Origin: Gordonia araii NBRC 100433
Lineage (GTDB): Bacteria; Actinomycetota; Actinomycetes; Mycobacteriales; Mycobacteriaceae
Assembly (NCBI RefSeq): GCF_000241265.1
Contig: NZ_BAEE01000048.1
Coordinates: 62,001-126,000, forward strand
DNA length: 64,000 nt
Direction of reading: 5' to 3'
A program made the translations under genes and the position numbers. How positions within the stretch are numbered: the first letter of the stretch is position 1; each line of letters starts with the position of its first letter. Positions 1-64,000 of this stretch are shown here, piece by piece. Under the pieces are notes generated by a model that saw nothing but the letters and a program-made list of their open reading frames with translations, was not told the DNA's origin and ran no database searches.

Positions 1-709
1 TCCACATCGGGTCGTTCTGGAACCACTGCAGGCCCCAGATCGGCCACATCGAGTCGACGTTCCACGGCTTCGGGTCGACGTCGAGCATCGCCAGACGGAT
101 CATCGTGCGCATGCCCGGTGCCGAGAGGAAGTTGTAGCCGGACAGCGAGCCGGCGCGGTCGAAGTGGCGGCGGTTCTGGGCGCCGATCGTCAGGGCGGCG
201 TTACCACCCATCGAGAGGCCCATGATCGCGTACTTGCGGGACTTGCCGACGCGGAAGCCGCGGGCGTCGAGGCCGCGGATCAGGGTGCGGCTGATGACGC
301 AGTTCCAGCGGTAGGTGTAGCGCTGGTTGTTGAAGTTACTCGGAGCGACCCAGTCGGTGTAGAAGCTGGCCGGACCACCGATCGGCTCGACGACGTTGAC
401 GCCGGAGCGGACCATTTCCTGGATGTTCGTGTTGATCTCCCAGCCGCTGTAGTCGTACTGGGCGCGCATGCCGTCGAGCATGATCACGGTCTTGTAGTTG
501 CCCTTGCGCTTCCACGCACGAACCTTGACCTTCGGCATCCCGCAGCCGTTGACGTAGAACTGCTGGAGCCCGACCTGCGTACCGCCGATACGGGCGGCGG
601 CCTGGCCGACGCCGGCCACGGTGACGAGGCCCAGCGAGGTTGCTACCGCCACGAGCATGACGACGAGGCGGTTCCTCATCTTCGCCGTCTTAGACACAGT
701 CTTCGACAT
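1..709 (-). CDS. Antigen 85-type mycolyltransferase, C-terminus cut by the window edge
   Basis: Secreted mycolyltransferase/esterase of the antigen-85 family, which moves mycolic acids between trehalose esters and onto arabinogalactan. The 236 visible residues start with a signal peptide (about residues 1-38, ending GQAAA). They continue with the family hallmarks LDGMRAQYDYSGW (residues 78-90), the oxyanion-region stretch VEPIGGPASFYTDW (107-120) and the nucleophile elbow GLSMGGNAAL with Ser166. The Asp and His of the catalytic triad lie beyond the left edge. The ATG at 709 has a GGAGAG ribosome site about 12 nt upstream; an in-frame ATG ten codons later is an alternative. It follows aftB, as fbpA/fbpD do in mycobacteria. 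Which paralogue it is cannot be told. Confidence 0.93.
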   Translation of the reverse strand, partial: MSKTVSKTAKMRNRLVVMLVAVATSLGLVTVAGVGQAAARIGGTQVGLQQFYVNGCGMPKVKVRAWKRKGNYKTVIMLDGMRAQYDYSGWEINTNIQEMVRSGVNVVEPIGGPASFYTDWVAPSNFNNQRYTYRWNCVISRTLIRGLDARGFRVGKSRKYAIMGLSMGGNAALTIGAQNRRHFDRAGSLSGYNFLSAPGMRTMIRLAMLDVDPKPWNVDSMWPIWGLQWFQNDPMW

Positions 710-1036
710 ACGACTGAACTCTCCATCTCTGCCCGACGCGCGGCGCACCGGCTCGGTGGTCTTCAGCCTCGATCAACGGGGCTGCTCTTCATCGATTACA
801 CAACGGCATGAGGAATCCTGCATGGCGGGTTCCTCATACCGCAACGTTCGAGAATCGTATTGCAATCGCTTCGTGACTCACAAACCGTTGCTGTGTGTGA
901 CGGCGCGAACAAGGCCGCCACTCGACTCTCGACAAAACTATCGTCGCAGGTCCGACAACCGTTAGCGCTGGTGGCAAGTTGACAGGAAACCAGCAGGTTC
1001 GATGGTCCCCCAAACCACAGCAGTCACAGCGTCGGG
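710..1036. other. Intergenic region between aftB and the mycolyltransferase gene
   Basis: A 327-nt gap that must hold the promoter of the leftward mycolyltransferase gene and the end of the aftB transcript. It contains an inverted repeat, ATGAGGAA (808-815) and TTCCTCAT (830-837), separated by 14 nt. On the minus strand a possible -10 box TGTAAT lies at 795-800, without a convincing -35. I see no RNA gene or small ORF that I would defend. Confidence 0.5.
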
Positions 1037-3085
1037 CTACTTCGGCCGGATCCGTGCGGGCATGGGAAGGCCGCACCGCTGGATCTCGTACTCCGGAATC
1101 CGGGACATGCGGTAGCTCGTGAAGCCCAACGACTGCCTCAGGCTGCTGCGGAACCGCTTCACCGTCCAGGGCTCGTCCTTGTAGGAGGCGATACGGTCCA
1201 TCGTCGCCGGACAGGTCAGCGCGACCTGGGCCTGCTGCACGACCTCCTGGTCGAGGAACAGCGGCAGCACCGGGTAGCGCCCGAAGGCGCCGGATTCGGC
1301 GATCACCCACTCCGTCGGCAGGATCTTGTCGTGACCGATGCGGCCGTCCTGCAACCGGTCGGTGTGCGCGGCGATCGGGTAGGCCAGGCCCATCTGGTCG
1401 ATGATGCGCACGTCGAGCGGCGCGAGCATGCCCGTCATCCCGAGGTTCAGGAAGAAGACCGACACCTGCCGCGGCGTGTTCGGCGGCATCTTGTCGGGCA
1501 ACCGGGCGTAGTACCACTCGTCGTAGTTGGCCGAGGCGATCAGCACCGCGCCTTCGTCGCGGAACTTCTCGATCGACTCCATCATCGCGCGCATGCGCGG
1601 GAACTGCAGGTAATCCTCGGCGGTGACCGGGTTTGCGACCCCCATGTTGACCGCGTAGAACCGCCGCTCGTCGACGATGCCGCTGCGGCCGATGTCGATG
1701 CCTTCGCCCTCCAGCGTGTTCTGGTGGACGACGACCGCCCAGCTCACCGTCGCGATCCACACGACGCCCAGCAGTACGGCGCCGCCCAGCGAGGTCCGAG
1801 TGCGCCGCTGGACGACCTCGTCGGCAGCGCTCTGCGGCGTCCGCCACGCCAGGCGCACGTGCTCGGGAACGGTCACCGGGATAACCATGATCGGCAGCAG
1901 CAGGATGAACAGCGGGGTAAGCAGCACGCGCGCGTGCATGAAGTCGCCGCCCTGGCGGATCCAGTACAGGGCCAGAATCGCACCGGCGGCCACGGTGACC
2001 GCGACAACGGTTTTGGACTGGCGCAGTCCGGCCTGCCACCGCGCCCAGCGCGTACCGATCTCGGCCGAGCCCGGATCCGCATGCTCGTCCTCGTCGGGTT
2101 TGGCGTGCCGGCCGCGCACCTCGACCGCGGCCGTCGCCGCGAGCCGGCGTGCGTACAGCAGCCAGCCGACGACCAGCAGGGCCAGGATCACCGGGAAGAG
2201 CAGGACGTAGGGGCCGAACATATTCGCCACGTAGGCGAAGCCCTGACCCCACTTCGATCCGGACGCGTCCTTGGCGATCGCGGGATTGGGCACGAGGACG
2301 GCGTAGTAGCCCATCCGGAACACCTGGTAGGCCACCGGCAGCGCACCGGCCACCGCGACGATTCCCAGCCGCATCCGCCAGCTGATGGGCGAGCACACGA
2401 GGACGAGCAGGACGAGCGCTCCGAGCAGCGTCAGCTCCGGCCGGATCAGCGGTGCCAGGCCGGCGACGAAAGCCAAGAACAGCACCGCCGCGTTCTCGCG
2501 GGGAGCGGCCGCGTCGCGTCGGGCCCAAGCGAGGAAGAGGCACCACACCGCGGCGACCCAGAGGATCGACAAGCCGTTCTCCAGGCCGCTCGTCGCGAAG
2601 TCGCGGGCGGGCGGCAGCGTGATGTAGATGATGGCGCCGAGCGGCAGCAGCAGCGTCCAGCCGGTCTTGGCCGCGCTGCCCCAATACAGGCGGGCGGTCC
2701 CGTACATCGCCAGCGGCACGGCGATCACCGACATCAGCAGCGCGGTCCACAGGGCGACGTATTCGAGTTGCCCGCCGGTGACCCAGGAGAAGAACCAGAG
2801 AACGTAGGTCCACGCCGTCGACGTGTTGGCCTCGACGCGCTCACCAGCGTTGAACACCGGACCGTTGCCGGCCAACAGGTTGCGGATGGTGCGGAGAACG
2901 ATCAGCCCGTCGTCGGCGATCCACCTGCGCTGCCAAGCGCCGATCGCGAAGAACGTGGTGACGCCGACGGCGCCGACCAGGAAACTGACGAGGGCGACCC
3001 GGCTGCGCGTCCAGGTGGTGGGCCCGGTCCGATCGCTCACGCGATCGGCTTGCGCCTGGTCGTCAGAACCAGTTCGGGTAAACAT
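1037..3085 (-). CDS. aftB: Terminal beta-(1->2) arabinofuranosyltransferase AftB
   Basis: GT-C membrane glycosyltransferase that adds the terminal beta-(1->2)-arabinofuranose residues of arabinogalactan from decaprenyl-phosphoryl-arabinose. About ten hydrophobic segments fill the N-terminal two thirds, followed by a soluble C-terminal domain. The family's acidic motif WIADDGLIVLRTIRNL is at about residues 55-70 (Asp58 and Asp59), followed by the conserved stretch NGPVFNAGERVEANTSTAWT. The ATG at 3085 overlaps the end of ubiA by 23 nt, giving 682 residues. A GTG at 3040 (667 residues) is nearer the length of the M. tuberculosis protein (about 627) and is a real alternative. Order and orientation match Rv3805c. 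Confidence 0.9.
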   Translation of the reverse strand: MFTRTGSDDQAQADRVSDRTGPTTWTRSRVALVSFLVGAVGVTTFFAIGAWQRRWIADDGLIVLRTIRNLLAGNGPVFNAGERVEANTSTAWTYVLWFFSWVTGGQLEYVALWTALLMSVIAVPLAMYGTARLYWGSAAKTGWTLLLPLGAIIYITLPPARDFATSGLENGLSILWVAAVWCLFLAWARRDAAAPRENAAVLFLAFVAGLAPLIRPELTLLGALVLLVLVCSPISWRMRLGIVAVAGALPVAYQVFRMGYYAVLVPNPAIAKDASGSKWGQGFAYVANMFGPYVLLFPVILALLVVGWLLYARRLAATAAVEVRGRHAKPDEDEHADPGSAEIGTRWARWQAGLRQSKTVVAVTVAAGAILALYWIRQGGDFMHARVLLTPLFILLLPIMVIPVTVPEHVRLAWRTPQSAADEVVQRRTRTSLGGAVLLGVVWIATVSWAVVVHQNTLEGEGIDIGRSGIVDERRFYAVNMGVANPVTAEDYLQFPRMRAMMESIEKFRDEGAVLIASANYDEWYYARLPDKMPPNTPRQVSVFFLNLGMTGMLAPLDVRIIDQMGLAYPIAAHTDRLQDGRIGHDKILPTEWVIAESGAFGRYPVLPLFLDQEVVQQAQVALTCPATMDRIASYKDEPWTVKRFRSSLRQSLGFTSYRMSRIPEYEIQRCGLPMPARIRPK

Positions 3086-4007
3086 AGACGGCGACACCCA
3101 CGCATAGTATCCATGCGAGTGCGAGGACCTGCAGGACCCGGTCGCCCAGGGCGATCTCCTCGGGCTCGCCCGCCTCGCCGCCGTCGACGTCGACCGCATA
3201 GCGCAGGATGGCGATGGTGAACGGCACCATCGACACGGCGTAGAAGATGTTGTCGACATCCTTGCCGTCGACGACGTGCGCGTCGAAGGCCCACAGGCCG
3301 TAGCAGAGGACGACGGCGGTGGCCGAGAGCGTCCACACGAACCTCAGGTAGCCGGTCGTGTAGTACTCCAGCGACTTGCGGATCTTCGCACCGGTCATCT
3401 CGGCCAGCTGCAGCTCGGCGTAGCGCTTGCCGGCCGCCATGAACAGCGAGCCGAAGGCCATGACGAGCAGGAACCACTTCGAGAGGTCGATCCCGGTGGC
3501 AGCACCACCGGCGATCGCGCGGAGCAGGAATCCCGAGGACACGATGCAGATGTCGAGGACGGCCTGGTGTTTGAGGCCCAGGCAGTAGCCGAGCTGGATC
3601 ACCAGGTACACGCCGATGACAACGGCGGTCTGCCAGTTGGCGAGCAGTGCGATACCGACCGAAGCGGCGGCGAACACGACCGCCAGCAGATAGGCCAGGT
3701 TGACCGGTACGACCCCGGCCGCGATCGGACGGAAACGCTTTGTGGGATGGTTGCGGTCGGCCTCGACGTCGAGTGCGTCGTTGATCAGGTAGATCGCCGA
3801 CGCGGCAAGGCAGAAGGCGACGAAGGCGATGCCGGCGCCGCGCCAGACGTCGACGTTGTCGAAACGCAACTGGCCGGCCGCCAGCGGCGCGGCCAGGACC
3901 AGGACGTTCTTGACCCACTGCCGGGGACGGATGGCCTTGAAGAGCCCCGACGCCAGAGTCTTCGGCGGTCCGACTACCTTGCCGCTCTCGATCGGCTCTT
4001 CGCTCAT
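3063..4007 (-). CDS. ubiA: Decaprenyl-phosphate phosphoribosyltransferase (UbiA family)
   Basis: Integral-membrane UbiA-superfamily prenyltransferase. It condenses decaprenyl phosphate with phosphoribosyl pyrophosphate to make decaprenylphosphoryl-5-phosphoribose, the first step toward the arabinose donor used by AftB. At 314 residues it has the usual length and about eight or nine hydrophobic helices. The first metal-binding motif NDxxDxxxD is seen as NDALDVEAD (residues 76-84), followed by NHPTKRFRPIAAG. The ATG at 4007 lies 5 nt after the stop of the upstream PAP2 gene. The 3' end overlaps aftB, so the genes are probably translationally coupled. It is the counterpart of Rv3806c. Confidence 0.93.
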   Translation of the reverse strand: MSEEPIESGKVVGPPKTLASGLFKAIRPRQWVKNVLVLAAPLAAGQLRFDNVDVWRGAGIAFVAFCLAASAIYLINDALDVEADRNHPTKRFRPIAAGVVPVNLAYLLAVVFAAASVGIALLANWQTAVVIGVYLVIQLGYCLGLKHQAVLDICIVSSGFLLRAIAGGAATGIDLSKWFLLVMAFGSLFMAAGKRYAELQLAEMTGAKIRKSLEYYTTGYLRFVWTLSATAVVLCYGLWAFDAHVVDGKDVDNIFYAVSMVPFTIAILRYAVDVDGGEAGEPEEIALGDRVLQVLALAWILCVGVAVYVYPNWF

Positions 4008-4012
4008 CAGTC

Positions 4013-4663
4013 TCAGGCTCCCGGCTTTCGGTTCGCGAACAATCGGTGATTGAACACCGCGTCGCCCACTAGTTTGTCACCCGCGATCACCGCGCCGGCA
4101 CTCGCCGCGCCAATCGCGGCTCCGGCCAGCACGTCGGTCGGGTAGTGCACGCCCAGCACGAGCCGCGACAGCAGCATCGGCGGGACAAGCACCGCGGAAA
4201 ACGTAGCGGACTTCAGCCAGCGTCGATTGGCCCCGCTCGCTTCGCTCCCGGCGGCCGCGGCCCGACCGAGCAGAATCGCGGCCGCCGTCGTCGACGTGGC
4301 GTGCGACGAGGGGAAGCTCAGCTTGCTCGGCGTGCCGACACCGACGGCGATGTCGGGGTGGTCGGGGCGCGGGCGGCGGACGATGCGCTTGATGATCACC
4401 GACGCCGCGTGCGCGCCGAACGCGCCGACCCCGGCCTCGATGTAGCGGCGTCGCGCGGTCTCGTCGCCGCGGCGCGCGGCGAGCAGTGCCCCGGCGCCAG
4501 CGAGAGCCAGCCAGCCCAGCGAGTGCTCGCCGAAGTGGGACAGTCCGCGTGCCGCGGAGACGGTGGCCGGGCGGGTCAGCACCGACTGCACGCCGGCCAG
4601 GACCGCGGCTTCACCAGACGGCTTGTCCGGGGCCGCCGTCACGTCAGTCGATTCCAAAGACAT
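4013..4663 (-). CDS. PAP2-family lipid phosphatase, likely DPPR phosphatase
   Basis: Membrane-associated phosphatase of the PAP2 superfamily. By position, between glfT2 and ubiA, it is the counterpart of Rv3807c, proposed to dephosphorylate decaprenylphosphoryl-5-phosphoribose. All three family motifs are visible: KRIVRRPRP, FPSSHATSTTAAA and SRLVLGVHYPTDVLAG, supplying the catalytic His and the phosphate-binding Arg and Lys. At 216 residues it has several C-terminal hydrophobic helices and a long N-terminal region before the catalytic core. The ATG at 4663 overlaps the glfT2 end by 20 nt; a GTG at 4642 would give a shorter N-terminus. The substrate is inferred from context only. Confidence 0.85.
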   Translation of the reverse strand: MSLESTDVTAAPDKPSGEAAVLAGVQSVLTRPATVSAARGLSHFGEHSLGWLALAGAGALLAARRGDETARRRYIEAGVGAFGAHAASVIIKRIVRRPRPDHPDIAVGVGTPSKLSFPSSHATSTTAAAILLGRAAAAGSEASGANRRWLKSATFSAVLVPPMLLSRLVLGVHYPTDVLAGAAIGAASAGAVIAGDKLVGDAVFNHRLFANRKPGA

Positions 4664-6587
4664 TCGCCCAGCTTTCCTTACTGGTCAGGTCCGCGTGCGC
4701 GTCCCGGTACTTCTGCTTCATCTCCGGGAAGCGATCGCGCAGCTCGCGCACCAGCGCGGCGGATTCCTTGCCCAGTGCCAATGCCTTGTCGCGGTCGCGC
4801 TGACGGTAGACGACGCCTCGCCCGTCGGCGGTCGTCACGGTCACCCCGTCGACGCGGCCCAGCGAGTACCAGCGCGCTTCCACCGGCGGGTAGTTCGCCT
4901 GCGGCACCTCGTGGTGGCGCGGGTCGGCCGGGCGCAGGTTGTTGCGGATGGCCTTCGCGAGCGTCAGCACCTTGACCGCGGGGTTCTTGGGCTCGTTCAC
5001 GCCGAGCGCGGTCGCCTCACCGGTCGTGCGCGGCAGTTCAGTGGCCGACGGGAGAACGACGGCGTCCGGGTACTGCTTGCGGATCTCGGCGACCTTGCCC
5101 AGTGCCGTCGGCAGGATCTCGCGGATGTGGTCGGGGCCGGCGAGGAAGTCGCGGATCGCCTCGTTCTGGATGGCGACCGTCGAGTACTCCAGGCACAACA
5201 GGTGCTTGGCGGTGGCCTTCGCCATGGACTTGAGGATGCCGTTGATCGAACCGTCGTGGTGCAGCGATGCGACGACCAGCCGGTTGCGCAGGTGGAAATA
5301 CGCCTGCCAGTCGATGGCGTCGTCCTTGTCGCTCCACGCCATGTGCCAGATCGCGATGCCGGGCACAGTCGCCGTCGGGTATCCGGCTTTGGCCGCGCGC
5401 AGCGCGAACTCCCAGTCGTCCCATTTGATGAACAGCGGCATCGGCAGGCCGATGGTCTCCGCGCACTCGCGCGGGATCATGCACATCCACCAGCCGTTGC
5501 CCTCGACGTCGATGCGCCGGTGCATGTTCTTCGAGTTCTCCCGATCGCTCATCGGGTACTTGGCGAAGTTGTGGTCGTATTCGACGAACGGCGCGGCCGT
5601 CCACATGAAGGTGTTGCGGTTGATGACCTCGCCCATGCAGTGCAGGTGGCTGCGGTCCTGCAGGTTGAGCATCTGGCCGCCGACGAGCATCGGGGTCTTG
5701 GCGAACCGCGACATGGCCAGCGCCCGCAGGATCGAGTCGGGCTCGATCGCGATGTCGTCGTCCATGTACAGGATGTAGGGGCTGTCGGTGAGGCGCAGCG
5801 CCTCGTACATGATGCGCGAGTAGCCGCCGGAGCCGCCGAGGTTGCCCTGGTCGAACATGCGCAGGCGGTCGCCGAGTTTGGCCGACGCCTCGTCAAACCC
5901 GGGCTCGTCGACGACCTTCTTCGTACCCTGATCCGGCATGATCACCGCGTCGATGACGGCGTCGACGAGGGGGTCGCTGGTCAGTGCGTCCAGGGCCGCG
6001 ACGGCGTCGGCAGGCCGGTTGAAGGTCGGGATGCCGACGGTGACGCGCTTGTCCTTGCCCCCCTCTTTCGGGCTGGGCGGTGCGACGGGGGCGTACCAGC
6101 CCGCCGAGGTGATCTCGGTGTCGGTGTCGGTGGTGATGTCGAACCAGATCCAGCCGCCGTCCTCGAAGGGGCCGAGGTCGAGTTCGAATTCGATGACGCC
6201 GCGGCCGTTCTCGTCCACGGGCACCAGGTCGCCGCCGATGCCGATGCGCGAGCCGTCGATCTTGGAGCGGTAGAGGTCGACGCGGGCGGTGCCGGTCAGC
6301 TCGACGCGCAGCACGACGGACTTCAGCGTCGACCAGCGGCGCCAGTAGGCGGCGGCGAACGCGTTGAAGTAGGTCTGGAAGCTGACCTCCGACTCGGCGC
6401 CGAGGTTCACCGATGTCCGCGACGGGGAGTGGGCGCGGCGCAGGTTGCCGTCGGCCTCGACGAGGTACAGGGAGCGGACGTCGAGCGGCTCGCCCGGGCG
6501 CGGGAAGATGACGCGCTGCAGCAGCTCGACGGCTTTGGACTCGGGAGTCGCGGCGGCATTCTTCTTGTTCTGTGTCGCTGTGGTCAT
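4644..6587 (-). CDS. glfT2: Bifunctional UDP-galactofuranosyltransferase GlfT2
   Basis: Processive galactan polymerase that alternates beta-(1->5) and beta-(1->6) galactofuranose additions from UDP-Galf. At 647 residues it is close to the 637 of M. tuberculosis GlfT2. The N-terminal beta-rich domain carries the FPRP variant of the lipid-binding FQRP motif near residue 28. The GT-A domain starts at about 182 (VTVGIPTFNRP) and has the metal-binding MDDDIAIEPDS (Asp276-278). The catalytic WDDWEFALRAAKAGY is at 389-403 and a metal-ligand His lies in WHMAW near 415. It sits 9 nt after glf, which supplies its donor, in a leftward operon. Confidence 0.96.
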   Translation of the reverse strand: MTTATQNKKNAAATPESKAVELLQRVIFPRPGEPLDVRSLYLVEADGNLRRAHSPSRTSVNLGAESEVSFQTYFNAFAAAYWRRWSTLKSVVLRVELTGTARVDLYRSKIDGSRIGIGGDLVPVDENGRGVIEFELDLGPFEDGGWIWFDITTDTDTEITSAGWYAPVAPPSPKEGGKDKRVTVGIPTFNRPADAVAALDALTSDPLVDAVIDAVIMPDQGTKKVVDEPGFDEASAKLGDRLRMFDQGNLGGSGGYSRIMYEALRLTDSPYILYMDDDIAIEPDSILRALAMSRFAKTPMLVGGQMLNLQDRSHLHCMGEVINRNTFMWTAAPFVEYDHNFAKYPMSDRENSKNMHRRIDVEGNGWWMCMIPRECAETIGLPMPLFIKWDDWEFALRAAKAGYPTATVPGIAIWHMAWSDKDDAIDWQAYFHLRNRLVVASLHHDGSINGILKSMAKATAKHLLCLEYSTVAIQNEAIRDFLAGPDHIREILPTALGKVAEIRKQYPDAVVLPSATELPRTTGEATALGVNEPKNPAVKVLTLAKAIRNNLRPADPRHHEVPQANYPPVEARWYSLGRVDGVTVTTADGRGVVYRQRDRDKALALGKESAALVRELRDRFPEMKQKYRDAHADLTSKESWANVFGID

Positions 6588-6596
6588 GAGAGCCTC

Positions 6597-7805
<1,209 letters not shown>

Positions 7806-7887
7806 TCAGGGTATCGGACCCAACCTGAGAATCACGTATCGGCGAGGCAGCTGCGTCCTGGATGAAGAGCTTCACGTCGATGCCACG

Positions 7888-7901
7888 CGTTCCGCGGAAC
7901 G
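7888..7901. repeat. 14-bp perfect palindrome in the glf divergent promoter region
   Basis: CGTTCCGCGGAACG is self-complementary over all 14 bases and lies between the divergent glf and DUF2185 genes, 87 nt from the glf start. It could be an operator. No regulator is encoded nearby, so this is only a positional suggestion. Confidence 0.3.
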
Positions 7902-7963
7902 TTTTCACCACAGCAGCCACTCACACGCCACCCGTAACATCGCCCACCTACGTGGCCGGAACT

Positions 7964-7969
7964 TAGAAT
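7964..7969 (+). promoter_or_regulatory. -10 box for a leaderless transcript
   Basis: TAGAAT ends 6 nt before the ATG at 7976, the spacing expected when transcription starts on the start codon. There is no Shine-Dalgarno sequence upstream, which fits leaderless translation. No good -35 is visible. Confidence 0.45.
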
Positions 7970-7975
7970 TGCGCA

Positions 7976-8725
7976 ATGCCCCCGACCGAGTTCATCCCCA
8001 ACGCCGGGACCTGCCTGGCGACGACGAACGTCCTGTCGCGCCGCGGACAGGTGCGATGGATGGTGCGAGAGAAGTCGCGCGACCCGGCCGACAGCGGTTG
8101 GCGGATCATGAGCGACGTCGACACCCAGGAATACCTCGACAGCGGCGAATGCTGGCACGTCGTCGACTACAACGCCGTCTGCGCCATCGAACCCGCGCTC
8201 ATCGACATGTGGAGACTGCCCGTCGGCTCCGACCTCCAGCTCGTCCGCGACCAAGCCGCCACGCGCATCGTCGAGACCGCCACCGGTCGCCAGGTGATTC
8301 CCGTCCCGAGCGCTGCTCCCACCCATCACGTCCCGGGAGGCAACGGGTCCGATCAGCCCAAGCCGCGTGACCGCATGGAACGTGAGAACGGAGTCGTCGA
8401 TGCGACCTTCAGTTCCCTCTCGACCACCGCGGGCTGGGATCTTGCCCTCGTCACGATCACTTTCACCGACGAACCGCAGCCCGCCTACAGCTGTCTGCTC
8501 TACGCGACCGGCGACGAAGAGGCCGACCTCGACGCGTGGTTCGCGTCGCACACGTTGCCGAAGCTGCCGTTCGTCGCGGAGTCACGCCTGCCGTCGACCC
8601 TGGTCGAGCTCGTTGCCGAGCACCGACTGTCCATGCCCGACGCGAAGGGGGCGCTGTGGTCGAGCATGCAGTTCGCGCTCGAGCGCGACGGGAGCTTCTA
8701 CTTCTACAACTGCCGCTACCGGTGA
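7976..8725 (+). CDS. DUF2185 (Imm33-like) protein with a second immunity-like domain
   Basis: A 249-residue cytoplasmic protein without signal or membrane segment. Residues about 12-90 match the DUF2185/Imm33 pattern (CLATTNVLSRRGQVRWMVRE, then DSGWRIMSD, EYLDSGE and a conserved DYN). After a linker (about 100-135) the C-terminal part (W-D-L-A, DAWFASHTLPKLP, then LWSSMQFALERDGSF and YNCRYR) resembles the DUF600/YezG immunity fold. Both families are known from polymorphic-toxin immunity proteins, but no toxin or secretion gene is adjacent, so function is open. The start is supported by the TAGAAT box placed for leaderless initiation. It ends 22 nt from the convergent SpoIID gene. Confidence 0.7.
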   Translation: MPPTEFIPNAGTCLATTNVLSRRGQVRWMVREKSRDPADSGWRIMSDVDTQEYLDSGECWHVVDYNAVCAIEPALIDMWRLPVGSDLQLVRDQAATRIVETATGRQVIPVPSAAPTHHVPGGNGSDQPKPRDRMERENGVVDATFSSLSTTAGWDLALVTITFTDEPQPAYSCLLYATGDEEADLDAWFASHTLPKLPFVAESRLPSTLVELVAEHRLSMPDAKGALWSSMQFALERDGSFYFYNCRYR

Positions 8726-8747
8726 GCCGCCCGTAGCCAGCGCGACA

Positions 8748-10286
8748 CTAGATCTCGTCGGCCCGGGGGAAGCCAAGCGCGACCAGGCCGCCGCGCTTGC
8801 TGAACGCCCGGAAACCACGATGCGAGAGGGCCGCCGCGCCCGTCTGCGCGCTGTAGAGCATGATCCCGCGCTGGAACCGCTGTTTCACGCCCATGCCGTT
8901 CTCGGTCAGCTCCGGCACGCCGAGCGGCTGGCCTAGCGGCGACCTCTTGCCGCCGAGTTCGACATGCTTGGCGGCGAACGCCGTTCCGGCCGCACCGAGC
9001 AACTTGTCGATGTCACCCTTGTCGAAGTTCACGTTCTCGGTGACACCGCGCAGCAGCGACGCCAGATCGAGGTTCTCCAGCGGACCCAGCACGTCGATCC
9101 CGGCACCCGGACCCGACGGGGGCGGCACGATCCTCGGCTTGGTCTTCTGCCCGGCGATCGAGAACCACGACGACTTCAGCTTCAGCAGCGTGCGGGCCTC
9201 CTCGCCGTTGACTTCCTTGGTGCCGCCCGACCCGATCGCCTTGACCTTGATGGCCCGGCCGTGGTTGGGACCCAGTCCATTGGCCTCGACGACCTCCAGC
9301 GCCTTGAGCGCTCCGACGCCGAAAGCGGCGCCGACGCTGCCCGCGCTCACCGTCGCGTTCCAGGTGTGGGCGGGCGAGACCGAGTCGCCGTCGTCTTTGA
9401 CCGCCGGGAAGTTTCCGCCCGCGGTGTATCCACCGGTCGACGCGGAGAATTCGGTGAACGCCGGCGCGCCGCGGACCAGCCGGATCTGCCCGCCGGTCGC
9501 GTCGGCTGCGGCGTTGGTGCGCGGATCTTCGCCCGAAACCCCGCCGTACACCTGCGAATTCATCGTGTCGTCGATCTTCTTGCCCTTGGCCAGCGCGGCG
9601 AGCGCGTAGGTGCGCGCGGCGACGGCCTGAGCCTTCAATGCTTCGGCCCCGCCCTCGTCGGCCCAGCGCGGCAGACTCTCGCGCGGGATGACTCCCTTGA
9701 CGTAGTCGTCGACGTGGAGACGGTTGACGACCTTGCCTCCGACGACTCCGAGCCCGCCGCGGTAGGCGGCGTTGTTGCCGCAGAACCGCAAGTGCTCGTT
9801 CGCCGGACGGCTCGGTGCCGGGTTGATGGGATCGACGAAGGGGTTGTTGCCGAGCTGGACCGTTCTGACCGCGGCGCCGTTGCACCCGGATGTGATGGTG
9901 GCCGTGGTCCCGGCCAGGCGAACGGCCTGCCCGGGAGCCACGGTCTGGCCACCGACTCGCATCCCGGCGTCCGCGCGCACATTCACCGAGGCCTGCTTGG
10001 TGAGAATCACCGAGACCTCGGGTTTGTCCGCCTTCCCCGCGGTGGTGCCGCCGTAATAATGGCGCAAGATCCGATCCGCCGACCAGCCCTTCTTCGCGTA
10101 GCCGAAGGCGCCCCACTGGCCCATGCCCCGACCGTGGCCGTGACCCTTGCCCACCAGCTTCACGTCAGCGCCGGCGGACAGTTGGATGGTCACCGTCTTG
10201 GCGGTCGCGACGACGGCGGTGATTCCGCCGACGACCAGCACCGGGGCGAGCGCAGCCGACAGCACCTTCTTCCGAACCTGTCGCAT
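8748..10286 (-). CDS. Exported SpoIID/LytB-domain protein with C-terminal LGFP-like repeats
   Basis: A 512-residue exported protein. An N-terminal hydrophobic stretch (about residues 8-30) follows a basic MRQVRKK start. The central SpoIID domain (about 40-360) shows GHGRGMGQWGAFGYAKKG, then VVNRLHVDDYVKGVIPRES, LKAQAVAARTYALA and the STGGYTAGG segment. SpoIID of spore formers is a lytic transglycosylase; this organism does not sporulate, so a peptidoglycan-remodelling or wall-anchoring role is inferred. The last 80 residues (SPLGQPLGVPE and VALGFPRADEI) look like LGFP repeats, which bind the cell wall in mycolata proteins. The position after glf is comparable with Rv3811. Confidence 0.85.
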   Translation of the reverse strand: MRQVRKKVLSAALAPVLVVGGITAVVATAKTVTIQLSAGADVKLVGKGHGHGRGMGQWGAFGYAKKGWSADRILRHYYGGTTAGKADKPEVSVILTKQASVNVRADAGMRVGGQTVAPGQAVRLAGTTATITSGCNGAAVRTVQLGNNPFVDPINPAPSRPANEHLRFCGNNAAYRGGLGVVGGKVVNRLHVDDYVKGVIPRESLPRWADEGGAEALKAQAVAARTYALAALAKGKKIDDTMNSQVYGGVSGEDPRTNAAADATGGQIRLVRGAPAFTEFSASTGGYTAGGNFPAVKDDGDSVSPAHTWNATVSAGSVGAAFGVGALKALEVVEANGLGPNHGRAIKVKAIGSGGTKEVNGEEARTLLKLKSSWFSIAGQKTKPRIVPPPSGPGAGIDVLGPLENLDLASLLRGVTENVNFDKGDIDKLLGAAGTAFAAKHVELGGKRSPLGQPLGVPELTENGMGVKQRFQRGIMLYSAQTGAAALSHRGFRAFSKRGGLVALGFPRADEI

Positions 10287-10409
10287 GACTGCCTTCCCCG
10301 CCTGCCATCGTGAGGCCTGTGACTAGTGAGACTCATGTGACTGTAGTGAACGCGCGAATCGGTCACAAGGCCGGGCGGTCACAACCGGGTCACGAGTTGC
10401 GGGGACTCG

Positions 10410-11282
10410 CTAGAAGTACCGGCGCAGCACCGTGGCGACACCGTCGTCGTTGTTCGTCGGCGCCACCTCGTCGGCGGCCGCGATCGCCGCCGGATGCCCG
10501 TGGGCCATCGCCGCACCGTGCGACGCCCAGCGCAGCATCTCGATGTCGTTGGGCATGTCGCCGAACGCGATCACCGCGTCGGTCGGCAAATCCGTCAGCT
10601 CGGCGAGTCGCTTCAGCCCCGACGCCTTGTGCGTCTGCGGCACCGACAACTCGATGAGGCCGTTGCTCGTGGAGAACGTGACTTCGGCGAGGTCGCCCAC
10701 CGCCGGGACGAGCAGCTCGGCCATCTCCTCGCTGCGCATCTGCGGCGCCCGCGCCAGCAGCTTCACGGCCGGCTCGTCGGAGAGGTCGGCGTCGTCGACC
10801 AGTTCGTGATCCGGGTTGAGCCAAGCGTGCTCGTACCCGTTGGTCGCGACGAACGGCCGGGTCGCCGCGTCGTGGGCGGATTCGCCCGCGCGCTCGGCGG
10901 CGAGCCCCGCGTCCGGCAGCGTTTGCTCCACGATCTCCACCAGCTTGCGCAGGCGCGGCACCTCGAGCTGAGCGGCGTGCAGAATGCGGTCGTTCTCGAC
11001 GTCGTAGACGATCGCGCCGTTCGCACACACCGCGTAGCGGACCAGCGAGGCGCCCGGCCGCAGCTCGACGAGGTCGTCGGGGACGACTAATTGATCGGTC
11101 ACCTCGGCGATCCAGCGCGGCGGACGGCCCGTCGCCAGGACCAGGTCGACGCCGGCACGCACGGCATCCGTGATCGCATGGACAGTGGCCTGGCTGACCT
11201 TGTTCGCGTCGTCGAGCAACGTTCCGTCGACATCGCTGGCGATCAGCGACGGCGAGGCGGGCGTTCCGTCGGCGCGGTTCAC
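10410..11282 (-). CDS. Cof-type HAD-superfamily hydrolase
   Basis: HAD phosphatase of the Cof subfamily, counterpart of Rv3813c. Motif I is IASDVDGTLLDD (about residues 13-24; the nucleophile is the first Asp of DxDGT). Motif II is VLATGRPPRW, a conserved Lys appears in SGLKRLAELT, and motif IV is IAFGDMPNDIEML near residue 235. The cap is the large alpha/beta insertion between motifs II and III. I chose the GTG at 11282 because it overlaps the stop of the upstream acyltransferase as GTGA and brings motif I to the usual distance from the start; this gives 290 residues. The substrate is unknown; coupling to an acyltransferase suggests lipid or sugar phosphate. Confidence 0.88.
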   Translation of the reverse strand: MNRADGTPASPSLIASDVDGTLLDDANKVSQATVHAITDAVRAGVDLVLATGRPPRWIAEVTDQLVVPDDLVELRPGASLVRYAVCANGAIVYDVENDRILHAAQLEVPRLRKLVEIVEQTLPDAGLAAERAGESAHDAATRPFVATNGYEHAWLNPDHELVDDADLSDEPAVKLLARAPQMRSEEMAELLVPAVGDLAEVTFSTSNGLIELSVPQTHKASGLKRLAELTDLPTDAVIAFGDMPNDIEMLRWASHGAAMAHGHPAAIAAADEVAPTNNDDGVATVLRRYF

Positions 11283-12061
11283 CGCCGTCCCGACTCGCGC
11301 TTGGCGGCGCGAGCCGCGGCCTTGTTGGCCGCCTCCTCGTCCTCGATGACTTTGGCCTCGTCGAACGTCGGTGCCGAACCGCCGAGACGGGCGGGCACCC
11401 ACGGCGCCCCGGCCGGGTGGTCGTACTCTTCCTGGATCGGATGCAGCATCGAGATCATCGTGTCACGCAACTCCGACACTTTCGCGTCGACCGACGTCGT
11501 GGAGTCCAGGTCGACGGCGGACAGATCGATCGGCGTTCCGTATTCGACGATGACGGGAATCTTCTTGCGGCCCATCGAGCGGATGCCGCCCTTGGTCCAC
11601 TGCCGGTGCGCGCCCCAGCAGATGATAGGGATGATCGGCACGCCGGCGGCCGCGGCCATCCGCACGGCGCCGGACTTGAGCTCCTTGATCTCGAAGCTGC
11701 GGCTGATCGTCGCCTCCGGATAGACCCCGAGCAACTCGCCGTCGCGGAGTTCAGCGACGGCCGCCTCGTACGCTTCGTGCCCGGCCGAGCGGTCGACGGG
11801 CACGGTCTTGGTCCGCGTGATCAGGAACCGCATTATCGCGATGTCCATCATCTCGGACTTGATCATGAACCGGATGCGCCTGCCGCGGCGGTACACGCCC
11901 AGCGCCACGGGGATGAAATCCATGTACCCGGTGTGGTTGATCGCCAGCACCGCACCGCCCGACGTCGGAATGTTCTCGGCCCCCCGATAGTCGATACGCA
12001 CGCCCTGGGCGCCCCGCAGCCCGAGGGCGATCATCTCCAGCGTGCGGTAAACCGGTTCCAT
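11279..12061 (-). CDS. PlsC-family 1-acylglycerol-3-phosphate O-acyltransferase
   Basis: Membrane-associated acyltransferase of the PlsC/AGPAT family, 260 residues. The HX4D catalytic motif is NHTGYMDF (His near residue 43). The glycerophosphate-site motif is GVYPEATISRSFEIKELKSG, and IPIICWGAHRQW follows. The ATG at 12061 was chosen because the product then starts MEPVYRTLEMIALG, matching the start of the paralogue at 13381-14160 (MEPVYDSI). It is translationally coupled to the HAD phosphatase downstream. Together with that paralogue it corresponds to the Rv3814c-Rv3816c acyltransferases. The last 40 residues are rich in Glu, Ala and Lys/Arg and are probably a cytosolic tail. Confidence 0.88.
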   Translation of the reverse strand: MEPVYRTLEMIALGLRGAQGVRIDYRGAENIPTSGGAVLAINHTGYMDFIPVALGVYRRGRRIRFMIKSEMMDIAIMRFLITRTKTVPVDRSAGHEAYEAAVAELRDGELLGVYPEATISRSFEIKELKSGAVRMAAAAGVPIIPIICWGAHRQWTKGGIRSMGRKKIPVIVEYGTPIDLSAVDLDSTTSVDAKVSELRDTMISMLHPIQEEYDHPAGAPWVPARLGGSAPTFDEAKVIEDEEAANKAAARAAKRESGRR

Positions 12062-12143
12062 CCGGACTCCTTCCCGGCTCAGGTTACCGCGACGGTCGAC
12101 ACCCGCTCGTCCGAATTGCGTGCCGCCGCTACCGTGGGTGTCG

Positions 12144-13346
12144 ATGGCCGACAAGCGCACTGCCCCGACCATGATGCGACGCCTCGCCGAACGCGAGGTG
12201 ACCGGTCACGTACGACGGCCGGCAGGCGGAACCGACGTCGAGATCGCGTACTTCCGGCCGTCGCCGTCGACCGGTTTGCCCGTCGTCATGATCCCTGGCG
12301 GCCCGGGGATGGCGTCGGCCTTGCCGTACCGCTCGCTTCGACGCGACGCCGTTCGCCGCGACCTCGACGTCGTCATGATGGAGCACCGCGGCGTCGGACT
12401 ATCCCGGCGTGACGTCGCCGGGAACGATCTCGCGGTCTCCGCGGTGACGCTGGAAGCGACGGTCGCGGACCTGAACGCGGTGCTCGACGACGCCGGGATC
12501 GGGCAAGCGGTGATCTACGGGACGTCGTACGGCAGCTACCTCGCACAGCTCTTCGGGGTCAGCTACCCATCGCGGGTGGCCGGTATGGTTCTCGATTCGC
12601 CGGCGCTCTCGGCACGCGACGACCTCGCGATGTCCCGCCGATTCCGGCGCGAGCTCCTGCTCGATGGACCGTCGGACACCGCGGCCGCCGTACGCTCGCT
12701 GGTCGAGGCCGACATCGCACCCGACGCCGAACTCGGCCACGTGGTTCAGGTCGTCTACGAGTTCGGCGGACCGGATCTGTTGCGGCGGCTGGCGCTCGCA
12801 CGGTTGGCGGGCCGAGGGCGGCGCGCGTGGGAGCGCCTCGCGGCGCTGGGCGGGTCGGAGATCGAGGGCGGTCAGCCGTTCGTGATGGAACCCGATCTCG
12901 TCGCGGGGATCACCTACGCCGAACTCGGTTCCGGTGCCGCGCCGGACGGCTTGCCTCTCGACCCGGAAGCGACGTTCGCCGGACGCTCGGACCTCGAATT
13001 CACCGGCGAACCGGTGGACATGCCGTCAGAGCTGCCCAACTTCGACTGGCCGACGGCGGTCATCTCCGGCGAGCGTGATCTGCGGACACCGCGGCCGGTC
13101 TCCGAGCGGGTCGCCGGCCTGATCCCCGACGCGGTACTGGTTCCGCTCGCCGATACCGGACACAGCGCATTCGACGGACACCGCCGGGCGGCGTTCGCCG
13201 TCGCACGGGCGGTCCGCGACGGACGTCACCGGGATCTACCCGACCGTGCCGACGGACTGTCGCAGCTGCCGCGACGAGGGTCCCTGCAGGTCGCGTCGCG
13301 CCTCATCCGCGCGGGAATCGCGCTAGATCTGCGGCTTCCCGGCTAG
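12144..13346 (+). CDS. Alpha/beta hydrolase, proline-iminopeptidase-like (S33)
   Basis: Cytoplasmic alpha/beta hydrolase of 400 residues. The oxyanion motif is MIPGGPGMAS, followed by MMEHRGVGLSRRD. The nucleophile elbow is YGTSYGSYLAQLFG (Ser near residue 135) and MVLDSPALSARD follows. The late Asp is in VISGERDLRTPRP and the His in DTGHSAFDGHR. PGGPG together with GxSYG and HRG is typical of prolyl aminopeptidase and esterase members of peptidase family S33. The ATG at 12144 is preferred over the GTG at 12120 because it directly precedes the hydrophilic MADKRT start. It is flanked by two acyltransferase genes on the other strand. Confidence 0.82.
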   Translation: MADKRTAPTMMRRLAEREVTGHVRRPAGGTDVEIAYFRPSPSTGLPVVMIPGGPGMASALPYRSLRRDAVRRDLDVVMMEHRGVGLSRRDVAGNDLAVSAVTLEATVADLNAVLDDAGIGQAVIYGTSYGSYLAQLFGVSYPSRVAGMVLDSPALSARDDLAMSRRFRRELLLDGPSDTAAAVRSLVEADIAPDAELGHVVQVVYEFGGPDLLRRLALARLAGRGRRAWERLAALGGSEIEGGQPFVMEPDLVAGITYAELGSGAAPDGLPLDPEATFAGRSDLEFTGEPVDMPSELPNFDWPTAVISGERDLRTPRPVSERVAGLIPDAVLVPLADTGHSAFDGHRRAAFAVARAVRDGRHRDLPDRADGLSQLPRRGSLQVASRLIRAGIALDLRLPG

Positions 13347-13380
13347 CGCTGCCGTCGGCGCTCGGCTGCTGTCCGCGACG

Positions 13381-14160
13381 TCAGCCGTCCGGGTTGGCGT
13401 CGCGCTCGGCCTTCTTCGCCATGCGCTCGGCGTGCTCGGCCTCGTCCAACGCGTTGGCCTCCTCCAGCGTCGGCGCGCCACCGCCGAGACGGGCGGGAAC
13501 CCAGAACTCGCCGGCCGGGTAAGGGCCGTTCATCTCGGCGTACTGCTGCTGCAGCTCGCCGAGCTTGGCCACCATCACGTCGTGCAGCTTGGCGGTCAAG
13601 GCGTCTGGCGTGCCGGTGGCTTCCAGCGGCTCGGCGACGCCGATGGCGACCGGCGTCTTGGAACGCCCGAGGTTCTTCGGATGTCCCTTGGTCCAGATCC
13701 GCTGTGCGCCCCAGATGACAGTCGGGATGATCGGAGCGCCCGATTCCAGTGCCATGCGCGCCGCCCCCGATTTGAATCCCTTGATCTCGAAGCTGCGGCT
13801 GATCGTCGCTTCCGGATAGACGCCGACGAGCTCGCCGGCCTTCAGGTACTCGACGGCGGCCTGGTAGCTCTCCGCGCCGGCGGTCCGGTCGACGGGGATG
13901 TGCTTGCAGCCACGCATGAGCGGTCCGGTGATCTTGTTGTCGAAGACTTCCTTCTTCGCCATGAACCGGACCTTCCGCTTTCCCTGTAGATAGGCGGGGA
14001 TGCCGGCGAGCGTGAAGTCGAGGTAGCCGGTGTGGTTGATCGCCACGACGCCCGGCCCGCTGGCGGGGACGTTCTCAACGCCGGAGATCTTGAACTTGAT
14101 GCCCTGTACGGCCCACAGCGTGCGGGCCGCGGCGATGATGCTGTCGTAGACGGGTTCCAT
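13381..14160 (-). CDS. PlsC-family acyltransferase, paralogue of the 11279 gene
   Basis: Second PlsC/AGPAT acyltransferase, 259 residues. HX4D is NHTGYLDF (His near residue 43), the substrate motif is YPEATISRSFEIKGFKSG, and PTVIWGAQRIW is the matching third block. It shares start, motif spacing and a Glu/Ala-rich tail (EEANALDEAEHAERM) with the gene at 11279-12061, so the two arose by duplication. The likely role is acylation of glycerol-phosphate lipids or of a mycobacterial-type glycolipid. Unlike its paralogue it stands alone, divergent from the exported glycine-zipper genes 98 nt away. Confidence 0.88.
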   Translation of the reverse strand: MEPVYDSIIAAARTLWAVQGIKFKISGVENVPASGPGVVAINHTGYLDFTLAGIPAYLQGKRKVRFMAKKEVFDNKITGPLMRGCKHIPVDRTAGAESYQAAVEYLKAGELVGVYPEATISRSFEIKGFKSGAARMALESGAPIIPTVIWGAQRIWTKGHPKNLGRSKTPVAIGVAEPLEATGTPDALTAKLHDVMVAKLGELQQQYAEMNGPYPAGEFWVPARLGGGAPTLEEANALDEAEHAERMAKKAERDANPDG

Positions 14161-14258
14161 GCCCGGAAGTTTAGTCTGGTCGACGTCGCATCACACCAAA
14201 GAGGAAACTGCCGTATCCAGAGTTAGCGTCGTCCCTGGTGCCCGCTATTCTGACGTCC

Positions 14259-15068
14259 ATGCGATCCAACACGCTCCCCTCCCGGCTGGCCGCCGGCCTG
14301 ATCGGTTCCGCCGCAGTGGCCACCCTCCTCGCGCCCGCAGCGTCGGGTGCCACTCCTGTCGGTCACGTGGCCGCTACCGCCAAGCCGGCCGTCGCGGCGA
14401 CTACTCCTGCGCCGCTCAGGTCGATGACGGATCAGCAGGTGCTCATCGTCAACCGGGCGCCCATCGGCGCCGCCGGGCCGGCCGCGCCCGCTCCGATCGT
14501 TGTGGCGCTCGGCAAGGAGCAGGTTGCCGAGCTGGGCAAGGTGCAGGTCAAACAGGGGTACATCAACGAACAACAGGCCGCCTGGCAAGGCGCCGGTGCT
14601 GGCGCCGCCGGGGGAGCAGCGGTTGGAGCGCTCGTGGGCGTCATCGCCGGCGGACTGATCGGTGGAATCTTCGGCGTGTTTGGCAGCATTCCGGGAATCG
14701 TCGTCGGGGCCATCTCCGGTGCGATCTCCGGCGCCATCACCGGCGCGATCTGGGGCGCTGTCGGCGGTGCCGTGAACGGTTACCTCAACGGCCAGAACCA
14801 GGCGCGCGCCCACAACAACGCCGTTCGCAAGAACGGCGGCAAGCCGGTGTCGGCGCAGGTGTCCGGCCCGGTCGCGAACCCCGTCGACCAGGTCGTCCGC
14901 CAGGCGCAGGCATTCCTGCCCCAGCCGCAGCGGGCCGTCGCGCCGAAGCCGGTCCGGGAGCTGCGCGAGATCCCCGACGTGAAACTGCCTCCCCAGGCCC
15001 ATCGGGCGATCGACGACGCCAAGCGCGCTTTCGCGCACCACTTCGGTATCCGGACGCCCCGCCGGTGA
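14259..15068 (+). CDS. Exported glycine-zipper protein 1
   Basis: A 269-residue exported protein not assignable to a named family. A signal peptide covers about residues 1-32 (basic start, hydrophobic core, ASGATP). An Ala/Pro-rich region and the short motif KQGYINEQQAAW are followed by two glycine-zipper hairpins (about 110-175: GAGAAGGAAVGALVGVIAGG and IVVGAISGAISGAITGAIW). The C-terminus is basic and Pro-rich (LPPQAHRAIDDAKRAFAHHF). Glycine zippers of this density insert into membranes in holins, bacteriocins and some outer-membrane proteins. The ATG at 14259 follows a divergent promoter gap. It overlaps the next gene by GTGA, and that gene encodes a paralogue. Confidence 0.75.
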   Translation: MRSNTLPSRLAAGLIGSAAVATLLAPAASGATPVGHVAATAKPAVAATTPAPLRSMTDQQVLIVNRAPIGAAGPAAPAPIVVALGKEQVAELGKVQVKQGYINEQQAAWQGAGAGAAGGAAVGALVGVIAGGLIGGIFGVFGSIPGIVVGAISGAISGAITGAIWGAVGGAVNGYLNGQNQARAHNNAVRKNGGKPVSAQVSGPVANPVDQVVRQAQAFLPQPQRAVAPKPVRELREIPDVKLPPQAHRAIDDAKRAFAHHFGIRTPRR

Positions 15069-15787
15069 CCGCGCAGCACACCGGCCGTTCGACGCGCGTC
15101 GCGGTCGGGTTGATCAGCGCGGCCACCACGGCTGCCCTACTCGTGCCGGCCACGGCGGGGGCCACGCCGACCGGCACGGCGGCAGTGAGCCGTCCCGACG
15201 TCGCGAAGGCGCCCGCTAAGCCGTCAGCGCCGGTCCGCGACTACGTCGTCATTTCGACCGCACTGCCGGGAATGGCGCGTCCAGCCGCACCCATCGTGCT
15301 CGTCGCGGCCCACCCGACTGGCAATCCCAAAGACGGCTACATCGACGAGCAGGCGTACGCCTCGCGGATGTCCCAGGAGAACGCGGCTCACACCGGTGGA
15401 CTCGGTGCTGCGTGGGGTGCCGGGGTCGGTGCCGCGGTCGGCGGTCTCGGTGGCGCTGTCGCCGGCCTGGTTTTGGGCAGCGTGCTTCTGCCGTTCGTAA
15501 TCGTCGCCGTGATCGTCGGAGGCGTAGTCGGCGCGGCCGCCGGAGCGGCGATCGGCGCAGCCATCGGCGGCACGATCGGCGCGGTCAACGGGGCGAACAC
15601 CGGCTACCACGACGGCCTCGGCGAGGCTCGCTGGCACAACAGGCAGGTACGCAAGCGCAACGGCGGTACCGCACGGCCCGTCCGGCAAGCTGCGTTGACG
15701 AACGCACAGCACGATCCGCACCGCGCGTTGGCCGACCTGAACGAGTCGGCCCACGATCTCGGCCGGGCGCTCGGCATCGTCCGGTAG
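15065..15787 (+). CDS. Exported glycine-zipper protein 2
   Basis: A 240-residue paralogue of the preceding protein, starting at a GTG that overlaps its TGA. The layout is the same. A signal peptide covers about residues 1-35 (ending TAGATPTG), then comes a strand-like segment with PAAPIVLVAAHP and the block KDGYIDEQAYASRM, which mirrors KQGYINEQQAAW. The long glycine-zipper stretch follows (about 115-185), with VAVIVGGVVGAAAGAAIGAA and an ANTGYHDG turn. The basic C-terminus contains DPHRALADLNESAHDLGRAL. The coupling suggests a two-component exported assembly, by analogy with two-peptide pore formers; this is inference. An intrinsic terminator-like hairpin follows the stop. Confidence 0.75.
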   Translation: MTAQHTGRSTRVAVGLISAATTAALLVPATAGATPTGTAAVSRPDVAKAPAKPSAPVRDYVVISTALPGMARPAAPIVLVAAHPTGNPKDGYIDEQAYASRMSQENAAHTGGLGAAWGAGVGAAVGGLGGAVAGLVLGSVLLPFVIVAVIVGGVVGAAAGAAIGAAIGGTIGAVNGANTGYHDGLGEARWHNRQVRKRNGGTARPVRQAALTNAQHDPHRALADLNESAHDLGRALGIVR

Positions 15788-15812
15788 CTCACAACCCGGC
15801 GCCACGACGACG

Positions 15813-15855
15813 AAAGTCCCCTCGTGCGGAATCGAGTTCCGCGCGGGGGGACGTT
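15813..15855. terminator. Intrinsic terminator-like hairpin after the glycine-zipper pair
   Basis: AAAGTCCCC (15813-15821) pairs with GGGGGACGTTT (15845-15855), and the inner GCGGAA/TTCCGC pair extends the stem around a short TCGAG loop. It ends in TTTATCC. It separates the glycine-zipper genes from the downstream Rieske gene. Confidence 0.65.
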
Positions 15856-15922
15856 TATCCTGAGGAGTGGACCAGCCCGGCGAGATGGGCCGGACAGCCC
15901 AATCGTTTCGGAAGGCAAGCAG

Positions 15923-17500
15923 TTGCAGATCACCAGCGTCGGCCACGCCGGGTTCCACATCCAGACCAAGGCGGGCTCCATCCTATGCGACCCGTGGGTG
16001 AACCCCGCCTACTTCGCGTCGTGGATCCCCTTCCCGGATAACACCGAACTCGACTGGGCCGAACTCGGCCAGTGCGACTACCTGTACGTCTCGCATCTGC
16101 ACCGCGATCACTTCGACGAGAAGAACCTGCGCGAGAACATTTCCAAGGACGCGACGGTCTTGCTGCCCGACTACCCGGTGCCCGACCTCAAGCGTGAACT
16201 CGAAGCGCTCGGATTCACCAAGTTCGTCGAGACCGTCGACTCGCAGAAGCACCGCGTGAGCGGCCCCAAGGGCGACCTCGACGTCATGATCATCGCGCTG
16301 CGCGCTCCCGCCGACGGCCCGATCGGCGACTCGGGGCTGATCGTCTCCGACGGCGAGACCACCTGTTTCAACATGAACGACGCCCGGCCGATTGACCTCG
16401 ACATCGTCGCCGAGGAGTTCGGTCACGTCGACATCCACCTGCTGCAGTACTCGGGCGCTATCTGGTACCCGATGGTCTACGACATCCCCCGCAAGTCGAA
16501 GGCGAACTTCGCCAAGCAGAAGCGCCAGCGCGGCATGGACCGGGCCCGCTCCTACATCGAGCAGGTCGGGGCCACCTGGGTGGTGCCGTCGGCCGGCCCG
16601 CCGATGTTCCTCGACGACGACCTGTTCAGCCTCAACGACTTCAACACCGGCAGCGAGTCCGACCAGGCGAGCATCTTCCCCGATCAAGCCGAGTTCCTGG
16701 AGCAGATGAAGTCCCACGGGACCGACGACGGCGAGAAGCACCGTGGCCTGATGATGGTCTCCGGTTCGGCCGTGACGTTGCAGGGGTCCGAACTCGTCGA
16801 ACTGAGCCACCCGTACCCGCCGGAGCAGGTGTTCGGCGAGAACAAGCAGGCCTACCTGGAGCAGATGAAGGAGAAGTTCGCGCCGATCATCGCCGCGGAG
16901 AAGGCCACCTGGGCACCGGCAGATGGCGAGCCGCTGCTGCCCCAGCTGAAGGCGACGTTCGAGCCCATCATGAAGGAATCTGACCTCATCTCCGATGGGA
17001 TCGGCTACCCGGTCGGCCTGGTCGTGGGCGAGGAGACCTTCGTGCTCGACTTCCCCAACCGGACCGTGCGCATGCGCGAGGACGGCGACGGCAAGTATCG
17101 CTACGGCTTCCGGATCGCCCCCGAGCTGGTGCGCACCGTGCTGCGCGACAACGAGCCCGACTGGGTCAACACGATCTTCCTCTCGACGCGCTTCACGACC
17201 TGGCGCATCGGTGGCTACAACGAATTCCTCTACACGTTCTTCAAGTGCCTCACCGAGGAGCGCGTCCACTACGCCGACGGCTGGTTCGCCGAGGCCCATG
17301 ACGATTCGGCGTCGATCTGCAAGGACGGGTGGGAGATGCAGCGCCGCTGCCCGCACCTGAAGGCCGATCTGGAGAAGTTCGGAATCATCGAGGGCGACAA
17401 GCTGACGTGCAATCTACACGGATGGCAGTGGGACTTGGCGTCGGGTCGCTGTCTGACGTCGAAGGGCCACGAGATACGTGCCGAGCGTGTCGAAGGCTAG
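15923..17500 (+). CDS. Metallo-beta-lactamase fold protein with C-terminal Rieske [2Fe-2S] domain (Rv3818-like)
   Basis: Two-domain protein of 525 residues. An N-terminal metallo-beta-lactamase fold (about residues 1-240) has the metal motif SHLHRDHFDEKN. The C-terminal Rieske domain ligates [2Fe-2S] through CPH and CNLHGWQWD, 17 residues apart. The same combination is known from the CMP-Neu5Ac hydroxylase/UlaG-like group and from Rv3818 (516 residues). I placed the start at the TTG at 15923: a GGAAGG ribosome site lies 7 nt upstream and the product then begins at the conserved LQITSVGHAGFHI beta strand. The reaction is unknown; an oxygenase or redox-linked hydrolase is plausible. The 3' end overlaps the TetR gene. 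Confidence 0.85.
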   Translation: MQITSVGHAGFHIQTKAGSILCDPWVNPAYFASWIPFPDNTELDWAELGQCDYLYVSHLHRDHFDEKNLRENISKDATVLLPDYPVPDLKRELEALGFTKFVETVDSQKHRVSGPKGDLDVMIIALRAPADGPIGDSGLIVSDGETTCFNMNDARPIDLDIVAEEFGHVDIHLLQYSGAIWYPMVYDIPRKSKANFAKQKRQRGMDRARSYIEQVGATWVVPSAGPPMFLDDDLFSLNDFNTGSESDQASIFPDQAEFLEQMKSHGTDDGEKHRGLMMVSGSAVTLQGSELVELSHPYPPEQVFGENKQAYLEQMKEKFAPIIAAEKATWAPADGEPLLPQLKATFEPIMKESDLISDGIGYPVGLVVGEETFVLDFPNRTVRMREDGDGKYRYGFRIAPELVRTVLRDNEPDWVNTIFLSTRFTTWRIGGYNEFLYTFFKCLTEERVHYADGWFAEAHDDSASICKDGWEMQRRCPHLKADLEKFGIIEGDKLTCNLHGWQWDLASGRCLTSKGHEIRAERVEG

Positions 17501-18137
17501 CGATACTACTGAACGCTCCTACGGCGGACGGTCGGTCTCCGATCGCCGCGCCGAGCGTCGCGAGCGCTTCTGGGAGGCCGGTGTCGAACTGTTCGGCACC
17601 ATCGGCTTCACGAAGACGACGGTCGCCGAGCTGTGCTCGACGACGTCGCTGAGCCGTCGCCAGTTCTACGAGCTCTACGACAACCGCGAAGACCTCCTGC
17701 TGGAGTTGTACGAGCACATCCAGACTGTCGCCCGCGAAGCCGTGAGCGCCGCCGTCGTCGCCGAGATCGAGAAGGCCGACGACGGGACGTTCGACCTGCC
17801 GTCGATCGCGCACGCGGCGATGACCGCCTACATGTCGGCCGTCGCCACCGATCCGCGGTGGACCAGGATCTCGTTCATCGAAGTCGGCGGCATCGGCGAG
17901 CGCGTCGAGGAACGACGACGAGCCGGTCGCGAGGTCTGGGCCGAATTCTTCGTCACCACCGTCGCCGCGGTCACCGATCGCACCCCGGCCGAACTCGACT
18001 ACGCCGCAACGGCATTCATCGGCGCGCTGACCCACGTCGTCTTCCGCTGGGGCACCAGCGATCCCCGACCGCCGCGCGAAGAGATCGTCGACCTCCTCAC
18101 TCACCTCCTAATCTCGCTCGCCGTCGCGCGGGAGTGA
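17478..18137 (+). CDS. TetR/AcrR-family transcriptional regulator
   Basis: Regulator of 219 residues with an N-terminal TetR helix-turn-helix: RRERFWEAGVELFGTIGFTK, then TVAELCSTTSLSRRQFYELY. The C-terminal ligand domain (about 75-215) is helical and unassigned. The GTG at 17478 lies inside the end of the Rieske gene (23-nt overlap); a second GTG three codons later is equally possible. It is followed by a lipase gene whose promoter carries the palindrome GTGATACA-N4-TGTTTCAC at 18233-18252, a plausible operator for this protein. Confidence 0.88.
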   Translation: MPSVSKASDTTERSYGGRSVSDRRAERRERFWEAGVELFGTIGFTKTTVAELCSTTSLSRRQFYELYDNREDLLLELYEHIQTVAREAVSAAVVAEIEKADDGTFDLPSIAHAAMTAYMSAVATDPRWTRISFIEVGGIGERVEERRRAGREVWAEFFVTTVAAVTDRTPAELDYAATAFIGALTHVVFRWGTSDPRPPREEIVDLLTHLLISLAVARE

Positions 18138-18194
18138 TCCACTCCCGACAGGGGTCAGCCGCTACCGGTAACGCAGGTCAATGTCGGCGCATTT

Positions 18195-18252
18195 TTGTGT
18201 CGCCCGCCACAGTCTGCTAGTTTCTCTCCAAAGTGATACACCAATGTTTCAC
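18195..18252 (+). promoter_or_regulatory. Promoter and operator-like palindrome of the secreted lipase gene
   Basis: A -35 TTGTGT (18195-18200) and -10 TAGTTT (18218-18223) are separated by 17 nt. Just downstream lies the imperfect palindrome GTGATACA (18233-18240), CCAA, TGTTTCAC (18245-18252), with 7 of 8 positions paired. A repressor there would block initiation at about 18231. The TetR gene directly upstream is the obvious candidate. Confidence 0.5.
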
Positions 18253-18275
18253 ATTTAGCTCGGGGAGATTTCATC

Positions 18276-19730
18276 ATGACCACACGTGCCCGCCGCTCAC
18301 TGCTTGCCGTCGTCGTCGCGGCTCTGACGGCTTTCACGCTGCTGTCGTCCGGATTCACGACGGCCGCTGACGCCGCTCCGTCGACAAGTCCCGCACCGTC
18401 TGCGGCGGCGAAACAGCCGCGGGTCCAGCCGGTTCTGCCCTTCCCTGTCCCACCGGCGCTGCCCGAGTTCGACCGCGACTTCTACCTCCCCGCCAAGAGC
18501 AAGTACAAGGACCTGCAGCCCGGTGAGCTGATCGCCGCACGACGGGTCAACCTCGCCACCTATTCATTCCTGCCGCTGAACGTCGACGCGTGGCTGATCT
18601 CGTACCGCTCGACGAACTCGCGCGGCGAGGCCATTCCCGCCGTCGCGACGGTGGCTAAGCCGAAGGGACCGCGGCCGCACAAGACGACGCGAGTGCTGTC
18701 CTTCCAGATCGCAGAGGACGGCACCGCCCTCTACTGTTCGCCCTCGTACCAGCTACAGATGGGCTCCATCCCGTCGAGCATCACCGGCAGCGTCGACGCC
18801 AACGCCGAGGGCCTGCTGATCAACTCAGCGCTCGCGTCGGGCTGGACACTCGTCATCCCCGACCACCAAGGTCCTGACTCGGCCTACGCCGCCGGCCCGC
18901 TCGCCGGACGCATCACCCTCGACGGCGTTCGTGCCGCGCAAAACTTCAACCCGCTGCGCATCACCAAAGACGCCAAGATCGCCATGACCGGCTACTCCGG
19001 CGGGGCGATCGCCACCGGCTGGGCGGCCGAGCTGCACAAGACCTACGCGCCTGAGCTCAACGTCGTCGGCGCGGCGATGGGCGGCGTCCCCGCAGACATC
19101 TCGGATCTGCTGAACAACGCGAACAACAACCTGACCTCCGGGCTCATCATGGGCGGCATGATCGGCGTCGCCCGCGAATACCCGGAACTCGAACGGTTCA
19201 TGCGCGCGAAGATGAATCCGCTCGGCCAAGCACTGGTCGCGTCGAAGAACCCGATGTGCCTGACCTATCACGCCGCCATCGCACCGTTCATCAACATCAA
19301 GGGGCTGTTCAACGTGCCCGGCGACCCCATGCGGCATCCGACGGCACGCAAGGTCCTCGACCAGCTGCGCATGGGTCGCACCACTCCGGAATTCCCCATG
19401 CTGATCAACCAGGCCGTGATGGACGAGGTCGTGCCGGTCGGCCAGGTCGACCGGACCGTGCGCCAGTACTGTTCGCGCCCGGGCGCCCAGATCGAGTACG
19501 TCCGCGACCACTTCAGCGAGCACGTCACGCTGGCAGCGCTCAGCTTCCCGTCGTCGATGGTGTGGCTGAACGACCGGTTCAACGGCAAGCCCGCTAAGAA
19601 GCGCTGCAGCAGATTCGAGGCCGGAACGGTCGCCTTGAACCAGAAGGCGTGGCCCGCGTTCGCCAACCTCGTCGGCGACAACCTCGTCGCGATCGTCGGC
19701 ATGCAGATCGGTCAGCCGGGTAGGCGCTAG
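18276..19730 (+). CDS. Secreted lipase (LIP, secretory lipase family)
   Basis: Exported lipase/esterase of 484 residues. The signal peptide is about residues 1-34 (ending TTAADAAP), followed by a Pro-rich spacer. The secretory-lipase family pattern is clear: VLSFQIAEDGTALYCSPSYQ, then WTLVIPDHQGPDSAYAAG and LDGVRAAQNF. The nucleophile elbow is MTGYSGGAIATGWAAEL (Ser near residue 248), with the late Asp in MDEVVPVGQ and the His in EYVRDHFSEHVTL. It hydrolyses triacylglycerols or other esters outside the cell. The ATG at 18276 has a GGGGAG ribosome site. Likely controlled by the upstream TetR protein; its transcript would end at the hairpin element at 19738. Confidence 0.88.
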   Translation: MTTRARRSLLAVVVAALTAFTLLSSGFTTAADAAPSTSPAPSAAAKQPRVQPVLPFPVPPALPEFDRDFYLPAKSKYKDLQPGELIAARRVNLATYSFLPLNVDAWLISYRSTNSRGEAIPAVATVAKPKGPRPHKTTRVLSFQIAEDGTALYCSPSYQLQMGSIPSSITGSVDANAEGLLINSALASGWTLVIPDHQGPDSAYAAGPLAGRITLDGVRAAQNFNPLRITKDAKIAMTGYSGGAIATGWAAELHKTYAPELNVVGAAMGGVPADISDLLNNANNNLTSGLIMGGMIGVAREYPELERFMRAKMNPLGQALVASKNPMCLTYHAAIAPFINIKGLFNVPGDPMRHPTARKVLDQLRMGRTTPEFPMLINQAVMDEVVPVGQVDRTVRQYCSRPGAQIEYVRDHFSEHVTLAALSFPSSMVWLNDRFNGKPAKKRCSRFEAGTVALNQKAWPAFANLVGDNLVAIVGMQIGQPGRR

Positions 19731-19737
19731 ACGGAAA

Positions 19738-19808
19738 ACAAATTCGTCGCCTCTGGCGGGCTCCGTGGTCATATCGACCACGACGTGCCGCAGGGGCGAC
19801 GAATTTGT
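19738..19808. terminator. 71-nt bipartite hairpin element, copy 1 (bidirectional terminator)
   Basis: Symmetric inverted repeat of geometry 11-15-19-15-11. The outer arms are ACAAATTCGTC (19738-19748) and GACGAATTTGT (19798-19808). The apex is CGTGGTC-ATATC-GACCACG (19764-19782), and the middle stem pairs partially (8 of 15). It starts 7 nt after the lipase stop and ends 9 nt before the convergent membrane-protein stop, with A- and T-rich outer ends as in a two-way terminator. A second copy with the same ends and apex is at 41494-41564. Confidence 0.75.
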
Positions 19809-19817
19809 CCGCCACCG

Positions 19818-20327
19818 TCACGAACGACTGGACCGCACGAACCCGAGCCCGGCGACGACAGCCGTCACGACGAGCCAGAAGGCGACGCCGATCAGCGTCG
19901 GCACCGCAACGACGTCGCGCCCCTCGTTGATCACGTCGGCGCCCGCGTAGGCGGCCAGCTCCGCGAAGAGGTTCCCGTACAGCAGCGACGGGACGGCGAT
20001 CGCGACGGCCATCAGCACCGCGGCGACAGTCGCAAGACCGGCCAGACCGGCGAAGAGCCACCGCGCGGCCCCCGCCAGCGGCGTCCCGCCCGGGACGAAC
20101 AGCTGGAATCCGAGCAGCGTCAGCGCCTCAAGCGCGACCACCACGACGACCCATCCCAGCGGCTGGATCGCCGGCACCGAACCGATGTCGTCGCCGTAAT
20201 AGAAGCCGAGGCCGGCCCACCTCATCGGCAGGCCGCGCTCCTCCAGCGACACCCACGGCAGCAGGGTCATGGCGGCCGCGATCAGGGACGACACCGCGGC
20301 GGCCAGCGCGAAGCCGCGCGTACTCAC
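19818..20327 (-). CDS. Four-helix integral membrane protein downstream of serS
   Basis: A 169-residue protein of unknown family. Four hydrophobic helices are visible at about residues 5-22, 45-65, 80-108 and 138-162, with an extracytoplasmic-looking loop containing [20 protein letters not shown] between the first two. The GTG at 20327 overlaps the serS stop (GTGA), so the two genes are translationally coupled. No catalytic motif is visible. The coupling to serS gives no clear functional hint. Confidence 0.75.
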
Positions 20328-21580
20328 TTCTTCGGCTCCAGCACCTCGACGCCGACAGAGGCGGCCAATTCGGGCGGCAGCACGACCGAGCCGTCGGGCT
20401 GCTGGTGGTTCTCCAGGATCGCGACGATCCACCGCGTGGTCGCCAACGTGCCGTTGAGCGTTGCGGCGATCTGCGGTTTGCCGTTCTCGTCGCGGTACCG
20501 GATCGACAGGCGCCGGGCCTGGAAGGTGGTGCAGTTCGACGTCGACGTCAGCTCCCGGTAGGTCTGCTGCGTCGGCACCCAGGCCTCGCAGTCGAACTTG
20601 CGGGCCGCCGAGCTGCCCAGGTCCCCGCCGGCGATGTCGATGACCCGGTAGGGCACGTCGATGGCGGCGAGCATCTCCCGCTCCCAGCCGAGGAGGCGCT
20701 GATGCTCGGCCTCGGCCTCCTCCGGGCGGCAGTAGACAAAGCCCTCGACCTTGTCGAACTGGTGCACGCGGATGATGCCCCGGGTGTCCTTGCCGTAGCT
20801 GCCGGCTTCCCGACGGAAGCAGCTCGACCAGCCGGCGTAGCGCTTCGGGCCGTCGGAGAGGTCGATGATCTCGTTGCTGTGGTATCCGGCCAACGGCACC
20901 TCCGAGGTGCCGACCAGGTAGAGGTCGTCGTCGGGCAGGTGATACACCTCGTCGGCGTGCGCCCCGAGGAAACCGGTGCCGCCCATGACCTCCGGCCGCA
21001 CGAGCACCGGCGGAATCATCAGCTCGAAACCGTTCGCGACGGCCTTGCGGGCGGCCAGGTTCAGCAGCCCGAGCTGGAGCAGCGCGCCGTTGCCGGTGAG
21101 GAAGTAGAAGCGCGAGCCGGAGACCTTCGCTCCGCGCTCCATATCGATGAGGCCGAGTGATTCGCCGAGTTCGAGGTGGTCTTTGGGATCGGCGATCTCG
21201 CGCGGTTCGCCGACCGTCTCGACCAGGACGAAGTCGTCTTCGCCGCCGGCCGGCGCACCCTGCACGACGTTGGAGATCGCGCGGTGCGCGGCCTCGCTGT
21301 CAGCCTCGGCGGCGTTCTGCGCGGCGACGGCGGCCTTGACCCGCTCGGCCAGTTCTTTGCCGCGGGCCAACAGCTCGGTCTTCTCGTCGCCGTCGGCCTT
21401 GCCGACGAGCTTGCCCAGCGATTTCTGTTCCGCGCGGAGGTTGTCGGCTTCGACGATCGCCGCTCGCCGCCGGGCGTCGGCCTCCAGCGCCTGATCGACG
21501 AGCGCCGGATCCTCGCCTCGGATGCGCTGCGATTCGCGGACCAGTTCGGGCTCGTCGCGAAGAGTCTTGAGGTCGATCAC
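20324..21580 (-). CDS. serS: Seryl-tRNA synthetase
   Basis: Class II aminoacyl-tRNA synthetase that charges tRNA-Ser. A long antiparallel coiled-coil arm (about residues 25-105: [20 protein letters not shown] to AEADSEAAH) is followed by the catalytic core. [13 protein letters not shown] is the serine site; motif 2 is [19 protein letters not shown] and motif 3 is [20 protein letters not shown]. The GTG at 21580 makes the product begin at the conserved [12 protein letters not shown], giving 418 residues. An in-frame ATG at 21598 would add six residues; a minus-strand CATAAT box at 21615-21620 makes it a real alternative. Counterpart of Rv3834c, divergent from the Rv3835-like gene. Confidence 0.96.
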
Positions 21581-21626
21581 CTCCCAGACACTACCCATGC
21601 GTCTGCGAGCGGGCATTATGGAGGGG

Positions 21627-22781
21627 ATGACTTCCGACGACGAGTTCACCATGTCTGACGAGCCGGACACCGCCGCGCCCGGCGCCGGTACAGCCGAGCA
21701 GGCGCCGTCCCGGCTCACGCGCTGGCGCACCGCGATGGCCACCCACCCGTTGCGGGTACTGCTCGCCGCCGGGGTCGCGGGCGCCGTCGTCATCGGCGCG
21801 ACCGCCGTCGTCACCAATGCGATCGACGGATCCGGCCAGGTCGGTGGCACGAAGATCGGCGTCGGCGAGCGCGTCGCCCAAGACGCGTTCACCCAATCCC
21901 AGGCCGGCGACTGCCTGCAGTGGGAGGAGGGCAAGCCCGGCGCTCCGTCGAAGGTCGCGTGCGACGAACCGCATCGCTTCGAGGTCGCCGCCGCCGTCGA
22001 CGGCACGATCCTGCCCGGCGGCGAGTTCTCCGAATCGGCGCCCTGGCCCGGCCCGGAACGCTTCAGCGCCATCCGTACCGAGCACTGCCCGACGCTGGTC
22101 ACCTCCTACCTGCAGGGACGCCACGATCCGCAGGGGCGTTTCGTGCCCAGCCTGATCTATCCGTCGAAAGCCCAGTGGGAGCGCGGACAGCGCGACCTGC
22201 GCTGCGGGCTGATCGAGCAGGGAATCGGCGGCAGTGAAATGGAGATCGTCGGCAAGGTCGCCGACCTCGACCAGTCCCAGCAGTGGGCGCCGGGCACCTG
22301 CATCGGCATCAACCCGCAGACCCGTCAGGCGACCTTCCCGGTGAACTGCGCCGAGCCGCACGCCTTCCAGACGACGGGCGTCATCGACATGTCCGCGCGT
22401 TTCGGGGCCCGTACATCGGGCAAGCGATGGCCCGGCATCGACGAGCAGAACAAGTTCCTCACCCCGATCTGTCCCGTTCAGGCGCACCGTTTCATGGGCG
22501 GCAAGCGCAAGTTCGAGAAGTCGACGCTGAACGTCCAGTGGTCGACCATCTCCGAGATCGGCTGGCTGGCCGGCAGCCGCAAGGCGGTCTGCTACATGGG
22601 CCTGCCGCATCGCGGCGGCTTCGCGACGCTGGTCGGCGACGCGCGGCAGCAGCTGTTGATCAACGGGAAGATCCCGACGCCGCCGCCGGCCGCACCGCCC
22701 GGCCGCGCACTGCCGACGCCGGTGCCGTTGCCTCCGGGCATCGCGCCGAACCCGGCCGAGCAACCCGCTCCGGCGGGCTGA
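21627..22781 (+). CDS. Membrane-anchored septum-formation family protein (Rv3835-like)
   Basis: A 384-residue single-pass protein: an acidic cytoplasmic N-terminus, one transmembrane helix (about residues 44-66, [20 protein letters not shown]), then two extracellular septum-formation domains. The first contains [14 protein letters not shown] and [17 protein letters not shown]. The second contains [12 protein letters not shown] and [16 protein letters not shown]. The paired C-x-x-PH patterns are typical of the family. The C-terminus is a Pro-rich tail ([20 protein letters not shown]). The ATG at 21627 lies 7 nt after CATTAT, the spacing of a leaderless start; ATGs at 21618 and 21651 are alternatives. 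Divergent from serS and followed within 2 nt by the zincin gene. Confidence 0.82.
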
Positions 22782-22782
22782 C

Positions 22783-23127
22783 GTGCGGATAGGCAATCGC
22801 GCGTTCGACGAGCTGGTGAACGACGCGCTCGACGAGATCCCCGAGGAACTCGCGCGGGAGATGTCGAACGTCGTCATCCTCGTCGAACCGATGCACCCCG
22901 AAGGACCGCATCTGCTCGGTCTCTACGAGGGGGTCGCCCTCACCGAGCGCACCACCGAGTACGCCGGCTTCCTGCCGGACACGATCACGATCTACCGCGA
23001 CTCCATCCTGGCCATCTGTTCGTCGCCCGACGAGGTGCGCGAGCAGGTGCGCATCACGGTGATCCACGAGATCGCGCACCATTTCGGCATCGACGACCAG
23101 TGGCTGCACGACCACGGCTGGGCCTGA
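22783..23127 (+). CDS. Zincin-like metallopeptidase family protein (DUF1025, Rv3836-like)
   Basis: Small cytosolic protein of 114 residues in the minimal-gluzincin family. The zinc motif HEIAHHFGID (HExxH, near residues 96-105) is intact. ELVNDALDEIPEELAREMSN at the start and ITIYRDSILAICSSPDEV in the middle are the other conserved blocks. The GTG at 22783 follows the stop of the septum-formation gene by 1 nt, so the two form an operon as in M. tuberculosis (Rv3835-Rv3836). Proteolytic activity has not been seen in the sequence beyond the motif. The stop lies 1 nt from the convergent phosphoglycerate mutase gene. Confidence 0.88.
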   Translation: MRIGNRAFDELVNDALDEIPEELAREMSNVVILVEPMHPEGPHLLGLYEGVALTERTTEYAGFLPDTITIYRDSILAICSSPDEVREQVRITVIHEIAHHFGIDDQWLHDHGWA

Positions 23128-23128
23128 C

Positions 23129-23806
23129 CTACCCCATCGGGCTGGCGTCGCCCTCGGCATCCGGTTCGAACGGGGCGACGCGGTCGCCCCAGCGATGCGC
23201 GGCCCAGGTGCCGTCGGCATCCCCGTCGGCCGCATAGCTCAGTTCGACGACGCCGGTGTTCGGCAAATGGTTGGAGACCGCGAAATGCGGATCGACCTCG
23301 GCGAGACGGGCGGCGACCAGCCGAATGGCGGCGCCATGGCTGACGACGTAGACGTCGCGGCCTTCCGGTCCCACCAGGTATTTCCGCGTGACCTCGTCGA
23401 TCACCGGCAAGTACCGGCCGAACACGTCGTCGAGGGATTCGCCGCCGGGCAGCGAAACCGCCGTGTCGCCGTGATGCCATTTCTCCACGACCTCGCCGAA
23501 GGCCTTGTACGCCTCGGCGTCGTTGCGGTCCTCCAGGTCGCCGACCTGGACCTCGTGCAGGCCGTCGGCCACCTCGGGCTCGACACCCCACAGATTGCCC
23601 ACCACCTCGGCGGTCTGCTGGGCGCGCCGGGCCACCGAGCTGACGAGTACCGTCGGCCGCTCGTCGGCCCGGGCGTTCTCCAACGCGAACCGGGCCGCCT
23701 GGCGCACGCCGAAGTCGGTGAGCGCCGCACCCGGCATGGCGGTGTCGAGCCGGCGCATCACGTTGGAAGTGGTCTCGCCGTGGCGGACCAGGTACAAGCG
23801 AGGCAT
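23129..23806 (-). CDS. Histidine phosphatase family protein (phosphoglycerate mutase-like)
   Basis: Histidine phosphatase of 225 residues. The catalytic motif LYLVRHGETTSN places the phospho-accepting His at residue 9. The second-half motifs VLVSSVARRAQQTAEVV and VYVVSHGAAIRLVAARL are present. The start overlaps the pheA stop as TGATG, so translation is coupled; the same pair occurs as Rv3838c-Rv3837c. It may be a broad phosphatase rather than a glycolytic mutase. There is no direct clue to substrate. Confidence 0.9.
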   Translation of the reverse strand: MPRLYLVRHGETTSNVMRRLDTAMPGAALTDFGVRQAARFALENARADERPTVLVSSVARRAQQTAEVVGNLWGVEPEVADGLHEVQVGDLEDRNDAEAYKAFGEVVEKWHHGDTAVSLPGGESLDDVFGRYLPVIDEVTRKYLVGPEGRDVYVVSHGAAIRLVAARLAEVDPHFAVSNHLPNTGVVELSYAADGDADGTWAAHRWGDRVAPFEPDAEGDASPMG

Positions 23807-24747
23807 CAGCGCCCCCCGTCGCGCAGCCGGGTGAACCAGGCCTCGCTGTCGCGGTGATCGGGCGGCGGTGTGCCGCCGACCCCGTCGACGGGCCAGGAGC
23901 CGAGGAACACCACCTGCTCGACCGTGCGGTGCAGGGCGCGCAGCGCCTCACCGATCGCGGCATCGTCGATGTGGCCGATGACGTCGATGAAGAACCGGTA
24001 TTCCAGCCCCGGTCCGCTGCTGCGCCGCGGGCGCGATTCGATACGGGTCAGATCGATGCCGCGCGCGGCGAACTCGTCGAGGGCGCCCAGCAGGCTGCCC
24101 GGCCGGTTGGGGAGGTCGACGATGACCGAGGTGCGGTCGTTGCCGGTGCGCGCCGTGGCCGGTCCGGGACGGCCGAGCAGCACGAAACGGGTCGCGGCGT
24201 CGGCGCTGTCGGCGACGCCGTCCGCCAGCGCGCGCAGCCCGAAGGACTCAGCGGCGACCGGCGTGGTGACCGCGGCGTCGGCGGCGCCCTCGGCGACATC
24301 GTGCGCCGCCGCCGAATTCGACGACGCGAGCACGAACTCGGCGTTCGGGAAACGCTCCGCGACGGTGGCCCGGACCTGCGCCTGGGCGACCGGGTAGGCG
24401 GCGATCGTGCGCACCTCCGCGGGCGCTAGTCCGGTCTTGGCCGCGATGGTGAAGGCGATGTCGAGGACGGTCTCGGCGAATACCTGCACGCGGTCGGCCG
24501 CCGAGGCCGGGACGAGGGCGTCCATGGTCGCCGGCACCGATCCCTCGATCGAACTCTCCACCGGCACGCAGCCGAAGTCGGCCGCACCCGTGCGCACCGC
24601 TTCGATGACCGCAGTCGGGCTGGCGACCGGCAGCCGCTCGACGTCGTCGGCGACCCCGGCCAGCGGCCCGGCCCCGGTGCCGAGGAGACGGTTCATCGCC
24701 ATCTCGGTAAACGTTCCGGCGGGTCCGAAGAAGGCGATCACGGGCAC
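23806..24747 (-). CDS. pheA: Prephenate dehydratase
   Basis: Converts prephenate to phenylpyruvate in phenylalanine biosynthesis. It is a monofunctional enzyme of 313 residues with no chorismate mutase domain. The PDT domain starts at IAFFGPAGTFTEMAM (about residue 4), includes VPVESSIEGSVPATMD, and ends with the ATRFVLLGRP block that holds the catalytic Thr-Arg-Phe. The C-terminal ACT domain (about 200-280) has NRPGSLLGALDEFAARGIDL and the Phe-binding ESRP motif (RIESRPRRSSGPGLEYRFF). It should therefore be feedback-inhibited by phenylalanine. Counterpart of Rv3838c; divergent from the fluoride-channel genes. Confidence 0.96.
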   Translation of the reverse strand: MPVIAFFGPAGTFTEMAMNRLLGTGAGPLAGVADDVERLPVASPTAVIEAVRTGAADFGCVPVESSIEGSVPATMDALVPASAADRVQVFAETVLDIAFTIAAKTGLAPAEVRTIAAYPVAQAQVRATVAERFPNAEFVLASSNSAAAHDVAEGAADAAVTTPVAAESFGLRALADGVADSADAATRFVLLGRPGPATARTGNDRTSVIVDLPNRPGSLLGALDEFAARGIDLTRIESRPRRSSGPGLEYRFFIDVIGHIDDAAIGEALRALHRTVEQVVFLGSWPVDGVGGTPPPDHRDSEAWFTRLRDGGR

Positions 24748-24763
24748 GATGTCAGGTTAGCCG

Positions 24764-24769
24764 TATACT
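24764..24769 (+). promoter_or_regulatory. -10 box of the fluoride-channel transcript
   Basis: TATACT lies about 27 nt upstream of the riboswitch core, which would put the start site near 24776. A -35 is not obvious. Confidence 0.5.
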
Positions 24770-24795
24770 GGCCGCGGCGGTGCTCATGTGCCGCC

Positions 24796-24860
24796 GAGGC
24801 GATGGATCTCGCCGGGGCGCTCGACGCCCGACCCGCCGCTTCGGCTGATAGTTCCTGGTC
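24796..24860 (+). ncRNA. Fluoride (crcB) riboswitch
   Basis: The core matches the crcB RNA consensus: AGGCGATGGATCTCGCC (24797-24813), an inserted hairpin GGGCG-CTCGA-CGCCC, then ACCCGCC-GCTT-CGGCTGATAGTTCCT ending at 24856. The GCGATGG and GGCTGATA segments are the conserved pseudoknot and ligand-site sequences. Just downstream, CCTGGTC (24854-24860) is complementary to GACCAGG (24892-24898), which abuts the GGAGAGGA ribosome site of crcB. This suggests an on/off switch in which aptamer formation competes with sequestration. The genes behind it are fluoride channels, which supports the call. Confidence 0.85.
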
Positions 24861-24915
24861 AACCCGGATTCCGTGTGCTCGGAATCACCACGACCAGGAG
24901 AGGAAGCGCTCCCCC

Positions 24916-25416
24916 ATGACCCGTCTCGGCACCGTCTTCCGCGACTGCCCCGGCTTGCTTCTCGTATTTGTCGGAGGGGCCGTCGGCACCGCTATCCGGC
25001 TGCATCTGGAGCAGGCCGCGCCCACCGAATCCGGCCGTTGGCCGCTGACCACCTTCGCCATCAACCTCACCGGCGCGCTGGTGCTGGCCGCGCTTCTCGA
25101 ATTCCTCGCGTCGTCGCGGCTCGACGACGAACCAGCCCGCCGCATCCGTTTGTTCGGCGGCACCGGGTTGTGCGGCGGGTTCACGACCTACAGCACGTTC
25201 GCCGACGAGCAGGTCGCATTGATCCGCGACGGCTACCTGCCGATGGCTCTCGGCTACGGCGCCGCGACCTTGCTGTTGGGCGCCATCGGCACCGTCGCCG
25301 GCTTGGTCATCGGAGCGCGGCTGGCCGGCCGCACCGCGTCGACCGAGCCCGACGTCATCGACCCGGACACCGGCACGGCGCCGGGACACGAGCTGAATCC
25401 GGAGGCGCCCCGATGA
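24916..25416 (+). CDS. crcB: Fluoride channel subunit CrcB/Fluc, first copy
   Basis: Fluoride-specific ion channel subunit, 166 residues with four membrane helices. The family signatures GGAVGTAIRLHLE (near 22), TTFAINLTGALVLAALLEF and GGTGLCGGFTTYSTFADEQ (near 84) are intact, giving the conserved Asn and the Phe-box and Thr-rich pore residues. The acidic/Pro-rich tail after the last helix is longer than in most Fluc proteins. The ATG at 24916 has a GGAGAGGA ribosome site. It overlaps the second crcB by ATGA. Two adjacent unequal copies suggest a heterodimeric channel. Expression is expected to rise with fluoride through the riboswitch. Confidence 0.94.
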   Translation: MTRLGTVFRDCPGLLLVFVGGAVGTAIRLHLEQAAPTESGRWPLTTFAINLTGALVLAALLEFLASSRLDDEPARRIRLFGGTGLCGGFTTYSTFADEQVALIRDGYLPMALGYGAATLLLGAIGTVAGLVIGARLAGRTASTEPDVIDPDTGTAPGHELNPEAPR

Positions 25417-25790
25417 ACGCGTGGACCGCGGCCGCGTACGCGGCGGGCGGCCTCGGAGCGCTGGCGCGATACGTCATCGATGCGTCGGTCAAAGCCCGGG
25501 TCACCGCGCAGCTGCCGGTGGCGACGATCGCGATCAACATCGCCGGCTCGGCTCTGCTGGGCTTGATCACCGGCCTGGTCGTGTTCGCCGGCACCCCGTC
25601 GACGCTGGCGCTGGTGGCGGGAACCGGATTCTGCGGCGGCTTCACGACGTTCAGCACCGCCAGCTTCGAAACCGTCGCCCTGGCGCGGCGCGGAGAGACA
25701 CGACTGGCGGTCGTGAACGCCGTCGGCAGCTGGGTCGCGGCCGTCCTCGCGTGCGGCGCGGGCATGTGGGTCGCGTGGCTGATCCGCTAG
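25413..25790 (+). CDS. crcB: Fluoride channel subunit CrcB/Fluc, second copy
   Basis: Second fluoride channel subunit, 125 residues with four helices and no tail. Conserved blocks are GGLGALARYVIDASV (near 12), ATIAINIAGSALLGLITGLV and GTGFCGGFTTFSTASFETV (near 70). The ATGA overlap with the first crcB indicates translational coupling. Fluc channels are antiparallel dimers, and gene pairs like this usually form heterodimers. Its TAG stop abuts the convergent CPBP-protease stop with no spacer. Confidence 0.94.
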   Translation: MNAWTAAAYAAGGLGALARYVIDASVKARVTAQLPVATIAINIAGSALLGLITGLVVFAGTPSTLALVAGTGFCGGFTTFSTASFETVALARRGETRLAVVNAVGSWVAAVLACGAGMWVAWLIR

Positions 25791-26567
25791 CTACTTCCTG
25801 ACCTCGCTGAACCCCAACCCGTCGCCGATGACGAGGAAGCCGACGAACGCGACGACGTCGATGAGCGCGTGAGCGATGACCAGCGGCCACACCCGGTTGG
25901 TGCGCTGGTAGTAGCGCCCGAAGACGAGACCCATCACGACGTTGCCCAGACCGCCGCCGATTCCCTGGTACAGGTGGTAGCTGCCGCGCAGCACAGCGCT
26001 GTACGCGAGCGCCGACATGTCGTTGAGGCCGAGTTGCCGCAGACGCACCAGCAGGTAGGCGACGACGACCACCTCCTCGGCGACCGCGTTGCCGATCGCC
26101 ACGGCGATCAGGAGCGGTATCTGCCACCACGGACCGCTCGTGTCGCTGGGTACGAGTGCCGCGTTCATCCCCAGCAGATGCGCCACATAGACGAGGGCGA
26201 GACCGGGCAGGCCGATCAGCGCCGCGAGCCCGACACCGGCGGGCACGTCGCGTCGGCCCGGTCGGCGGGTGAGGCCGACCGTCGAGAGCCGAATCCCGCT
26301 GCGCCACAACAGGTAGCAGCACAGCGCGGCCATTCCGACGAGGCGCACGACCGACAGCGTCTGCCGTGCGGCGTCGATCCAGCCCACCGTCGAACGCGAC
26401 GGGTTGAGCGCGATCGTCTGCTGGTCGATGCCGCCGGTCAGCTGAGCCTCGACGAGCGACAAGATCGCCAGGAGCGCCGACATCCCGAAGGTGAAGATCC
26501 CGACGATCGCCAGTTCGATCCACAGTGCCCGCCGCTCGCGCGGGTCGGTGACCGGATCGATGCTCAC
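25791..26567 (-). CDS. CPBP-family intramembrane glutamic endopeptidase
   Basis: Integral membrane protease of the CPBP (CAAX-prenyl-protease/bacteriocin-processing) family, 258 residues with about eight helices. The catalytic motif 1 is GNAVAEEVVVVAYLL (EE near residue 163), motif 2 is LRGSYHLYQGIG with the conserved His, and motif 3 is PLVIAHALIDVVAFVG. The substrate is unknown. The ATG at 26567 is separated from the upstream DUF4873 gene by a 112-nt gap that contains a large inverted repeat, so it may have its own promoter. Confidence 0.87.
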   Translation of the reverse strand: MSIDPVTDPRERRALWIELAIVGIFTFGMSALLAILSLVEAQLTGGIDQQTIALNPSRSTVGWIDAARQTLSVVRLVGMAALCCYLLWRSGIRLSTVGLTRRPGRRDVPAGVGLAALIGLPGLALVYVAHLLGMNAALVPSDTSGPWWQIPLLIAVAIGNAVAEEVVVVAYLLVRLRQLGLNDMSALAYSAVLRGSYHLYQGIGGGLGNVVMGLVFGRYYQRTNRVWPLVIAHALIDVVAFVGFLVIGDGLGFSEVRK

Positions 26568-26600
26568 CCGGCCACCCTAAGTCCACCCGTCGCCACTCCC

Positions 26601-26675
26601 CCGCAAACCCAGCAGTTGGGGACATACCCAACACCGAAAACCTGTCGGGTTTGTCGCGAGGTGCGGGGTTTGCGG
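26601..26675. terminator. Large inverted repeat between DUF4873 and CPBP genes
   Basis: The outer arms CCGCAAACCC (26601-26610) and GGGTTTGCGG (26666-26675) are fully complementary. They enclose two small hairpins, GTTGGG-GACATA-CCCAAC (26615-26632) and AAACC-TGTCG-GGTTT. It probably ends transcription of the leftward AurF/DUF4873 pair before the CPBP gene. The sequence is unrelated to the 71-nt elements. Confidence 0.55.
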
Positions 26676-26679
26676 ACTC

Positions 26680-27354
26680 CTACTCGGCCAGCCAGGGCGG
26701 GCGCCCGACGCCGGTCATGCGCACGGTGCCCCACTGCGTGATCTCGGCGAGCTTCGCCTGTACCGGCTCGTGCTCCCCGCACGCGACCTCGACCCGCTTG
26801 GTGCCGGCGTAGAAGAGTTCCGGAGCACGGTTGCCGTGCAGGATTCCGGCCCAGTGGAATTGACCGTCGTTGCCGTCGATGTGCCCGCGAGCGCGCAGCC
26901 GCGCGCCGAACTCCTCGCCGTCGGCCATGACGCGCACCCCGTCGTCGAAGACCGCGGCCTCGACCGTCTCCTCGGTGAACCAGTCGTAGTCGACCGGGTT
27001 GAAGCGCCGTAGCGGATCGTGCTTGGCCGAGGTGAACAGACGTGACCGGCGGCGCGGCGACGATGGATTGTGCTGAACCGGCGGCCGGACCCGTACCCCG
27101 TGCGCTCCGGCGATCTGGGCCTCGGTGAGGGCGGCGACGATGTAGCCGACGGACTCGTCGCGGCAGTAGAACCGATTCGGCGTCTGCTCGGCGGCGACCG
27201 TCAGGTAGTTCGACGGCGGCGCCGCCTCGTCGGTCACGACGAGATCGGCATGCGAAGGGTCGTCGACGATGCGGAACTCCAGCGGCGACGCTTCCAGGTG
27301 GCGGCGCGTGGAAGTGATCGCATTCGACGAGCCGACGAGCGCGATCGTGGTCAC
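26680..27354 (-). CDS. DUF4873 domain-containing protein
   Basis: A 224-residue cytosolic protein. Residues about 1-100 begin VTTIALVGSSNAITSTRRHL and contain short beta-alpha units, perhaps a degenerate nucleotide-binding half. Residues about 125-224 match DUF4873: EAAVFDDGVRVMADGEEF, then ARGHIDGNDGQFHWAGILHG, and an ending TQWGTVRMTGVGRPPW. DUF4873 is often fused to flavin monooxygenases. The GTG at 27354 overlaps the stop of the diiron oxygenase gene as GTGA. The two are therefore co-translated and probably work on the same substrate, which is unknown. Confidence 0.75.
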   Translation of the reverse strand: MTTIALVGSSNAITSTRRHLEASPLEFRIVDDPSHADLVVTDEAAPPSNYLTVAAEQTPNRFYCRDESVGYIVAALTEAQIAGAHGVRVRPPVQHNPSSPRRRSRLFTSAKHDPLRRFNPVDYDWFTEETVEAAVFDDGVRVMADGEEFGARLRARGHIDGNDGQFHWAGILHGNRAPELFYAGTKRVEVACGEHEPVQAKLAEITQWGTVRMTGVGRPPWLAE

Positions 27355-28292
27355 GGCAGGAACTTCGATCGACGCCACAGGTACTCCGAGACCGGGCCCA
27401 TCAGGTCGGCCTGACGCAGGAACGACGCCAGCGGCGCGAACGACTTGACCTGCACTTCGTGGAACTTCGGATTCGCCCGGGCGATGCGCGCCGCCTCGCG
27501 CGGATTCGCGATTCCGGCACGGCGGTACATCTGCGGGTTCGTGAACAGCCGGCGGAAGACCGGACCGCCGAGTCCGTGAAGGTTCGCCGCGACCAGCGAC
27601 TCCCAGCGCGAACGGACCGGCTTGCGGCGCATAACACCGTCGCGGGCGAAGCCGATGTGCCTGGCTTCCTCGGTGACATGAATCTGCATCAGTCTGGCGA
27701 CGATGGGCTGCAACTCGGGGTCGGTCCGCATCTCGCGCTGCAAGGCGTCGAACAGCTCCTCGCCGATGAGGGTGATCACCCAGAGCAACGTGCCCCGCAT
27801 GACAGCGGGCAGGGCGAGCATGGCCGCCCGCTCCCACGGGCGCATCATGTACGGCCGCGCACCGCTGCGCTCGATCACCTTCCCGAACATCGTCATATGC
27901 CGGCACTCGTCGCCCATCTCGGTGAGCTCGTAGTGCGAGGTCGCCGCGGCGGGATCCTCACGCATCAAGCGGATCAGCAGTGCCCGGTTGAGGAGGTTCT
28001 CGAACCAGATGCCAACTGACAGCACGTGGGCCATCTCCTGCCGGGAGAGTTCGATGCGCTCGTCGGTGGTCATCGACTCCCACAACGGGGTGCCGTAGAG
28101 CGAGAGCACCTTCGGCGGAAGAAAGTACTTCCCCTCCTCAAGCGGCGCATCCCAGTCGAGTTCGACGATGGGATCGTAGGAGCGCGCCGACGATCCCTTG
28201 AGCAGACGGGTCGCGATCGCGGTACGGCCATCGGCGTCGTGGTCGCGCTGTGCGCTGGATTTGGTCTTGCGGTCGTTGTTCACAACGGTCAT
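27351..28292 (-). CDS. AurF-family diiron oxygenase
   Basis: Ferritin-like diiron protein of the AurF (p-aminobenzoate N-oxygenase) family, 313 residues. Carboxylate/histidine iron ligands are visible in SRQEMAHVLSVGIWFE, in MGDECRHMTMFGK (ExxH-like), in LIGEELFDALQRE and in HVTEEARHIGFARDG. The C-terminus after about residue 220 is basic and may bind the partner. AurF enzymes oxidise aryl amines; many actinobacterial members have no known substrate. The ATG at 28292 faces the LCP gene across a 151-nt divergent region. Confidence 0.88.
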   Translation of the reverse strand: MTVVNNDRKTKSSAQRDHDADGRTAIATRLLKGSSARSYDPIVELDWDAPLEEGKYFLPPKVLSLYGTPLWESMTTDERIELSRQEMAHVLSVGIWFENLLNRALLIRLMREDPAAATSHYELTEMGDECRHMTMFGKVIERSGARPYMMRPWERAAMLALPAVMRGTLLWVITLIGEELFDALQREMRTDPELQPIVARLMQIHVTEEARHIGFARDGVMRRKPVRSRWESLVAANLHGLGGPVFRRLFTNPQMYRRAGIANPREAARIARANPKFHEVQVKSFAPLASFLRQADLMGPVSEYLWRRSKFLP

Positions 28293-28345
28293 CGGTCAAA
28301 CCCTTCTGTGTGACCTCCAACACTATGGCCGAGCACCCGTATCGT

Positions 28346-28378
28346 CAATGACCACTGTGCCAGTAGGCAATGTCATTG
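28346..28378. promoter_or_regulatory. Inverted repeats in the AurF/LCP divergent region
   Basis: CAATGAC (28346-28352) pairs with GTCATTG (28372-28378), and inside lies TGCC-AGTA-GGCA (28358-28369). The nested arms are not centred on the same axis, so this could be two overlapping operators. No regulator gene is adjacent. Confidence 0.35.
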
Positions 28379-28443
28379 TTGGGTCGCGCACATCGGCGGC
28401 GCGTTTCAGCGTCGACTCAGCCGTGATGCGTACATTTGTCCGG

Positions 28444-29937
28444 GTGAACGACCCGCGCCAGCAGCCGAACCTGCGGCGCCGACGCCAGGAGCAGGACCAA
28501 CAGGCCGGGACACAGTCGCCCCCGCCCCGGCCCCGCACCCCTGGACCGGCGCCGCGGTCCGACGACGCGCGCGCCGGGCAGGGGATTCCCGCCCCGCCCC
28601 GGCCACCGGCGCGCGACCCCGCGGCCACCGCCCAGGCGAACCAGACGCCCGTCTATCAACCGCCGCTCGCTTGGTCGGCGCCACCGAACGACCGGCCGGC
28701 CAATCGCACGGCACAGCCGCGCCAGGCTCAACCCGGCCGGGCACCGCAACGCCCCGGCCAGGGCCCCAACCGACGGCCGGCGCCACCCCCCGCCGGGCGC
28801 GAGACGGGCCGCAAGTACGCACCCACCCAGACGCCGGAACCGCTGCCGAGCGGCGAGCGGGTCAACCGCGCCGGAGCCGGCGGAAAGCCCCCGACCGGGA
28901 AGCCGCCGCGCCGCGCGACGAATTCGGACAAACCGCGCCAGCCCAAGCCGGCACGCCCGAAGAAGCGACGCCGGCTCGTGTCCGTCCGGGGGGTGCTCAC
29001 CCTCCTGCTGGTCCTGATCATCACCGCGCTCGTCGCCGCGGTCGGCGGCCTCGTCTACTACGACGGCAAGCTGACGCGCGTCAACGCCCTCAACTTCGGC
29101 GACCGCATCCGGTCGACGCCGGGGACCAACTGGCTCATCGTCGGCACCGACTCCCGCGACGGGATGACCGCGGCCGAACGCAGGAAGCTATCGACCGGAC
29201 CCGACGAGGGGGGCGCCCGCACCGACACGATCATGCTCGTCTCGAAACCGACGAGCGGCCCGACGGCGATCGTCTCGATTCCCCGCGACCTCTTCGTCGA
29301 GATTCCCGACGGCTACGGACAGCACAAGATCAACGCGGCATTCAACATGGGCGGGCCGCAGTTGCTGGTGCGCACTGTCGAAGCGTTGTCCGGGGTGCAC
29401 ATCGACCACTACGCGGAGATCGGGTTCGGCGGTTTCGCCAACGTCGTCGACGCCATAGGCGGCATCGACATCTGCCTCAAACAGTCCCTGCGCGACCCGA
29501 AGGCCGGGCTCCGGTTGAGGGCCGGCTGCCAGAAGATCAACGGCCGCCAAGCGCTCGGCCTGGTGCGCAGCCGCGACTTCCCCAACGCCGACCTGCAGCG
29601 CGTCGTCAACCAGCGCAAGGTATTCGCGGCGCTGATGGCGAAGGCGACCAGCCCCGGCGTGCTGCTCAACCCGTTCCAGCTGCTGCCCTTTGTCGACGGC
29701 ATCGTCGGGGCCCTGACCGTCGACACCAACGACCATTCCTGGGACCTGCTGGCGCTGGCGTGGGGGCTGCGCGGATCGGCGTTGATGGTCACCGTGCCGA
29801 CCGGCGGCCAGGTGTGGAGCGGCGACGGTGACTCGCTCGCCGTCGGCTCCAACACCGAGGAGTTCTTCGCGCGCCTCGCCCGTGGCCTGCCCGTCGACCC
29901 GAAGTCGGTCGACGAGGGCGACGCCGCGATCGGCTAG
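28444..29937 (+). CDS. LytR-CpsA-Psr (LCP) family cell-wall ligase
   Basis: Membrane-anchored LCP protein of 497 residues; the family attaches arabinogalactan to peptidoglycan in mycolata. The first 170 residues are Pro/Arg/Gln-rich and disordered, ending in a polybasic stretch (ARPKKRRRLVS). One transmembrane helix follows (about 183-205, VLTLLLVLIITALVAAVGGL). The LCP domain has WLIVGTDSRDGM, ARTDTIMLVSKP, VSIPRDLFVEIPDG, the DHYAEIGFGGFANVVDAIGG block and GLVRSRDFPNADLQR. The GTG at 28444 lies 7 nt after TACATT, which fits a leaderless start; an ATG at 28426 would precede that box. Its stop overlaps the convergent ferritin stop. Confidence 0.9.
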   Translation: MNDPRQQPNLRRRRQEQDQQAGTQSPPPRPRTPGPAPRSDDARAGQGIPAPPRPPARDPAATAQANQTPVYQPPLAWSAPPNDRPANRTAQPRQAQPGRAPQRPGQGPNRRPAPPPAGRETGRKYAPTQTPEPLPSGERVNRAGAGGKPPTGKPPRRATNSDKPRQPKPARPKKRRRLVSVRGVLTLLLVLIITALVAAVGGLVYYDGKLTRVNALNFGDRIRSTPGTNWLIVGTDSRDGMTAAERRKLSTGPDEGGARTDTIMLVSKPTSGPTAIVSIPRDLFVEIPDGYGQHKINAAFNMGGPQLLVRTVEALSGVHIDHYAEIGFGGFANVVDAIGGIDICLKQSLRDPKAGLRLRAGCQKINGRQALGLVRSRDFPNADLQRVVNQRKVFAALMAKATSPGVLLNPFQLLPFVDGIVGALTVDTNDHSWDLLALAWGLRGSALMVTVPTGGQVWSGDGDSLAVGSNTEEFFARLARGLPVDPKSVDEGDAAIG

Positions 29938-30470
29938 AGATTCCCTCCGGCGGCGGCCGGGGCGGAGTCGTCGGCGGTGTCCTGCCCGTTGATCTCACGT
30001 TCGACGAAGGTCTCGAGGTCGAAGATGTTGCCCTTGGCGCGCTCGGCGATGGTGAGCAGCGTGGTCATCGTCGCGACCTCCTCGACCTGCTCCTTGAGGA
30101 ACCACTGCATGAACTGCTCGCCGAGGTAGTCGCCGTCGTCGCGGGCGACGCGCGCCAGGTTGACGATCTGCTCGGTGACCTCCTGCTCCTGCCGCAGGGC
30201 GAGCTTGATGGGCTCGGTGAAGTCGCCGAACTTGTTGAGCGGGGTGTCGACACCCGGTATCTCGACGGCCTGCCCGCGGTCCAGGAAGTACTGAACGATC
30301 ATCATCGCGTGATTGCGCTCTTCGACCGATTGCTCGTAGAAGTGCTGCGCGAGCTGAGGCATGTCCTCGTTGTCGTAGTAGACGGCAATCGCGTTGTACT
30401 GCTGACTCGCGGCGAACTCGTTGGTGATCTGATCGGCGAGCAGTTGCTGAAACTTCGTCCGTTCGGTCAT
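29934..30470 (-). CDS. bfrB: Ferritin BfrB
   Basis: Iron-storage ferritin that oxidises and mineralises iron in a 24-mer shell; 178 residues. It aligns throughout with M. tuberculosis BfrB: ITNEFAASQQYNAIAVYYD, then HFYEQSVEERNHAMMIV, VEIPGVDTPLNKFGDF, GEQFMQWFLKEQVEEVATM and a Gly/Ala-rich tail ending GGNL. Ferroxidase ligands (Glu in NEF, ExxH in ERNH, and EQVEE) are intact and there is no haem-binding Met site. The minus-strand sequence TACGAT-TGCTGA-ATG indicates a leaderless transcript. A 21-bp repeat array lies 46-146 nt upstream. Counterpart of Rv3841. Confidence 0.96.
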   Translation of the reverse strand: MTERTKFQQLLADQITNEFAASQQYNAIAVYYDNEDMPQLAQHFYEQSVEERNHAMMIVQYFLDRGQAVEIPGVDTPLNKFGDFTEPIKLALRQEQEVTEQIVNLARVARDDGDYLGEQFMQWFLKEQVEEVATMTTLLTIAERAKGNIFDLETFVEREINGQDTADDSAPAAAGGNL

Positions 30471-30476
30471 TCAGCA

Positions 30477-30482
30477 ATCGTA
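30477..30482 (-). promoter_or_regulatory. -10 box for leaderless bfrB
   Basis: On the minus strand TACGAT is followed by six bases and then the bfrB ATG. No ribosome site is present between them. This matches the layout of the box at 7964-7969. Confidence 0.45.
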
Positions 30483-30515
30483 GATGCAAACGTCGCATCG
30501 ACGTGCGGCTCCCGT

Positions 30516-30616
30516 GGGCACGGTCGGCGGAATTCTGGGCACGGTCGGAGGGATTCTGGGCACGCTCGGCGAAAATCCGGGCACGGTCGGCGGGATTCTG
30601 GGCACGGTCGGCGGGG
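30516..30616. repeat. 21-bp tandem repeat array upstream of bfrB
   Basis: Five units of about 21 bp with consensus GGGCACGGTCGGCGGGATTC plus T. Units 1-4 start at 30516, 30537, 30558 and 30579, and a partial fifth runs from 30600 to 30616. Unit 3 has diverged most (GCGAAAATCC end). The array separates the bfrB promoter from the DUF5926 stop. The same unit is repeated at 40659-40757 upstream of sodA. Confidence 0.9.
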
Positions 30617-31603
30617 CTAGATGCGCAGCGTGATCTGCCGCGTCCGGATTCCCGCACGCGACCGGCGCTGCTCGCCGGTGAGTTCGGACTTGTCGGCCAT
30701 CGCCTCGACGAGCCAGGCGTCGAACTGGTCCAGACCGTCGTACCACTCGTCCGAGTGCTTCTCGGGGTCGAGGTCGAAGACGGGGACGATGAGCCCGTGG
30801 GTGCGGAACGAACCCGCGAACCGCGAGCCCTCACCGAGCGTCAGATGTCCGTCTGCGTGCAACCGCGCCATCGCCGTCATCACCGCGTCCTCATCCTCGG
30901 GACGGACCCAGCGCAGGTGTGCGCGCTCGCCCGCATCCGCCCACCACGGAGCGCCCAGCCCGCTCTTGGGTGTCATCCGGGCCGCCGGCGTGATCGTTCC
31001 GGCCGCGTTGTCGAGCATCTCCCGGACCGCGGGCTCCAGTTTCGCACCCGGCGCGTACCACCACGCGAAGTCTTCGTGGACGGTGATGTCCAGGGGCGCA
31101 TCGACGTCGAGCAGGTCGGCCAGCGACTTGTCGGTCGGTTCGCCCGGGAACTGCTCGTCGCTCTTCGCGTGTGCCGCCCAGTCGACGGCTGCCGCGAACT
31201 CCGCGGCGATGTCGGCCGGCTCGGGGTCGACCTGCAAGCCGGCGAATCCTTCGCGCGCACCCTTGCCGTCGCGGACCATGGCGCCGACCGCGCCGGGCAG
31301 GACCGTCCCGACGCTGACGTGGTTGCGGACGCCCTCCTTCTGCACCGAGGGTCCGGGCTCGTCATCGGGGACGACGGACTTCAGCTCGGGCTCGGGCGGG
31401 CCCGGCTCGATCAGGGACAGTCGAGCGGTCGCCGAGGCGACGAAGGTGCGCAGGGCGACGAGATCGCACTCGGCGGCGAGACCCTCGAAAGGACGCTTGG
31501 GCGCCGCGGCGGCCGCGGCCTGGCGCTCCTTGCGCGCGGCGACCCTCTCGGCACGATTACTTCCCGGGCGCGGGCCGCTGCCGCGCTTGCTCTTCTTGCC
31601 CAT
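30617..31603 (-). CDS. DUF5926 family protein
   Basis: A 328-residue cytosolic protein conserved in actinobacteria under the DUF5926 name. The N-terminus is very basic and Ala-rich (MGKKSKRGSGPRPGSNRAER). The family core begins at KRPFEGLAAECDLVALRTFV, continues through TVLPGAVGAMVRDGKGAREG and DFAWWYAPGAKLEPAVREML, and ends with HLRWVRPEDEDAVMTAMARL, HGLIVPVFDLDP and RSRAGIRTRQITLRI. Streptomyces members carry an SEC-C zinc motif before the core; it is missing here. Function is unknown. Its stop codon touches the 21-bp repeat array. Confidence 0.8.
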   Translation of the reverse strand: MGKKSKRGSGPRPGSNRAERVAARKERQAAAAAAPKRPFEGLAAECDLVALRTFVASATARLSLIEPGPPEPELKSVVPDDEPGPSVQKEGVRNHVSVGTVLPGAVGAMVRDGKGAREGFAGLQVDPEPADIAAEFAAAVDWAAHAKSDEQFPGEPTDKSLADLLDVDAPLDITVHEDFAWWYAPGAKLEPAVREMLDNAAGTITPAARMTPKSGLGAPWWADAGERAHLRWVRPEDEDAVMTAMARLHADGHLTLGEGSRFAGSFRTHGLIVPVFDLDPEKHSDEWYDGLDQFDAWLVEAMADKSELTGEQRRSRAGIRTRQITLRI

Positions 31604-31651
31604 GGTCCAACTCTTTCACACGCGACGCGATGTGCGTGCCGCTGGCCGGAT

Positions 31652-32434
31652 TCAGACCGTGACCAGCCAGTCGCGCACGTTCGCCGGATGATTCGTCGCT
31701 ATCCACCGCACGCCGATATCGGCGCACAGCTGGACGTCGGGCCGGTCCTCGACGGTCCAGCAGTAAGTGACCCGGCCGGCCGCTGCCGCCTTGTCGACGA
31801 GTTCGGGGTGCATGCGCAGGGTCTCGACCGACGGACCGATCCCCGTCGCGCCGACCGCCGTGGCGGCGCTCCCGCCGAGTACCCGCGCGGTGTCTCCCAG
31901 CAGGATCGTCGGAAGCATGGGCGCGTTCCGGCGGATCCGCCACACCCCCGACGACGAGAACGAGATGACCACGGCTCGGCTGTGATCGGCCGACGGCGGG
32001 GTGGCCACTGAGAAGCGGTGCAGCGTCTCCAGCAGCTTCTGCTCGACGAGGCTGCCGAAGCGGACCGGATGCTTGGTCTCGATGAACAGCCGGACGGGTC
32101 GCCGCCAGTCCAGGGTGAGGGTCATCAACTCGTCCAGCGTCAGGACGGTCGCCGACCGTCCGCCGAACCAGCTGCCGAAGTCATGCTCGCGCAACTGCGC
32201 GAGCGTCATCTCGCTGACGGCGCCGGTGCCGTCGGAGGTCCGGTCGATCGTCCGGTCGTGGATGCAGACGAGTTCGTGGTCCGCGGTGAGTCGCACATCG
32301 CATTCGAGGCCATCCGCGCCCTGTTCGAGGGCGAGTTCATAGGCGGCGAGGGTGTGTTCGGGAGCATCGCCCGAGGCTCCGCGGTGAGCTACGACGGCCG
32401 GCTTGCCCGATCGGGACACGCGCTGCTCGGTCAC
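31652..32434 (-). CDS. glpQ1: Glycerophosphodiester phosphodiesterase
   Basis: Hydrolyses glycerophosphodiesters to glycerol 3-phosphate and an alcohol; 260 residues, no signal peptide. GDPD hallmarks are [19 protein letters not shown] (catalytic His), [20 protein letters not shown] (metal-binding Glu/Asp and second His), and [11 protein letters not shown] further on. The GTG at 32434 overlaps the stop of the upstream gene as GTGA, a pattern repeated in this genome. An in-frame ATG at 32446 would add four residues. It follows the Rv3843c-like gene as glpQ1 (Rv3842c) does in M. tuberculosis. Confidence 0.92.
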
Positions 32435-33459
32435 GCGTTGACCCATCGGCGTTTGGTCCCGGCCTGGTCCCGGACGGGCGCCGGATCGAAGACCCGGACC
32501 AGTCGCGGAATCATCCACCAGGCGAAGGCCGCCGAGGCCAGGGCGGACACGATGAACAGCACCAGCGAATCGGCTTGGGTCTGCAAGCTGCCGCTCTGGC
32601 TGCCCGCGCGCCGTGCCAGTGCCGCCCACAGCGCGACCCCGTTCACCAGGACCCACGCGATCCAGATCTTGCGCAGTTCGACCGCCGCTCGCGGCGTCAT
32701 CACCCGACTGTCGATCAACGCGGCCTCCCGCACCACGAACGGCGCGGTGATCACGTTGAGCAACGGAGTCACCGACATCGGCCACAGGAACCACCGCGGC
32801 CGAGGTTCCAGCCGGTGCGCGTGGCGGTAGGCGAGGGCGCGAGTCGCGATTACCCACTGGCCGAACCGGAACAGGGCGAAGAGCATGGCACCGACGGCGA
32901 GACCACCGGAGAGGATCACGAGACCAGAGGTCAGGAGATCCAGCCAGCCCGGGATCAGCCGATCCCGGCCGATGACGACGAGCAGATATCGCAGCAGGTG
33001 GATACCGGCGCTGACCGCCAGCACGATGGCCACCTGGTGCGCGGCGCGGACGAATCGCAGCGACTCGGCTTTGGCCTGCTGTTCGACGGGGACCTCGAGC
33101 CAGCTGGCCGGCAGGTCGCGCAGCCCCCACGTGGGGATGGTCCGGTACCTAGGCGTCGGACGGGGCGCCGCTCCCCAGCTTCGGCGGCGCGGCGCGGGCC
33201 GTGCTTCGGGCGGACGCTGAGCGACCCAACGGACCTTGGGGGACGCGCCCGGGCGGTAACCGGCGACGCGCTGCTGCGGCGGCCGGGCGACGACTGGCGC
33301 CGGTGCTTCGGCGAGCGCCTGTGAGACGCGGTCCGTGGTGACGACGACGAGGATGCCGTTGCAGCGCGGGCAACGCGTGCGCCCGGCGCGGTGCGGAGCC
33401 TGGATCCGGCAGTTGCGGCAGAGGTCGACCAGTTTGGCGGCGGCGGGAGGTTGAGTCAT
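32431..33459 (-). CDS. DUF4328-like membrane protein with N-terminal zinc ribbon (Rv3843c-like)
   Basis: A 342-residue membrane protein. The N-terminus carries a zinc ribbon with Cys14, Cys17, Cys30 and Cys33 (CRNC and CPRC). A Pro/Arg-rich linker follows to about residue 115. About six hydrophobic helices then appear in the DUF4328 arrangement, including [40 protein letters not shown] and [20 protein letters not shown]. The length equals that of Rv3843c. It is coupled to glpQ1 by GTGA and lies 8 nt from the rhodanese gene, so the three look like one operon. The molecular role is unknown. Confidence 0.8.
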
Positions 33460-33467
33460 GGTCCGCC

Positions 33468-33791
33468 TCACGTCCCCGTCTCGACCGGCTTGCCGCTGGC
33501 CTCCCACGCGACCATCCCGCCTTGCACGCAGGTTGCCTCCCGGCCGACGTGCTCGAAGTACTCCAGCATTCGGAAGGAGCGGCCACTGGTGCGGCAGATG
33601 ACGAAGAGTTCGGCGTCGGGATCGATCTCCTCGATCCGCGCGGGTACCTCGCCGAGCGGGATGTGCAGGGCGCCGCGAACGTGGCCGCCCTCCCACTCGT
33701 CCGGTTCACGAATGTCGAGCAGGATGCGGTCAGTCTCTGCGGTGAAGTCATCGGGGAGTTCGGTCACCGGCACCTGTTCGAATGCGGGCAT
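33468..33791 (-). CDS. Rhodanese-like sulfurtransferase
   Basis: Single-domain rhodanese of 107 residues. The fold is recognisable from [20 protein letters not shown] followed by [14 protein letters not shown]. The active-site loop [13 protein letters not shown] carries the catalytic Cys, and [19 protein letters not shown] closes the domain. It likely moves sulfane sulfur in the cytosol. The ATG at 33791 is preferred over longer in-frame starts because the preceding residues are unlike the family. It is probably the first gene of the rhodanese, Rv3843c-like, glpQ1 operon. Confidence 0.9.
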
Positions 33792-34164
33792 GCTCCCATC
33801 GTGGCACAGGTTGTATTCGCCGGGCGGCCCAACGTCGACCCTTCGACTGCGACCGGCGACGCGAAGCCCCATCGAGTGCCCGGTGTCAAGCACGGATCCC
33901 ACGCCGGCCAGGCCGGCGAAGATATCCACAGGTCACGGGCATAGGCGTTTTACCCGCAAAGATTCGCCCCCTGAACCACTACATGAGAGTGAATCCCCGA
34001 TTGAGCAGTGTGGCCACAAACCAGCCCAATTGTGAACTGCGCCACCAATTCACGCGAGCGCCGGTGAATTCCCAGCACTATTTCGAATTTGGACACGATG
34101 TGTTTGTAGATTGCCACAAAACTGATATTGCCTGTGGACAACGTGTGGACAACTCCTCGGGCGC
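33792..34164. other. AT-richer intergenic region with DnaA-box-like sites
   Basis: A 373-nt gap upstream of the rhodanese gene and downstream of the TetR gene, visibly lower in GC than its surroundings. It contains ATATCCACA (33922-33930), the perfect palindrome TGTGGCCACA (34009-34018), and two direct TGTGGACAA 9-mers (34133-34141 and 34144-34152) set 11 bp apart. The 9-mer is the complement of TTGTCCACA, a known actinobacterial DnaA-box form. No credible ORF lies here. Confidence 0.6.
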
Positions 34165-34827
34165 TCAGATCTCCGGCCAATTCCGTTCCAAGCCGTCGAT
34201 GATGAAATCGACCTTCGCATCCACCGCGCCTCGTTCGGTCCATGAATCCTGCGGGCGCATCGTCGAATCATCGTCGAGCGCCTCGCGCACACGGTCGAGA
34301 CCGGTCGCCCCGTCGGAGTCGATGGCACGCATGGAATCGATGCTCAGGTACGAGGCGAAGATGGTGTCGCCGAGGAAATCGAGCGCGAACATCGCCTGCC
34401 CCCGGGTTCGTCCCGCACCGGCCAGCGCCTCCGCATACGCGGCGAAGATGTGGTCGATTCGGGTGAAGGCGGTGGGGAGCGCATAGACCAGCCGACTCAG
34501 ACCGGGATACTCCTCGCACACCCGCCAGCACTCGTCGGACCACAGCCGCAACACCTCTCGCCATCCCGTACCCGGCGTGGGCACGCGCAGCGTCGCCGCC
34601 GCCGTATCCAGACAGGCGATCACCAGATCGTCCCGGGACGGGAAGAGCCGGTAGATCGCCCCGGTCACGACACCGAGGCGGTCGGCCACCGCACTCATCG
34701 TGAAGGTGTCCATGCCCTCGGCGATCGCCGCTTCGACGACGTCGGCCGCGGTGAACGCCGGCTTTCGGCCCGCGCGCTTGCCGGCGCGAACAGCGGGCGG
34801 CTCCGGTTCGGGCGTCGTCACATGCAC
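34165..34827 (-). CDS. TetR/AcrR-family transcriptional regulator
   Basis: A 220-residue TetR regulator. The HTH is AADVVEAAIAEGMDTFTMSA followed by VADRLGVVTGAIYRLFPSRD. The C-terminal ligand domain includes WREVLRLWSDECWRVCEEYP and a predicted helical bundle to residue 220. The ATG at 34827 lies 9 nt downstream of the second ABC gene, so it is the last gene of that operon. A palindrome (TTGTGAA-N5-TTCACAA) in the operon's promoter is the best candidate operator, which would make this an autoregulator of iron-siderophore-type transport. This link is inferred. Confidence 0.87.
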   Translation of the reverse strand: MHVTTPEPEPPAVRAGKRAGRKPAFTAADVVEAAIAEGMDTFTMSAVADRLGVVTGAIYRLFPSRDDLVIACLDTAAATLRVPTPGTGWREVLRLWSDECWRVCEEYPGLSRLVYALPTAFTRIDHIFAAYAEALAGAGRTRGQAMFALDFLGDTIFASYLSIDSMRAIDSDGATGLDRVREALDDDSTMRPQDSWTERGAVDAKVDFIIDGLERNWPEI

Positions 34828-34836
34828 GGATCCAGA

Positions 34837-36609
34837 TTAGTTCGTGAGCTGCCACCCCTGGGCACTGCGCAGACGGTCCCAGAAGCCCGCGTACGTCCCG
34901 CCCGCGGCGAGCAGCTCGTCGTGCGTGCCGACGCGCTCGACCCGTCCATCGCCATCGAGGGACACGATCTGGTCGGCCTTGGCGATCGTGTCGAGCCGGT
35001 GGGCGATGATCAGGATGGTCGCCTGCTCACGCAGCTTCTCCACGGCGGCAACGACATTCGCCTCGTTCTCCACGTCGAGAGCCGACGTCGCCTCGTCGAG
35101 GAGGACGATGGACGCCCGTTTCAGCAGTGCGCGAGCGATCGCCACGCGCTGACGCTCACCGCCGGACAGCGCGCGGCCGCCCTCACCGACGCGGGTCGCC
35201 CAGCCCTCCGGCAGGCGCTCGGCGATCTCGGTGACACCCGCCAGGTCGGCGGCTTCGCGGATCTCGCCCGCCGTCGCATCCTCGCGGCCCACCGCGATGT
35301 TCGCCTCGAGGGTGTCGTCGAACAGGTACACGTCCTGGAACACCATCGACAACTGGCCCATCAGCTGCTCGCCGGTTTGCTCGGCGACCGGTGTGCCGCC
35401 GACCCGAACCACACCCGAATCGACGTCGTAGAAGCGGCTGACGAGTCGGGCGACCGTCGTCTTGCCGCTGCCCGACGGGCCGACCAGCGCGACCATCGAA
35501 CCCGCCGGCACCGACAGCGAAACGTTCCGCAGAACCGCGGCGCTGTCGGCAGAGTACGAGAACGCCACGTCGTCCAGCTCGATCGTGCCCGGCGCGGGCA
35601 AGTCGGCCGCCGTCGTCGCCTCGGGCAGCGGTTGCGCGGTGAGCACCTCGTCGAGTGCATCGAGCAACGGGCGCCGCGATTCCAGCGACATCGAGGCTTC
35701 GGTGATCGTCGACAGTGTCGTCGTGAACCGCAGGGCGAGGCCGATGAACGCCAACGCCGGGATCGGCTCCAACGACCCGGAGACGGCGAGTGTGCCCGTC
35801 ACGCTGATCAGCGCGACGACCACGGCCTGGGTCGCCATGCCGCTGAACAGCAGTCCCACCGTCTCCAACCACAGGGCGCGATGCTTGGTCGCACGGGTCT
35901 GCTCCAGCGCGTCTTGCAGCGGCGGGAAGTCGTCGGAGCGGCCGCATGAGCGCAGCGCGCCCTGGCACTGCGAGAACTCGACGATGCGGTCGGCGAGGAT
36001 GACCTCCTCCGGCTCGTGAAGGTTGCGGCCCTTGCGCATGAACGCCGTCGACACCAGCGTGATGACGATGAACACCGGGGCCGCGAGGGTAAGGACAAGA
36101 CCGAGCACCGGGTTCCAGCACCAGGCGGCGATCACGATGACCACGGCCGAGGTGATGCGTGAAACGAGCGGGCCGAGCATGTGCGCGAAGATCTCGCCGG
36201 CCATCATCAGCTCGGTGGACACCATTCGCGACAACCGGCCGGCGACCGGGCGGGCGAACCACCCCAGCGGTTGCTTCGACACCTGGTCGCCGATGATGCG
36301 GTGGATGCTCTTCAGGAAGTCCAGCGCCACCGCGTAGGTCCGCTGACTCTGCCAGTAGTTCAGCCCGAAACTGGCCGCGGCGAGGAAGGCGAAAACCCAC
36401 AGCCAGCCGCCCAGTCCCATGCCCCACACGGGTTCGCCAGAAGCCAACGAACTGATCGCGGGCAGCATCGCCGCCAGCGCGAGCCCTTCAGCGAGCCCGC
36501 ACAGCACGGCGATCGCGATCGCCGGCTGTAGCGCGTCCGGATTGGACACCATGCGCCGCATGCGCGGTACGACGTCGAGCAGCGGCAGGTTCGGTTGGGT
36601 CGTGCTCAT
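34837..36609 (-). CDS. ABC transporter, fused permease/ATPase, second subunit (IrtB/YbtQ-like)
   Basis: Half-transporter of 590 residues: six transmembrane helices (about 40-300) followed by an ATPase domain. Walker A is VGPSGSGKTTVARL, the signature is LSGGERQRVAIARALL, Walker B with D-loop is IVLLDEATSALD, and the switch His is in IIAHRLDTIAKAD. It overlaps the upstream partner by ATGA and is expected to form a heterodimer with it. Exporter-fold half-transporter pairs of this kind (IrtAB, YbtPQ) import ferric siderophores. The IdeR-like box before the operon supports an iron role. Confidence 0.85.
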   Translation of the reverse strand: MSTTQPNLPLLDVVPRMRRMVSNPDALQPAIAIAVLCGLAEGLALAAMLPAISSLASGEPVWGMGLGGWLWVFAFLAAASFGLNYWQSQRTYAVALDFLKSIHRIIGDQVSKQPLGWFARPVAGRLSRMVSTELMMAGEIFAHMLGPLVSRITSAVVIVIAAWCWNPVLGLVLTLAAPVFIVITLVSTAFMRKGRNLHEPEEVILADRIVEFSQCQGALRSCGRSDDFPPLQDALEQTRATKHRALWLETVGLLFSGMATQAVVVALISVTGTLAVSGSLEPIPALAFIGLALRFTTTLSTITEASMSLESRRPLLDALDEVLTAQPLPEATTAADLPAPGTIELDDVAFSYSADSAAVLRNVSLSVPAGSMVALVGPSGSGKTTVARLVSRFYDVDSGVVRVGGTPVAEQTGEQLMGQLSMVFQDVYLFDDTLEANIAVGREDATAGEIREAADLAGVTEIAERLPEGWATRVGEGGRALSGGERQRVAIARALLKRASIVLLDEATSALDVENEANVVAAVEKLREQATILIIAHRLDTIAKADQIVSLDGDGRVERVGTHDELLAAGGTYAGFWDRLRSAQGWQLTN

Positions 36610-38456
36610 CGACGGTCTCCTTGGATCGCGTTGTCGGTTTCGTCTTCCAGGGCGTGGCCGGCGGATTCCCACAGGCGCGCGTAGCCCCGTTCGGCGAGCA
36701 GGTCGTCGTGCGTGCCGGTCGCGACGACGCGGCCGGATTCGACGAGGACGATCTGGTCGACGCCCGTGATCACCTCGGGCCGGTGTCCGATGAGCAGCAC
36801 GGTCCGGCCTTTGACCAGCTCCGACAGCGCCTGCTGAATCTGGTGCTGCGATTCCAGGTCGGTCAGCGCCGTCGCCTCGTCGAGGATGAGGATCGGCGCG
36901 TCGACGAGGAGTGCGCGGGCGATCGCGATGCGCTGCGCCTGTCCGCCGGAGAGCCCCGTGTCACTGCCGTAGACGGTGTCCAGGCCGTTCGGCAGGGCCT
37001 CGATCTCGTCGAGCACGCGAGCGGCGCGGGCCGCGGCGCGGATCTGTTCGTCGGTGGCGTCGGGCCTGCCCAGGGCGATGTTGTCGCGGATGCTGATGCC
37101 CAGCAACTGCGGATCTTGCAGCACGAACCCGACGTGCGAATAGAGGTCGGCGATCTGGCCGACCGGCACACCACCGATGCTGATGGTGCCCGACCGCGGA
37201 TCGTCGAAGCGAGCGAGCAGCGTCGCGATAGTCGACTTCCCCGAGCCCGACGGTCCGACGAGCGCGGTGATCGTGCCCTCGCGGAGGGTGAAGCTCACCC
37301 CGTCGAGGGCGAGTACGGCGTCGTCTCCCTGTCCGTACGAGTAGCTGACGTCGTCGAAGACGACCTCGCCGCCGGCGGGTACCGCGCCCTGGCCGTCGTC
37401 GGGCAGCGCCGGAGTGTCGAGGAGGGTGACGAGGCGGGTGGCCGCCGCACCGGCCATCTGCTGCGACCACATGGCCGACATCAGCGTCTCCAGTGCGTAC
37501 GGGACCAGCAGCGCGATCAGCGAGGTCGCCAGCACGTCGGCGGGGGTGACCGTGCCGCGGTGCACGAGCCAGGCGCCACCGCCGATGTTGATCAGCAAGA
37601 TCAACGGGACGGCGAGCAGCGAAATCCCCAGCGAACTGCCCCGGATCATCGGCTTCACCCAGGCGTAGTAGAACTCCTGGAACTCGTCGGCCGCCTCCTG
37701 GTAGGCGCGGTGCGCCCGGCCGACCCGGCCGAAGGCCTTGACCACCGAAATGCCGGTGACGAACTCGACCATGCGGGCGGAGACGGTCGCCAGCCGCTGA
37801 TCCATCTCGACGGTCTTCTCGCCCATGCCGCGCATGCTGAACGCCATCATCGTCGCGTAGAGCGGCAGCGTCGCGATGGACAGCAGACCGAGGCGCCAAT
37901 CGACGATGAACGCGTAGACCATGAGCGCGAGCGGCATCACGATGGCGTTCGTGCCGTCGACCGGCTGGTGTGCGATCAGGTGGTGGACGGTGCCGATGTC
38001 GTCCTGCAGGGCTGTGCGCACACGGCCCGAGTTCGTCGAGGTGAACCAGTTGAGCGGAACCTTCGACAACCGCGCGACCATGCGCTCGCGGACGAGGTGA
38101 CCGAACCGGATGTCGGCGAAGTGGGTGATCAGCAGCGCGAGGAAGTAGATGCCCAGCCGGAGCGTGAACGTGATGATCAGGATCCGGAGCCAGCGACCGA
38201 CCTCGTCGCCGTCGACGGCGGTGTCGGTGCGCGCGGAGTCGAGCAGACTGGCGCCGATGTGGACCAGTGCGATGTAGGGAACGACGGCGAGCACCGCGGA
38301 GATGACGGCCAGCGCCCTGCCCACGTTCAATTGGGCGGCCACCGGGCGAATCAGGTCCTTGAGCGCTTTCGCGTCGGCCCGCTGCTGGGCCTTGAGGTCA
38401 TTCGGTTGCGGTTCCGGCGGCGTCTGCACCGCGGGTTCGATCGCTGTCACTGTCAT
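36606..38456 (-). CDS. ABC transporter, fused permease/ATPase, first subunit (IrtA/YbtP-like, no SIP domain)
   Basis: Half-transporter of 616 residues and first gene of the operon. Six membrane helices (about 50-330) are preceded by a charged N-terminus (DLKAQQRADAKALKDLIRPV). Walker A is LVGPSGSGKSTIATLL, the signature is LSGGQAQRIAIARALL, and Walker B is ILILDEATALTDLE, where the usual SALD is ALTD. The switch His is in LLIGHRPEVITGV. Unlike mycobacterial IrtA there is no N-terminal siderophore-interaction flavin domain. The ATG at 38456 lies 20 nt downstream of an IdeR/DtxR-like box. Confidence 0.85.
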   Translation of the reverse strand: MTVTAIEPAVQTPPEPQPNDLKAQQRADAKALKDLIRPVAAQLNVGRALAVISAVLAVVPYIALVHIGASLLDSARTDTAVDGDEVGRWLRILIITFTLRLGIYFLALLITHFADIRFGHLVRERMVARLSKVPLNWFTSTNSGRVRTALQDDIGTVHHLIAHQPVDGTNAIVMPLALMVYAFIVDWRLGLLSIATLPLYATMMAFSMRGMGEKTVEMDQRLATVSARMVEFVTGISVVKAFGRVGRAHRAYQEAADEFQEFYYAWVKPMIRGSSLGISLLAVPLILLINIGGGAWLVHRGTVTPADVLATSLIALLVPYALETLMSAMWSQQMAGAAATRLVTLLDTPALPDDGQGAVPAGGEVVFDDVSYSYGQGDDAVLALDGVSFTLREGTITALVGPSGSGKSTIATLLARFDDPRSGTISIGGVPVGQIADLYSHVGFVLQDPQLLGISIRDNIALGRPDATDEQIRAAARAARVLDEIEALPNGLDTVYGSDTGLSGGQAQRIAIARALLVDAPILILDEATALTDLESQHQIQQALSELVKGRTVLLIGHRPEVITGVDQIVLVESGRVVATGTHDDLLAERGYARLWESAGHALEDETDNAIQGDRR

Positions 38457-38476
38457 GAACGTATGCCTCGCTCGCA

Positions 38477-38495
38477 ATAAGTTAGGGTAACCAAA
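38477..38495. promoter_or_regulatory. IdeR/DtxR-like iron box upstream of the ABC operon
   Basis: The 19-mer ATAAGTTAGGGTAACCAAA matches the IdeR consensus TTAGGTTAGGCTAACCTAA at 15 of 19 positions, including the central TTAGG-TAACC. It lies 20 nt before the ABC start on the minus strand. Binding of iron-loaded IdeR here would repress the transporter when iron is plentiful. Confidence 0.7.
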
Positions 38496-38500
38496 CCCAT

Positions 38501-38519
38501 TTGTGAATGGGCTTCACAA
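38501..38519. promoter_or_regulatory. TetR-type operator palindrome upstream of the ABC operon
   Basis: TTGTGAA-TGGGC-TTCACAA is a perfect 7-5-7 inverted repeat starting 5 nt beyond the IdeR-like box. The last gene of the downstream operon encodes a TetR protein, which is the likely ligand. The size and symmetry fit TetR operators. Confidence 0.55.
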
Positions 38520-38577
38520 TAACCAGGCGCGGCGAGTCCCGCAAGAGGGTCTTCGACACGTGTTCGGCGCTCGCTCG

Positions 38578-39651
38578 TCAGTCGGTGGCCAGGAACTCGC
38601 GCAAGCGCTGCGCCTCCTCAGCGACCTCGCGGCGCTGTGCGGGCGGGACGTCGACGAGGTAGTCGATCACCGGTTCGGTATCGGCGACCTTCCAGGTCCC
38701 GGCCAGCCGGCCGTCGACGAGGACGAAGCCGGGGCTTCGCCCGTTGGGCGTGACGGTCTTGGCGAATACGTCGGGATCGGCGACGCGAATCCGGTCGGCC
38801 GGTGCCTGCGCGACGAGGATGTGGTCGAAGGGCGCGACGAGGCGAACCGGCGCGGGTTCGTCGCCGTCGGCGATCGGCAGGCCGTCGAGGTCGTAGAGTT
38901 CCTCGCCGTTCGGACCGTCGACGCGAGCCAGCTCCCAGTCGGCCGTCATCGCTTTCACCAGCTTGCCCAGCCCGGTCAATCCCGCCCACGTCTGGATTCC
39001 CGCGATGCTCGCGGGGCCGAAGCCGCGCAGGTACATGCGGATCAGGTCCTTGCGCGCCTCGTCGTCGACGACGGCGGGTTCGCCGGGGCCGATCCAGTCG
39101 TCGAGCAACGCGTAGGTGGGATCTCCGCCGCCGTTGGCCGACGCCCAGGTTCCGCGCGGCGGTACCTGCACCAGGTGCAAGGCGTTGCGCACCACCGCCA
39201 TGAGGTCGGCGACCGGCGCGTCCGGCCAGCGCTTCGCGAGTAACTCCCGCAACTGCCGTGACGGCACCTCGCCACCCGAGATCGCCTCACGACCGGCCTC
39301 GACGACCGCGTCGGCCGCGACGCCGTCGGGGAGCTTGTGCGTGCCGCGGGTGAAGGCGTCGATCCGCGGCTGCACCAGCGCCCGCATCCACCGCGCGTCG
39401 TGCGCATCCATCGTGAGCAGTGTGCCGCGCAGCACGACCGACCGCACGATCTCCCGGTCGACGAGCAGATCGTCGTAGTCGGCGGGATCGAATCCCGCGA
39501 TGCGCGACCACAATCCGAAAAACGGCGGACGCGGATCCTGCGCCTGAAGCCCGACACAGCGGTCCAGGACTTCGATGACGTCCTCATCGATCCGATCGAG
39601 CAGATGCTGACGCGACAACAGTGTGCGGTTCCACTGCGCGAGCGTGATCAC
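38578..39651 (-). CDS. Winged-helix DNA-binding domain protein, AlkZ-like
   Basis: A 357-residue protein of the HTH_42 family, which includes the AlkZ DNA glycosylase that unhooks interstrand crosslinks. The start [15 protein letters not shown] and [19 protein letters not shown] are typical; QAQ is the family's QxQ motif. Three winged-helix units are expected, with the later blocks [40 protein letters not shown] and [18 protein letters not shown]. The GTG at 39651 overlaps the msrA stop by GTGA. Repair activity is inferred from family only. Confidence 0.85.
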
Positions 39652-40319
39652 GACGCGAAGGTCACCCCGGTCGACGCGTGGCAGCGGTACCCGTTCGGGT
39701 TCTTCGCGAGATACTGCTGGTGATAGTCCTCGGCGTAGTAGAACCGCCCGTCGCCGGCGTCGCTCAGCGGCGCTATCTCGGTGGTGATCGGCCCATAGCC
39801 GGCGGCGGTCAGCGCCGGCTGGAACCGCTCGGCGACCTCGCGGGCGACCTGCGCGTCCTCGGCGGTGCAGGTATAGATCGCCGACCGGTATTGCGTGCCA
39901 ATGTCGTTACCCTGCCGCATCTCCTGTGTCGGGTCGTGCGTCTCGAAGAACACCCGCAGGATCGTCGGCAGGTCGGTTTCGTTCTCGTCGAACACAACCA
40001 GGACCGCTTCGGTGTGTCCGGTCCGCGCCGTGCAGACCTCTTCGTAGGTCGGGTTGGGCGTGAAGCCGCCCGCGTACCCCACGGCGGTGGTGTAGATGCC
40101 GGGCAGCTGCCAGCAGATCTCCTCGACGCCCCAGAAGCAGCCGCCGCCGAGGACGACCGCGCGCCGGCCGGGCCCCCAATCACAGATGCCGTTGCTCGAG
40201 ACCATCGGTGTGCCGAGGACGATGTTGCGATCAGCGACCGGCATCGGCCGATCGCGTCCTTCCAATGCATCGTCCGCGTCGACCAACACTTGCTTCCGAC
40301 CGGTGAAACCCCAGGACAT
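39648..40319 (-). CDS. msrA: Peptide-methionine (S)-S-oxide reductase
   Basis: Reduces methionine-S-sulfoxide in oxidised proteins; 223 residues, the longer MsrA form. The catalytic motif is [18 protein letters not shown] with the nucleophilic Cys near residue 53. [36 protein letters not shown] and [16 protein letters not shown] are the other conserved blocks. One Cys remains near the end (GYRCHAS) as resolving residue. The ATG at 40319 begins [10 protein letters not shown], a usual start for this form. Coupled to the AlkZ-like gene by GTGA; both are damage-repair functions. Confidence 0.95.
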
Positions 40320-40477
40320 GACCTCGATCGTACGCGGATGTCGCGCCGGTGCGAGCGCTAGAAGGACCGTTGGTTTGAGTTCGGCCAAAACCCGTGTCTA
40401 TGATGACCGTCACATCGATGTGTGATGCAGTTCACCATCGTCAATCTGTGCGACGACCCCCGAGAGGAAGAGGAAGT

Positions 40478-40609
40478 ATGGCGACGACGACACGTTCGGC
40501 GGACCTGTCATCACAGCCCATGCCCTCTTATGACATCTCGGGCTCCTGTTTGTGGACGGTCGCCACGATCGTCCCGCTCGCGATCCTCCTCGTCGTACTC
40601 GCCATCTGA
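40478..40609 (+). CDS. Small membrane protein, 43 residues
   Basis: A short ORF with a strong ribosome site: GAGGAAGAGGAAG lies directly upstream of the ATG at 40478. The product has a polar half (MATTTRSADLSSQPMPSYD) and one C-terminal hydrophobic helix (LWTVATIVPLAILLVVLAI). It lies alone between msrA (divergent) and the 21-bp repeat array before sodA. I recognise no family. The ribosome site and clean amphipathic layout are the case for it being real. Confidence 0.55.
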   Translation: MATTTRSADLSSQPMPSYDISGSCLWTVATIVPLAILLVVLAI

Positions 40610-40658
40610 CGCCGGACGTCGGGTCGTTCCACTTCGCCTGATTCTCGCTGCGCAGTTC

Positions 40659-40757
40659 GGGCACGGTCGGCGGGATTCTGGGCACGGTCGGCGGGATTCT
40701 GGGCACGGTCGGCGGGATTCTGGGCACGGTCGGCGGGATTCTGGGCACGGTCGGCGG
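40659..40757. repeat. 21-bp tandem repeat array upstream of sodA
   Basis: Four identical units of GGGCACGGTCGGCGGGATTC plus T start at 40659, 40680, 40701 and 40722, with a partial fifth from 40743. The array ends 102 nt before the sodA start. The unit is the same as in the array before bfrB at 30516-30616, but the copies here are more uniform, suggesting later expansion. Confidence 0.92.
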
Positions 40758-40859
40758 TGGCGATTCCCGGATCCGCCGACTCGAAGCCCCCACGCGGAGC
40801 GATACGGTGGAATAGTCAGGTGAGAACGACCGAAAACTGAAACTGCGAAGGGAAGACAA

Positions 40860-41489
40860 GTGGCTGAATACACTCTGCCCGATCTCGACTACGACTACGG
40901 CGCGCTGGAGCCCCACATCTCGGGCCGCATCATGGAGCTGCACCACGACAAGCACCACGCGACCTATGTGAAGGGCGCCAACACCGCGCTGGAGAAGCTG
41001 GCCGCGGCCCGCGAAGACGGCACGATCGCCGATAAGGTCTACGGGCTCTCGGCGAACCTGTCCTTCCACCTGGGCGGCCACACGAACCACTCGATCTTCT
41101 GGAAGAACCTGTCCCCCAACGGCGGCGGCGAGCCTACCGGCGACCTGGCGGACGCGATCAACAACGACTTCGGCGGATTCGACAAGTTCCAGGCTCACTT
41201 CACCGCCGCTGCCACGACCCTGCAGGGTTCGGGCTGGGCGATCCTCGGCTACGACACCATCGGTCAGCGCCTGGTCATCCAGCAGCTGACCGACCAGAGC
41301 GGCAACACCTCGGCCGCTCTCATCCCGGTCGTCATGCTCGACATGTGGGAGCACGCCTTCTACCTCGACTACCAGAACGTGAAGCCCGACTACGTCAAGG
41401 CGTGGTGGAACGTCGTGAACTGGGCCGACGCCGGCGAGCGCTACGACCGCGCGGTCAAGCAGGGCTCGGGCCTCGTCGTTTCGGCCTGA
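40860..41489 (+). CDS. sodA: Superoxide dismutase (Mn/Fe)
   Basis: Dismutates superoxide; 209 residues in the usual two-domain fold. Metal ligands are His in [13 protein letters not shown], His in NHSIFWKNL, and Asp and His in [15 protein letters not shown]. At the position where M. tuberculosis iron SodA has His145 (YDHQTN) this protein has Gln (TDQSGN). Gln at this position is characteristic of manganese forms, so Mn is the likely metal. The GTG at 40860 has a GAAGGGA ribosome site. No signal peptide. Counterpart of Rv3846; its transcript should end at the 71-nt hairpin at 41494. Confidence 0.95.
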
Positions 41490-41493
41490 TACG

Positions 41494-41564
41494 ACAAATT
41501 CGTCCGGCATAGCCACCGTCGTGGTCATATCGACCACGACCGGCGCTATGCCGGACGATTTTGT
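41494..41564. terminator. 71-nt bipartite hairpin element, copy 2 (bidirectional terminator)
   Basis: Same 11-15-19-15-11 layout as the element at 19738. The outer arms are ACAAATTCGTC (41494-41504) and GACGATTTTGT (41554-41564), and the apex CGTGGTC-ATATC-GACCACG (41520-41538) is identical. The middle arms CGGCATAGCCACCGT and ACCGGCGCTATGCCG differ in sequence from copy 1 but pair at 12 of 15. It fits exactly between the sodA stop and the convergent ECF stop. Confidence 0.78.
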
Positions 41565-41572
41565 TTCTAGCG

Positions 41573-42331
41573 CTACATCGCTCCGTCGATCAGGAAGGAT
41601 CCGGCGATCGCGGCCACCAGCACGACGGCCATGATCGCCAGGGCGACCCAATCGATCCGGCCGGGCCGAGCGGCGTCGGCGGCGAGTCGGCCTGTCCCGC
41701 CGCGCGCGGTGATCGCCTCACCCATCTCGGCCGACCGTCGCAGCGCCGACGAGAGGGCCGCGACGACCATGTCGACCAGGGTCAGTTGCGACGACGGGTG
41801 CCGGGCGTTCGCCGGCGCGCGCGGGCGCAGGCGGTGAACGGCACGCAAGATCATGAGTTCGTCGACCATCAGCGGCAGCGACCGCAAGCACAGGGCGATG
41901 ACCACGGCCCACTCGTCGACCGGAAGGCGCAGCCACCTCAGCGGGGTCATCAATGTCGCGATCGCCGGGGCGAGCTGGCTCGCCGGCGTAGTCCAGACGA
42001 CGAGTACCGAGACGGCGATGACGAGTAATCCGAGCACGACGCTGCGGGCGGTCACCAGTCCGCCGGAGACGCCGGCGACCAGGGTCGAGAGGGCCACGCT
42101 CGCGGCGGCCAGCGCCCACAACCACCACGGCGGCCGGGGCACGGCGCCCAGCGGGATTCCGGCGAGCAGCGCGACCCCGACGACGACCGCGGCCACCGCA
42201 CCCAGCGCCGGCCACGACGGCAGCACCCACATCAGAACGCCGACCATCCCGATGGCGATCAGCTTGGTACCGGCCCACAACCGGTGGATCACCGAATCGC
42301 CGGGGATCTCGCGCAACGGGAGCCCATTCAT
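41573..42331 (-). CDS. ECF transporter transmembrane component (EcfT/CbiQ family)
   Basis: Energy-coupling-factor T component of 252 residues that links the ATPases to the substrate-binding S component. There are about five or six hydrophobic helices. The family coupling region appears as SLPLMVDELMILRAVHRLRP followed by SALRRSAEMGEAITARGG, where the Ala-Arg-Gly motif is conserved. It is joined to the upstream S-A-A' gene by ATGA, so the two genes encode a whole transporter. The vitamin or metal moved is not evident from sequence. Confidence 0.87.
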   Translation of the reverse strand: MNGLPLREIPGDSVIHRLWAGTKLIAIGMVGVLMWVLPSWPALGAVAAVVVGVALLAGIPLGAVPRPPWWLWALAAASVALSTLVAGVSGGLVTARSVVLGLLVIAVSVLVVWTTPASQLAPAIATLMTPLRWLRLPVDEWAVVIALCLRSLPLMVDELMILRAVHRLRPRAPANARHPSSQLTLVDMVVAALSSALRRSAEMGEAITARGGTGRLAADAARPGRIDWVALAIMAVVLVAAIAGSFLIDGAM

Positions 42332-44463
42332 GACGCCACCTCCGCCTGGGCCGGGGCGAGGACGCCATCGACCAGTTCGACCTGCCGGTCACAGACCGCC
42401 GCGATCTCGTCGAGGTCGTGGGAGATGACGACCAAGGTGAGCCCGGCCGCCCGCAGACGCCGGAACAGGGCGACGACGTCGGCTCGCGACTGCGGATCGA
42501 GACCGGCGAGCGGCTCGTCGGCGACGATGATCTCCGGGTGCCCGGCCAGCGCACCGGCGAGCACGCCGCGCCGCATCTGCCCGCCCGACAACGCGTCGGT
42601 GCTGCGCGCCGCGAATTCGCGCGGCAGCCCGACTTCGTCCAGCAGGCGCGCGACCTCCGCGCTGCCGACCTCGACGCCGCCGGCGGCCTGAATGTCCTCC
42701 CCCAGCGTCGGGCGTTGCAGCTGAAGTCTCGCGTGCTGGAAGGTGAGCTTGACCGCCCCGACCTGCGTGCTGATCGGCGCACCCTCGTAGACCGCCGTCC
42801 CGGCCGTCGGTTTGGTGAGGCCGGCGAGGATCCACGCCAGCGTCGACTTGCCCGATCCGTTGCCGCCGACGATAAGCAGACCCTCACCCCGGTGGACGCG
42901 CAACGTCACGTCGCGCAGCGCGGTGACCTCCCATGGCGAGCCGGCTTGGTAGCGGTGCCCGACGCCGGACAGCTCGATGAGCACCTCCCCCGGCCGGTGC
43001 GGCGAGACGGGGCGCGGCATCGGTACCGGCTGCGTGTCGGGCTCTTCGGCGCCGCCGAGCCAGCGCGGCGAAACAGCGTCGACCTCGCCCTCGCGCAGAT
43101 GAATGATCCGATCCGCCGCGGCCGCCTCGTCGGCCCGGTGCGTGATCAGGACGACGGCGAGACCACGACGGGCAGGCAAGGCGGTGAGTACCTCGAGCAG
43201 CTCGCCGCGCCCCGTCGGGTCGACCATCGAGGTGACCTCGTCGGCGATGAGGAGCGCGGGGTTGCGGGCCAGCGCCGCCGCCAGGGCCAGCCGTTGCTGC
43301 TGCCCGCCGGACAGGTCGGCGGTATCCCGATCGGCGAGTCCGTCGAGCCCGACCTCCGCGAGCAGCGCGTCGACGTCGACCTCGACATCGTCGGGCAGCC
43401 CCCAGACGACGTCATCGGCCACGCGCGCACCCAGCATCTGCGTTTCCGGTCGCTGCAGCACCATCGCGGTACCGCCCGGCTGCCCCAGACCCGGGTCACC
43501 GGGGCGGTGGACGTGCCCGGTCGACGGCGCCCGTCCCGCGAGGATCTTGGCGACCGTCGACTTGCCGGAACCGTTCGCGCCCACAATCGCGACGAGTTCG
43601 CCGGGATCGATGCGCAGGGAGACGTCGCGTAGCGCCGGAGCATGGCCGGCACTGCCCGGGTAACTGAACCCGACCTGATCCAGTTCGACTGGCAGCGGAC
43701 CGACCGGCACGGCAGCGGTGAGGTCGCGGCGGGGTTCGTCGAGAGTGTCCACACTGGGGATCGCGCGGACGCGATCGATAACGCCGCCCACCAACCACCA
43801 TGCGATGAACAGCGACAACAGGGTTCCGAGGGTGCCCGAGACCCAGAGCCAGGCCCACCAGTAAGTGACGACCGCGTTGGTCAGCGCGCGCAGTCCGTCG
43901 GCGGTCTGAGCAAATCCCTGGCCGCTGCCCGGCAGGAACTTGCCGGTCTCGTCAAGAGCCTTGGCGAAGCCGTCGATGGTGTTCTTCAAGGTCGCCAGGA
44001 ACAGCCGCCGCAACGGAACCAGCACCCAGAACACGACGACCGACAGTCCGCCCATCAGCGGTGCGATCACCAAGGACGCGGCGGTGAAGGCCGCACGACC
44101 GCGACCGCGGCGCTTCATCTCACCGACCAGTCCGCCGACCACGCCCGCCCCGACCACTGACACCGCCGCGGACAGTCCGGCGAGCGCGAAAGAGACGCCC
44201 GCAGCCGCGACGATGACGGCCACGAGAGTGCGTGGGCGGGTCCGTTGCCCGACCAGCGCCAGCGGCACCGGCGCGAGCAGTGCGACCGACGTGAGAATCG
44301 GCAGGACCTGCGCGACCACGACCGTGGCGACCGTGAGGCCGCCGAGGACAGCAGCCAGCGCGACTTCGTGCGGGCGCAGCGGGCCCCCGGCCCGGTGGTC
44401 GCGCGAGGCCAGGAACTCCCGTCGGGCCTGTAACCGGGGCGAGGGGGCGGCATGTCTGGACAT
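42328..44463 (-). CDS. ECF transporter fusion: membrane S-like domain plus two ATPase domains
   Basis: A 711-residue fusion. Residues about 1-235 are an S-component-like membrane domain with six or so helices (VALAAVLGGLTVATVVVAQV, RRGRGRAAFTAASLVIAPLM, YWWAWLWVSGTLGTLLSLF). Then come two ATPases. The first has Walker A GANGSGKSTVAKI and signature LSGGQQQRLALAAALA. The second has GGNGSGKSTLAWI and LSGGQMRRGVLAGALA with DEPLAGLDPQ. With the coupled EcfT gene this makes a complete transporter in two genes. The substrate is unknown. The start at 44463 lies about 80 nt downstream of a divergent promoter with a strong palindrome. Confidence 0.85.
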   Translation of the reverse strand: MSRHAAPSPRLQARREFLASRDHRAGGPLRPHEVALAAVLGGLTVATVVVAQVLPILTSVALLAPVPLALVGQRTRPRTLVAVIVAAAGVSFALAGLSAAVSVVGAGVVGGLVGEMKRRGRGRAAFTAASLVIAPLMGGLSVVVFWVLVPLRRLFLATLKNTIDGFAKALDETGKFLPGSGQGFAQTADGLRALTNAVVTYWWAWLWVSGTLGTLLSLFIAWWLVGGVIDRVRAIPSVDTLDEPRRDLTAAVPVGPLPVELDQVGFSYPGSAGHAPALRDVSLRIDPGELVAIVGANGSGKSTVAKILAGRAPSTGHVHRPGDPGLGQPGGTAMVLQRPETQMLGARVADDVVWGLPDDVEVDVDALLAEVGLDGLADRDTADLSGGQQQRLALAAALARNPALLIADEVTSMVDPTGRGELLEVLTALPARRGLAVVLITHRADEAAAADRIIHLREGEVDAVSPRWLGGAEEPDTQPVPMPRPVSPHRPGEVLIELSGVGHRYQAGSPWEVTALRDVTLRVHRGEGLLIVGGNGSGKSTLAWILAGLTKPTAGTAVYEGAPISTQVGAVKLTFQHARLQLQRPTLGEDIQAAGGVEVGSAEVARLLDEVGLPREFAARSTDALSGGQMRRGVLAGALAGHPEIIVADEPLAGLDPQSRADVVALFRRLRAAGLTLVVISHDLDEIAAVCDRQVELVDGVLAPAQAEVAS

Positions 44464-44552
44464 CGCTTCCAGTCTGCCCGACCGCAGGTGAGAGCTTGCT
44501 GAACGATGCGATTTCGGCGAATCGCCTGAGCAGCCGCCATACGTGCAGTGGC

Positions 44553-44595
44553 AACCTATTCCTTAATGACACTCATTGTCATTAAGTGGTAGGGT
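44553..44595. promoter_or_regulatory. Symmetric divergent promoter around a 10-5-10 palindrome
   Basis: The palindrome CTTAATGACA-CTCAT-TGTCATTAAG occupies 44562-44586. On the plus strand ATGACA (44566-44571) and TAGGGT (44590-44595) form a promoter with an 18-nt spacer. On the minus strand ATGACA (complement of 44577-44582) and TAGGTT (complement of 44553-44558) form another with the same spacer. A dimeric repressor on the palindrome would cover both -35 boxes. The leftward promoter serves the ECF operon. Confidence 0.65.
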
Positions 44596-44721
44596 CGCGC
44601 CCATCGGGCTCAGCCGGGGCGGCACGAGAACAACCGCGCCCCGCGCCGTCGCACACGACGACGGCACCCACAGCAACCGAGCGGGCAGGGAGTGATCGAT
44701 CGATGAGACACCCCGGAACTG

Positions 44722-45108
44722 GTGAGCGCCCTGGTCGCCGCCGGCGAGAGCCGGACCTCGCCGTTCTCGGCGATCGGGCTGCACCACTTCCACGGCGCGG
44801 CGACGCGGGTCCCCGTCGATGCCACCGCGTTCGGCATCCGGACGCCGCACCTCTCCGTCGAGATCGCCTCGGTCTGGCAACCGGGCGACGATCCCGCGGT
44901 CCACCAGGAATGGGCCGACGCCACGTCCGCGGCGGTCGGGGCTCTCGCGCTGCCCGGCGGCTACGCCAACATAATGCTGGGCGCACAGTTCGCCGACCAG
45001 GTCGCGCACGCCTACGGGCCGAACGCGGCACGGTTGCGCGAGGTCAAGGACCGGTACGACCCGGACCGCGTCTTCACGGCCATCCCACTCCCTCTCGACG
45101 AGGGCTGA
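44722..45108 (+). pseudogene. C-terminal remnant of a berberine-bridge (BBE) FAD-linked oxidoreductase
   Basis: About 128 residues matching only the C-terminal part of BBE-type FAD-linked oxidases: GLHHFHGAATRVPVDATAFG, then SVWQPGDDPAVHQEWADATS, YANIMLGAQFADQVAHAYG and RLREVKDRYDPDRVFTAIPL. The FAD-binding N-terminal two thirds are missing. An in-frame TGA lies 18 nt before the GTG at 44722. The only well-placed start upstream (ATG at 44703 with a GGGAGTG site) is in another frame. A 5' deletion with a frameshift explains this; the promoter at 44.57 kb may have belonged to the intact gene. Confidence 0.7.
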
Positions 45109-45116
45109 GCGGAGGC

Positions 45117-45147
45117 GGACCCGGAGCACTGCAACGGCTCCGGGTCC
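45117..45147. terminator. Terminator hairpin after the BBE remnant
   Basis: GGACCCGGAGC (45117-45127) and GCTCCGGGTCC (45137-45147) form a perfect 11-bp stem with a 9-nt loop. It begins 8 nt after the remnant's stop. There is no T-tract, as is common in high-GC actinobacteria. Confidence 0.6.
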
Positions 45148-45318
45148 GCGTCCGGCGGTCGGCGCCAGACGTCGAACCGCCCGTCGCCCGCACAGATCCG
45201 TCGCCGCTGCTGTGCGGCAAACGTAACGGCAGCGACCCGCCGGTGCCCGCGCCGAGAAACACGGGATTCCTAGTTTCGGTGGACCGATACCGGTTCAACC
45301 GCTGAAGGAGTTCCACCC

Positions 45319-46203
45319 ATGACCTACGTCAAGCCGCCCGAACTGGCGGTGTCGCTGATCGACGCCGGCGCGTCGAAAGTCATGATGTCCACCCGCGACA
45401 CGCTGGTCCGCGCCTACATGGCCGGAGCGATGCTGACCCTGGCAGCGGCGTTCGCGGTGAAGATGGCCGTCGACACCGGCCAGCCCATCGTCGGGGCGCT
45501 GCTGTTCCCGATCGGTTTCGTGTTGCTCTACCTGCTCGGCTACGACCTGCTCACCGGAGTCTTCGTGCTGGCGCCGCTGGCGTGGCTCGCGAAGCGGCCG
45601 GGCGTGACCGCGGGATCGGTGCTGCGCAACTGGGGATTGGTCTTCGTCGGCAACTTCGCCGGTGCGATCACCGTCGCCCTACTCGTCTCGGTGTTCATCA
45701 CCTACGGTTTCGACACGACGATTCACGACTCGTCCAACCAGTTCGCCGCCTACGGCCAGAAGCTCTCGGAGATCGGTCACGACCGCACGCTCGGATACGC
45801 CGAGCACGGCGCCGGCGGATGGCTCGCGGTGTTCGTGCGCGGCATGCTGTGCAACTGGATGGTGTCGACCGGGGTCGTCGGCGCACTGATCGCCAAGGAC
45901 GTGCTGGGCAAGATCGTGGTGATGTGGCTGCCGATTCTGCTGTTCTTCGCCATGGGCTTCGAGCACTCGGTGGTCAACATGTTCCTGTTCCCCGTGGGCA
46001 TCATGCTCGGCGCCGACTTCGGCTGGGGCGACTACCTGCTGTGGAACGAGATCCCGACCGTGCTGGGCAACCTGGTCGGCGGATTGCTGTTCACCGGGCT
46101 GGCGATCTACGTGACCCACTACAAGACCCGGCCGAAGCGCACCGCGTCCGAAGCGACCGAGAAGACCGAGGACTCCCGCGACGACGTGCTGGCCGGCGCC
46201 TGA
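45319..46203 (+). CDS. Formate/nitrite transporter family channel (FocA/NirC)
   Basis: Pentameric anion channel family member of 294 residues with six membrane helices and re-entrant loops. Recognisable blocks are AYMAGAMLTLAAAFAVKMAV, GYDLLTGVFVLAPLAWL, WGLVFVGNFAGAITVALLVS, the central GMLCNWMVSTGVV pore segment with its Asn-Trp, and AMGFEHSVVNMFLFPVGIML with the selectivity-filter His. The C-terminus is charged. The ATG at 45319 has a GAAGGAG ribosome site 8 nt upstream. There is no adjacent nitrite reductase or formate lyase, so formate versus nitrite cannot be decided. Confidence 0.93.
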   Translation: MTYVKPPELAVSLIDAGASKVMMSTRDTLVRAYMAGAMLTLAAAFAVKMAVDTGQPIVGALLFPIGFVLLYLLGYDLLTGVFVLAPLAWLAKRPGVTAGSVLRNWGLVFVGNFAGAITVALLVSVFITYGFDTTIHDSSNQFAAYGQKLSEIGHDRTLGYAEHGAGGWLAVFVRGMLCNWMVSTGVVGALIAKDVLGKIVVMWLPILLFFAMGFEHSVVNMFLFPVGIMLGADFGWGDYLLWNEIPTVLGNLVGGLLFTGLAIYVTHYKTRPKRTASEATEKTEDSRDDVLAGA

Positions 46204-46218
46204 CCCGGACGCCCCTTG

Positions 46219-47349
46219 CTAGGCCGAGACCCAGCGGGCGTCTCGGGTGAGCGCGAGAGATACCTCGCGCAACGGCTCGGCATCGCCGACGAGGGTGGAC
46301 GCGTGCGCCGGGAGCAGGTCGCGCACCTCTCCCGACGCCTCGCCCTCGTCGGCGTAGCGCTGCGCCGCGACGGTGATCAGTCTGGCCTGGCGCTCGGGAC
46401 TGCACTCGTCGAAATCGTCGGGGAGCAGCGGGCTCAGCTGGGTCAGCGCGTCCCGGATCTCGACCACCCGGCGCCCGAACAGCACGGTCGCCGACGATTT
46501 CAGCTCGCTGCCGTCCTCGCCGGGCAGCACCACCGCGGGCACCGCGTCGGCGACGATCTGCCAGAGGGGCTCGAGATCGCGGTACTGCTGCCGCAGAGTC
46601 AACCGCGCCCGCACCCACCGGAACCGGGCGTGGACGAGCGGGTAGCAGATTCCGAGCAGGAAGCCGAACATCCCGATCAGCGTCAAGAGATGGGCGGCCG
46701 AGATCATCGACGGCACCAGGAACCAGCGGGTCATCGCGCCCAGGATGAAGACGATCTGCACGACGGCGGCCAGCATCAACGCGGCCAGCCCGGCGACCAG
46801 CAGGATCAGCGAAACCCGCAGATACCCCGCGGCCGACGGCACGAACTGCCTGATGCTGTTGATGCACGCCGCGAAACCGTAGGTGAGGTAGGTGCTGGCG
46901 ATCAGGAAGAACGCGGCGAACGCCCAGTAGCGGACCGAGTTGCCCGACAGCTCGTTGTGCCGCAAGTCGTGCGGGATGAAGGCCATCGCGATCTGGAGAC
47001 CGCCGGCGGCCATCATCAGCGGCACGGCCTCGATCCCCGCGCGCCGAGCGCGGGCCGATTCGCCTGGAACGTAGTAGAAGACCACGACGAGCGCTGCCAC
47101 GCCCAGCGCGAGCATGCACCACACCATGACGCGGGCGAAGCCGTCGAAGACTCCCGTATTCAGCCGTCTCGCCATCTCCGGGTTGGCCGCGACGAAAGCG
47201 AGTGTGAAAGCGACGATGCTGACGGTCATCGCGGTGGCCTGCAGCCCGCCGCCGTGACGGCGGATCTGATCCATCCGCCAGCACACCGCGAGAGCGAAGA
47301 CGACGAGCGCGGCAACGTTGATGACGTCGGCCTGGAGTATCGATTCCAC
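46219..47349 (-). CDS. MAB_1171c-type multi-pass membrane protein
   Basis: A 376-residue membrane protein of the MAB_1171c putative-transporter family. Seven hydrophobic helices span about residues 8-245, starting NVAALVVFALAVCWRMDQIR; the fifth to seventh include LILLVAGLAALMLAAVVQIV and LTLIGMFGFLLGICYPL. A soluble C-terminal domain of about 120 residues follows (YRDLEPLWQIVADAVPAVVL and VVEIRDALTQLSPLLPDDF). It starts 3 nt after the ImmA-like protease gene. The arrangement with that protease and an XRE regulator recurs in actinobacteria; the transported ligand, if any, is unknown. Confidence 0.78.
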   Translation of the reverse strand: MESILQADVINVAALVVFALAVCWRMDQIRRHGGGLQATAMTVSIVAFTLAFVAANPEMARRLNTGVFDGFARVMVWCMLALGVAALVVVFYYVPGESARARRAGIEAVPLMMAAGGLQIAMAFIPHDLRHNELSGNSVRYWAFAAFFLIASTYLTYGFAACINSIRQFVPSAAGYLRVSLILLVAGLAALMLAAVVQIVFILGAMTRWFLVPSMISAAHLLTLIGMFGFLLGICYPLVHARFRWVRARLTLRQQYRDLEPLWQIVADAVPAVVLPGEDGSELKSSATVLFGRRVVEIRDALTQLSPLLPDDFDECSPERQARLITVAAQRYADEGEASGEVRDLLPAHASTLVGDAEPLREVSLALTRDARWVSA

Positions 47350-47352
47350 TGT

Positions 47353-47862
47353 CTACATCCAACCCCCGTGGCCGCCGAGCAAGCGCTGGATTCTCCGCAG
47401 ACCGTCGTCGGAGACGGTGGCGTCCACCGAGCCCGCGGCATCGGCGGCCCAGCCGACGATGATCGAGGCGAGCATCTCGGCCTCCCATTCGCGTTCGTCG
47501 GAGTAGCAGGTCCGCGACAACGCGTCGTTGGCGTCCTCCTCGCTCGGTGCCAGCAGTGCTGCGGCGTCGAGCTGACCGAGCATTTGATGCCCGGCGATCA
47601 GGTGCCCGAACTCGTGGATGATGATCTGGTTGCGGTGCAGCGGCGACGTATTGGCCTGGCAGAAGAAGTAGTCGCCGTCGCTGGCCGCGAGCCACACACC
47701 GTTGGGCATGCCGGCGGGCAGCGGATGAGAGATGACGTTGATCGGCCGACCGCGTCGCTGCCCGTAGCGGCTGCAGAGCTGCTCGGCGTCCAGGGGCAAG
47801 TCCAGATCAAGACCGCGCAGTTCCCTGCGGCACAGCGCACGCAACGCACGCTCGCTTCGCAT
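47353..47862 (-). CDS. ImmA/IrrE-like metallopeptidase
   Basis: A 169-residue single-domain zinc peptidase. The catalytic motif HEFGHLIAGHQ (HExxH near residue 84) is followed by a later Glu in YSDEREWEAEMLASIIVGWA, which completes a gluzincin-type site. The N-terminus (RRELRGLDLDLPLDAEQLCS) and NVISHPLPAGMPNGVWLA fit the family. ImmA/IrrE proteins cleave or bind XRE-type repressors; the gene directly upstream encodes one, which makes it the likely target. It lies between that regulator and the membrane protein gene. Confidence 0.83.
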   Translation of the reverse strand: MRSERALRALCRRELRGLDLDLPLDAEQLCSRYGQRRGRPINVISHPLPAGMPNGVWLAASDGDYFFCQANTSPLHRNQIIIHEFGHLIAGHQMLGQLDAAALLAPSEEDANDALSRTCYSDEREWEAEMLASIIVGWAADAAGSVDATVSDDGLRRIQRLLGGHGGWM

Positions 47863-47915
47863 GAAGGCTCACTCCCACCGACGGTCCGCGGACGAAGCCG
47901 CCCGCGACGGCGATC

Positions 47916-48401
47916 CTACTTGGATGCGAGTCCGGTGCCTGCGACGTCCGGCGGGTCCTGGGGAAGGCCCTGCTGCTGACGCAGTACTTTGATCAGCTCG
48001 TTAATGACGGTCACCTTGTCGCTGGATAGGCCGGCCAGTCGGAAGGCGGCGAGCTGAATGTCGGCGTCGGCCTGCATCCGGAGCTTGTCGATCTCGTCTC
48101 GCGTGCGCTGCGCCGCGCCGTCCTCGAGGAAGTAGTGGACGTCGACACCGAACGCGGCGGCGATCCCCTCGACCGTGCGGAACGACGGGGATTTCGCCTT
48201 CCCGGAGCGCAACTGGCTCAGGTACGACTCACCGAGACGGAAGCCTCGCTCCGTCGAGCGCTGGGCGATAGCCTTGGCGCTGTAGGCGCGACCATTCGGT
48301 CCGGGCACCGTCCGGAACAGCTCTTCCAGTCGCCGTGCGAACAAGCCTGGTTCGACGTCGGCGGAGTGGTTGCCGGTCGTGCCGTTCTCACTTGCCGTCA
48401 T
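47916..48401 (-). CDS. XRE-family regulator related to EspR
   Basis: A 161-residue DNA-binding protein. The N-terminal helix-turn-helix (about residues 17-85) reads FARRLEELFRTVPGPNGRAY, then SYLSQLRSGKAKSPSFRTVE and AAFGVDVHYFLED. The SYLSQLRSG and YF-D patterns and the helical C-terminus (AAFRLAGLSSDKVTVINELI) match M. tuberculosis EspR, which dimerises through its C-terminus. I placed the start at the ATG at 48401, which has a GGAGA ribosome site; a TTG at 48416 would add five residues. The synteny with Rv3849 downstream of sodA agrees. Confidence 0.82.
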   Translation of the reverse strand: MTASENGTTGNHSADVEPGLFARRLEELFRTVPGPNGRAYSAKAIAQRSTERGFRLGESYLSQLRSGKAKSPSFRTVEGIAAAFGVDVHYFLEDGAAQRTRDEIDKLRMQADADIQLAAFRLAGLSSDKVTVINELIKVLRQQQGLPQDPPDVAGTGLASK

Positions 48402-48758
48402 GAACTTCGTCTCCAATAGGTCTGCGTCTACCCCCGGCCCGGGGTAATCGTGAATCTTCTTCAGGATACCCCATTTGGGTGAATTGCCGCGTCATTGCGG
48501 GAAGACACCCCACCGAAGGCGCACTAACGAGGTAGGGACTAACCCTACCGATAGTTGAGGTGGCAACTAGGATCCGACACCCCGAGGACGGCGAGTACCC
48601 TGGTTTCAGCCTTATGCTCGAGTAAAGGCGACCGCACAGTCTGCACTGTCGCCGGGGGGGACCGGCACCACGCCGGAACGCGCACTTTCTCCGGTATTCG
48701 CAGGTCACAGACTTGTATCGCGAACCAACCACACGCCGGACCACAGGACCTCACCACC
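48402..48758. other. Divergent intergenic region between the EspR-like and Gly/Pro-rich protein genes
   Basis: A 357-nt gap holding the promoters of both flanking genes. It contains the inverted repeats GGTAGGG-ACTAA-CCCTACC (48531-48549) and ACAGT-CTGC-ACTGT (48636-48649), and a smaller ACCC-CATTT-GGGT near 48470. The first repeat is a good candidate site for the neighbouring XRE regulator. I recognised no riboswitch or RNA gene. Confidence 0.5.
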
Positions 48759-49814
48759 ATGAATCCCGACCTTCCACGACAGCGGCGACGCGTCGCGGCG
48801 CGGGTCACGGTGGCGGCCGCGGCGGCAGGTGTGTTGAGTATCACATTTCCAGTGCTGGTTGGCGTCGGTGACACTTCGGCAACTCCCCCGCATTCCAGCC
48901 ACCACGGAGGCTCACCGGGCAGTCCGGGTTCACCGGGCGGTCCGGGTTCACCGGGCGGTCCGGGTTCCGGTAACCCGTGGGGCCAGAATCACGGTGGCAA
49001 CGGCGGCTCCAACCAGGGAGGCCCCAACGGCAGCGGCGGCGGTCCCTCCGGCCCGGGCAACGGGTGGGGCCATGGACACGGCGGCGGCTACGGAGGTGGC
49101 GGCCCCAAGTGGAAGACCGGACCGCACTCCGGCCCGAGCGGCAACCAGGGAGACGGCGGCCAAGGGGGCGACGGCCAGGAGCAGAATCCCAACACCGGCG
49201 GCACCCAGAACCCGAACCCGGGCGGCACCCAGACTCCTGATCCCGGCGGCGGGAACGACGACACCACCACACCGGCACCGCCTCGTCCCGGTGGGACCGG
49301 CGGAGGCGGAGGCGGTGGCGCACCCCGGTACAGCGGCCCCAACCAGCCTCAGCAGGCTCCCCCGACCCGCCCGAACGACCACTACTCGGGCAGCACGTTC
49401 AATCCGCAGCAGAACCGGCCGCAGCAACAGGGTCGGCCGGCACCGGGTGCACCCGCACCGAATCAGCCGCAAACACCCGCTCCCGGAACACCTGGCGCAC
49501 CAGCGGCCCCGCCTGCGCCACCCGCTCCGCCCGCGCCAGGAGGGCCGAGCGGCTCCGGAGGGCCCGGCGCACCAGGCGCTCCCGGAACCCCCGGTGGACC
49601 AGGAGCGCCCGCGTATCGAGGCGGCAACGGATCAACGCCGTCGCAGTCGCCCCCTGCGCGCACCACGACCGTCGAACCGGTCGCCGCGCCCCGCATGGGC
49701 GATCTCGGCGGCATCGCCGACGGCTACACCCCGGCCATGCTGATGGCGATGTCGACTCTCGCGCTGCTGGGCAGCGGACGCTTCCTGGACGCCTTGCGCG
49801 CCATCCGCCGCTGA
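48759..49814 (+). CDS. Exported Gly/Pro-rich low-complexity protein
   Basis: A 351-residue secreted or wall-associated protein of no named family. The signal peptide is about residues 1-39 (RRRVAARVTVAAAAAGVLSI, ending DTSAT). The mature part is low complexity. A collagen-like run of SPG/GPG triplets comes first (GSPGSPGSPGGPGSPGGPG), then Gly/Asn/Gln-rich segments and a Pro/Ala-rich stretch ending in a second GxPGxP run. A final conserved-looking domain (about 310-351) carries MGDLGGIADGYTPAMLMAMS, a hydrophobic helix and the basic tail RAIRR. That tail arrangement suggests membrane anchoring without an LPXTG motif. Confidence 0.75.
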   Translation: MNPDLPRQRRRVAARVTVAAAAAGVLSITFPVLVGVGDTSATPPHSSHHGGSPGSPGSPGGPGSPGGPGSGNPWGQNHGGNGGSNQGGPNGSGGGPSGPGNGWGHGHGGGYGGGGPKWKTGPHSGPSGNQGDGGQGGDGQEQNPNTGGTQNPNPGGTQTPDPGGGNDDTTTPAPPRPGGTGGGGGGGAPRYSGPNQPQQAPPTRPNDHYSGSTFNPQQNRPQQQGRPAPGAPAPNQPQTPAPGTPGAPAAPPAPPAPPAPGGPSGSGGPGAPGAPGTPGGPGAPAYRGGNGSTPSQSPPARTTTVEPVAAPRMGDLGGIADGYTPAMLMAMSTLALLGSGRFLDALRAIRR

Positions 49815-49860
49815 TCGACGACTTCGGTCGGCGCGCCGCCGGGTATCGGGGCAACCGGAC

Positions 49861-51528
49861 TCAGGCCAGCAGATCTCTCATCGTCGGTAGACGTTTCACG
49901 TCGTCGCCGTCCATCCATTCCCGCAACACCTTGGTGGCCCACACGTCGTCCTCGTTGTACTGCAGCAGGCGGGTGCGCTGAGTCTCGTCGGGCGCCGACC
50001 CGTTCAGTCCGACGGCAGCGACGTACCAGTCCATCGAGGCCGCCCCGTTCGCCTCGTCGTCGCGCCAGGTGAATCCGGCCACCGGAGCGACGCGTTTGAG
50101 GCCCTTGCCCTTGGGGCAGAAGAAGTTCGCCGAGACCGCGGCATACACGTCGACCCAACGGGGGGACGCGATGAACTCCTCGACCTCTTCTAACGACGGG
50201 ATGCCGGGCAGTCCGGCGAACCGCTCGGCCGAGCCCCGCAACCAGCGGTTCTCGGCCTGCTCGGAATAGCAGTACGCCGCGAAACTCTTTCCCGCGGCTT
50301 CGGCCGCTGCCATCTCCTCGTGCAGCCACGCCCAGAACATGGCGAACGACTCCGCCTCGGCGGTCGTCGGCAGCGGGCGCCACGTGACGAACGGCCGGTA
50401 CACCACGGGACGCCCCGGGTCGGTGCGGTCGGTGAGCAACGTGCCCCACAGGTAGGCGCCGTCTTCCCCGTAGCTCTCCATGTCGACATCGACTTCGACG
50501 TCAGCGCGCGCGACCGGGGTCTGCTCGGCCCGGCGCACCATGACGTCACCGGTGCGGTAACAGCGTGCGGCCGCCACCGCGTCGGCGAAGGACCCGTTGC
50601 GCCAATCGGGGGGCGGCTCATCCACCCGACTGTCGGCCAGCTGGGTGATGGTGAAGATGCCGTTCTCCCGCAGCGTCTGTGCGACTAAGCCGTTGACGAC
50701 GAGGCTGACGTCGTCGCGCGCGGTCAGGTCGGCTTCGCATTGGGGCCACCAGGGACAATCGCGGCACTCGCCGATCCTGCTCGGCTGCGTCGGCACCAGC
50801 TGGTCGACGATCGCCAGGCGCTCATGCGTCAGCTGGGCGAACTCCTGGCGCAACGGGCCGACGTCGATCACCGCGATGCAGTCGGCGTCCATCCCGACCA
50901 CCCCGGCCAGCCACTGCGTCGGTCCGCGCTCGCCCGACAGCCCGGCCTCGACGAGCATCTCCGTCAGCAGTTGCAGCCGTTGCTGGTCGCGGCGATTGGG
51001 CCGCATCGTGCGCGTCGTATCCGGCAATGGCAGCCACGTCCACAGCGGGCTCGTCAGAATCGCCCGCGGTGGCTCGTCGTCGCCGTTCTTCCGCGATGCC
51101 GCCCGTGTGACGCGGTGATTCACCACGATCACCGGCACGTAGCCGACGCCGTCGTGGACCAGCAGTTCGCTATGGCCTCGGCGGCGTCCGGCGGCATCGT
51201 CGGGCAGCGTCGCGTTCCAGATCCAGCGCGCGCCGCGGGCCGCAGCAGCGAGTGTCTGTTCGATCCGGCGATCACGCGGTCCGTCATCGACGATGGCCAG
51301 CATCGACGACTCGTCGCTGTGGATCGACCGCAGCAAGTCGCACACCCTCTCCCGGTGCGCGGCGGCCGCCTCTTTGCGGCGCACGACCTCCGGGGAGTCC
51401 TCGGCGACGAACCCGAGGTCGCGCGCGGCCGTGGAGTTGTCGAGCGAAAGGCGGTGCGCGCACCCGGACAGGTCACGGGCGGTCAACAACACCCCGGCCT
51501 GGCTCTGGATCACCGCGCTCACACTCAC
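49861..51528 (-). CDS. TM0106-family RecB-like nuclease
   Basis: A 555-residue protein with two nuclease-like parts. The N-terminal RecB-type half (about 1-290) includes TARDLSGCAHRLSLD, a conserved VNHRVTRAASRK strand and a Cys cluster (CRDCPWWPQC) near residue 260 that may bind an iron-sulfur cluster or zinc. The C-terminal RNase H-like exonuclease half (about 345-555) begins VEVDVDMESYGEDGAYLWGT and ends with the RLLQYNEDDVWATKVLREWM acidic motif. The family is widespread but uncharacterised; a DNA-repair or processing role is inferred. It starts at a GTG (51528). Confidence 0.85.
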   Translation of the reverse strand: MSVSAVIQSQAGVLLTARDLSGCAHRLSLDNSTAARDLGFVAEDSPEVVRRKEAAAAHRERVCDLLRSIHSDESSMLAIVDDGPRDRRIEQTLAAAARGARWIWNATLPDDAAGRRRGHSELLVHDGVGYVPVIVVNHRVTRAASRKNGDDEPPRAILTSPLWTWLPLPDTTRTMRPNRRDQQRLQLLTEMLVEAGLSGERGPTQWLAGVVGMDADCIAVIDVGPLRQEFAQLTHERLAIVDQLVPTQPSRIGECRDCPWWPQCEADLTARDDVSLVVNGLVAQTLRENGIFTITQLADSRVDEPPPDWRNGSFADAVAAARCYRTGDVMVRRAEQTPVARADVEVDVDMESYGEDGAYLWGTLLTDRTDPGRPVVYRPFVTWRPLPTTAEAESFAMFWAWLHEEMAAAEAAGKSFAAYCYSEQAENRWLRGSAERFAGLPGIPSLEEVEEFIASPRWVDVYAAVSANFFCPKGKGLKRVAPVAGFTWRDDEANGAASMDWYVAAVGLNGSAPDETQRTRLLQYNEDDVWATKVLREWMDGDDVKRLPTMRDLLA

Positions 51529-51670
51529 CGCTTTCAGCTGCTCCCCGGTTCCCCGGGAGTGCTTCTCAAGTTATCCGATCGGTCCGACGTCCAGCCCGAA
51601 TGACCGCAGGCGCTGTGGAGAACCACATCGAGCGCAGCGACGGCGACCGGCCATGATTTAGGGTGAGCGC

Positions 51671-52393
51671 ATGGGATTGTTCTCCTCGGACACGCAGAAG
51701 CCGAGCCGCGCCGAGCGCCGCGCCCAGAAGAAGGCCATGCGCAAGCGCGCCAAGTTCGAAGCCAAGTACGACGCCAAGGAGCGCCGCGCCGAGCGCAAGC
51801 GCGGCGAGCGGGCGGTCAAGCGCGACCAGCGTCGCTCCGAGAAGCGGGCCGATCGGGCCCAGAAGCGCGCACTGCGCAGCGAGACTCGCAAGTCGAAGCA
51901 CGAGTCGAAAGCGGCGATCGCCGACGCCAAGGCGCGCACCGCCGAGATCGAGGCGGCGGCAAAGAAGAAGAAGCTCACGCCGAAGAACGCGCGGCGCGCC
52001 CTGTCGATCGGCCGGGTGGTGGCACCGGTCGCCGGGCCCCTCGTCTATCGCGGCGCGGTCGTCCTCCGCGAGAAACTCGGCGATCTGCAAGCCGCGCGCG
52101 TCGGGGTGGCACCGGAAACGCTGCGTCAGTTCTCCGGCAAGGGCGCACCGCTGGCAGCGCGAATCGCGACAACGCAGGGGTCGCTGCACAGCCTCACGCT
52201 GACCGACACCAGCCCCGATGCGGCAACTTTCGCCACGAAGATGGACGAGCGGCTCGCCAATCTGTCCGTCGCCGTCGACGCGGCTGAGTCGATGTCACCG
52301 GGGGCGCGCAAGAACGCGCACCGCGCCATCGGGAACGAACTCTCGGCGATCGACGCCGACATCCTCGCGCGACTGGGAGTTACCGCCTCCTGA
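51671..52393 (+). CDS. DUF6474 family protein (Rv3850-like)
   Basis: A 240-residue cytosolic protein. The first 110 residues are an extremely charged helix, probably a coiled coil (RAERRAQKKAMRKRAKFEAK and KRGERAVKRDQRRSEKRADR). The C-terminal domain starts at LTPKNARRALSIGRVVAPVA and contains LVYRGAVVLREKLGDLQAAR and ANLSVAVDAAESMSPGARKN. The layout matches Rv3850, which also lies near the EspR gene. Function is unknown; the basic helix suggests nucleic-acid or membrane-surface binding. It is followed directly by the 40-bp repeat array. Confidence 0.8.
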   Translation: MGLFSSDTQKPSRAERRAQKKAMRKRAKFEAKYDAKERRAERKRGERAVKRDQRRSEKRADRAQKRALRSETRKSKHESKAAIADAKARTAEIEAAAKKKKLTPKNARRALSIGRVVAPVAGPLVYRGAVVLREKLGDLQAARVGVAPETLRQFSGKGAPLAARIATTQGSLHSLTLTDTSPDAATFATKMDERLANLSVAVDAAESMSPGARKNAHRAIGNELSAIDADILARLGVTAS

Positions 52394-52416
52394 CGGACCC
52401 TCGGGCACGCTCCGAC

Positions 52417-52582
52417 GGTGGTCGAGTGACCGCGACGCAGGAGCGGTTGTATCGATGGTGGTCGAGTGACCGCGACGCAGGAGCGGTTGTATCGATGGTG
52501 GTCGAGTGACCGCGACGCAGGAGCGGTTGTATCGATGGTGGTCGAGTGACCGCGACGCAGGAGCGGTTGTATCGAGACCAAC
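52417..52582. repeat. Four tandem copies of a 40-bp unit
   Basis: The unit starts GGTGGTCGAGTGACCGCGAC and ends GTATCGAT. Copies begin at 52417, 52457, 52497 and 52537, identical except that the last ends ATCGAGACCA. Each unit can fold through CCGC/GCGG. The ends (TGGTCGAGT and ATCGAGACC) are the same as in the repeats at 57874-58071, so both belong to one dispersed family. It occupies the junction of two convergent genes. Confidence 0.93.
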
Positions 52583-52599
52583 GACGTCCCAGGGTCGAC

Positions 52600-53028
52600 C
52601 TACGGAACGATGACGCCGCTGTAGGCGGTGCACTGCTTCCCGTTGGGAGCCAGGCGGCACAGACGGAACTGCTTACCGTCGAAGCCGTGCAGCCGCGTCC
52701 ACTGCCCCCACACCGGCGCCGACCCGCGGCGAGCGATGGCCAGCCGCTTCCACGGCGTGCCCTTCTTCTTCCGGTATTTGACGCTGCGCTGCTCGAGGAC
52801 GACGGCGCTGCGGCCCTTGTCGTGCGTGAGTAGATAGCCGCCGTTGTCCGGCGAGGCGATCGTGACCGCCCACGCCGTTCCGTACCAGTCGGCCAACCGC
52901 ACCGAGGCCGCCGGATTCGGCGCGGGAAGACCGGGCAGCGCCCCGGCCGGAGCGGCGAGGCCTGCTCCGATCACCGTCGTCACGGCGACCGCAGTGCCGA
53001 TCCGGCGCACGTTCGTTATGGGCATCAT
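52600..53028 (-). CDS. Small exported protein of unknown family
   Basis: A 142-residue secreted protein. A signal peptide covers about residues 1-32 (RRIGTAVAVTTVIGAGLAAP, ending AGALP). The mature domain contains ADWYGTAWAVTIASPDNGGY, VVLEQRSVKYRKKKGTPWKR and a C-terminal LCRLAPNGKQCTAYSGVIVP with two Cys that may form a disulfide. I recognise no family. The start MM at 53028 directly precedes the basic signal; upstream in-frame residues are unlike a leader. It is followed by the gabD2 gene on the same strand 14 nt upstream, which may share its transcript. Confidence 0.7.
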   Translation of the reverse strand: MMPITNVRRIGTAVAVTTVIGAGLAAPAGALPGLPAPNPAASVRLADWYGTAWAVTIASPDNGGYLLTHDKGRSAVVLEQRSVKYRKKKGTPWKRLAIARRGSAPVWGQWTRLHGFDGKQFRLCRLAPNGKQCTAYSGVIVP

Positions 53029-53042
53029 CGTCCTCGTTTCGA

Positions 53043-54596
53043 CTATCGGCCCGGCAGGAACTTCAAGGATTCCATGATCTTCGGAGTCAGCTTCAGGAAC
53101 ACGCTCTGCGGCACGCCTGGCATGCCGTCGATGCCGATGAAGCGCTGCTCGGCGACCGTCTGCGGCTCGGTGTACTTCAGCAGGCCCTCCTCGCCGTGGC
53201 GGCGACCGACGCCGGAGATCCCCATGCCGCCCATGGGCGCCGCCGTCGATCCCCACGCGGCCGCGTAGCCCTCGTTGATGTTGACGGTCCCGGCGCGCAA
53301 CTGGTCGGCGATCGCATTAGCCTCGGCGCTGCTGCCGGCGAAGACGCTGGCGTTGAGGCCGTACTCGGTGTCGTTGGCGAGCTTGACGGCTTCGTCGACG
53401 GAGTCGACCGGGTACACGGCGACGAGCGGACCGAAGGTCTCCGCCCGGTAGCAGGTCGCCGCATCGCTCACGCCGGTCAGCACCGTCGGCTCGAAGAAGA
53501 ACGGGCCGAGGTCTTCGCGGCGCTTGCCACCGGCCAGCACCTTCGCGCCGTTCTTGACCGCGTCGTCGAGGTGCGCCTGCACCGTCTCGACCTGTGCCGC
53601 CGACGCCAGCGAGCCCATGTCGACCGAGAAGTCGTAGGCCGCCCCGAGCTTCATGTCGTCGACGTAGGCGGCGAATCGCTTGGTGAACTCGTCGGCGATC
53701 GGCTTCTCGACGTAGATGCGCTCGATCGAGATGCACAGCTGACCCGAGTTCGAGTAGCAGGCGCGCGCCGCTCCCGGCACCGCCTGGTCGAGGTCGGCGT
53801 TCGCGGTGACGATCAGCGGGTTCTTGCCGCCCAGCTCCGCCGAGAAACCGATCAGGCGCTTGCCCGCCTGCGACGCCAGCGTGGCGCCGGTCGCCGACGA
53901 CCCGGTGAACATGACGTAGTCGGTCTGCGCGACGATCTCCTGCCCGACGACGCTGCCCGGTCCCGGCACGACGGCGAACAGCTCGCGGGGCAGTCCCGCT
54001 TCGTACAGCAGCTCGGCCGCCGAGAGCGCGCAGTACGGCGTCTGGCTGTCGGGCTTGATCACGACGGCATTACCCGCGAGCAGGGCCGCCACCGCGTCCG
54101 AGACCGCCAGGGTCAGCGGATAGTTCCACGGCGAGATGACGCCGACGACGCCCTTGGGCTGGTACCGGACGCGCACGCTCGTGGCACCCGGGATCATGCC
54201 CTTGACCTTGTGCTCGGCCAGCGCCGCCGGTCCGGTGCCCGCGTAGTGACGCGCGGTGAGCGCGACGTCGAGCACCTCTTCCTGCGCGTACTGGCGGGCC
54301 TTGCCGGACTCGGCCTGGACCATGTCCATCAGCGCGTCGGCGTCGCGGTGGACCAGGCGGGCGAACTCGAACAGGACATCCGCGCGCTGCTTCGGTGTGC
54401 GCGCCGCCCAGCCCTCCTGCGCCACCCGTGCCGCCGCGACGGCATCCTGCAGGTCCTTCGCCGTGCCGACGGGGATCTTCGCGATCTCCTTGCCGCTGAA
54501 GGCTTCCAGGATCGGACGGGTCTTTCGCTTGGCCTTGGGGTCGATCGCGACGAGCTTGTTCAACCGGTCGAAAACGGCGGGCGAGGGTGCAGGCAT
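53043..54596 (-). CDS. gabD2: Succinate-semialdehyde dehydrogenase (NADP+)
   Basis: Aldehyde dehydrogenase of 517 residues, the same length and order of motifs as M. tuberculosis GabD2 (518). It oxidises succinate semialdehyde to succinate. The cofactor-site block is YQPKGVVGVISPWNYPLTLA and VVIKPDSQTPYCALSAAEL follows. The phosphate loop is MFTGSSATGATLASQAGKR, the general base Glu is in GFSAELGGKNPLIV, and the nucleophilic Cys is in SNSGQLCISIERIYVEK. The C-terminal PMGGMGISGVGRRHGEEGLL is typical. It follows rraA on the same strand. Confidence 0.92.
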   Translation of the reverse strand: MPAPSPAVFDRLNKLVAIDPKAKRKTRPILEAFSGKEIAKIPVGTAKDLQDAVAAARVAQEGWAARTPKQRADVLFEFARLVHRDADALMDMVQAESGKARQYAQEEVLDVALTARHYAGTGPAALAEHKVKGMIPGATSVRVRYQPKGVVGVISPWNYPLTLAVSDAVAALLAGNAVVIKPDSQTPYCALSAAELLYEAGLPRELFAVVPGPGSVVGQEIVAQTDYVMFTGSSATGATLASQAGKRLIGFSAELGGKNPLIVTANADLDQAVPGAARACYSNSGQLCISIERIYVEKPIADEFTKRFAAYVDDMKLGAAYDFSVDMGSLASAAQVETVQAHLDDAVKNGAKVLAGGKRREDLGPFFFEPTVLTGVSDAATCYRAETFGPLVAVYPVDSVDEAVKLANDTEYGLNASVFAGSSAEANAIADQLRAGTVNINEGYAAAWGSTAAPMGGMGISGVGRRHGEEGLLKYTEPQTVAEQRFIGIDGMPGVPQSVFLKLTPKIMESLKFLPGR

Positions 54597-54620
54597 TGCG
54601 TTCTCCTAGCGGGGTTCGGA

Positions 54621-55115
54621 TTAGGCGTCGGGTGCGACGAGAACGATGCCGTCGGCATCGGAGTAGAGGGTGTCGCCCGGGCGGAACGTGACGCCGCCGA
54701 ACTCGACGGGAACGTCGCGCTCGCCTGCGCCGGACTTGGTGGACTTACGCGGGTTGGTGCCCAGGGCTTTGACACCGATGTCCATGCCGTCGATGGTGGC
54801 AGCGTCGCGGATGGCACCGTTGACGACCAATCCCACCCACCCGTGGGTGCGGGCGCGCTCGGCGATGAGGTCGCCGACCAGCGCGGTGTGCACCGACGCG
54901 TCGCCGTCGATCACCAGGACGCCGCCCGGATTGTCCTCGCCGAGGACCTCCTTGAGCAGTGCGTTGTCCTGGAAGCAGCGGACGGTCGTCACCTTCCCGA
55001 CGAAGGTCTCGCGCTGACCGAATCGGCGGAACTGGGTGTCACAGCTGCGGACATCGGATCCGATCTGGTCGACCAGGTCGGCGGTGGGGACGAATTCTGG
55101 CCCAGAGTTGGTCAT
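54621..55115 (-). CDS. rraA: RraA family protein (ribonuclease E activity regulator)
   Basis: A 164-residue member of the RraA/demethylmenaquinone-methyltransferase-like family, counterpart of Rv3853. The family core is [20 protein letters not shown], then [20 protein letters not shown] with the Arg-Asp pair, and [20 protein letters not shown]. In E. coli the homologue inhibits RNase E; some members are 4-hydroxy-4-methyl-2-oxoglutarate aldolases, and the G-x20-RD pattern for that activity is present. The genuine role here is uncertain. It lies 24 nt upstream of gabD2. Confidence 0.9.
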
Positions 55116-55193
55116 GAGTGAATCCTAACCAAGTCCTACCGGCGCGTAACCCTCCGGCGCTGGGCCGGCGATCGACGGAACTAAACTGGGTAC

Positions 55194-55406
55194 ATGGACG
55201 AGGTACCCATCGACACCGATTCGATCAAACTCGGACAGTTCTTGAAGCTGGCCAACCTCATCGACTCGGGCTCGGACGCCAAGGCGGTGATCGCCGACGG
55301 CCTTGTCCGCGTCAACGGCGACGTCGAGCGTCGCCGTGGCCGTCAACTCGTCGACGGCGACGTGGTGGAGTTCGCGCAGTATTCGGCGAAAGTGGTGGCA
55401 CCCTAG
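55194..55406 (+). CDS. Small S4-domain RNA-binding protein
   Basis: A 70-residue protein consisting of one S4 domain. The fold is seen in IKLGQFLKLANLIDSGSDAK, then AVIADGLVRVNGDVERRRGR and LVDGDVVEFAQYSAKVV. It resembles YaaA/RqcP-type small S4 proteins, which bind ribosomal or tRNA structures; RqcP works in ribosome-associated quality control. It is divergent from rraA and its stop lies 17 nt from the convergent cutinase gene. The start ATG is preceded by CTGGGTACAT with no strong ribosome site. Confidence 0.87.
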   Translation: MDEVPIDTDSIKLGQFLKLANLIDSGSDAKAVIADGLVRVNGDVERRRGRQLVDGDVVEFAQYSAKVVAP

Positions 55407-55423
55407 CGCCGGTGACCGTTGGC

Positions 55424-56314
55424 TCAGCCGATCCGGTTGAGATGGTTGTGCGCCCACTGCACCGCGGTGACCCCGGGTCGGACCTCGAAGGTTCCGTAGC
55501 GGCCGTGCGCACCAGATCGCAAGAAGCTCATGAACGACGTGATCTGCTGGCGCGCTTTGGCATTCGAGAGTTCGGCAACGATCCGTCCCGGACCGCCCAG
55601 GGTCAGCATCTCGTTGAAGATCGCCGCCGCCTCGCCTGCGTAGGACAGCATCTGCTGCGGCGTCGGATTGGTGACTTGGGCGAGGAAACCAACGATCCGG
55701 GTGATGTAGTACTCGCGCGGCACGTTGCAGTACATGTCCGACGGCTCGCAGATCGTGAACACCTTCCGGTGCAGATGGCCGAATCCGTTGAACCGCGGCC
55801 CTCCGCTGCCCTGTCCCGACAGCGGCGGTCCGATAAGTTGATCCGCCCGCGAGCGCCGCGGGTCGGCCAGCAGCACGACACCGGCGATCTGGCCAGGACG
55901 CAGCGGGGACAGCCCGGTGCCGACTTCGGAGGCGAGGTCGCCAGCGGCGTCGGCGCCCTGGCTGTAGCCGACCAGCGCCACGCGTGTTCCCGGGCATCTG
56001 CGCGTCATCGCCAGCGCCATGCCGCGTGCGTTGTCGACGCCCTGGGCTTTGGACTTGCCGTAGACGCGCCCGCCCTTCTCGAACGGGAACGCGGTCCGGC
56101 TGTAGCTCACGTAGTCGACCCTGATGCCCGGGCCGAGCCCGCCGGTGACGCCGCCGAGTACGCCGGGGCCCTGGGCCCACGTTCCGGCCAACCCGAGGAC
56201 GTAGAGGCGCGGACAGTCACCCGGCTGGGCACTGGCCACGGGCGGCGCCGCCGCGACACCGATCGCCGCCAGCCCCGCGACTGCCAGCGCCGCACGACGA
56301 AGAATGGTTCTCAT
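55424..56314 (-). CDS. Secreted cutinase-family esterase
   Basis: Exported cutinase-like serine esterase of 296 residues. The signal peptide is about residues 1-30 (RRAALAVAGLAAIGVAAAPP, ending ASAQP). The cutinase fold begins CPRLYVLGLAGTWAQGPG. The nucleophile elbow is VALVGYSQGADAAGDLASE (Ser near residue 115), the late Asp lies in the CEPSDMYCN segment, and the His probably in the Cys-flanked region after it. Paired Cys residues fit the family's disulfides. Mycolata carry several such lipases or thioesterases. The ATG at 56314 has a GGAGGGG ribosome site 6 nt upstream. Confidence 0.88.
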   Translation of the reverse strand: MRTILRRAALAVAGLAAIGVAAAPPVASAQPGDCPRLYVLGLAGTWAQGPGVLGGVTGGLGPGIRVDYVSYSRTAFPFEKGGRVYGKSKAQGVDNARGMALAMTRRCPGTRVALVGYSQGADAAGDLASEVGTGLSPLRPGQIAGVVLLADPRRSRADQLIGPPLSGQGSGGPRFNGFGHLHRKVFTICEPSDMYCNVPREYYITRIVGFLAQVTNPTPQQMLSYAGEAAAIFNEMLTLGGPGRIVAELSNAKARQQITSFMSFLRSGAHGRYGTFEVRPGVTAVQWAHNHLNRIG

Positions 56315-56422
56315 CGCGTCCCCTCCGCACTTGGCCGTATCTCGGACGAACAACGAAATGGTAACGGCAAATGTCGCCGCGTGCCTGCCGAACGGGCTGG
56401 TCAGCGACCAGCCGGGCGGCCG

Positions 56423-57703
56423 TCAGGACCTCTTGGTGAAGCGCAGCGAGGACGTCTTGGAGGTCGGCAGTTCGTAGTCCACCGTGTTGTCGCGGACGGC
56501 CAGGACGACTTCCTGGCTCAAGCAACCCTTCCGCGGTGTGACGCTGAGCAGGCGCCCGAACACCTTGCCCGGCTCCCGTCGCTGTTCGGCGAGAGTCATG
56601 ATGCACGCCTTCACCCTGCTCGAGTAGGGGTTCCCGTAGGTCACCTTCCCGTCGAACTTCAACGAGCTCTCCAACTCCAGCGTCACCGCCTGGTCGGAGT
56701 TCCAGCTCGCCGTGGACGTCCAGGTTCCTTTCAGATCCGTGGTGAACAGACCGAGGGGAATCGTGGTGAACGCGCCCTTGTCGACATCCACGGCGTCGAA
56801 TCCGGACGCGGTGCCGCCCGGCGTGACGGTGACGACCTTCGACGCCGAGTAGCCGGACCACTCCCCCGAGCGCGGAACCTTCGCACCGGATTCCGGTGCA
56901 CCCAGCGGCACGCCGCCGGAACACCGCACGCGCGGCATCCCGGACGCGTCGACGAGGACGGGGGTGCCCGCCTCCAGTACCGCCTGGTACGCCTCGACCT
57001 TGCCGTCGACGTAGGAATGGGCGGCGACTTTGGTGTCGTGCAAGAGCACCAGCGAGGCCATGTTGAGCGTGTCCGCGACGACCTGGGTCGGTGACGATCC
57101 CATGACCGAGGCGAAAGCCGATCGCCGGGCGGTATCCGACTCCAAGCCGCTGACGAGGGGTCCGACTTCACAGGTCAGTCTGGTGGTCGCAGCCGCGTAC
57201 AGGCCTCGGTCGGTGCCGCTGACCGTACCGTTCCGGTCCGGCCTCCCCGACCGCTGCTTGGACCGGTCCAGAACGCTGCCGACGACGACGGCCGGCTTCC
57301 CCGAGACGAACTGTCCGGGGGCCATCGCCGTCGATGCGAGCAGACGCGTCCCCGTGCCGAAGAAGCCGAGGTACCAGGCGCCGACCCCGACGACACCGGC
57401 CAGCAGCACGACCACCGCCATGACCGAGACGATGATCACGCTCACGCGCCTATCCGGCGACGGTGCGGTACCGGGAGGGCCGGGCACGCCGGGTGGAACA
57501 CTGCCGGGCGGCAGCTGCCCTTGGGCTCCGACCGGCTGGCCGGGATGCGGTGCCGCGTACCCGTAGCCCGGCTGCGGGGCCGGTGCCTGACCGGGCTGGG
57601 CGTAGCCGGGTGCGGGCGCGGGGCGCTGATTCCCCGGCTGCACCGGCCACTGCCCGCCGTCGGGTGCCGGAAACTGCGACCCGCCGTCTGGAAACTGACT
57701 CAT
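56423..57703 (-). CDS. Pro-rich membrane-anchored protein with DUF6777-like extracellular domain
   Basis: A 426-residue protein in three parts: a cytoplasmic Pro/Gly/Gln-rich N-terminus (about 1-85, GYAQPGQAPAPQPGYGYAAP), one transmembrane helix (about 87-112, VSVIIVSVMAVVVLLAGVVG), and an extracellular domain. The last carries the DUF6777 pattern GTDRGLYAAATTRLTCEVGP, MASLVLLHDTKVAAHSYVDG and GTPVLVDASGMPRVRCSGGV. After that, Thr/Ser-rich beta strands and two Cys finish the chain. Function is unknown. A perfect hairpin (GCACTGC-N6-GCAGTGC, 57722-57741) lies just upstream of the start. Confidence 0.78.
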   Translation of the reverse strand: MSQFPDGGSQFPAPDGGQWPVQPGNQRPAPAPGYAQPGQAPAPQPGYGYAAPHPGQPVGAQGQLPPGSVPPGVPGPPGTAPSPDRRVSVIIVSVMAVVVLLAGVVGVGAWYLGFFGTGTRLLASTAMAPGQFVSGKPAVVVGSVLDRSKQRSGRPDRNGTVSGTDRGLYAAATTRLTCEVGPLVSGLESDTARRSAFASVMGSSPTQVVADTLNMASLVLLHDTKVAAHSYVDGKVEAYQAVLEAGTPVLVDASGMPRVRCSGGVPLGAPESGAKVPRSGEWSGYSASKVVTVTPGGTASGFDAVDVDKGAFTTIPLGLFTTDLKGTWTSTASWNSDQAVTLELESSLKFDGKVTYGNPYSSRVKACIMTLAEQRREPGKVFGRLLSVTPRKGCLSQEVVLAVRDNTVDYELPTSKTSSLRFTKRS

Positions 57704-58115
57704 CCCCCACCCTTCGTCGTCGCACTGCTGCGCCGCAGTGCAGAATATCGAAGCTGCTGCCGACCCGCCGTCTCAGCGTCCTCCAGGTGAATCGGCCGCG
57801 AGCGCCGTCCACAATGCCTCGCGGATGACTTCGGCTTCGGGCACCGACGTATGCGGAGTTGCCGACTCCTGCCCTCGGTGGTCGAGTGCCGACGGAGCTT
57901 GCGACGTCGGTGTATCCCCTCGGTGGTCGAGTGCCGACGGAGCTTGCGACGTCGGTGTATCGAGACCCCGTGAGGTGTCATGCCAACTCCATTGAGCGCG
58001 TTGACATCTCGTCTCACCAGGTCTCGATACACTTCCTCGGCTAGCGCCTCGGAAGCACTCGACCACCGAAGCGGGTTGTTCTCGGCGGATATTCGAGCAC
58101 TCACCACCCGCGGAT
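57704..58115. other. Repeat-filled intergenic region between gltD and the DUF6777-like gene
   Basis: A 412-nt gap. From left to right it holds the hairpin at 57722-57741, a short minus-strand stretch (57773-57845) that would encode EAEVIREALWTALAADSPG, then two direct and one inverted copy of the TGGTCGAGT...ATCGAGACC repeat (57874-58071). The short coding stretch resembles the end of a ribbon-helix-helix antitoxin and may be a remnant broken by the repeats. Confidence 0.55.
57874..58071. repeat. Composite of two direct and one inverted dispersed repeat copies
   Basis: Copies 1 (57874) and 2 (57919-57967) are direct 45-bp repeats starting CTCGGTGGTCGAGTGCCGAC; the second ends GTATCGAGACC. 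An inverted copy at 58020-58071 starts GGTCTCGATACACTTC and ends GCACTCGACCACC. Each has its own inner hairpin (CCGAC/GTCGG or CTTCC/GGAAG), while the ends are shared with the array at 52417-52582. The outer inverted arrangement resembles paired REP elements. Confidence 0.85.
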
Positions 58116-59567
58116 CTATCGCTGGGCGACCTGCGTCGGCACGATCGGTGAGGGCAGATCGGTCGACCCCGTGAGGTAGCGGTCGGCCGCGGCCGCGGCG
58201 GAGCGGCCTTCGGCAATCGCCCACACGATCAGCGACTGGCCGCGCCCGGCGTCCCCGGCGACGAACACGCCGGGCACCGTCGAGGAGAAGTCGTCGTCGC
58301 GCTTGACGTTGCCGCGGCCGTCGTATTCGACGCCGAGCTTGTCGAGCAGGTCGCCGCGCTCGGGGCCGACGAATCCCATCGCGAGCAGCACCAGATCGGC
58401 CTCGAGGTCGAAGTCGCTGCCCTCGACCTTCTCGAACCGGCCGTTGACCATCTTCACCTCGTGGGCGCGCAGGCCGGCGACTTTGCCGTCGGAGCCGAGG
58501 AATTCCTCGGTGTTCACGCTGAACACGCGCTCGCCGCCCTCCTCGTGCGCCGAGGACACCCGGTACATGAGCGGGTAGGTCGGCCACGGCGTCGACGCGG
58601 CGCGCTCGCCCGGCGGTCGCGGCATGATCTCGAACTGGTGGACGATCTCGGCGCCCTGGCGCAACGACGTACCGAGGCAGTCGGCTCCGGTGTCACCGCC
58701 GCCGATGATGACGACCTTCTTGCCCTTGGCGGTGATCTGGCCCTCGACCGTCTCGCCGAACTGCACGCGGTTCGCCTGCGGCAGGAACTCCATCGCCTGG
58801 TGAATGCCGTCGAGTTCGCGGCCCGGGATCGGCAGGTCGCGCCCGATCGTCGAGCCCACGGCCAGGATCACCGCGTCGAACTCGTCGCGCAGCTGCTCGA
58901 CCGTCACGTCGACGCCGACGTTGACGCCGGGACGGAACACGGTGCCCTCGGCTTCCATCTGCTTGAGACGGCGGTCGATGTAGTGCTTCTCCATCTTGAA
59001 CTCGGGGATGCCGTAGCGCAGCAGCCCGCCGATCCGGTCGGCGCGCTCGAACAGCGTCACCGCGTGTCCGGCGCGGGTGAGCTGCTGGGCGGCGGCCAGG
59101 CCGGCCGGTCCGGACCCGACGACGGCCACCGACTTGCCGGTCCGTACGGTCGGCGGAACCGGCTCCACCCCGGTGGTCTCGAAGGCGTTCTCGATCAGCT
59201 CGACCTCGACCTGCTTGATGGTGACCGCCGGCTGGTTGATGCCGAGCACACACGACGACTCACACGGCGCCGGGCACAGCCGCCCGGTGAACTCCGGGAA
59301 GTTGTTGGTCGCGTGCAGCCGCTCGATGCCTTCGTGCCAGCGGTCGCGGTAGACGAGGTCGTTCCACTCCGGAATCAGGTTCCCCAGCGGGCACCCGTTG
59401 TGGCAGAACGGCACACCGCAGTCCATGCAGCGGCTCGCCTGCGTGCGCAGGGTGTCTTTGTCGAAGTCGGTGTAGACCTCTTTCCAGTCGAGCAGTCGCA
59501 GCTCGACGGGACGTCGCTCCGGGAGCTCACGCTCGGTGTGCTTGAGGAATCCGCGCGTGTCAGCCAT
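58116..59567 (-). CDS. gltD: Glutamate synthase (NADPH) small subunit
   Basis: The beta subunit passes electrons from NADPH through FAD to the large subunit; 483 residues. N-terminal cysteines for two [4Fe-4S] clusters are in [19 protein letters not shown] and [15 protein letters not shown]. The FAD motif is [15 protein letters not shown] (near residue 150) and the NADPH motif is [14 protein letters not shown] (near 290). The C-terminal [20 protein letters not shown] is typical. The ATG at 59567 overlaps the gltB stop by 8 nt, which ensures matched synthesis of both subunits. Counterpart of Rv3858c. Confidence 0.96.
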
Positions 59568-62500
59568 TTGCCGCCTCCATGATCGCGTCGTTGACATCGC
59601 GGCCGTCGCGCTCGGCGGCCTCGATGGCGAGTAGGACCCGCTTGTAGTCCCGGGGCATCACCTTGCGGAAGTGGACGCGCTGGGCGTCGAAATCCGCGAG
59701 GATCGCAGCGGCGACCGGCGAACCGGTCTCGTCGCGGTAGTCCGCGACCGTCGCCGCGAGGAAGGCGACGTCGTCGTCGCCCAACTGCTCGATGTCCACC
59801 AGTTCGGGATTGAGGTTCTCGACCAGACGGTTGTCCGGGTCGTAGAAGTAGGCGATACCGCCCGACATGCCGGCAGCAACGTTGCGGCCGGTGGCGCCGA
59901 GCACGATCACCCGGCCACCGGTCATGTACTCGCACGCGTGGTCCCCGACGCCCTCGACGACGGCGGTGATGCCGGAGTTGCGGACGCAGAACCGCTCGCC
60001 GACGATGCCTCGCAGGTAGACGGTGCCCGAGGTACCGCCGAAGCCGATGACGTTGCCGGCGATGATGTTGTTCTCGGCGACGTAGTCGTCGGGCATCGTT
60101 TCGGTGGGGCGCACGACGATGCGCCCGCCCGACAGTCCCTTGCCGACGAAGTCGTTGGCATCGCCCTGCAGCCGCATCGTGATGCCGCTGGGCAGGAAGG
60201 CGCCGAAACTGTTGCCCGCCGACCCGGTGAACGCGATCTGAATCGTGTTGTCGGGCAGGCCGTGCGCGCCGTGCGCCTTGGTGACCTCGTGACCGAGCAT
60301 CGTCCCGACCGTGCGGTTGACGTTGCTGATCCCCATCGAGACCGAGACCGGGGTCGCGGTGTCGATCGCCTCCCGGCACTGGGCGATGAGTTCCTGGTCG
60401 AGCGCCTTGTCCAGCGCGTGGTCCTGGCGGCCCGAGCAGTAGCGGTCCTGGTTCATGAACGGCGATTCGGGCTCGGCCAGAATCGGGCTCAGGTCCAGCT
60501 TGCCCGCCTTCGAGTTCTGCCAGTGCGCCAGCGCCTTGGAGGTGTCGAGGGCCTCCACCTGCCCGACCGCCTCCTGCAGGGTGCGGAAGCCCAGGCGCGC
60601 GAGCAGTTCGCGCACCTCCTCGGCGACGTAGAGCATGAAGTTCTCGACGAACTCCGGCTTACCGGTGAAGCGCTCGCGCAGCAGCGGGTTCTGCGTTGCG
60701 ACGCCCACCGGGCACGTGTCGAGGTGGCAGACGCGCATCATGATGCAGCCGGAGACGACCAGCGGAGCGGTCGCGAAACCGAATTCCTCGCCGCCGAGCA
60801 GCGCGGCGATGACCACGTCGCGCCCGGTCTTGAGCTGACCGTCGACCTGCACGACGATGCGGTCGCGCAATCCGTTGAGGAGCAGCGTCTGCTGGGTTTC
60901 GGCCAGCCCGATCTCCCACGGCGCGCCGGCGTGCTTGAGCGACGTCAGCGGGCTCGCCCCGGTGCCGCCGTCGTGACCGGAGATCAGCACGACGTCGGCG
61001 TGCGCCTTGGAGACGCCCGCCGCGACCGTGCCGACGCCCAGCTCGGAGACGAGCTTCACGTGGATGCGCGCCTCGGGGTTGGCGTTCTTCAGGTCGTGGA
61101 TCAGCTGTGCGAGATCCTCGATCGAATAGATGTCGTGGTGCGGCGGCGGCGAGATGAGCCCGACGCCCGGCGTCGAACCGCGCACCTCGGCCACCCACGG
61201 GTACACCTTGTGCGGCGGCAGCTGGCCGCCCTCACCCGGCTTGGCGCCCTGGGCCATCTTGATCTGGATATCGGTGCAGTTGCTCAGGTAGTGGCTGGTC
61301 ACGCCGAAGCGGCCCGACGCCACCTGCTTGATCGCCGACCGGCGCCAGTCGCCGTTCTCGTCGCGGCTGAAGCGCCGCGGATCCTCGCCGCCCTCACCGG
61401 AGTTCGAGCGGCCGCCGAGCCGGTTCATCGCGATCGCGAGCGTCTCGTGGGCCTCCGCCGAGATCGAGCCGTAGCTCATCGCGCCGGTGGAGAACCGCTT
61501 GACGATCTCGCTCGCCGGCTCGACCTTGTCGATCGGGATCGGGTCGCGGTCGCCGAACTTGAAGTCGAACAGCCCGCGCAGCGTGCCGAGCCGTCGCGAC
61601 TGGTCGTCGACGAGCGCGGTGTACTCCTTGAAGACGTCGTACTGGCCGGTGCGGGTGGAGTGCTGCAGCTTGAACACCGTTTCCGGGTTGAACAGGTGGT
61701 ACTCGCCCTCGCGGCGCCACTGGTACTCGCCGCCGACCTCCAGCTCGCGGTGGGCCCACTCCGCCGGCCGGTCGAGGAAGGCCAGGTGGTGACGCGCGGC
61801 CACCTCCTCGGCGATCTCGTCAAGCCCGATACCGTCGAGCTGGCTGTTGCACCCGGTGAAGAACTCGTCGCAGGTCTCCTGGCTCAGCCCGATGACCTGG
61901 AACAACTGGGCGCCGTTGTACGACGGGACGGTCGAGATGCCCATCTTGCTCATCACCTTGAGCACGCCCTTGCCCGCGGCCTTGATGTAGTTCGCGCGGG
62001 CGGTGGCGAAGTCCGACGCGTGATCGCCGGTCGCGCCGTTGATCACGCCGGATTCCAGCATGTCCTCGATCGACTCGAAGGCCATGTACGGGTTGATCGC
62101 CGACGCGCCGAAGCCGATCAGCAGCGCCATGTGGTGCACTTCGCGGGCGTCGCCGGATTCGACGACGAGGCTCGCCCGGCTGCGCGTCTTCTCCCGCACC
62201 ATGTGGTGGTGGACGGCAGACGTCAGCAGCAGCGACGGGATCGGCGCGAGCGTCTCATCCGATTCGCGGTCGGACAGGATGATCAGGCGGGCGCCGTCGG
62301 AGATCGCCGCCGACACCTTCGCGCGCACCTCGTCGAGGGCGCGACGCAGTCCGGCGCCGCCCTCGGCGACGGGGTAGAGGCCGTGGATGTGGACCGACGG
62401 GAACCCGGTCTTCTCACCGTCGATCGTGATGAGGCGGCGCAGGTCGTCGTTGTCGATGATCGGGCTGGGCAGCACGATCTGCTTCGCCGATTCCGGCGTC

Positions 62501-64000
62501 GGGTGCAGCAGGTCGCGCTCGCCGCCGATCCGCTGTCCGAGGCTGGTCACGACCTCCTCGCGGATGGCGTCCAGCGGCGGGTTGGTGACCTGGGCGAACA
62601 GTTGCTGGAAGTAGTCGAACAGCAGTCGCGAGCGCGCCGAGAGAACCGCCACCGGGGTGTCGGTGCCCATCGACCCGATCGCCTCCGCGCCGGTCGCAGC
62701 CATCGGCTTGACGAGGATGTTCAGATCTTCGTTGGTGTAGCCGAACAACTGCTGCCGGTGGGCGACCCGCTTGTGCGACATGTGGATGTGCTCGGGCGCG
62801 GGCAGATCGGTGATGTTGATCTGGTTGTCGGCCAGCCACTGCGCGTACGGGTGCTCGGCGGCCAGTTCGTCCTTGATCTCGACGTCGTCGACGATCCGGC
62901 CCTGCGCGGTGTCGACGAGGAACATCTTGCCCGGCTGGAGTCGCAGCTTCTGCACGACGTCGGCGTGGTCGATGTCGAGGACGCCGACCTCGGACCCGAG
63001 GACGACCAGACCGTCCTTGGTCACCCAGATGCGCGAGGGGCGCAGACCGTTACGGTCGAGCACGGCGCCGATGACGGTGCCGTCGGTGAAGCACACCGAG
63101 GCCGGCCCGTCCCAGGCCTCCATGAGCGCCGAGTGGTACTCGTAGAACGCGCGGTGCTCGGGCTTCATCGACTCGTGGCGCTCCCACGCCTCGGGAATCA
63201 TCATCAAGACCGCGTGCGGGAGGCTGCGGCCGCCCAGGTGCAGCAGCTCGAGCGCCTCGTCGAAGCGCGCGGTGTCCGACGCCCCCGGCGTACAGACGGG
63301 GAAGATCCGGTCGGCCACGGTGTCGTCGCCGCTCTCGCCACCGAAGTGCGACATGTCGATGAGCGCCTCGCGTGCGCGCATCCAGTTCTCGTTGCCGTTG
63401 ACGGTGTTGATCTCACCGTTGTGGGCGACGCGGCGGTACGGGTGGGCCAGCGGCCAGCTCGGGAAGGTGTTGGTGGAGAACCGCGAGTGCACCAGGCCGA
63501 GGGCCGAGACGACGCGGTCGTCCTGCAGGTCGAGGTAGAAGCCGCGCAGCTGCGGGGTCGTCAGCATGCCCTTGTAGACGAAAGTGCGCCCCGACAGGCT
63601 CGGGAAGTACACGGTGCCCGACGCCTCGGCGCCCTGCCCCGCTCCCTTGTTGCCGAGCTCGTGCTCGACGCGCTTGCGCACGATGTAGGCCTTGCGCTCG
63701 AGGTCGTCGCCGCTCGCGCCGGCGATGAACACCTGCCGGAAGGTCGGCATGGCGTCACGAGCCAAGGCGCCGATCGAGGAGTCGTCGATGGGGACGTCGC
63801 GCCACCCGAGCACCGTCAAGCCCTCGGACTCGACGATCTTGTCGACGCCTTCGACGGCGTTCTTCGCGTCGCCGCTGCCCTGCGGGAGGAAAGCGAGGCC
63901 GGTGGCGTAGGCCCCCTCTTCGGGGAGGTCGAAGTCCACGACGTCGCGGAAGAAGGCGTCGGGGGTCTGGATCAGGATGCCCGCGCCGTCACCGGTGTTC
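59560..64000 (-). CDS. gltB: Glutamate synthase large subunit, N-terminus beyond the window
   Basis: Makes two glutamates from glutamine and 2-oxoglutarate. The reading frame stays open to the right edge with the conserved [16 protein letters not shown], so only the start and the N-terminal Cys nucleophile are missing; about 1,480 residues are visible. The order is the Ntn amidotransferase domain (including [20 protein letters not shown]), a central domain, the FMN synthase domain ([15 protein letters not shown] and [19 protein letters not shown]), the [3Fe-4S] cysteines in [18 protein letters not shown], and the GXGXG C-terminal domain ([20 protein letters not shown]). It overlaps gltD by 8 nt. 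Counterpart of Rv3859c. Confidence 0.96.

Follow-up and report, generated by a model that had tools for sequence, protein, structure and literature searches.

Hairpins of a 71-nt family in Gordonia araii are probably REP-like mobile palindromes with an AbiEi-Vsr nuclease gene in their parent unit

The window, a 64,000-nt stretch of the Gordonia araii NBRC 100433 genome (contig NZ_BAEE01000048.1, positions 62,001 to 126,000 of the forward strand), carries two copies of a 71-nt hairpin element (Table 1). Copy 1 fills the 87-bp gap that separates the secretory lipase gene from a convergent gene with no Pfam match, and copy 2 the 83-bp gap between the superoxide dismutase gene and a CbiQ-type cobalt transport gene. 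By rough gene calls, copy 1 is 7 and 9 nt and copy 2 is 4 and 8 nt away from the adjacent stop codons, in agreement with an earlier note on this DNA that had described a snug fit between convergent stop codons. The coordinates and hairpin geometry given by that note hold as well: both copies consist of 33-nt arms and a 5-nt loop, the apex CGTGGTCATATCGACCACG is exact in both, and the outer arms ACAAATTCGTC/GACGAATTTGT are common to both, with one mismatch in copy 2. The apex occurs twice in the window at up to 3 mismatches vs 0.04 expected, and two occurrences were reached in 0 of 100 shuffles. DNA folding compared with shuffles gave z = -8.1 and -7.6 for the two strands of copy 1, and z = -10.5 and -9.9 for those of copy 2.

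Table 1. Features at the two hairpin loci. Positions are those of the window; R1 and R2 are the covariance models described in the text.
Feature	Position	Strand	Remarks
71-nt hairpin element, copy 1	19738..19808	+ (orientation from CATAT apex)	R1 81.4 bits, R2 74.7 bits
Copy 1 outer arm ACAAATTCGTC	19738..19748	+	pairs with 19798-19808
Copy 1 conserved apex CGTGGTC-ATATC-GACCACG	19764..19782	+	
Copy 1 outer arm GACGAATTTGT	19798..19808	+	
71-nt hairpin element, copy 2	41494..41564	+	R1 77.5 bits, R2 73.5 bits
Copy 2 apex, same sequence as copy 1 apex	41520..41538	+	
Secretory lipase (LIP) gene, neighbor	18276..19730	+	stop codon 7 nt 5' of copy 1
Fe/Mn superoxide dismutase gene, neighbor	40860..41489	+	stop codon 4 nt 5' of copy 2

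A lack of further copies in the genome would have counted against the earlier note; there are 20. With up to 2 mismatches allowed, a pattern search returned eight apex matches and its reversed control none, and a looser pattern gave 69 matches vs 24 for the control. Covariance model R1, built from 18 of the 20 own copies, has 20 separate matches in the 3.9-Mb genome, all with E no worse than 2e-6 on the better strand and each seen on both strands, as expected for a palindrome; both window copies are among the training sequences of R1 and of the second model, R2. The ungapped alignment of 18 own copies spans 87 columns. Only positions 3-11, 27-44 and 61-71 of the 71 carry more than 0.9 bits of information, and the flanks of the 20 copies reach at most 0.81 bits per position. 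The 15-nt middle arms pair well in both window copies, as had been claimed, but are the weakest paired part across the 18. Because the full pairing ladder is occupied in 69.9% of cells over these copies, with the middle weakest, we regard the element as an imperfect palindrome in which the ends and the apex are under constraint. RNAalifold predicted 10 pairs and no more for the same 18 copies.

No Rfam family was found at the gathering score in the window or in 20 loci. The 20 copies have no consistent target-site duplication or flanking motif (one 7-bp direct repeat was seen, at L044) and no GTAG or CGTC tag at the end of the hairpin; CGTC is internal, at arm positions 8-11. The RAYT family (Y1_Tnp, PF01797), present in 5 of 14 control genomes, has 0 matches in the G. 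araii genome.

Hairpins of this plan are widespread in the genus. R1 at E 0.01 matches 18 of 25 Gordonia genomes, own included (two of these, G016 and G017, by weak and partial matches), and 1 of 16 other genomes, weakly. R2, which rests on 32 copies, matches 21 of 25 genus genomes at E 0.001 and 2 of 16 others, weakly. Conserved across genomes are outer TCGTCC-like arms, a variable middle, a G-rich apex and a loop of CATAT or similar. The families are genome-specific: copies are alike within a genome, and between genomes the arms and sometimes the length differ. Of 66 copies, 50 have their most similar copy in the same genome, compared with a mean of 8.4 and a maximum of 23 under permutation, with no same-genome nearest copy in G014, G015 and G018. 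This analysis used 67 copies, leaving out by hand L064, L069-L074, L088, L106, L114, L115 and L118 as well as second copies within L086, L091, L095 and L113. Covariation, which the earlier note had proposed as a check, is present, with double changes at 27 of 33 base pairs in 32 copies from 12 genomes; 78.9% of cells in these copies are paired vs 36-44% in slid versions, and the observed covariation was reached in 0 of 500 shuffles. One locus (L086, in G006) has three family hairpins within 2.5 kb, at 1137-1223, 1501-1587 and 3524-3610, two of them near-identical. The protein search placed no nuclease gene on its contig.

Own copies are found mostly at gene ends. By rough gene calls that count open frames running off the locus, 18 of the 20 have a stop codon no more than 25 nt from one of their ends, compared with 3.8% of random 71-nt placements in the window, and some hold the stop codon within an arm. 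Ten copies were called convergent (the far gene being more than 700 nt off in two of them), six tandem and two divergent, and two were left uncalled. Since the hairpin stands at a gene's stop codon, integron attC sites were considered. The apices of attC sites vary and their ends bear R' and R'' boxes, and on these features the candidate was set aside. A simple terminator scan gave 0 consensus sites at copy 1 and one weak site at copy 2, and of 11 gene pairs in the window that were called convergent, 9 are without such an element. The dedicated bidirectional terminator, one of three roles put forward in the earlier note, therefore does not seem to be needed. Terminator activity of the hairpins is plausible, although the simple scan lends it little support.

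The hairpins also border a particular gene whose product, of about 267 aa, joins an AbiEi-like DNA-binding half to a nuclease domain of the Vsr / I-Bth0305I type. We compared 63 loci of this nuclease gene. In a first test on all of them, a palindrome of score at least 14 was present on either side in 30 of 63, while 0.6% of 831 single random windows had one. Removal of duplicates and near-duplicates (L127, L153, L161, L165, L168 and L170) left 57 loci. Palindromes at score 12 lie on the 3' side of 29 of these 57 vs 2 of 151 other gene ends at the same loci, and on the 5' side of 16 of 57 vs 1 of 89. R2 finds 64 sites in the 304 kb of the 57 loci, 60 of them at nuclease gene edges. An R2 hairpin is upstream in 25 loci, downstream in 34, on both sides in 21, on either side in 38 and on neither in 19. 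This association extends to Williamsia, where 16 of 17 nuclease loci have an R2 hairpin at the gene edge; the training set of R2 holds no Williamsia sequence, and 2 of its 32 copies lie at units (L041 and L068). Several Williamsia hairpins are without CGTC.

The distance from the end of the upstream hairpin to residue 1 is 35-44 nt in 16 of the 25 cases, and 29 of the 34 downstream hairpins start between -19 and +33 nt relative to where the aligned protein ends. In 21 of 57 loci both hairpins of a unit come from one subfamily, a number that exceeds the 99th percentile obtained with mismatched loci. A few clear cases had suggested that paired hairpins keep a fixed direct orientation, but the full set does not bear this out (34 vs 21, P = 0.14). 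Genomes G001, G009 and G011 have the nuclease gene and no R2 matches, and G023 has neither the nuclease gene nor an R1 or R2 match. The record of L127, titled Kitasatospora arboriphila, is closely like Williamsia muralis L125 and has the same terminator-like hairpin upstream; it may be wrongly labeled or contaminated.

The N-terminal half of the nuclease gene product resembles AbiEi, and the predicted fold of the C-terminal half is nuclease-like, as in Vsr-like/EDxHD homing endonucleases. The protein alignment (A5) left out L123, L144, L146, L149, L151 and L152 of the 33 named loci. A profile search against PDB sequences returned four rows at E 0.29 or above, none of them a nuclease; NCBIfam gave no match, and Foldseek gave nothing under E 0.001. 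No AbiEii toxin was found among four ORFs flanking two units, one of which is without a Pfam match. AbiEi itself is described (PMC3985639) as a repressor of its own promoter that binds an 11-bp inverted repeat, with the arms 27 bp apart. Given this reported binding of inverted repeats and the AbiEi-like half of the partner protein, protein binding, another of the three roles proposed earlier, is likely for the hairpins.

Presence and absence at orthologous sites were observed both for the hairpin-gene-hairpin unit and for a solitary hairpin. The site of the G018 unit is likewise occupied in G014, G002 and G019. G023 has both flanks with about 60 nt between them and neither gene nor hairpin, a clean empty allele, and G012 retains a single hairpin (43.4 bits) along with a shortened remnant. 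G022 is not a clean empty site, since it lacks the unit together with about 150 nt of the left flank and has a palindrome with CCGCAAACCC / GGGTTTGCGG arms instead (L298). Gain and loss cannot be told apart at the unit site of G018, G014, G002 and G019. A solitary G014 hairpin is absent at the orthologous intergenic site in 6 of 6 relatives (G018, G022, G002, G019, G023 and G012), and R2 at E 1 has no match in the orthologous stretch of any of the six. As G014 and G018 are 97% alike at the unit site, this solitary hairpin looks like a gain in G014. Four relatives (L302, L303, L304 and L307) bear a different, CCCTTCGAGGCTCGTCGCTRGCGCTCCTCGCACCTCAGGGAGCG-like repeat at the empty solitary-hairpin site. 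For copy 1 of the window, no R1 hairpin lies just 3' of 18 best-match lipase homologs (44-86% identical), one of which has only 70 nt downstream. Given that short sequence, and a next gene that also differs in the nearest relatives, the lipase site is not a clean empty site.

Other long palindromes occur in the window. One at 26601-26675, with ends CCGCAAACCC / GGGTTTGCGG and no R2 match in the window, may form a second mobile palindrome family together with that of G022. Another at 57955-58032, with ends GTGTATCGAGACC / GGTCTCGATACAC, lies beside repeat-like sequence at 57912-57960 and looks like a distinct interspersed repeat.

The gene family of the nuclease, MTES_1575, has a match in 150 of 246 genomes of the class, with the strongest matches in long open frames. 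One genus of the same family as Gordonia (g18, probably Mycobacterium) has MTES_1575 frames near 300 aa, several per genome. At 16 chosen g18 loci, palindromes of score at least 13 were found upstream in 14 and downstream in 9, and at 24 loci from other genomes (own C51 copy included) upstream in 5 and downstream in 11; the control value of 3.9% comes from 190-nt windows, the downstream size, and is about half too low for the upstream side, where windows were twice as long (380 nt). Arm sequences at the g18 loci are unlike those of Gordonia. When up to 2 mismatches are allowed, one g18 hairpin recurs at two solitary places in each of the g18 genomes G225 and G089, with 0 and 1 matches, respectively, for the reversed control. 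In the G. araii genome a second MTES_1575-type gene (C51:59122-59394, L231; a 294-aa frame) lies 2.6 kb before the window, and no clear hairpins flank it. MTES_1575-type genes of other actinobacterial families (L232, L244, L247, L249, L250 and L251) have strong palindromes of unrelated sequence near the stop codon.

Of the three roles first proposed, a REP-like mobile unit is the best match, given the scatter of the copies, their genome-specific families and their presence or absence at orthologous sites. With the order and spacing of hairpins and gene added to the last two, the best reading is a mobile palindrome with its own gene. We conclude, with a probability of about 0.64, that the hairpins are REP-like selfish palindromes whose parent unit consists of a hairpin, about 40 nt, the AbiEi-Vsr nuclease gene and a second hairpin. 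This parent unit is probably autonomous, and both window hairpins would be solitary, non-autonomous copies. We infer that the nuclease recognizes and cleaves DNA and thereby causes the hairpins to move: the AbiEi-like half would recognize the inverted repeat of the element (outer arms and CATAT apex), the Vsr-like domain would nick or cut DNA, and repair or strand invasion would copy the hairpin, with or without the gene, to new sites. Copying could proceed by repair from the element or through single-strand hairpin intermediates. Insertions at stop codons would survive, harm being least there. Recombination between a unit's two hairpins, in the manner of solo LTRs, may be a further source of solitary copies.

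Conserved bidirectional intrinsic terminators of the TRIT kind, maintained by selection for termination and merely strong at the nuclease gene, would suit a stable hairpin on both strands, the closeness of 18 of 20 own copies to a stop codon (3.8% at random) and the convergent setting of 10 of the 18 context-called copies (far gene beyond 700 nt in two). This account is unlikely, as it leaves unexplained the additional hairpin located 35-44 nt ahead of the nuclease start, the arms shared within a genome, the fixed apex and the orthologous presence and absence. Against it stand also the terminator scan (0 and 1 sites), the T-rich bases of the window hairpins, which are part of the stem base, and the scarcity of long palindromes at control gene ends (2 of 151). 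It is rather improbable, too, that the nuclease is a separate homing endonuclease inserting into, and duplicating, existing hairpins that another enzyme moves: the G023 site without the unit has no family hairpin, edge hairpins occur in lineages with unrelated arms, and the own genome has no RAYT. The shared subfamily of a unit's two hairpins in 21 of 57 loci does favor such duplication, as does the insertion sequence within REP sequences reported in PMC8450116; the palindrome of another kind in G022 is neutral in this respect.

We give still less credence to the idea that the hairpins are operators of an AbiEi-like regulator, the upstream one autoregulatory and the dispersed ones a regulon. 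The upstream hairpin is in promoter position, and the reported repression of the abiEi promoter through an 11-bp inverted repeat with 27 bp between arms (PMC3985639) offers a precedent, but own solitary copies lie at gene ends and not before start codons, the second hairpin of a unit is at or near the nuclease stop codon, and a nuclease domain is superfluous for an operator. Autoregulation could accompany mobility.

Beyond the single family, we tentatively propose, as possible rather than probable, a class of actinomycete selfish elements in which the spread of a long imperfect palindrome into gene ends depends on an AbiEi-Vsr nuclease in place of a transposase, with a hairpin-gene-hairpin unit and arms of each lineage's own; TRIT-like mycobacterial terminators would be domesticated descendants. 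If true, a second, unrelated enzyme type has its own palindromes, and repeats of this sort have had more than one origin as selfish units. The proposal would also give a testable role to the common actinobacterial MTES_1575 family and a possible source for conserved gene-end hairpins in actinobacteria.

Several known systems share parts of this arrangement. The N-terminal half of the nuclease resembles AbiEi, the antitoxin of the AbiE type IV toxin-antitoxin system, which is reported to bind inverted repeats, whereas the C-terminal half is predicted to be nuclease-like and no AbiEii was seen among the four scanned ORFs flanking two units. I-Bth0305I (Vsr-like / EDxHD) differs in that here there is an AbiEi-like fusion, hairpins at both ends and solitary hairpins across the genome. 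TRIT terminators, proposed for Mycobacterium tuberculosis, from a related genus, are conserved hairpins repeated at gene ends. Their kinship with the hairpins at g18 nuclease genes is only a lead; the TRIT model is named in PMC3526491. Among the matches listed (open-licence papers, titles and abstract openings), none joins the AbiEi-Vsr gene family with palindromic repeats, and no open-licence literature on conserved terminators at convergent genes was found. CGTC-tagged REPs are likewise short palindromes containing CGTC, which is an end tag there and lies inside the arm (positions 8-11) here. According to PMC3733652, they seem to be without a dedicated transposase and are reported from five phyla, with Actinobacteria not listed among them.

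The REP/RAYT systems (REPtrons, GTAG-REPs) likewise have extragenic palindromes, genome-specific families, a repeat-flanked parent gene and solitary copies elsewhere. RAYTs are the described enzymes of REP palindromes; the partner here is an AbiEi-Vsr nuclease, and PF01797, the Y1 transposase family, has no match. With a length of 71 nt and 20 copies, the palindrome differs from the REPs described, which have 20-40 bp and usually more than 100 copies, and the hairpins have no tag at their end. The G. araii family thus works like REP/RAYT and is not a member of it, having no RAYT, no terminal tag and a different enzyme.
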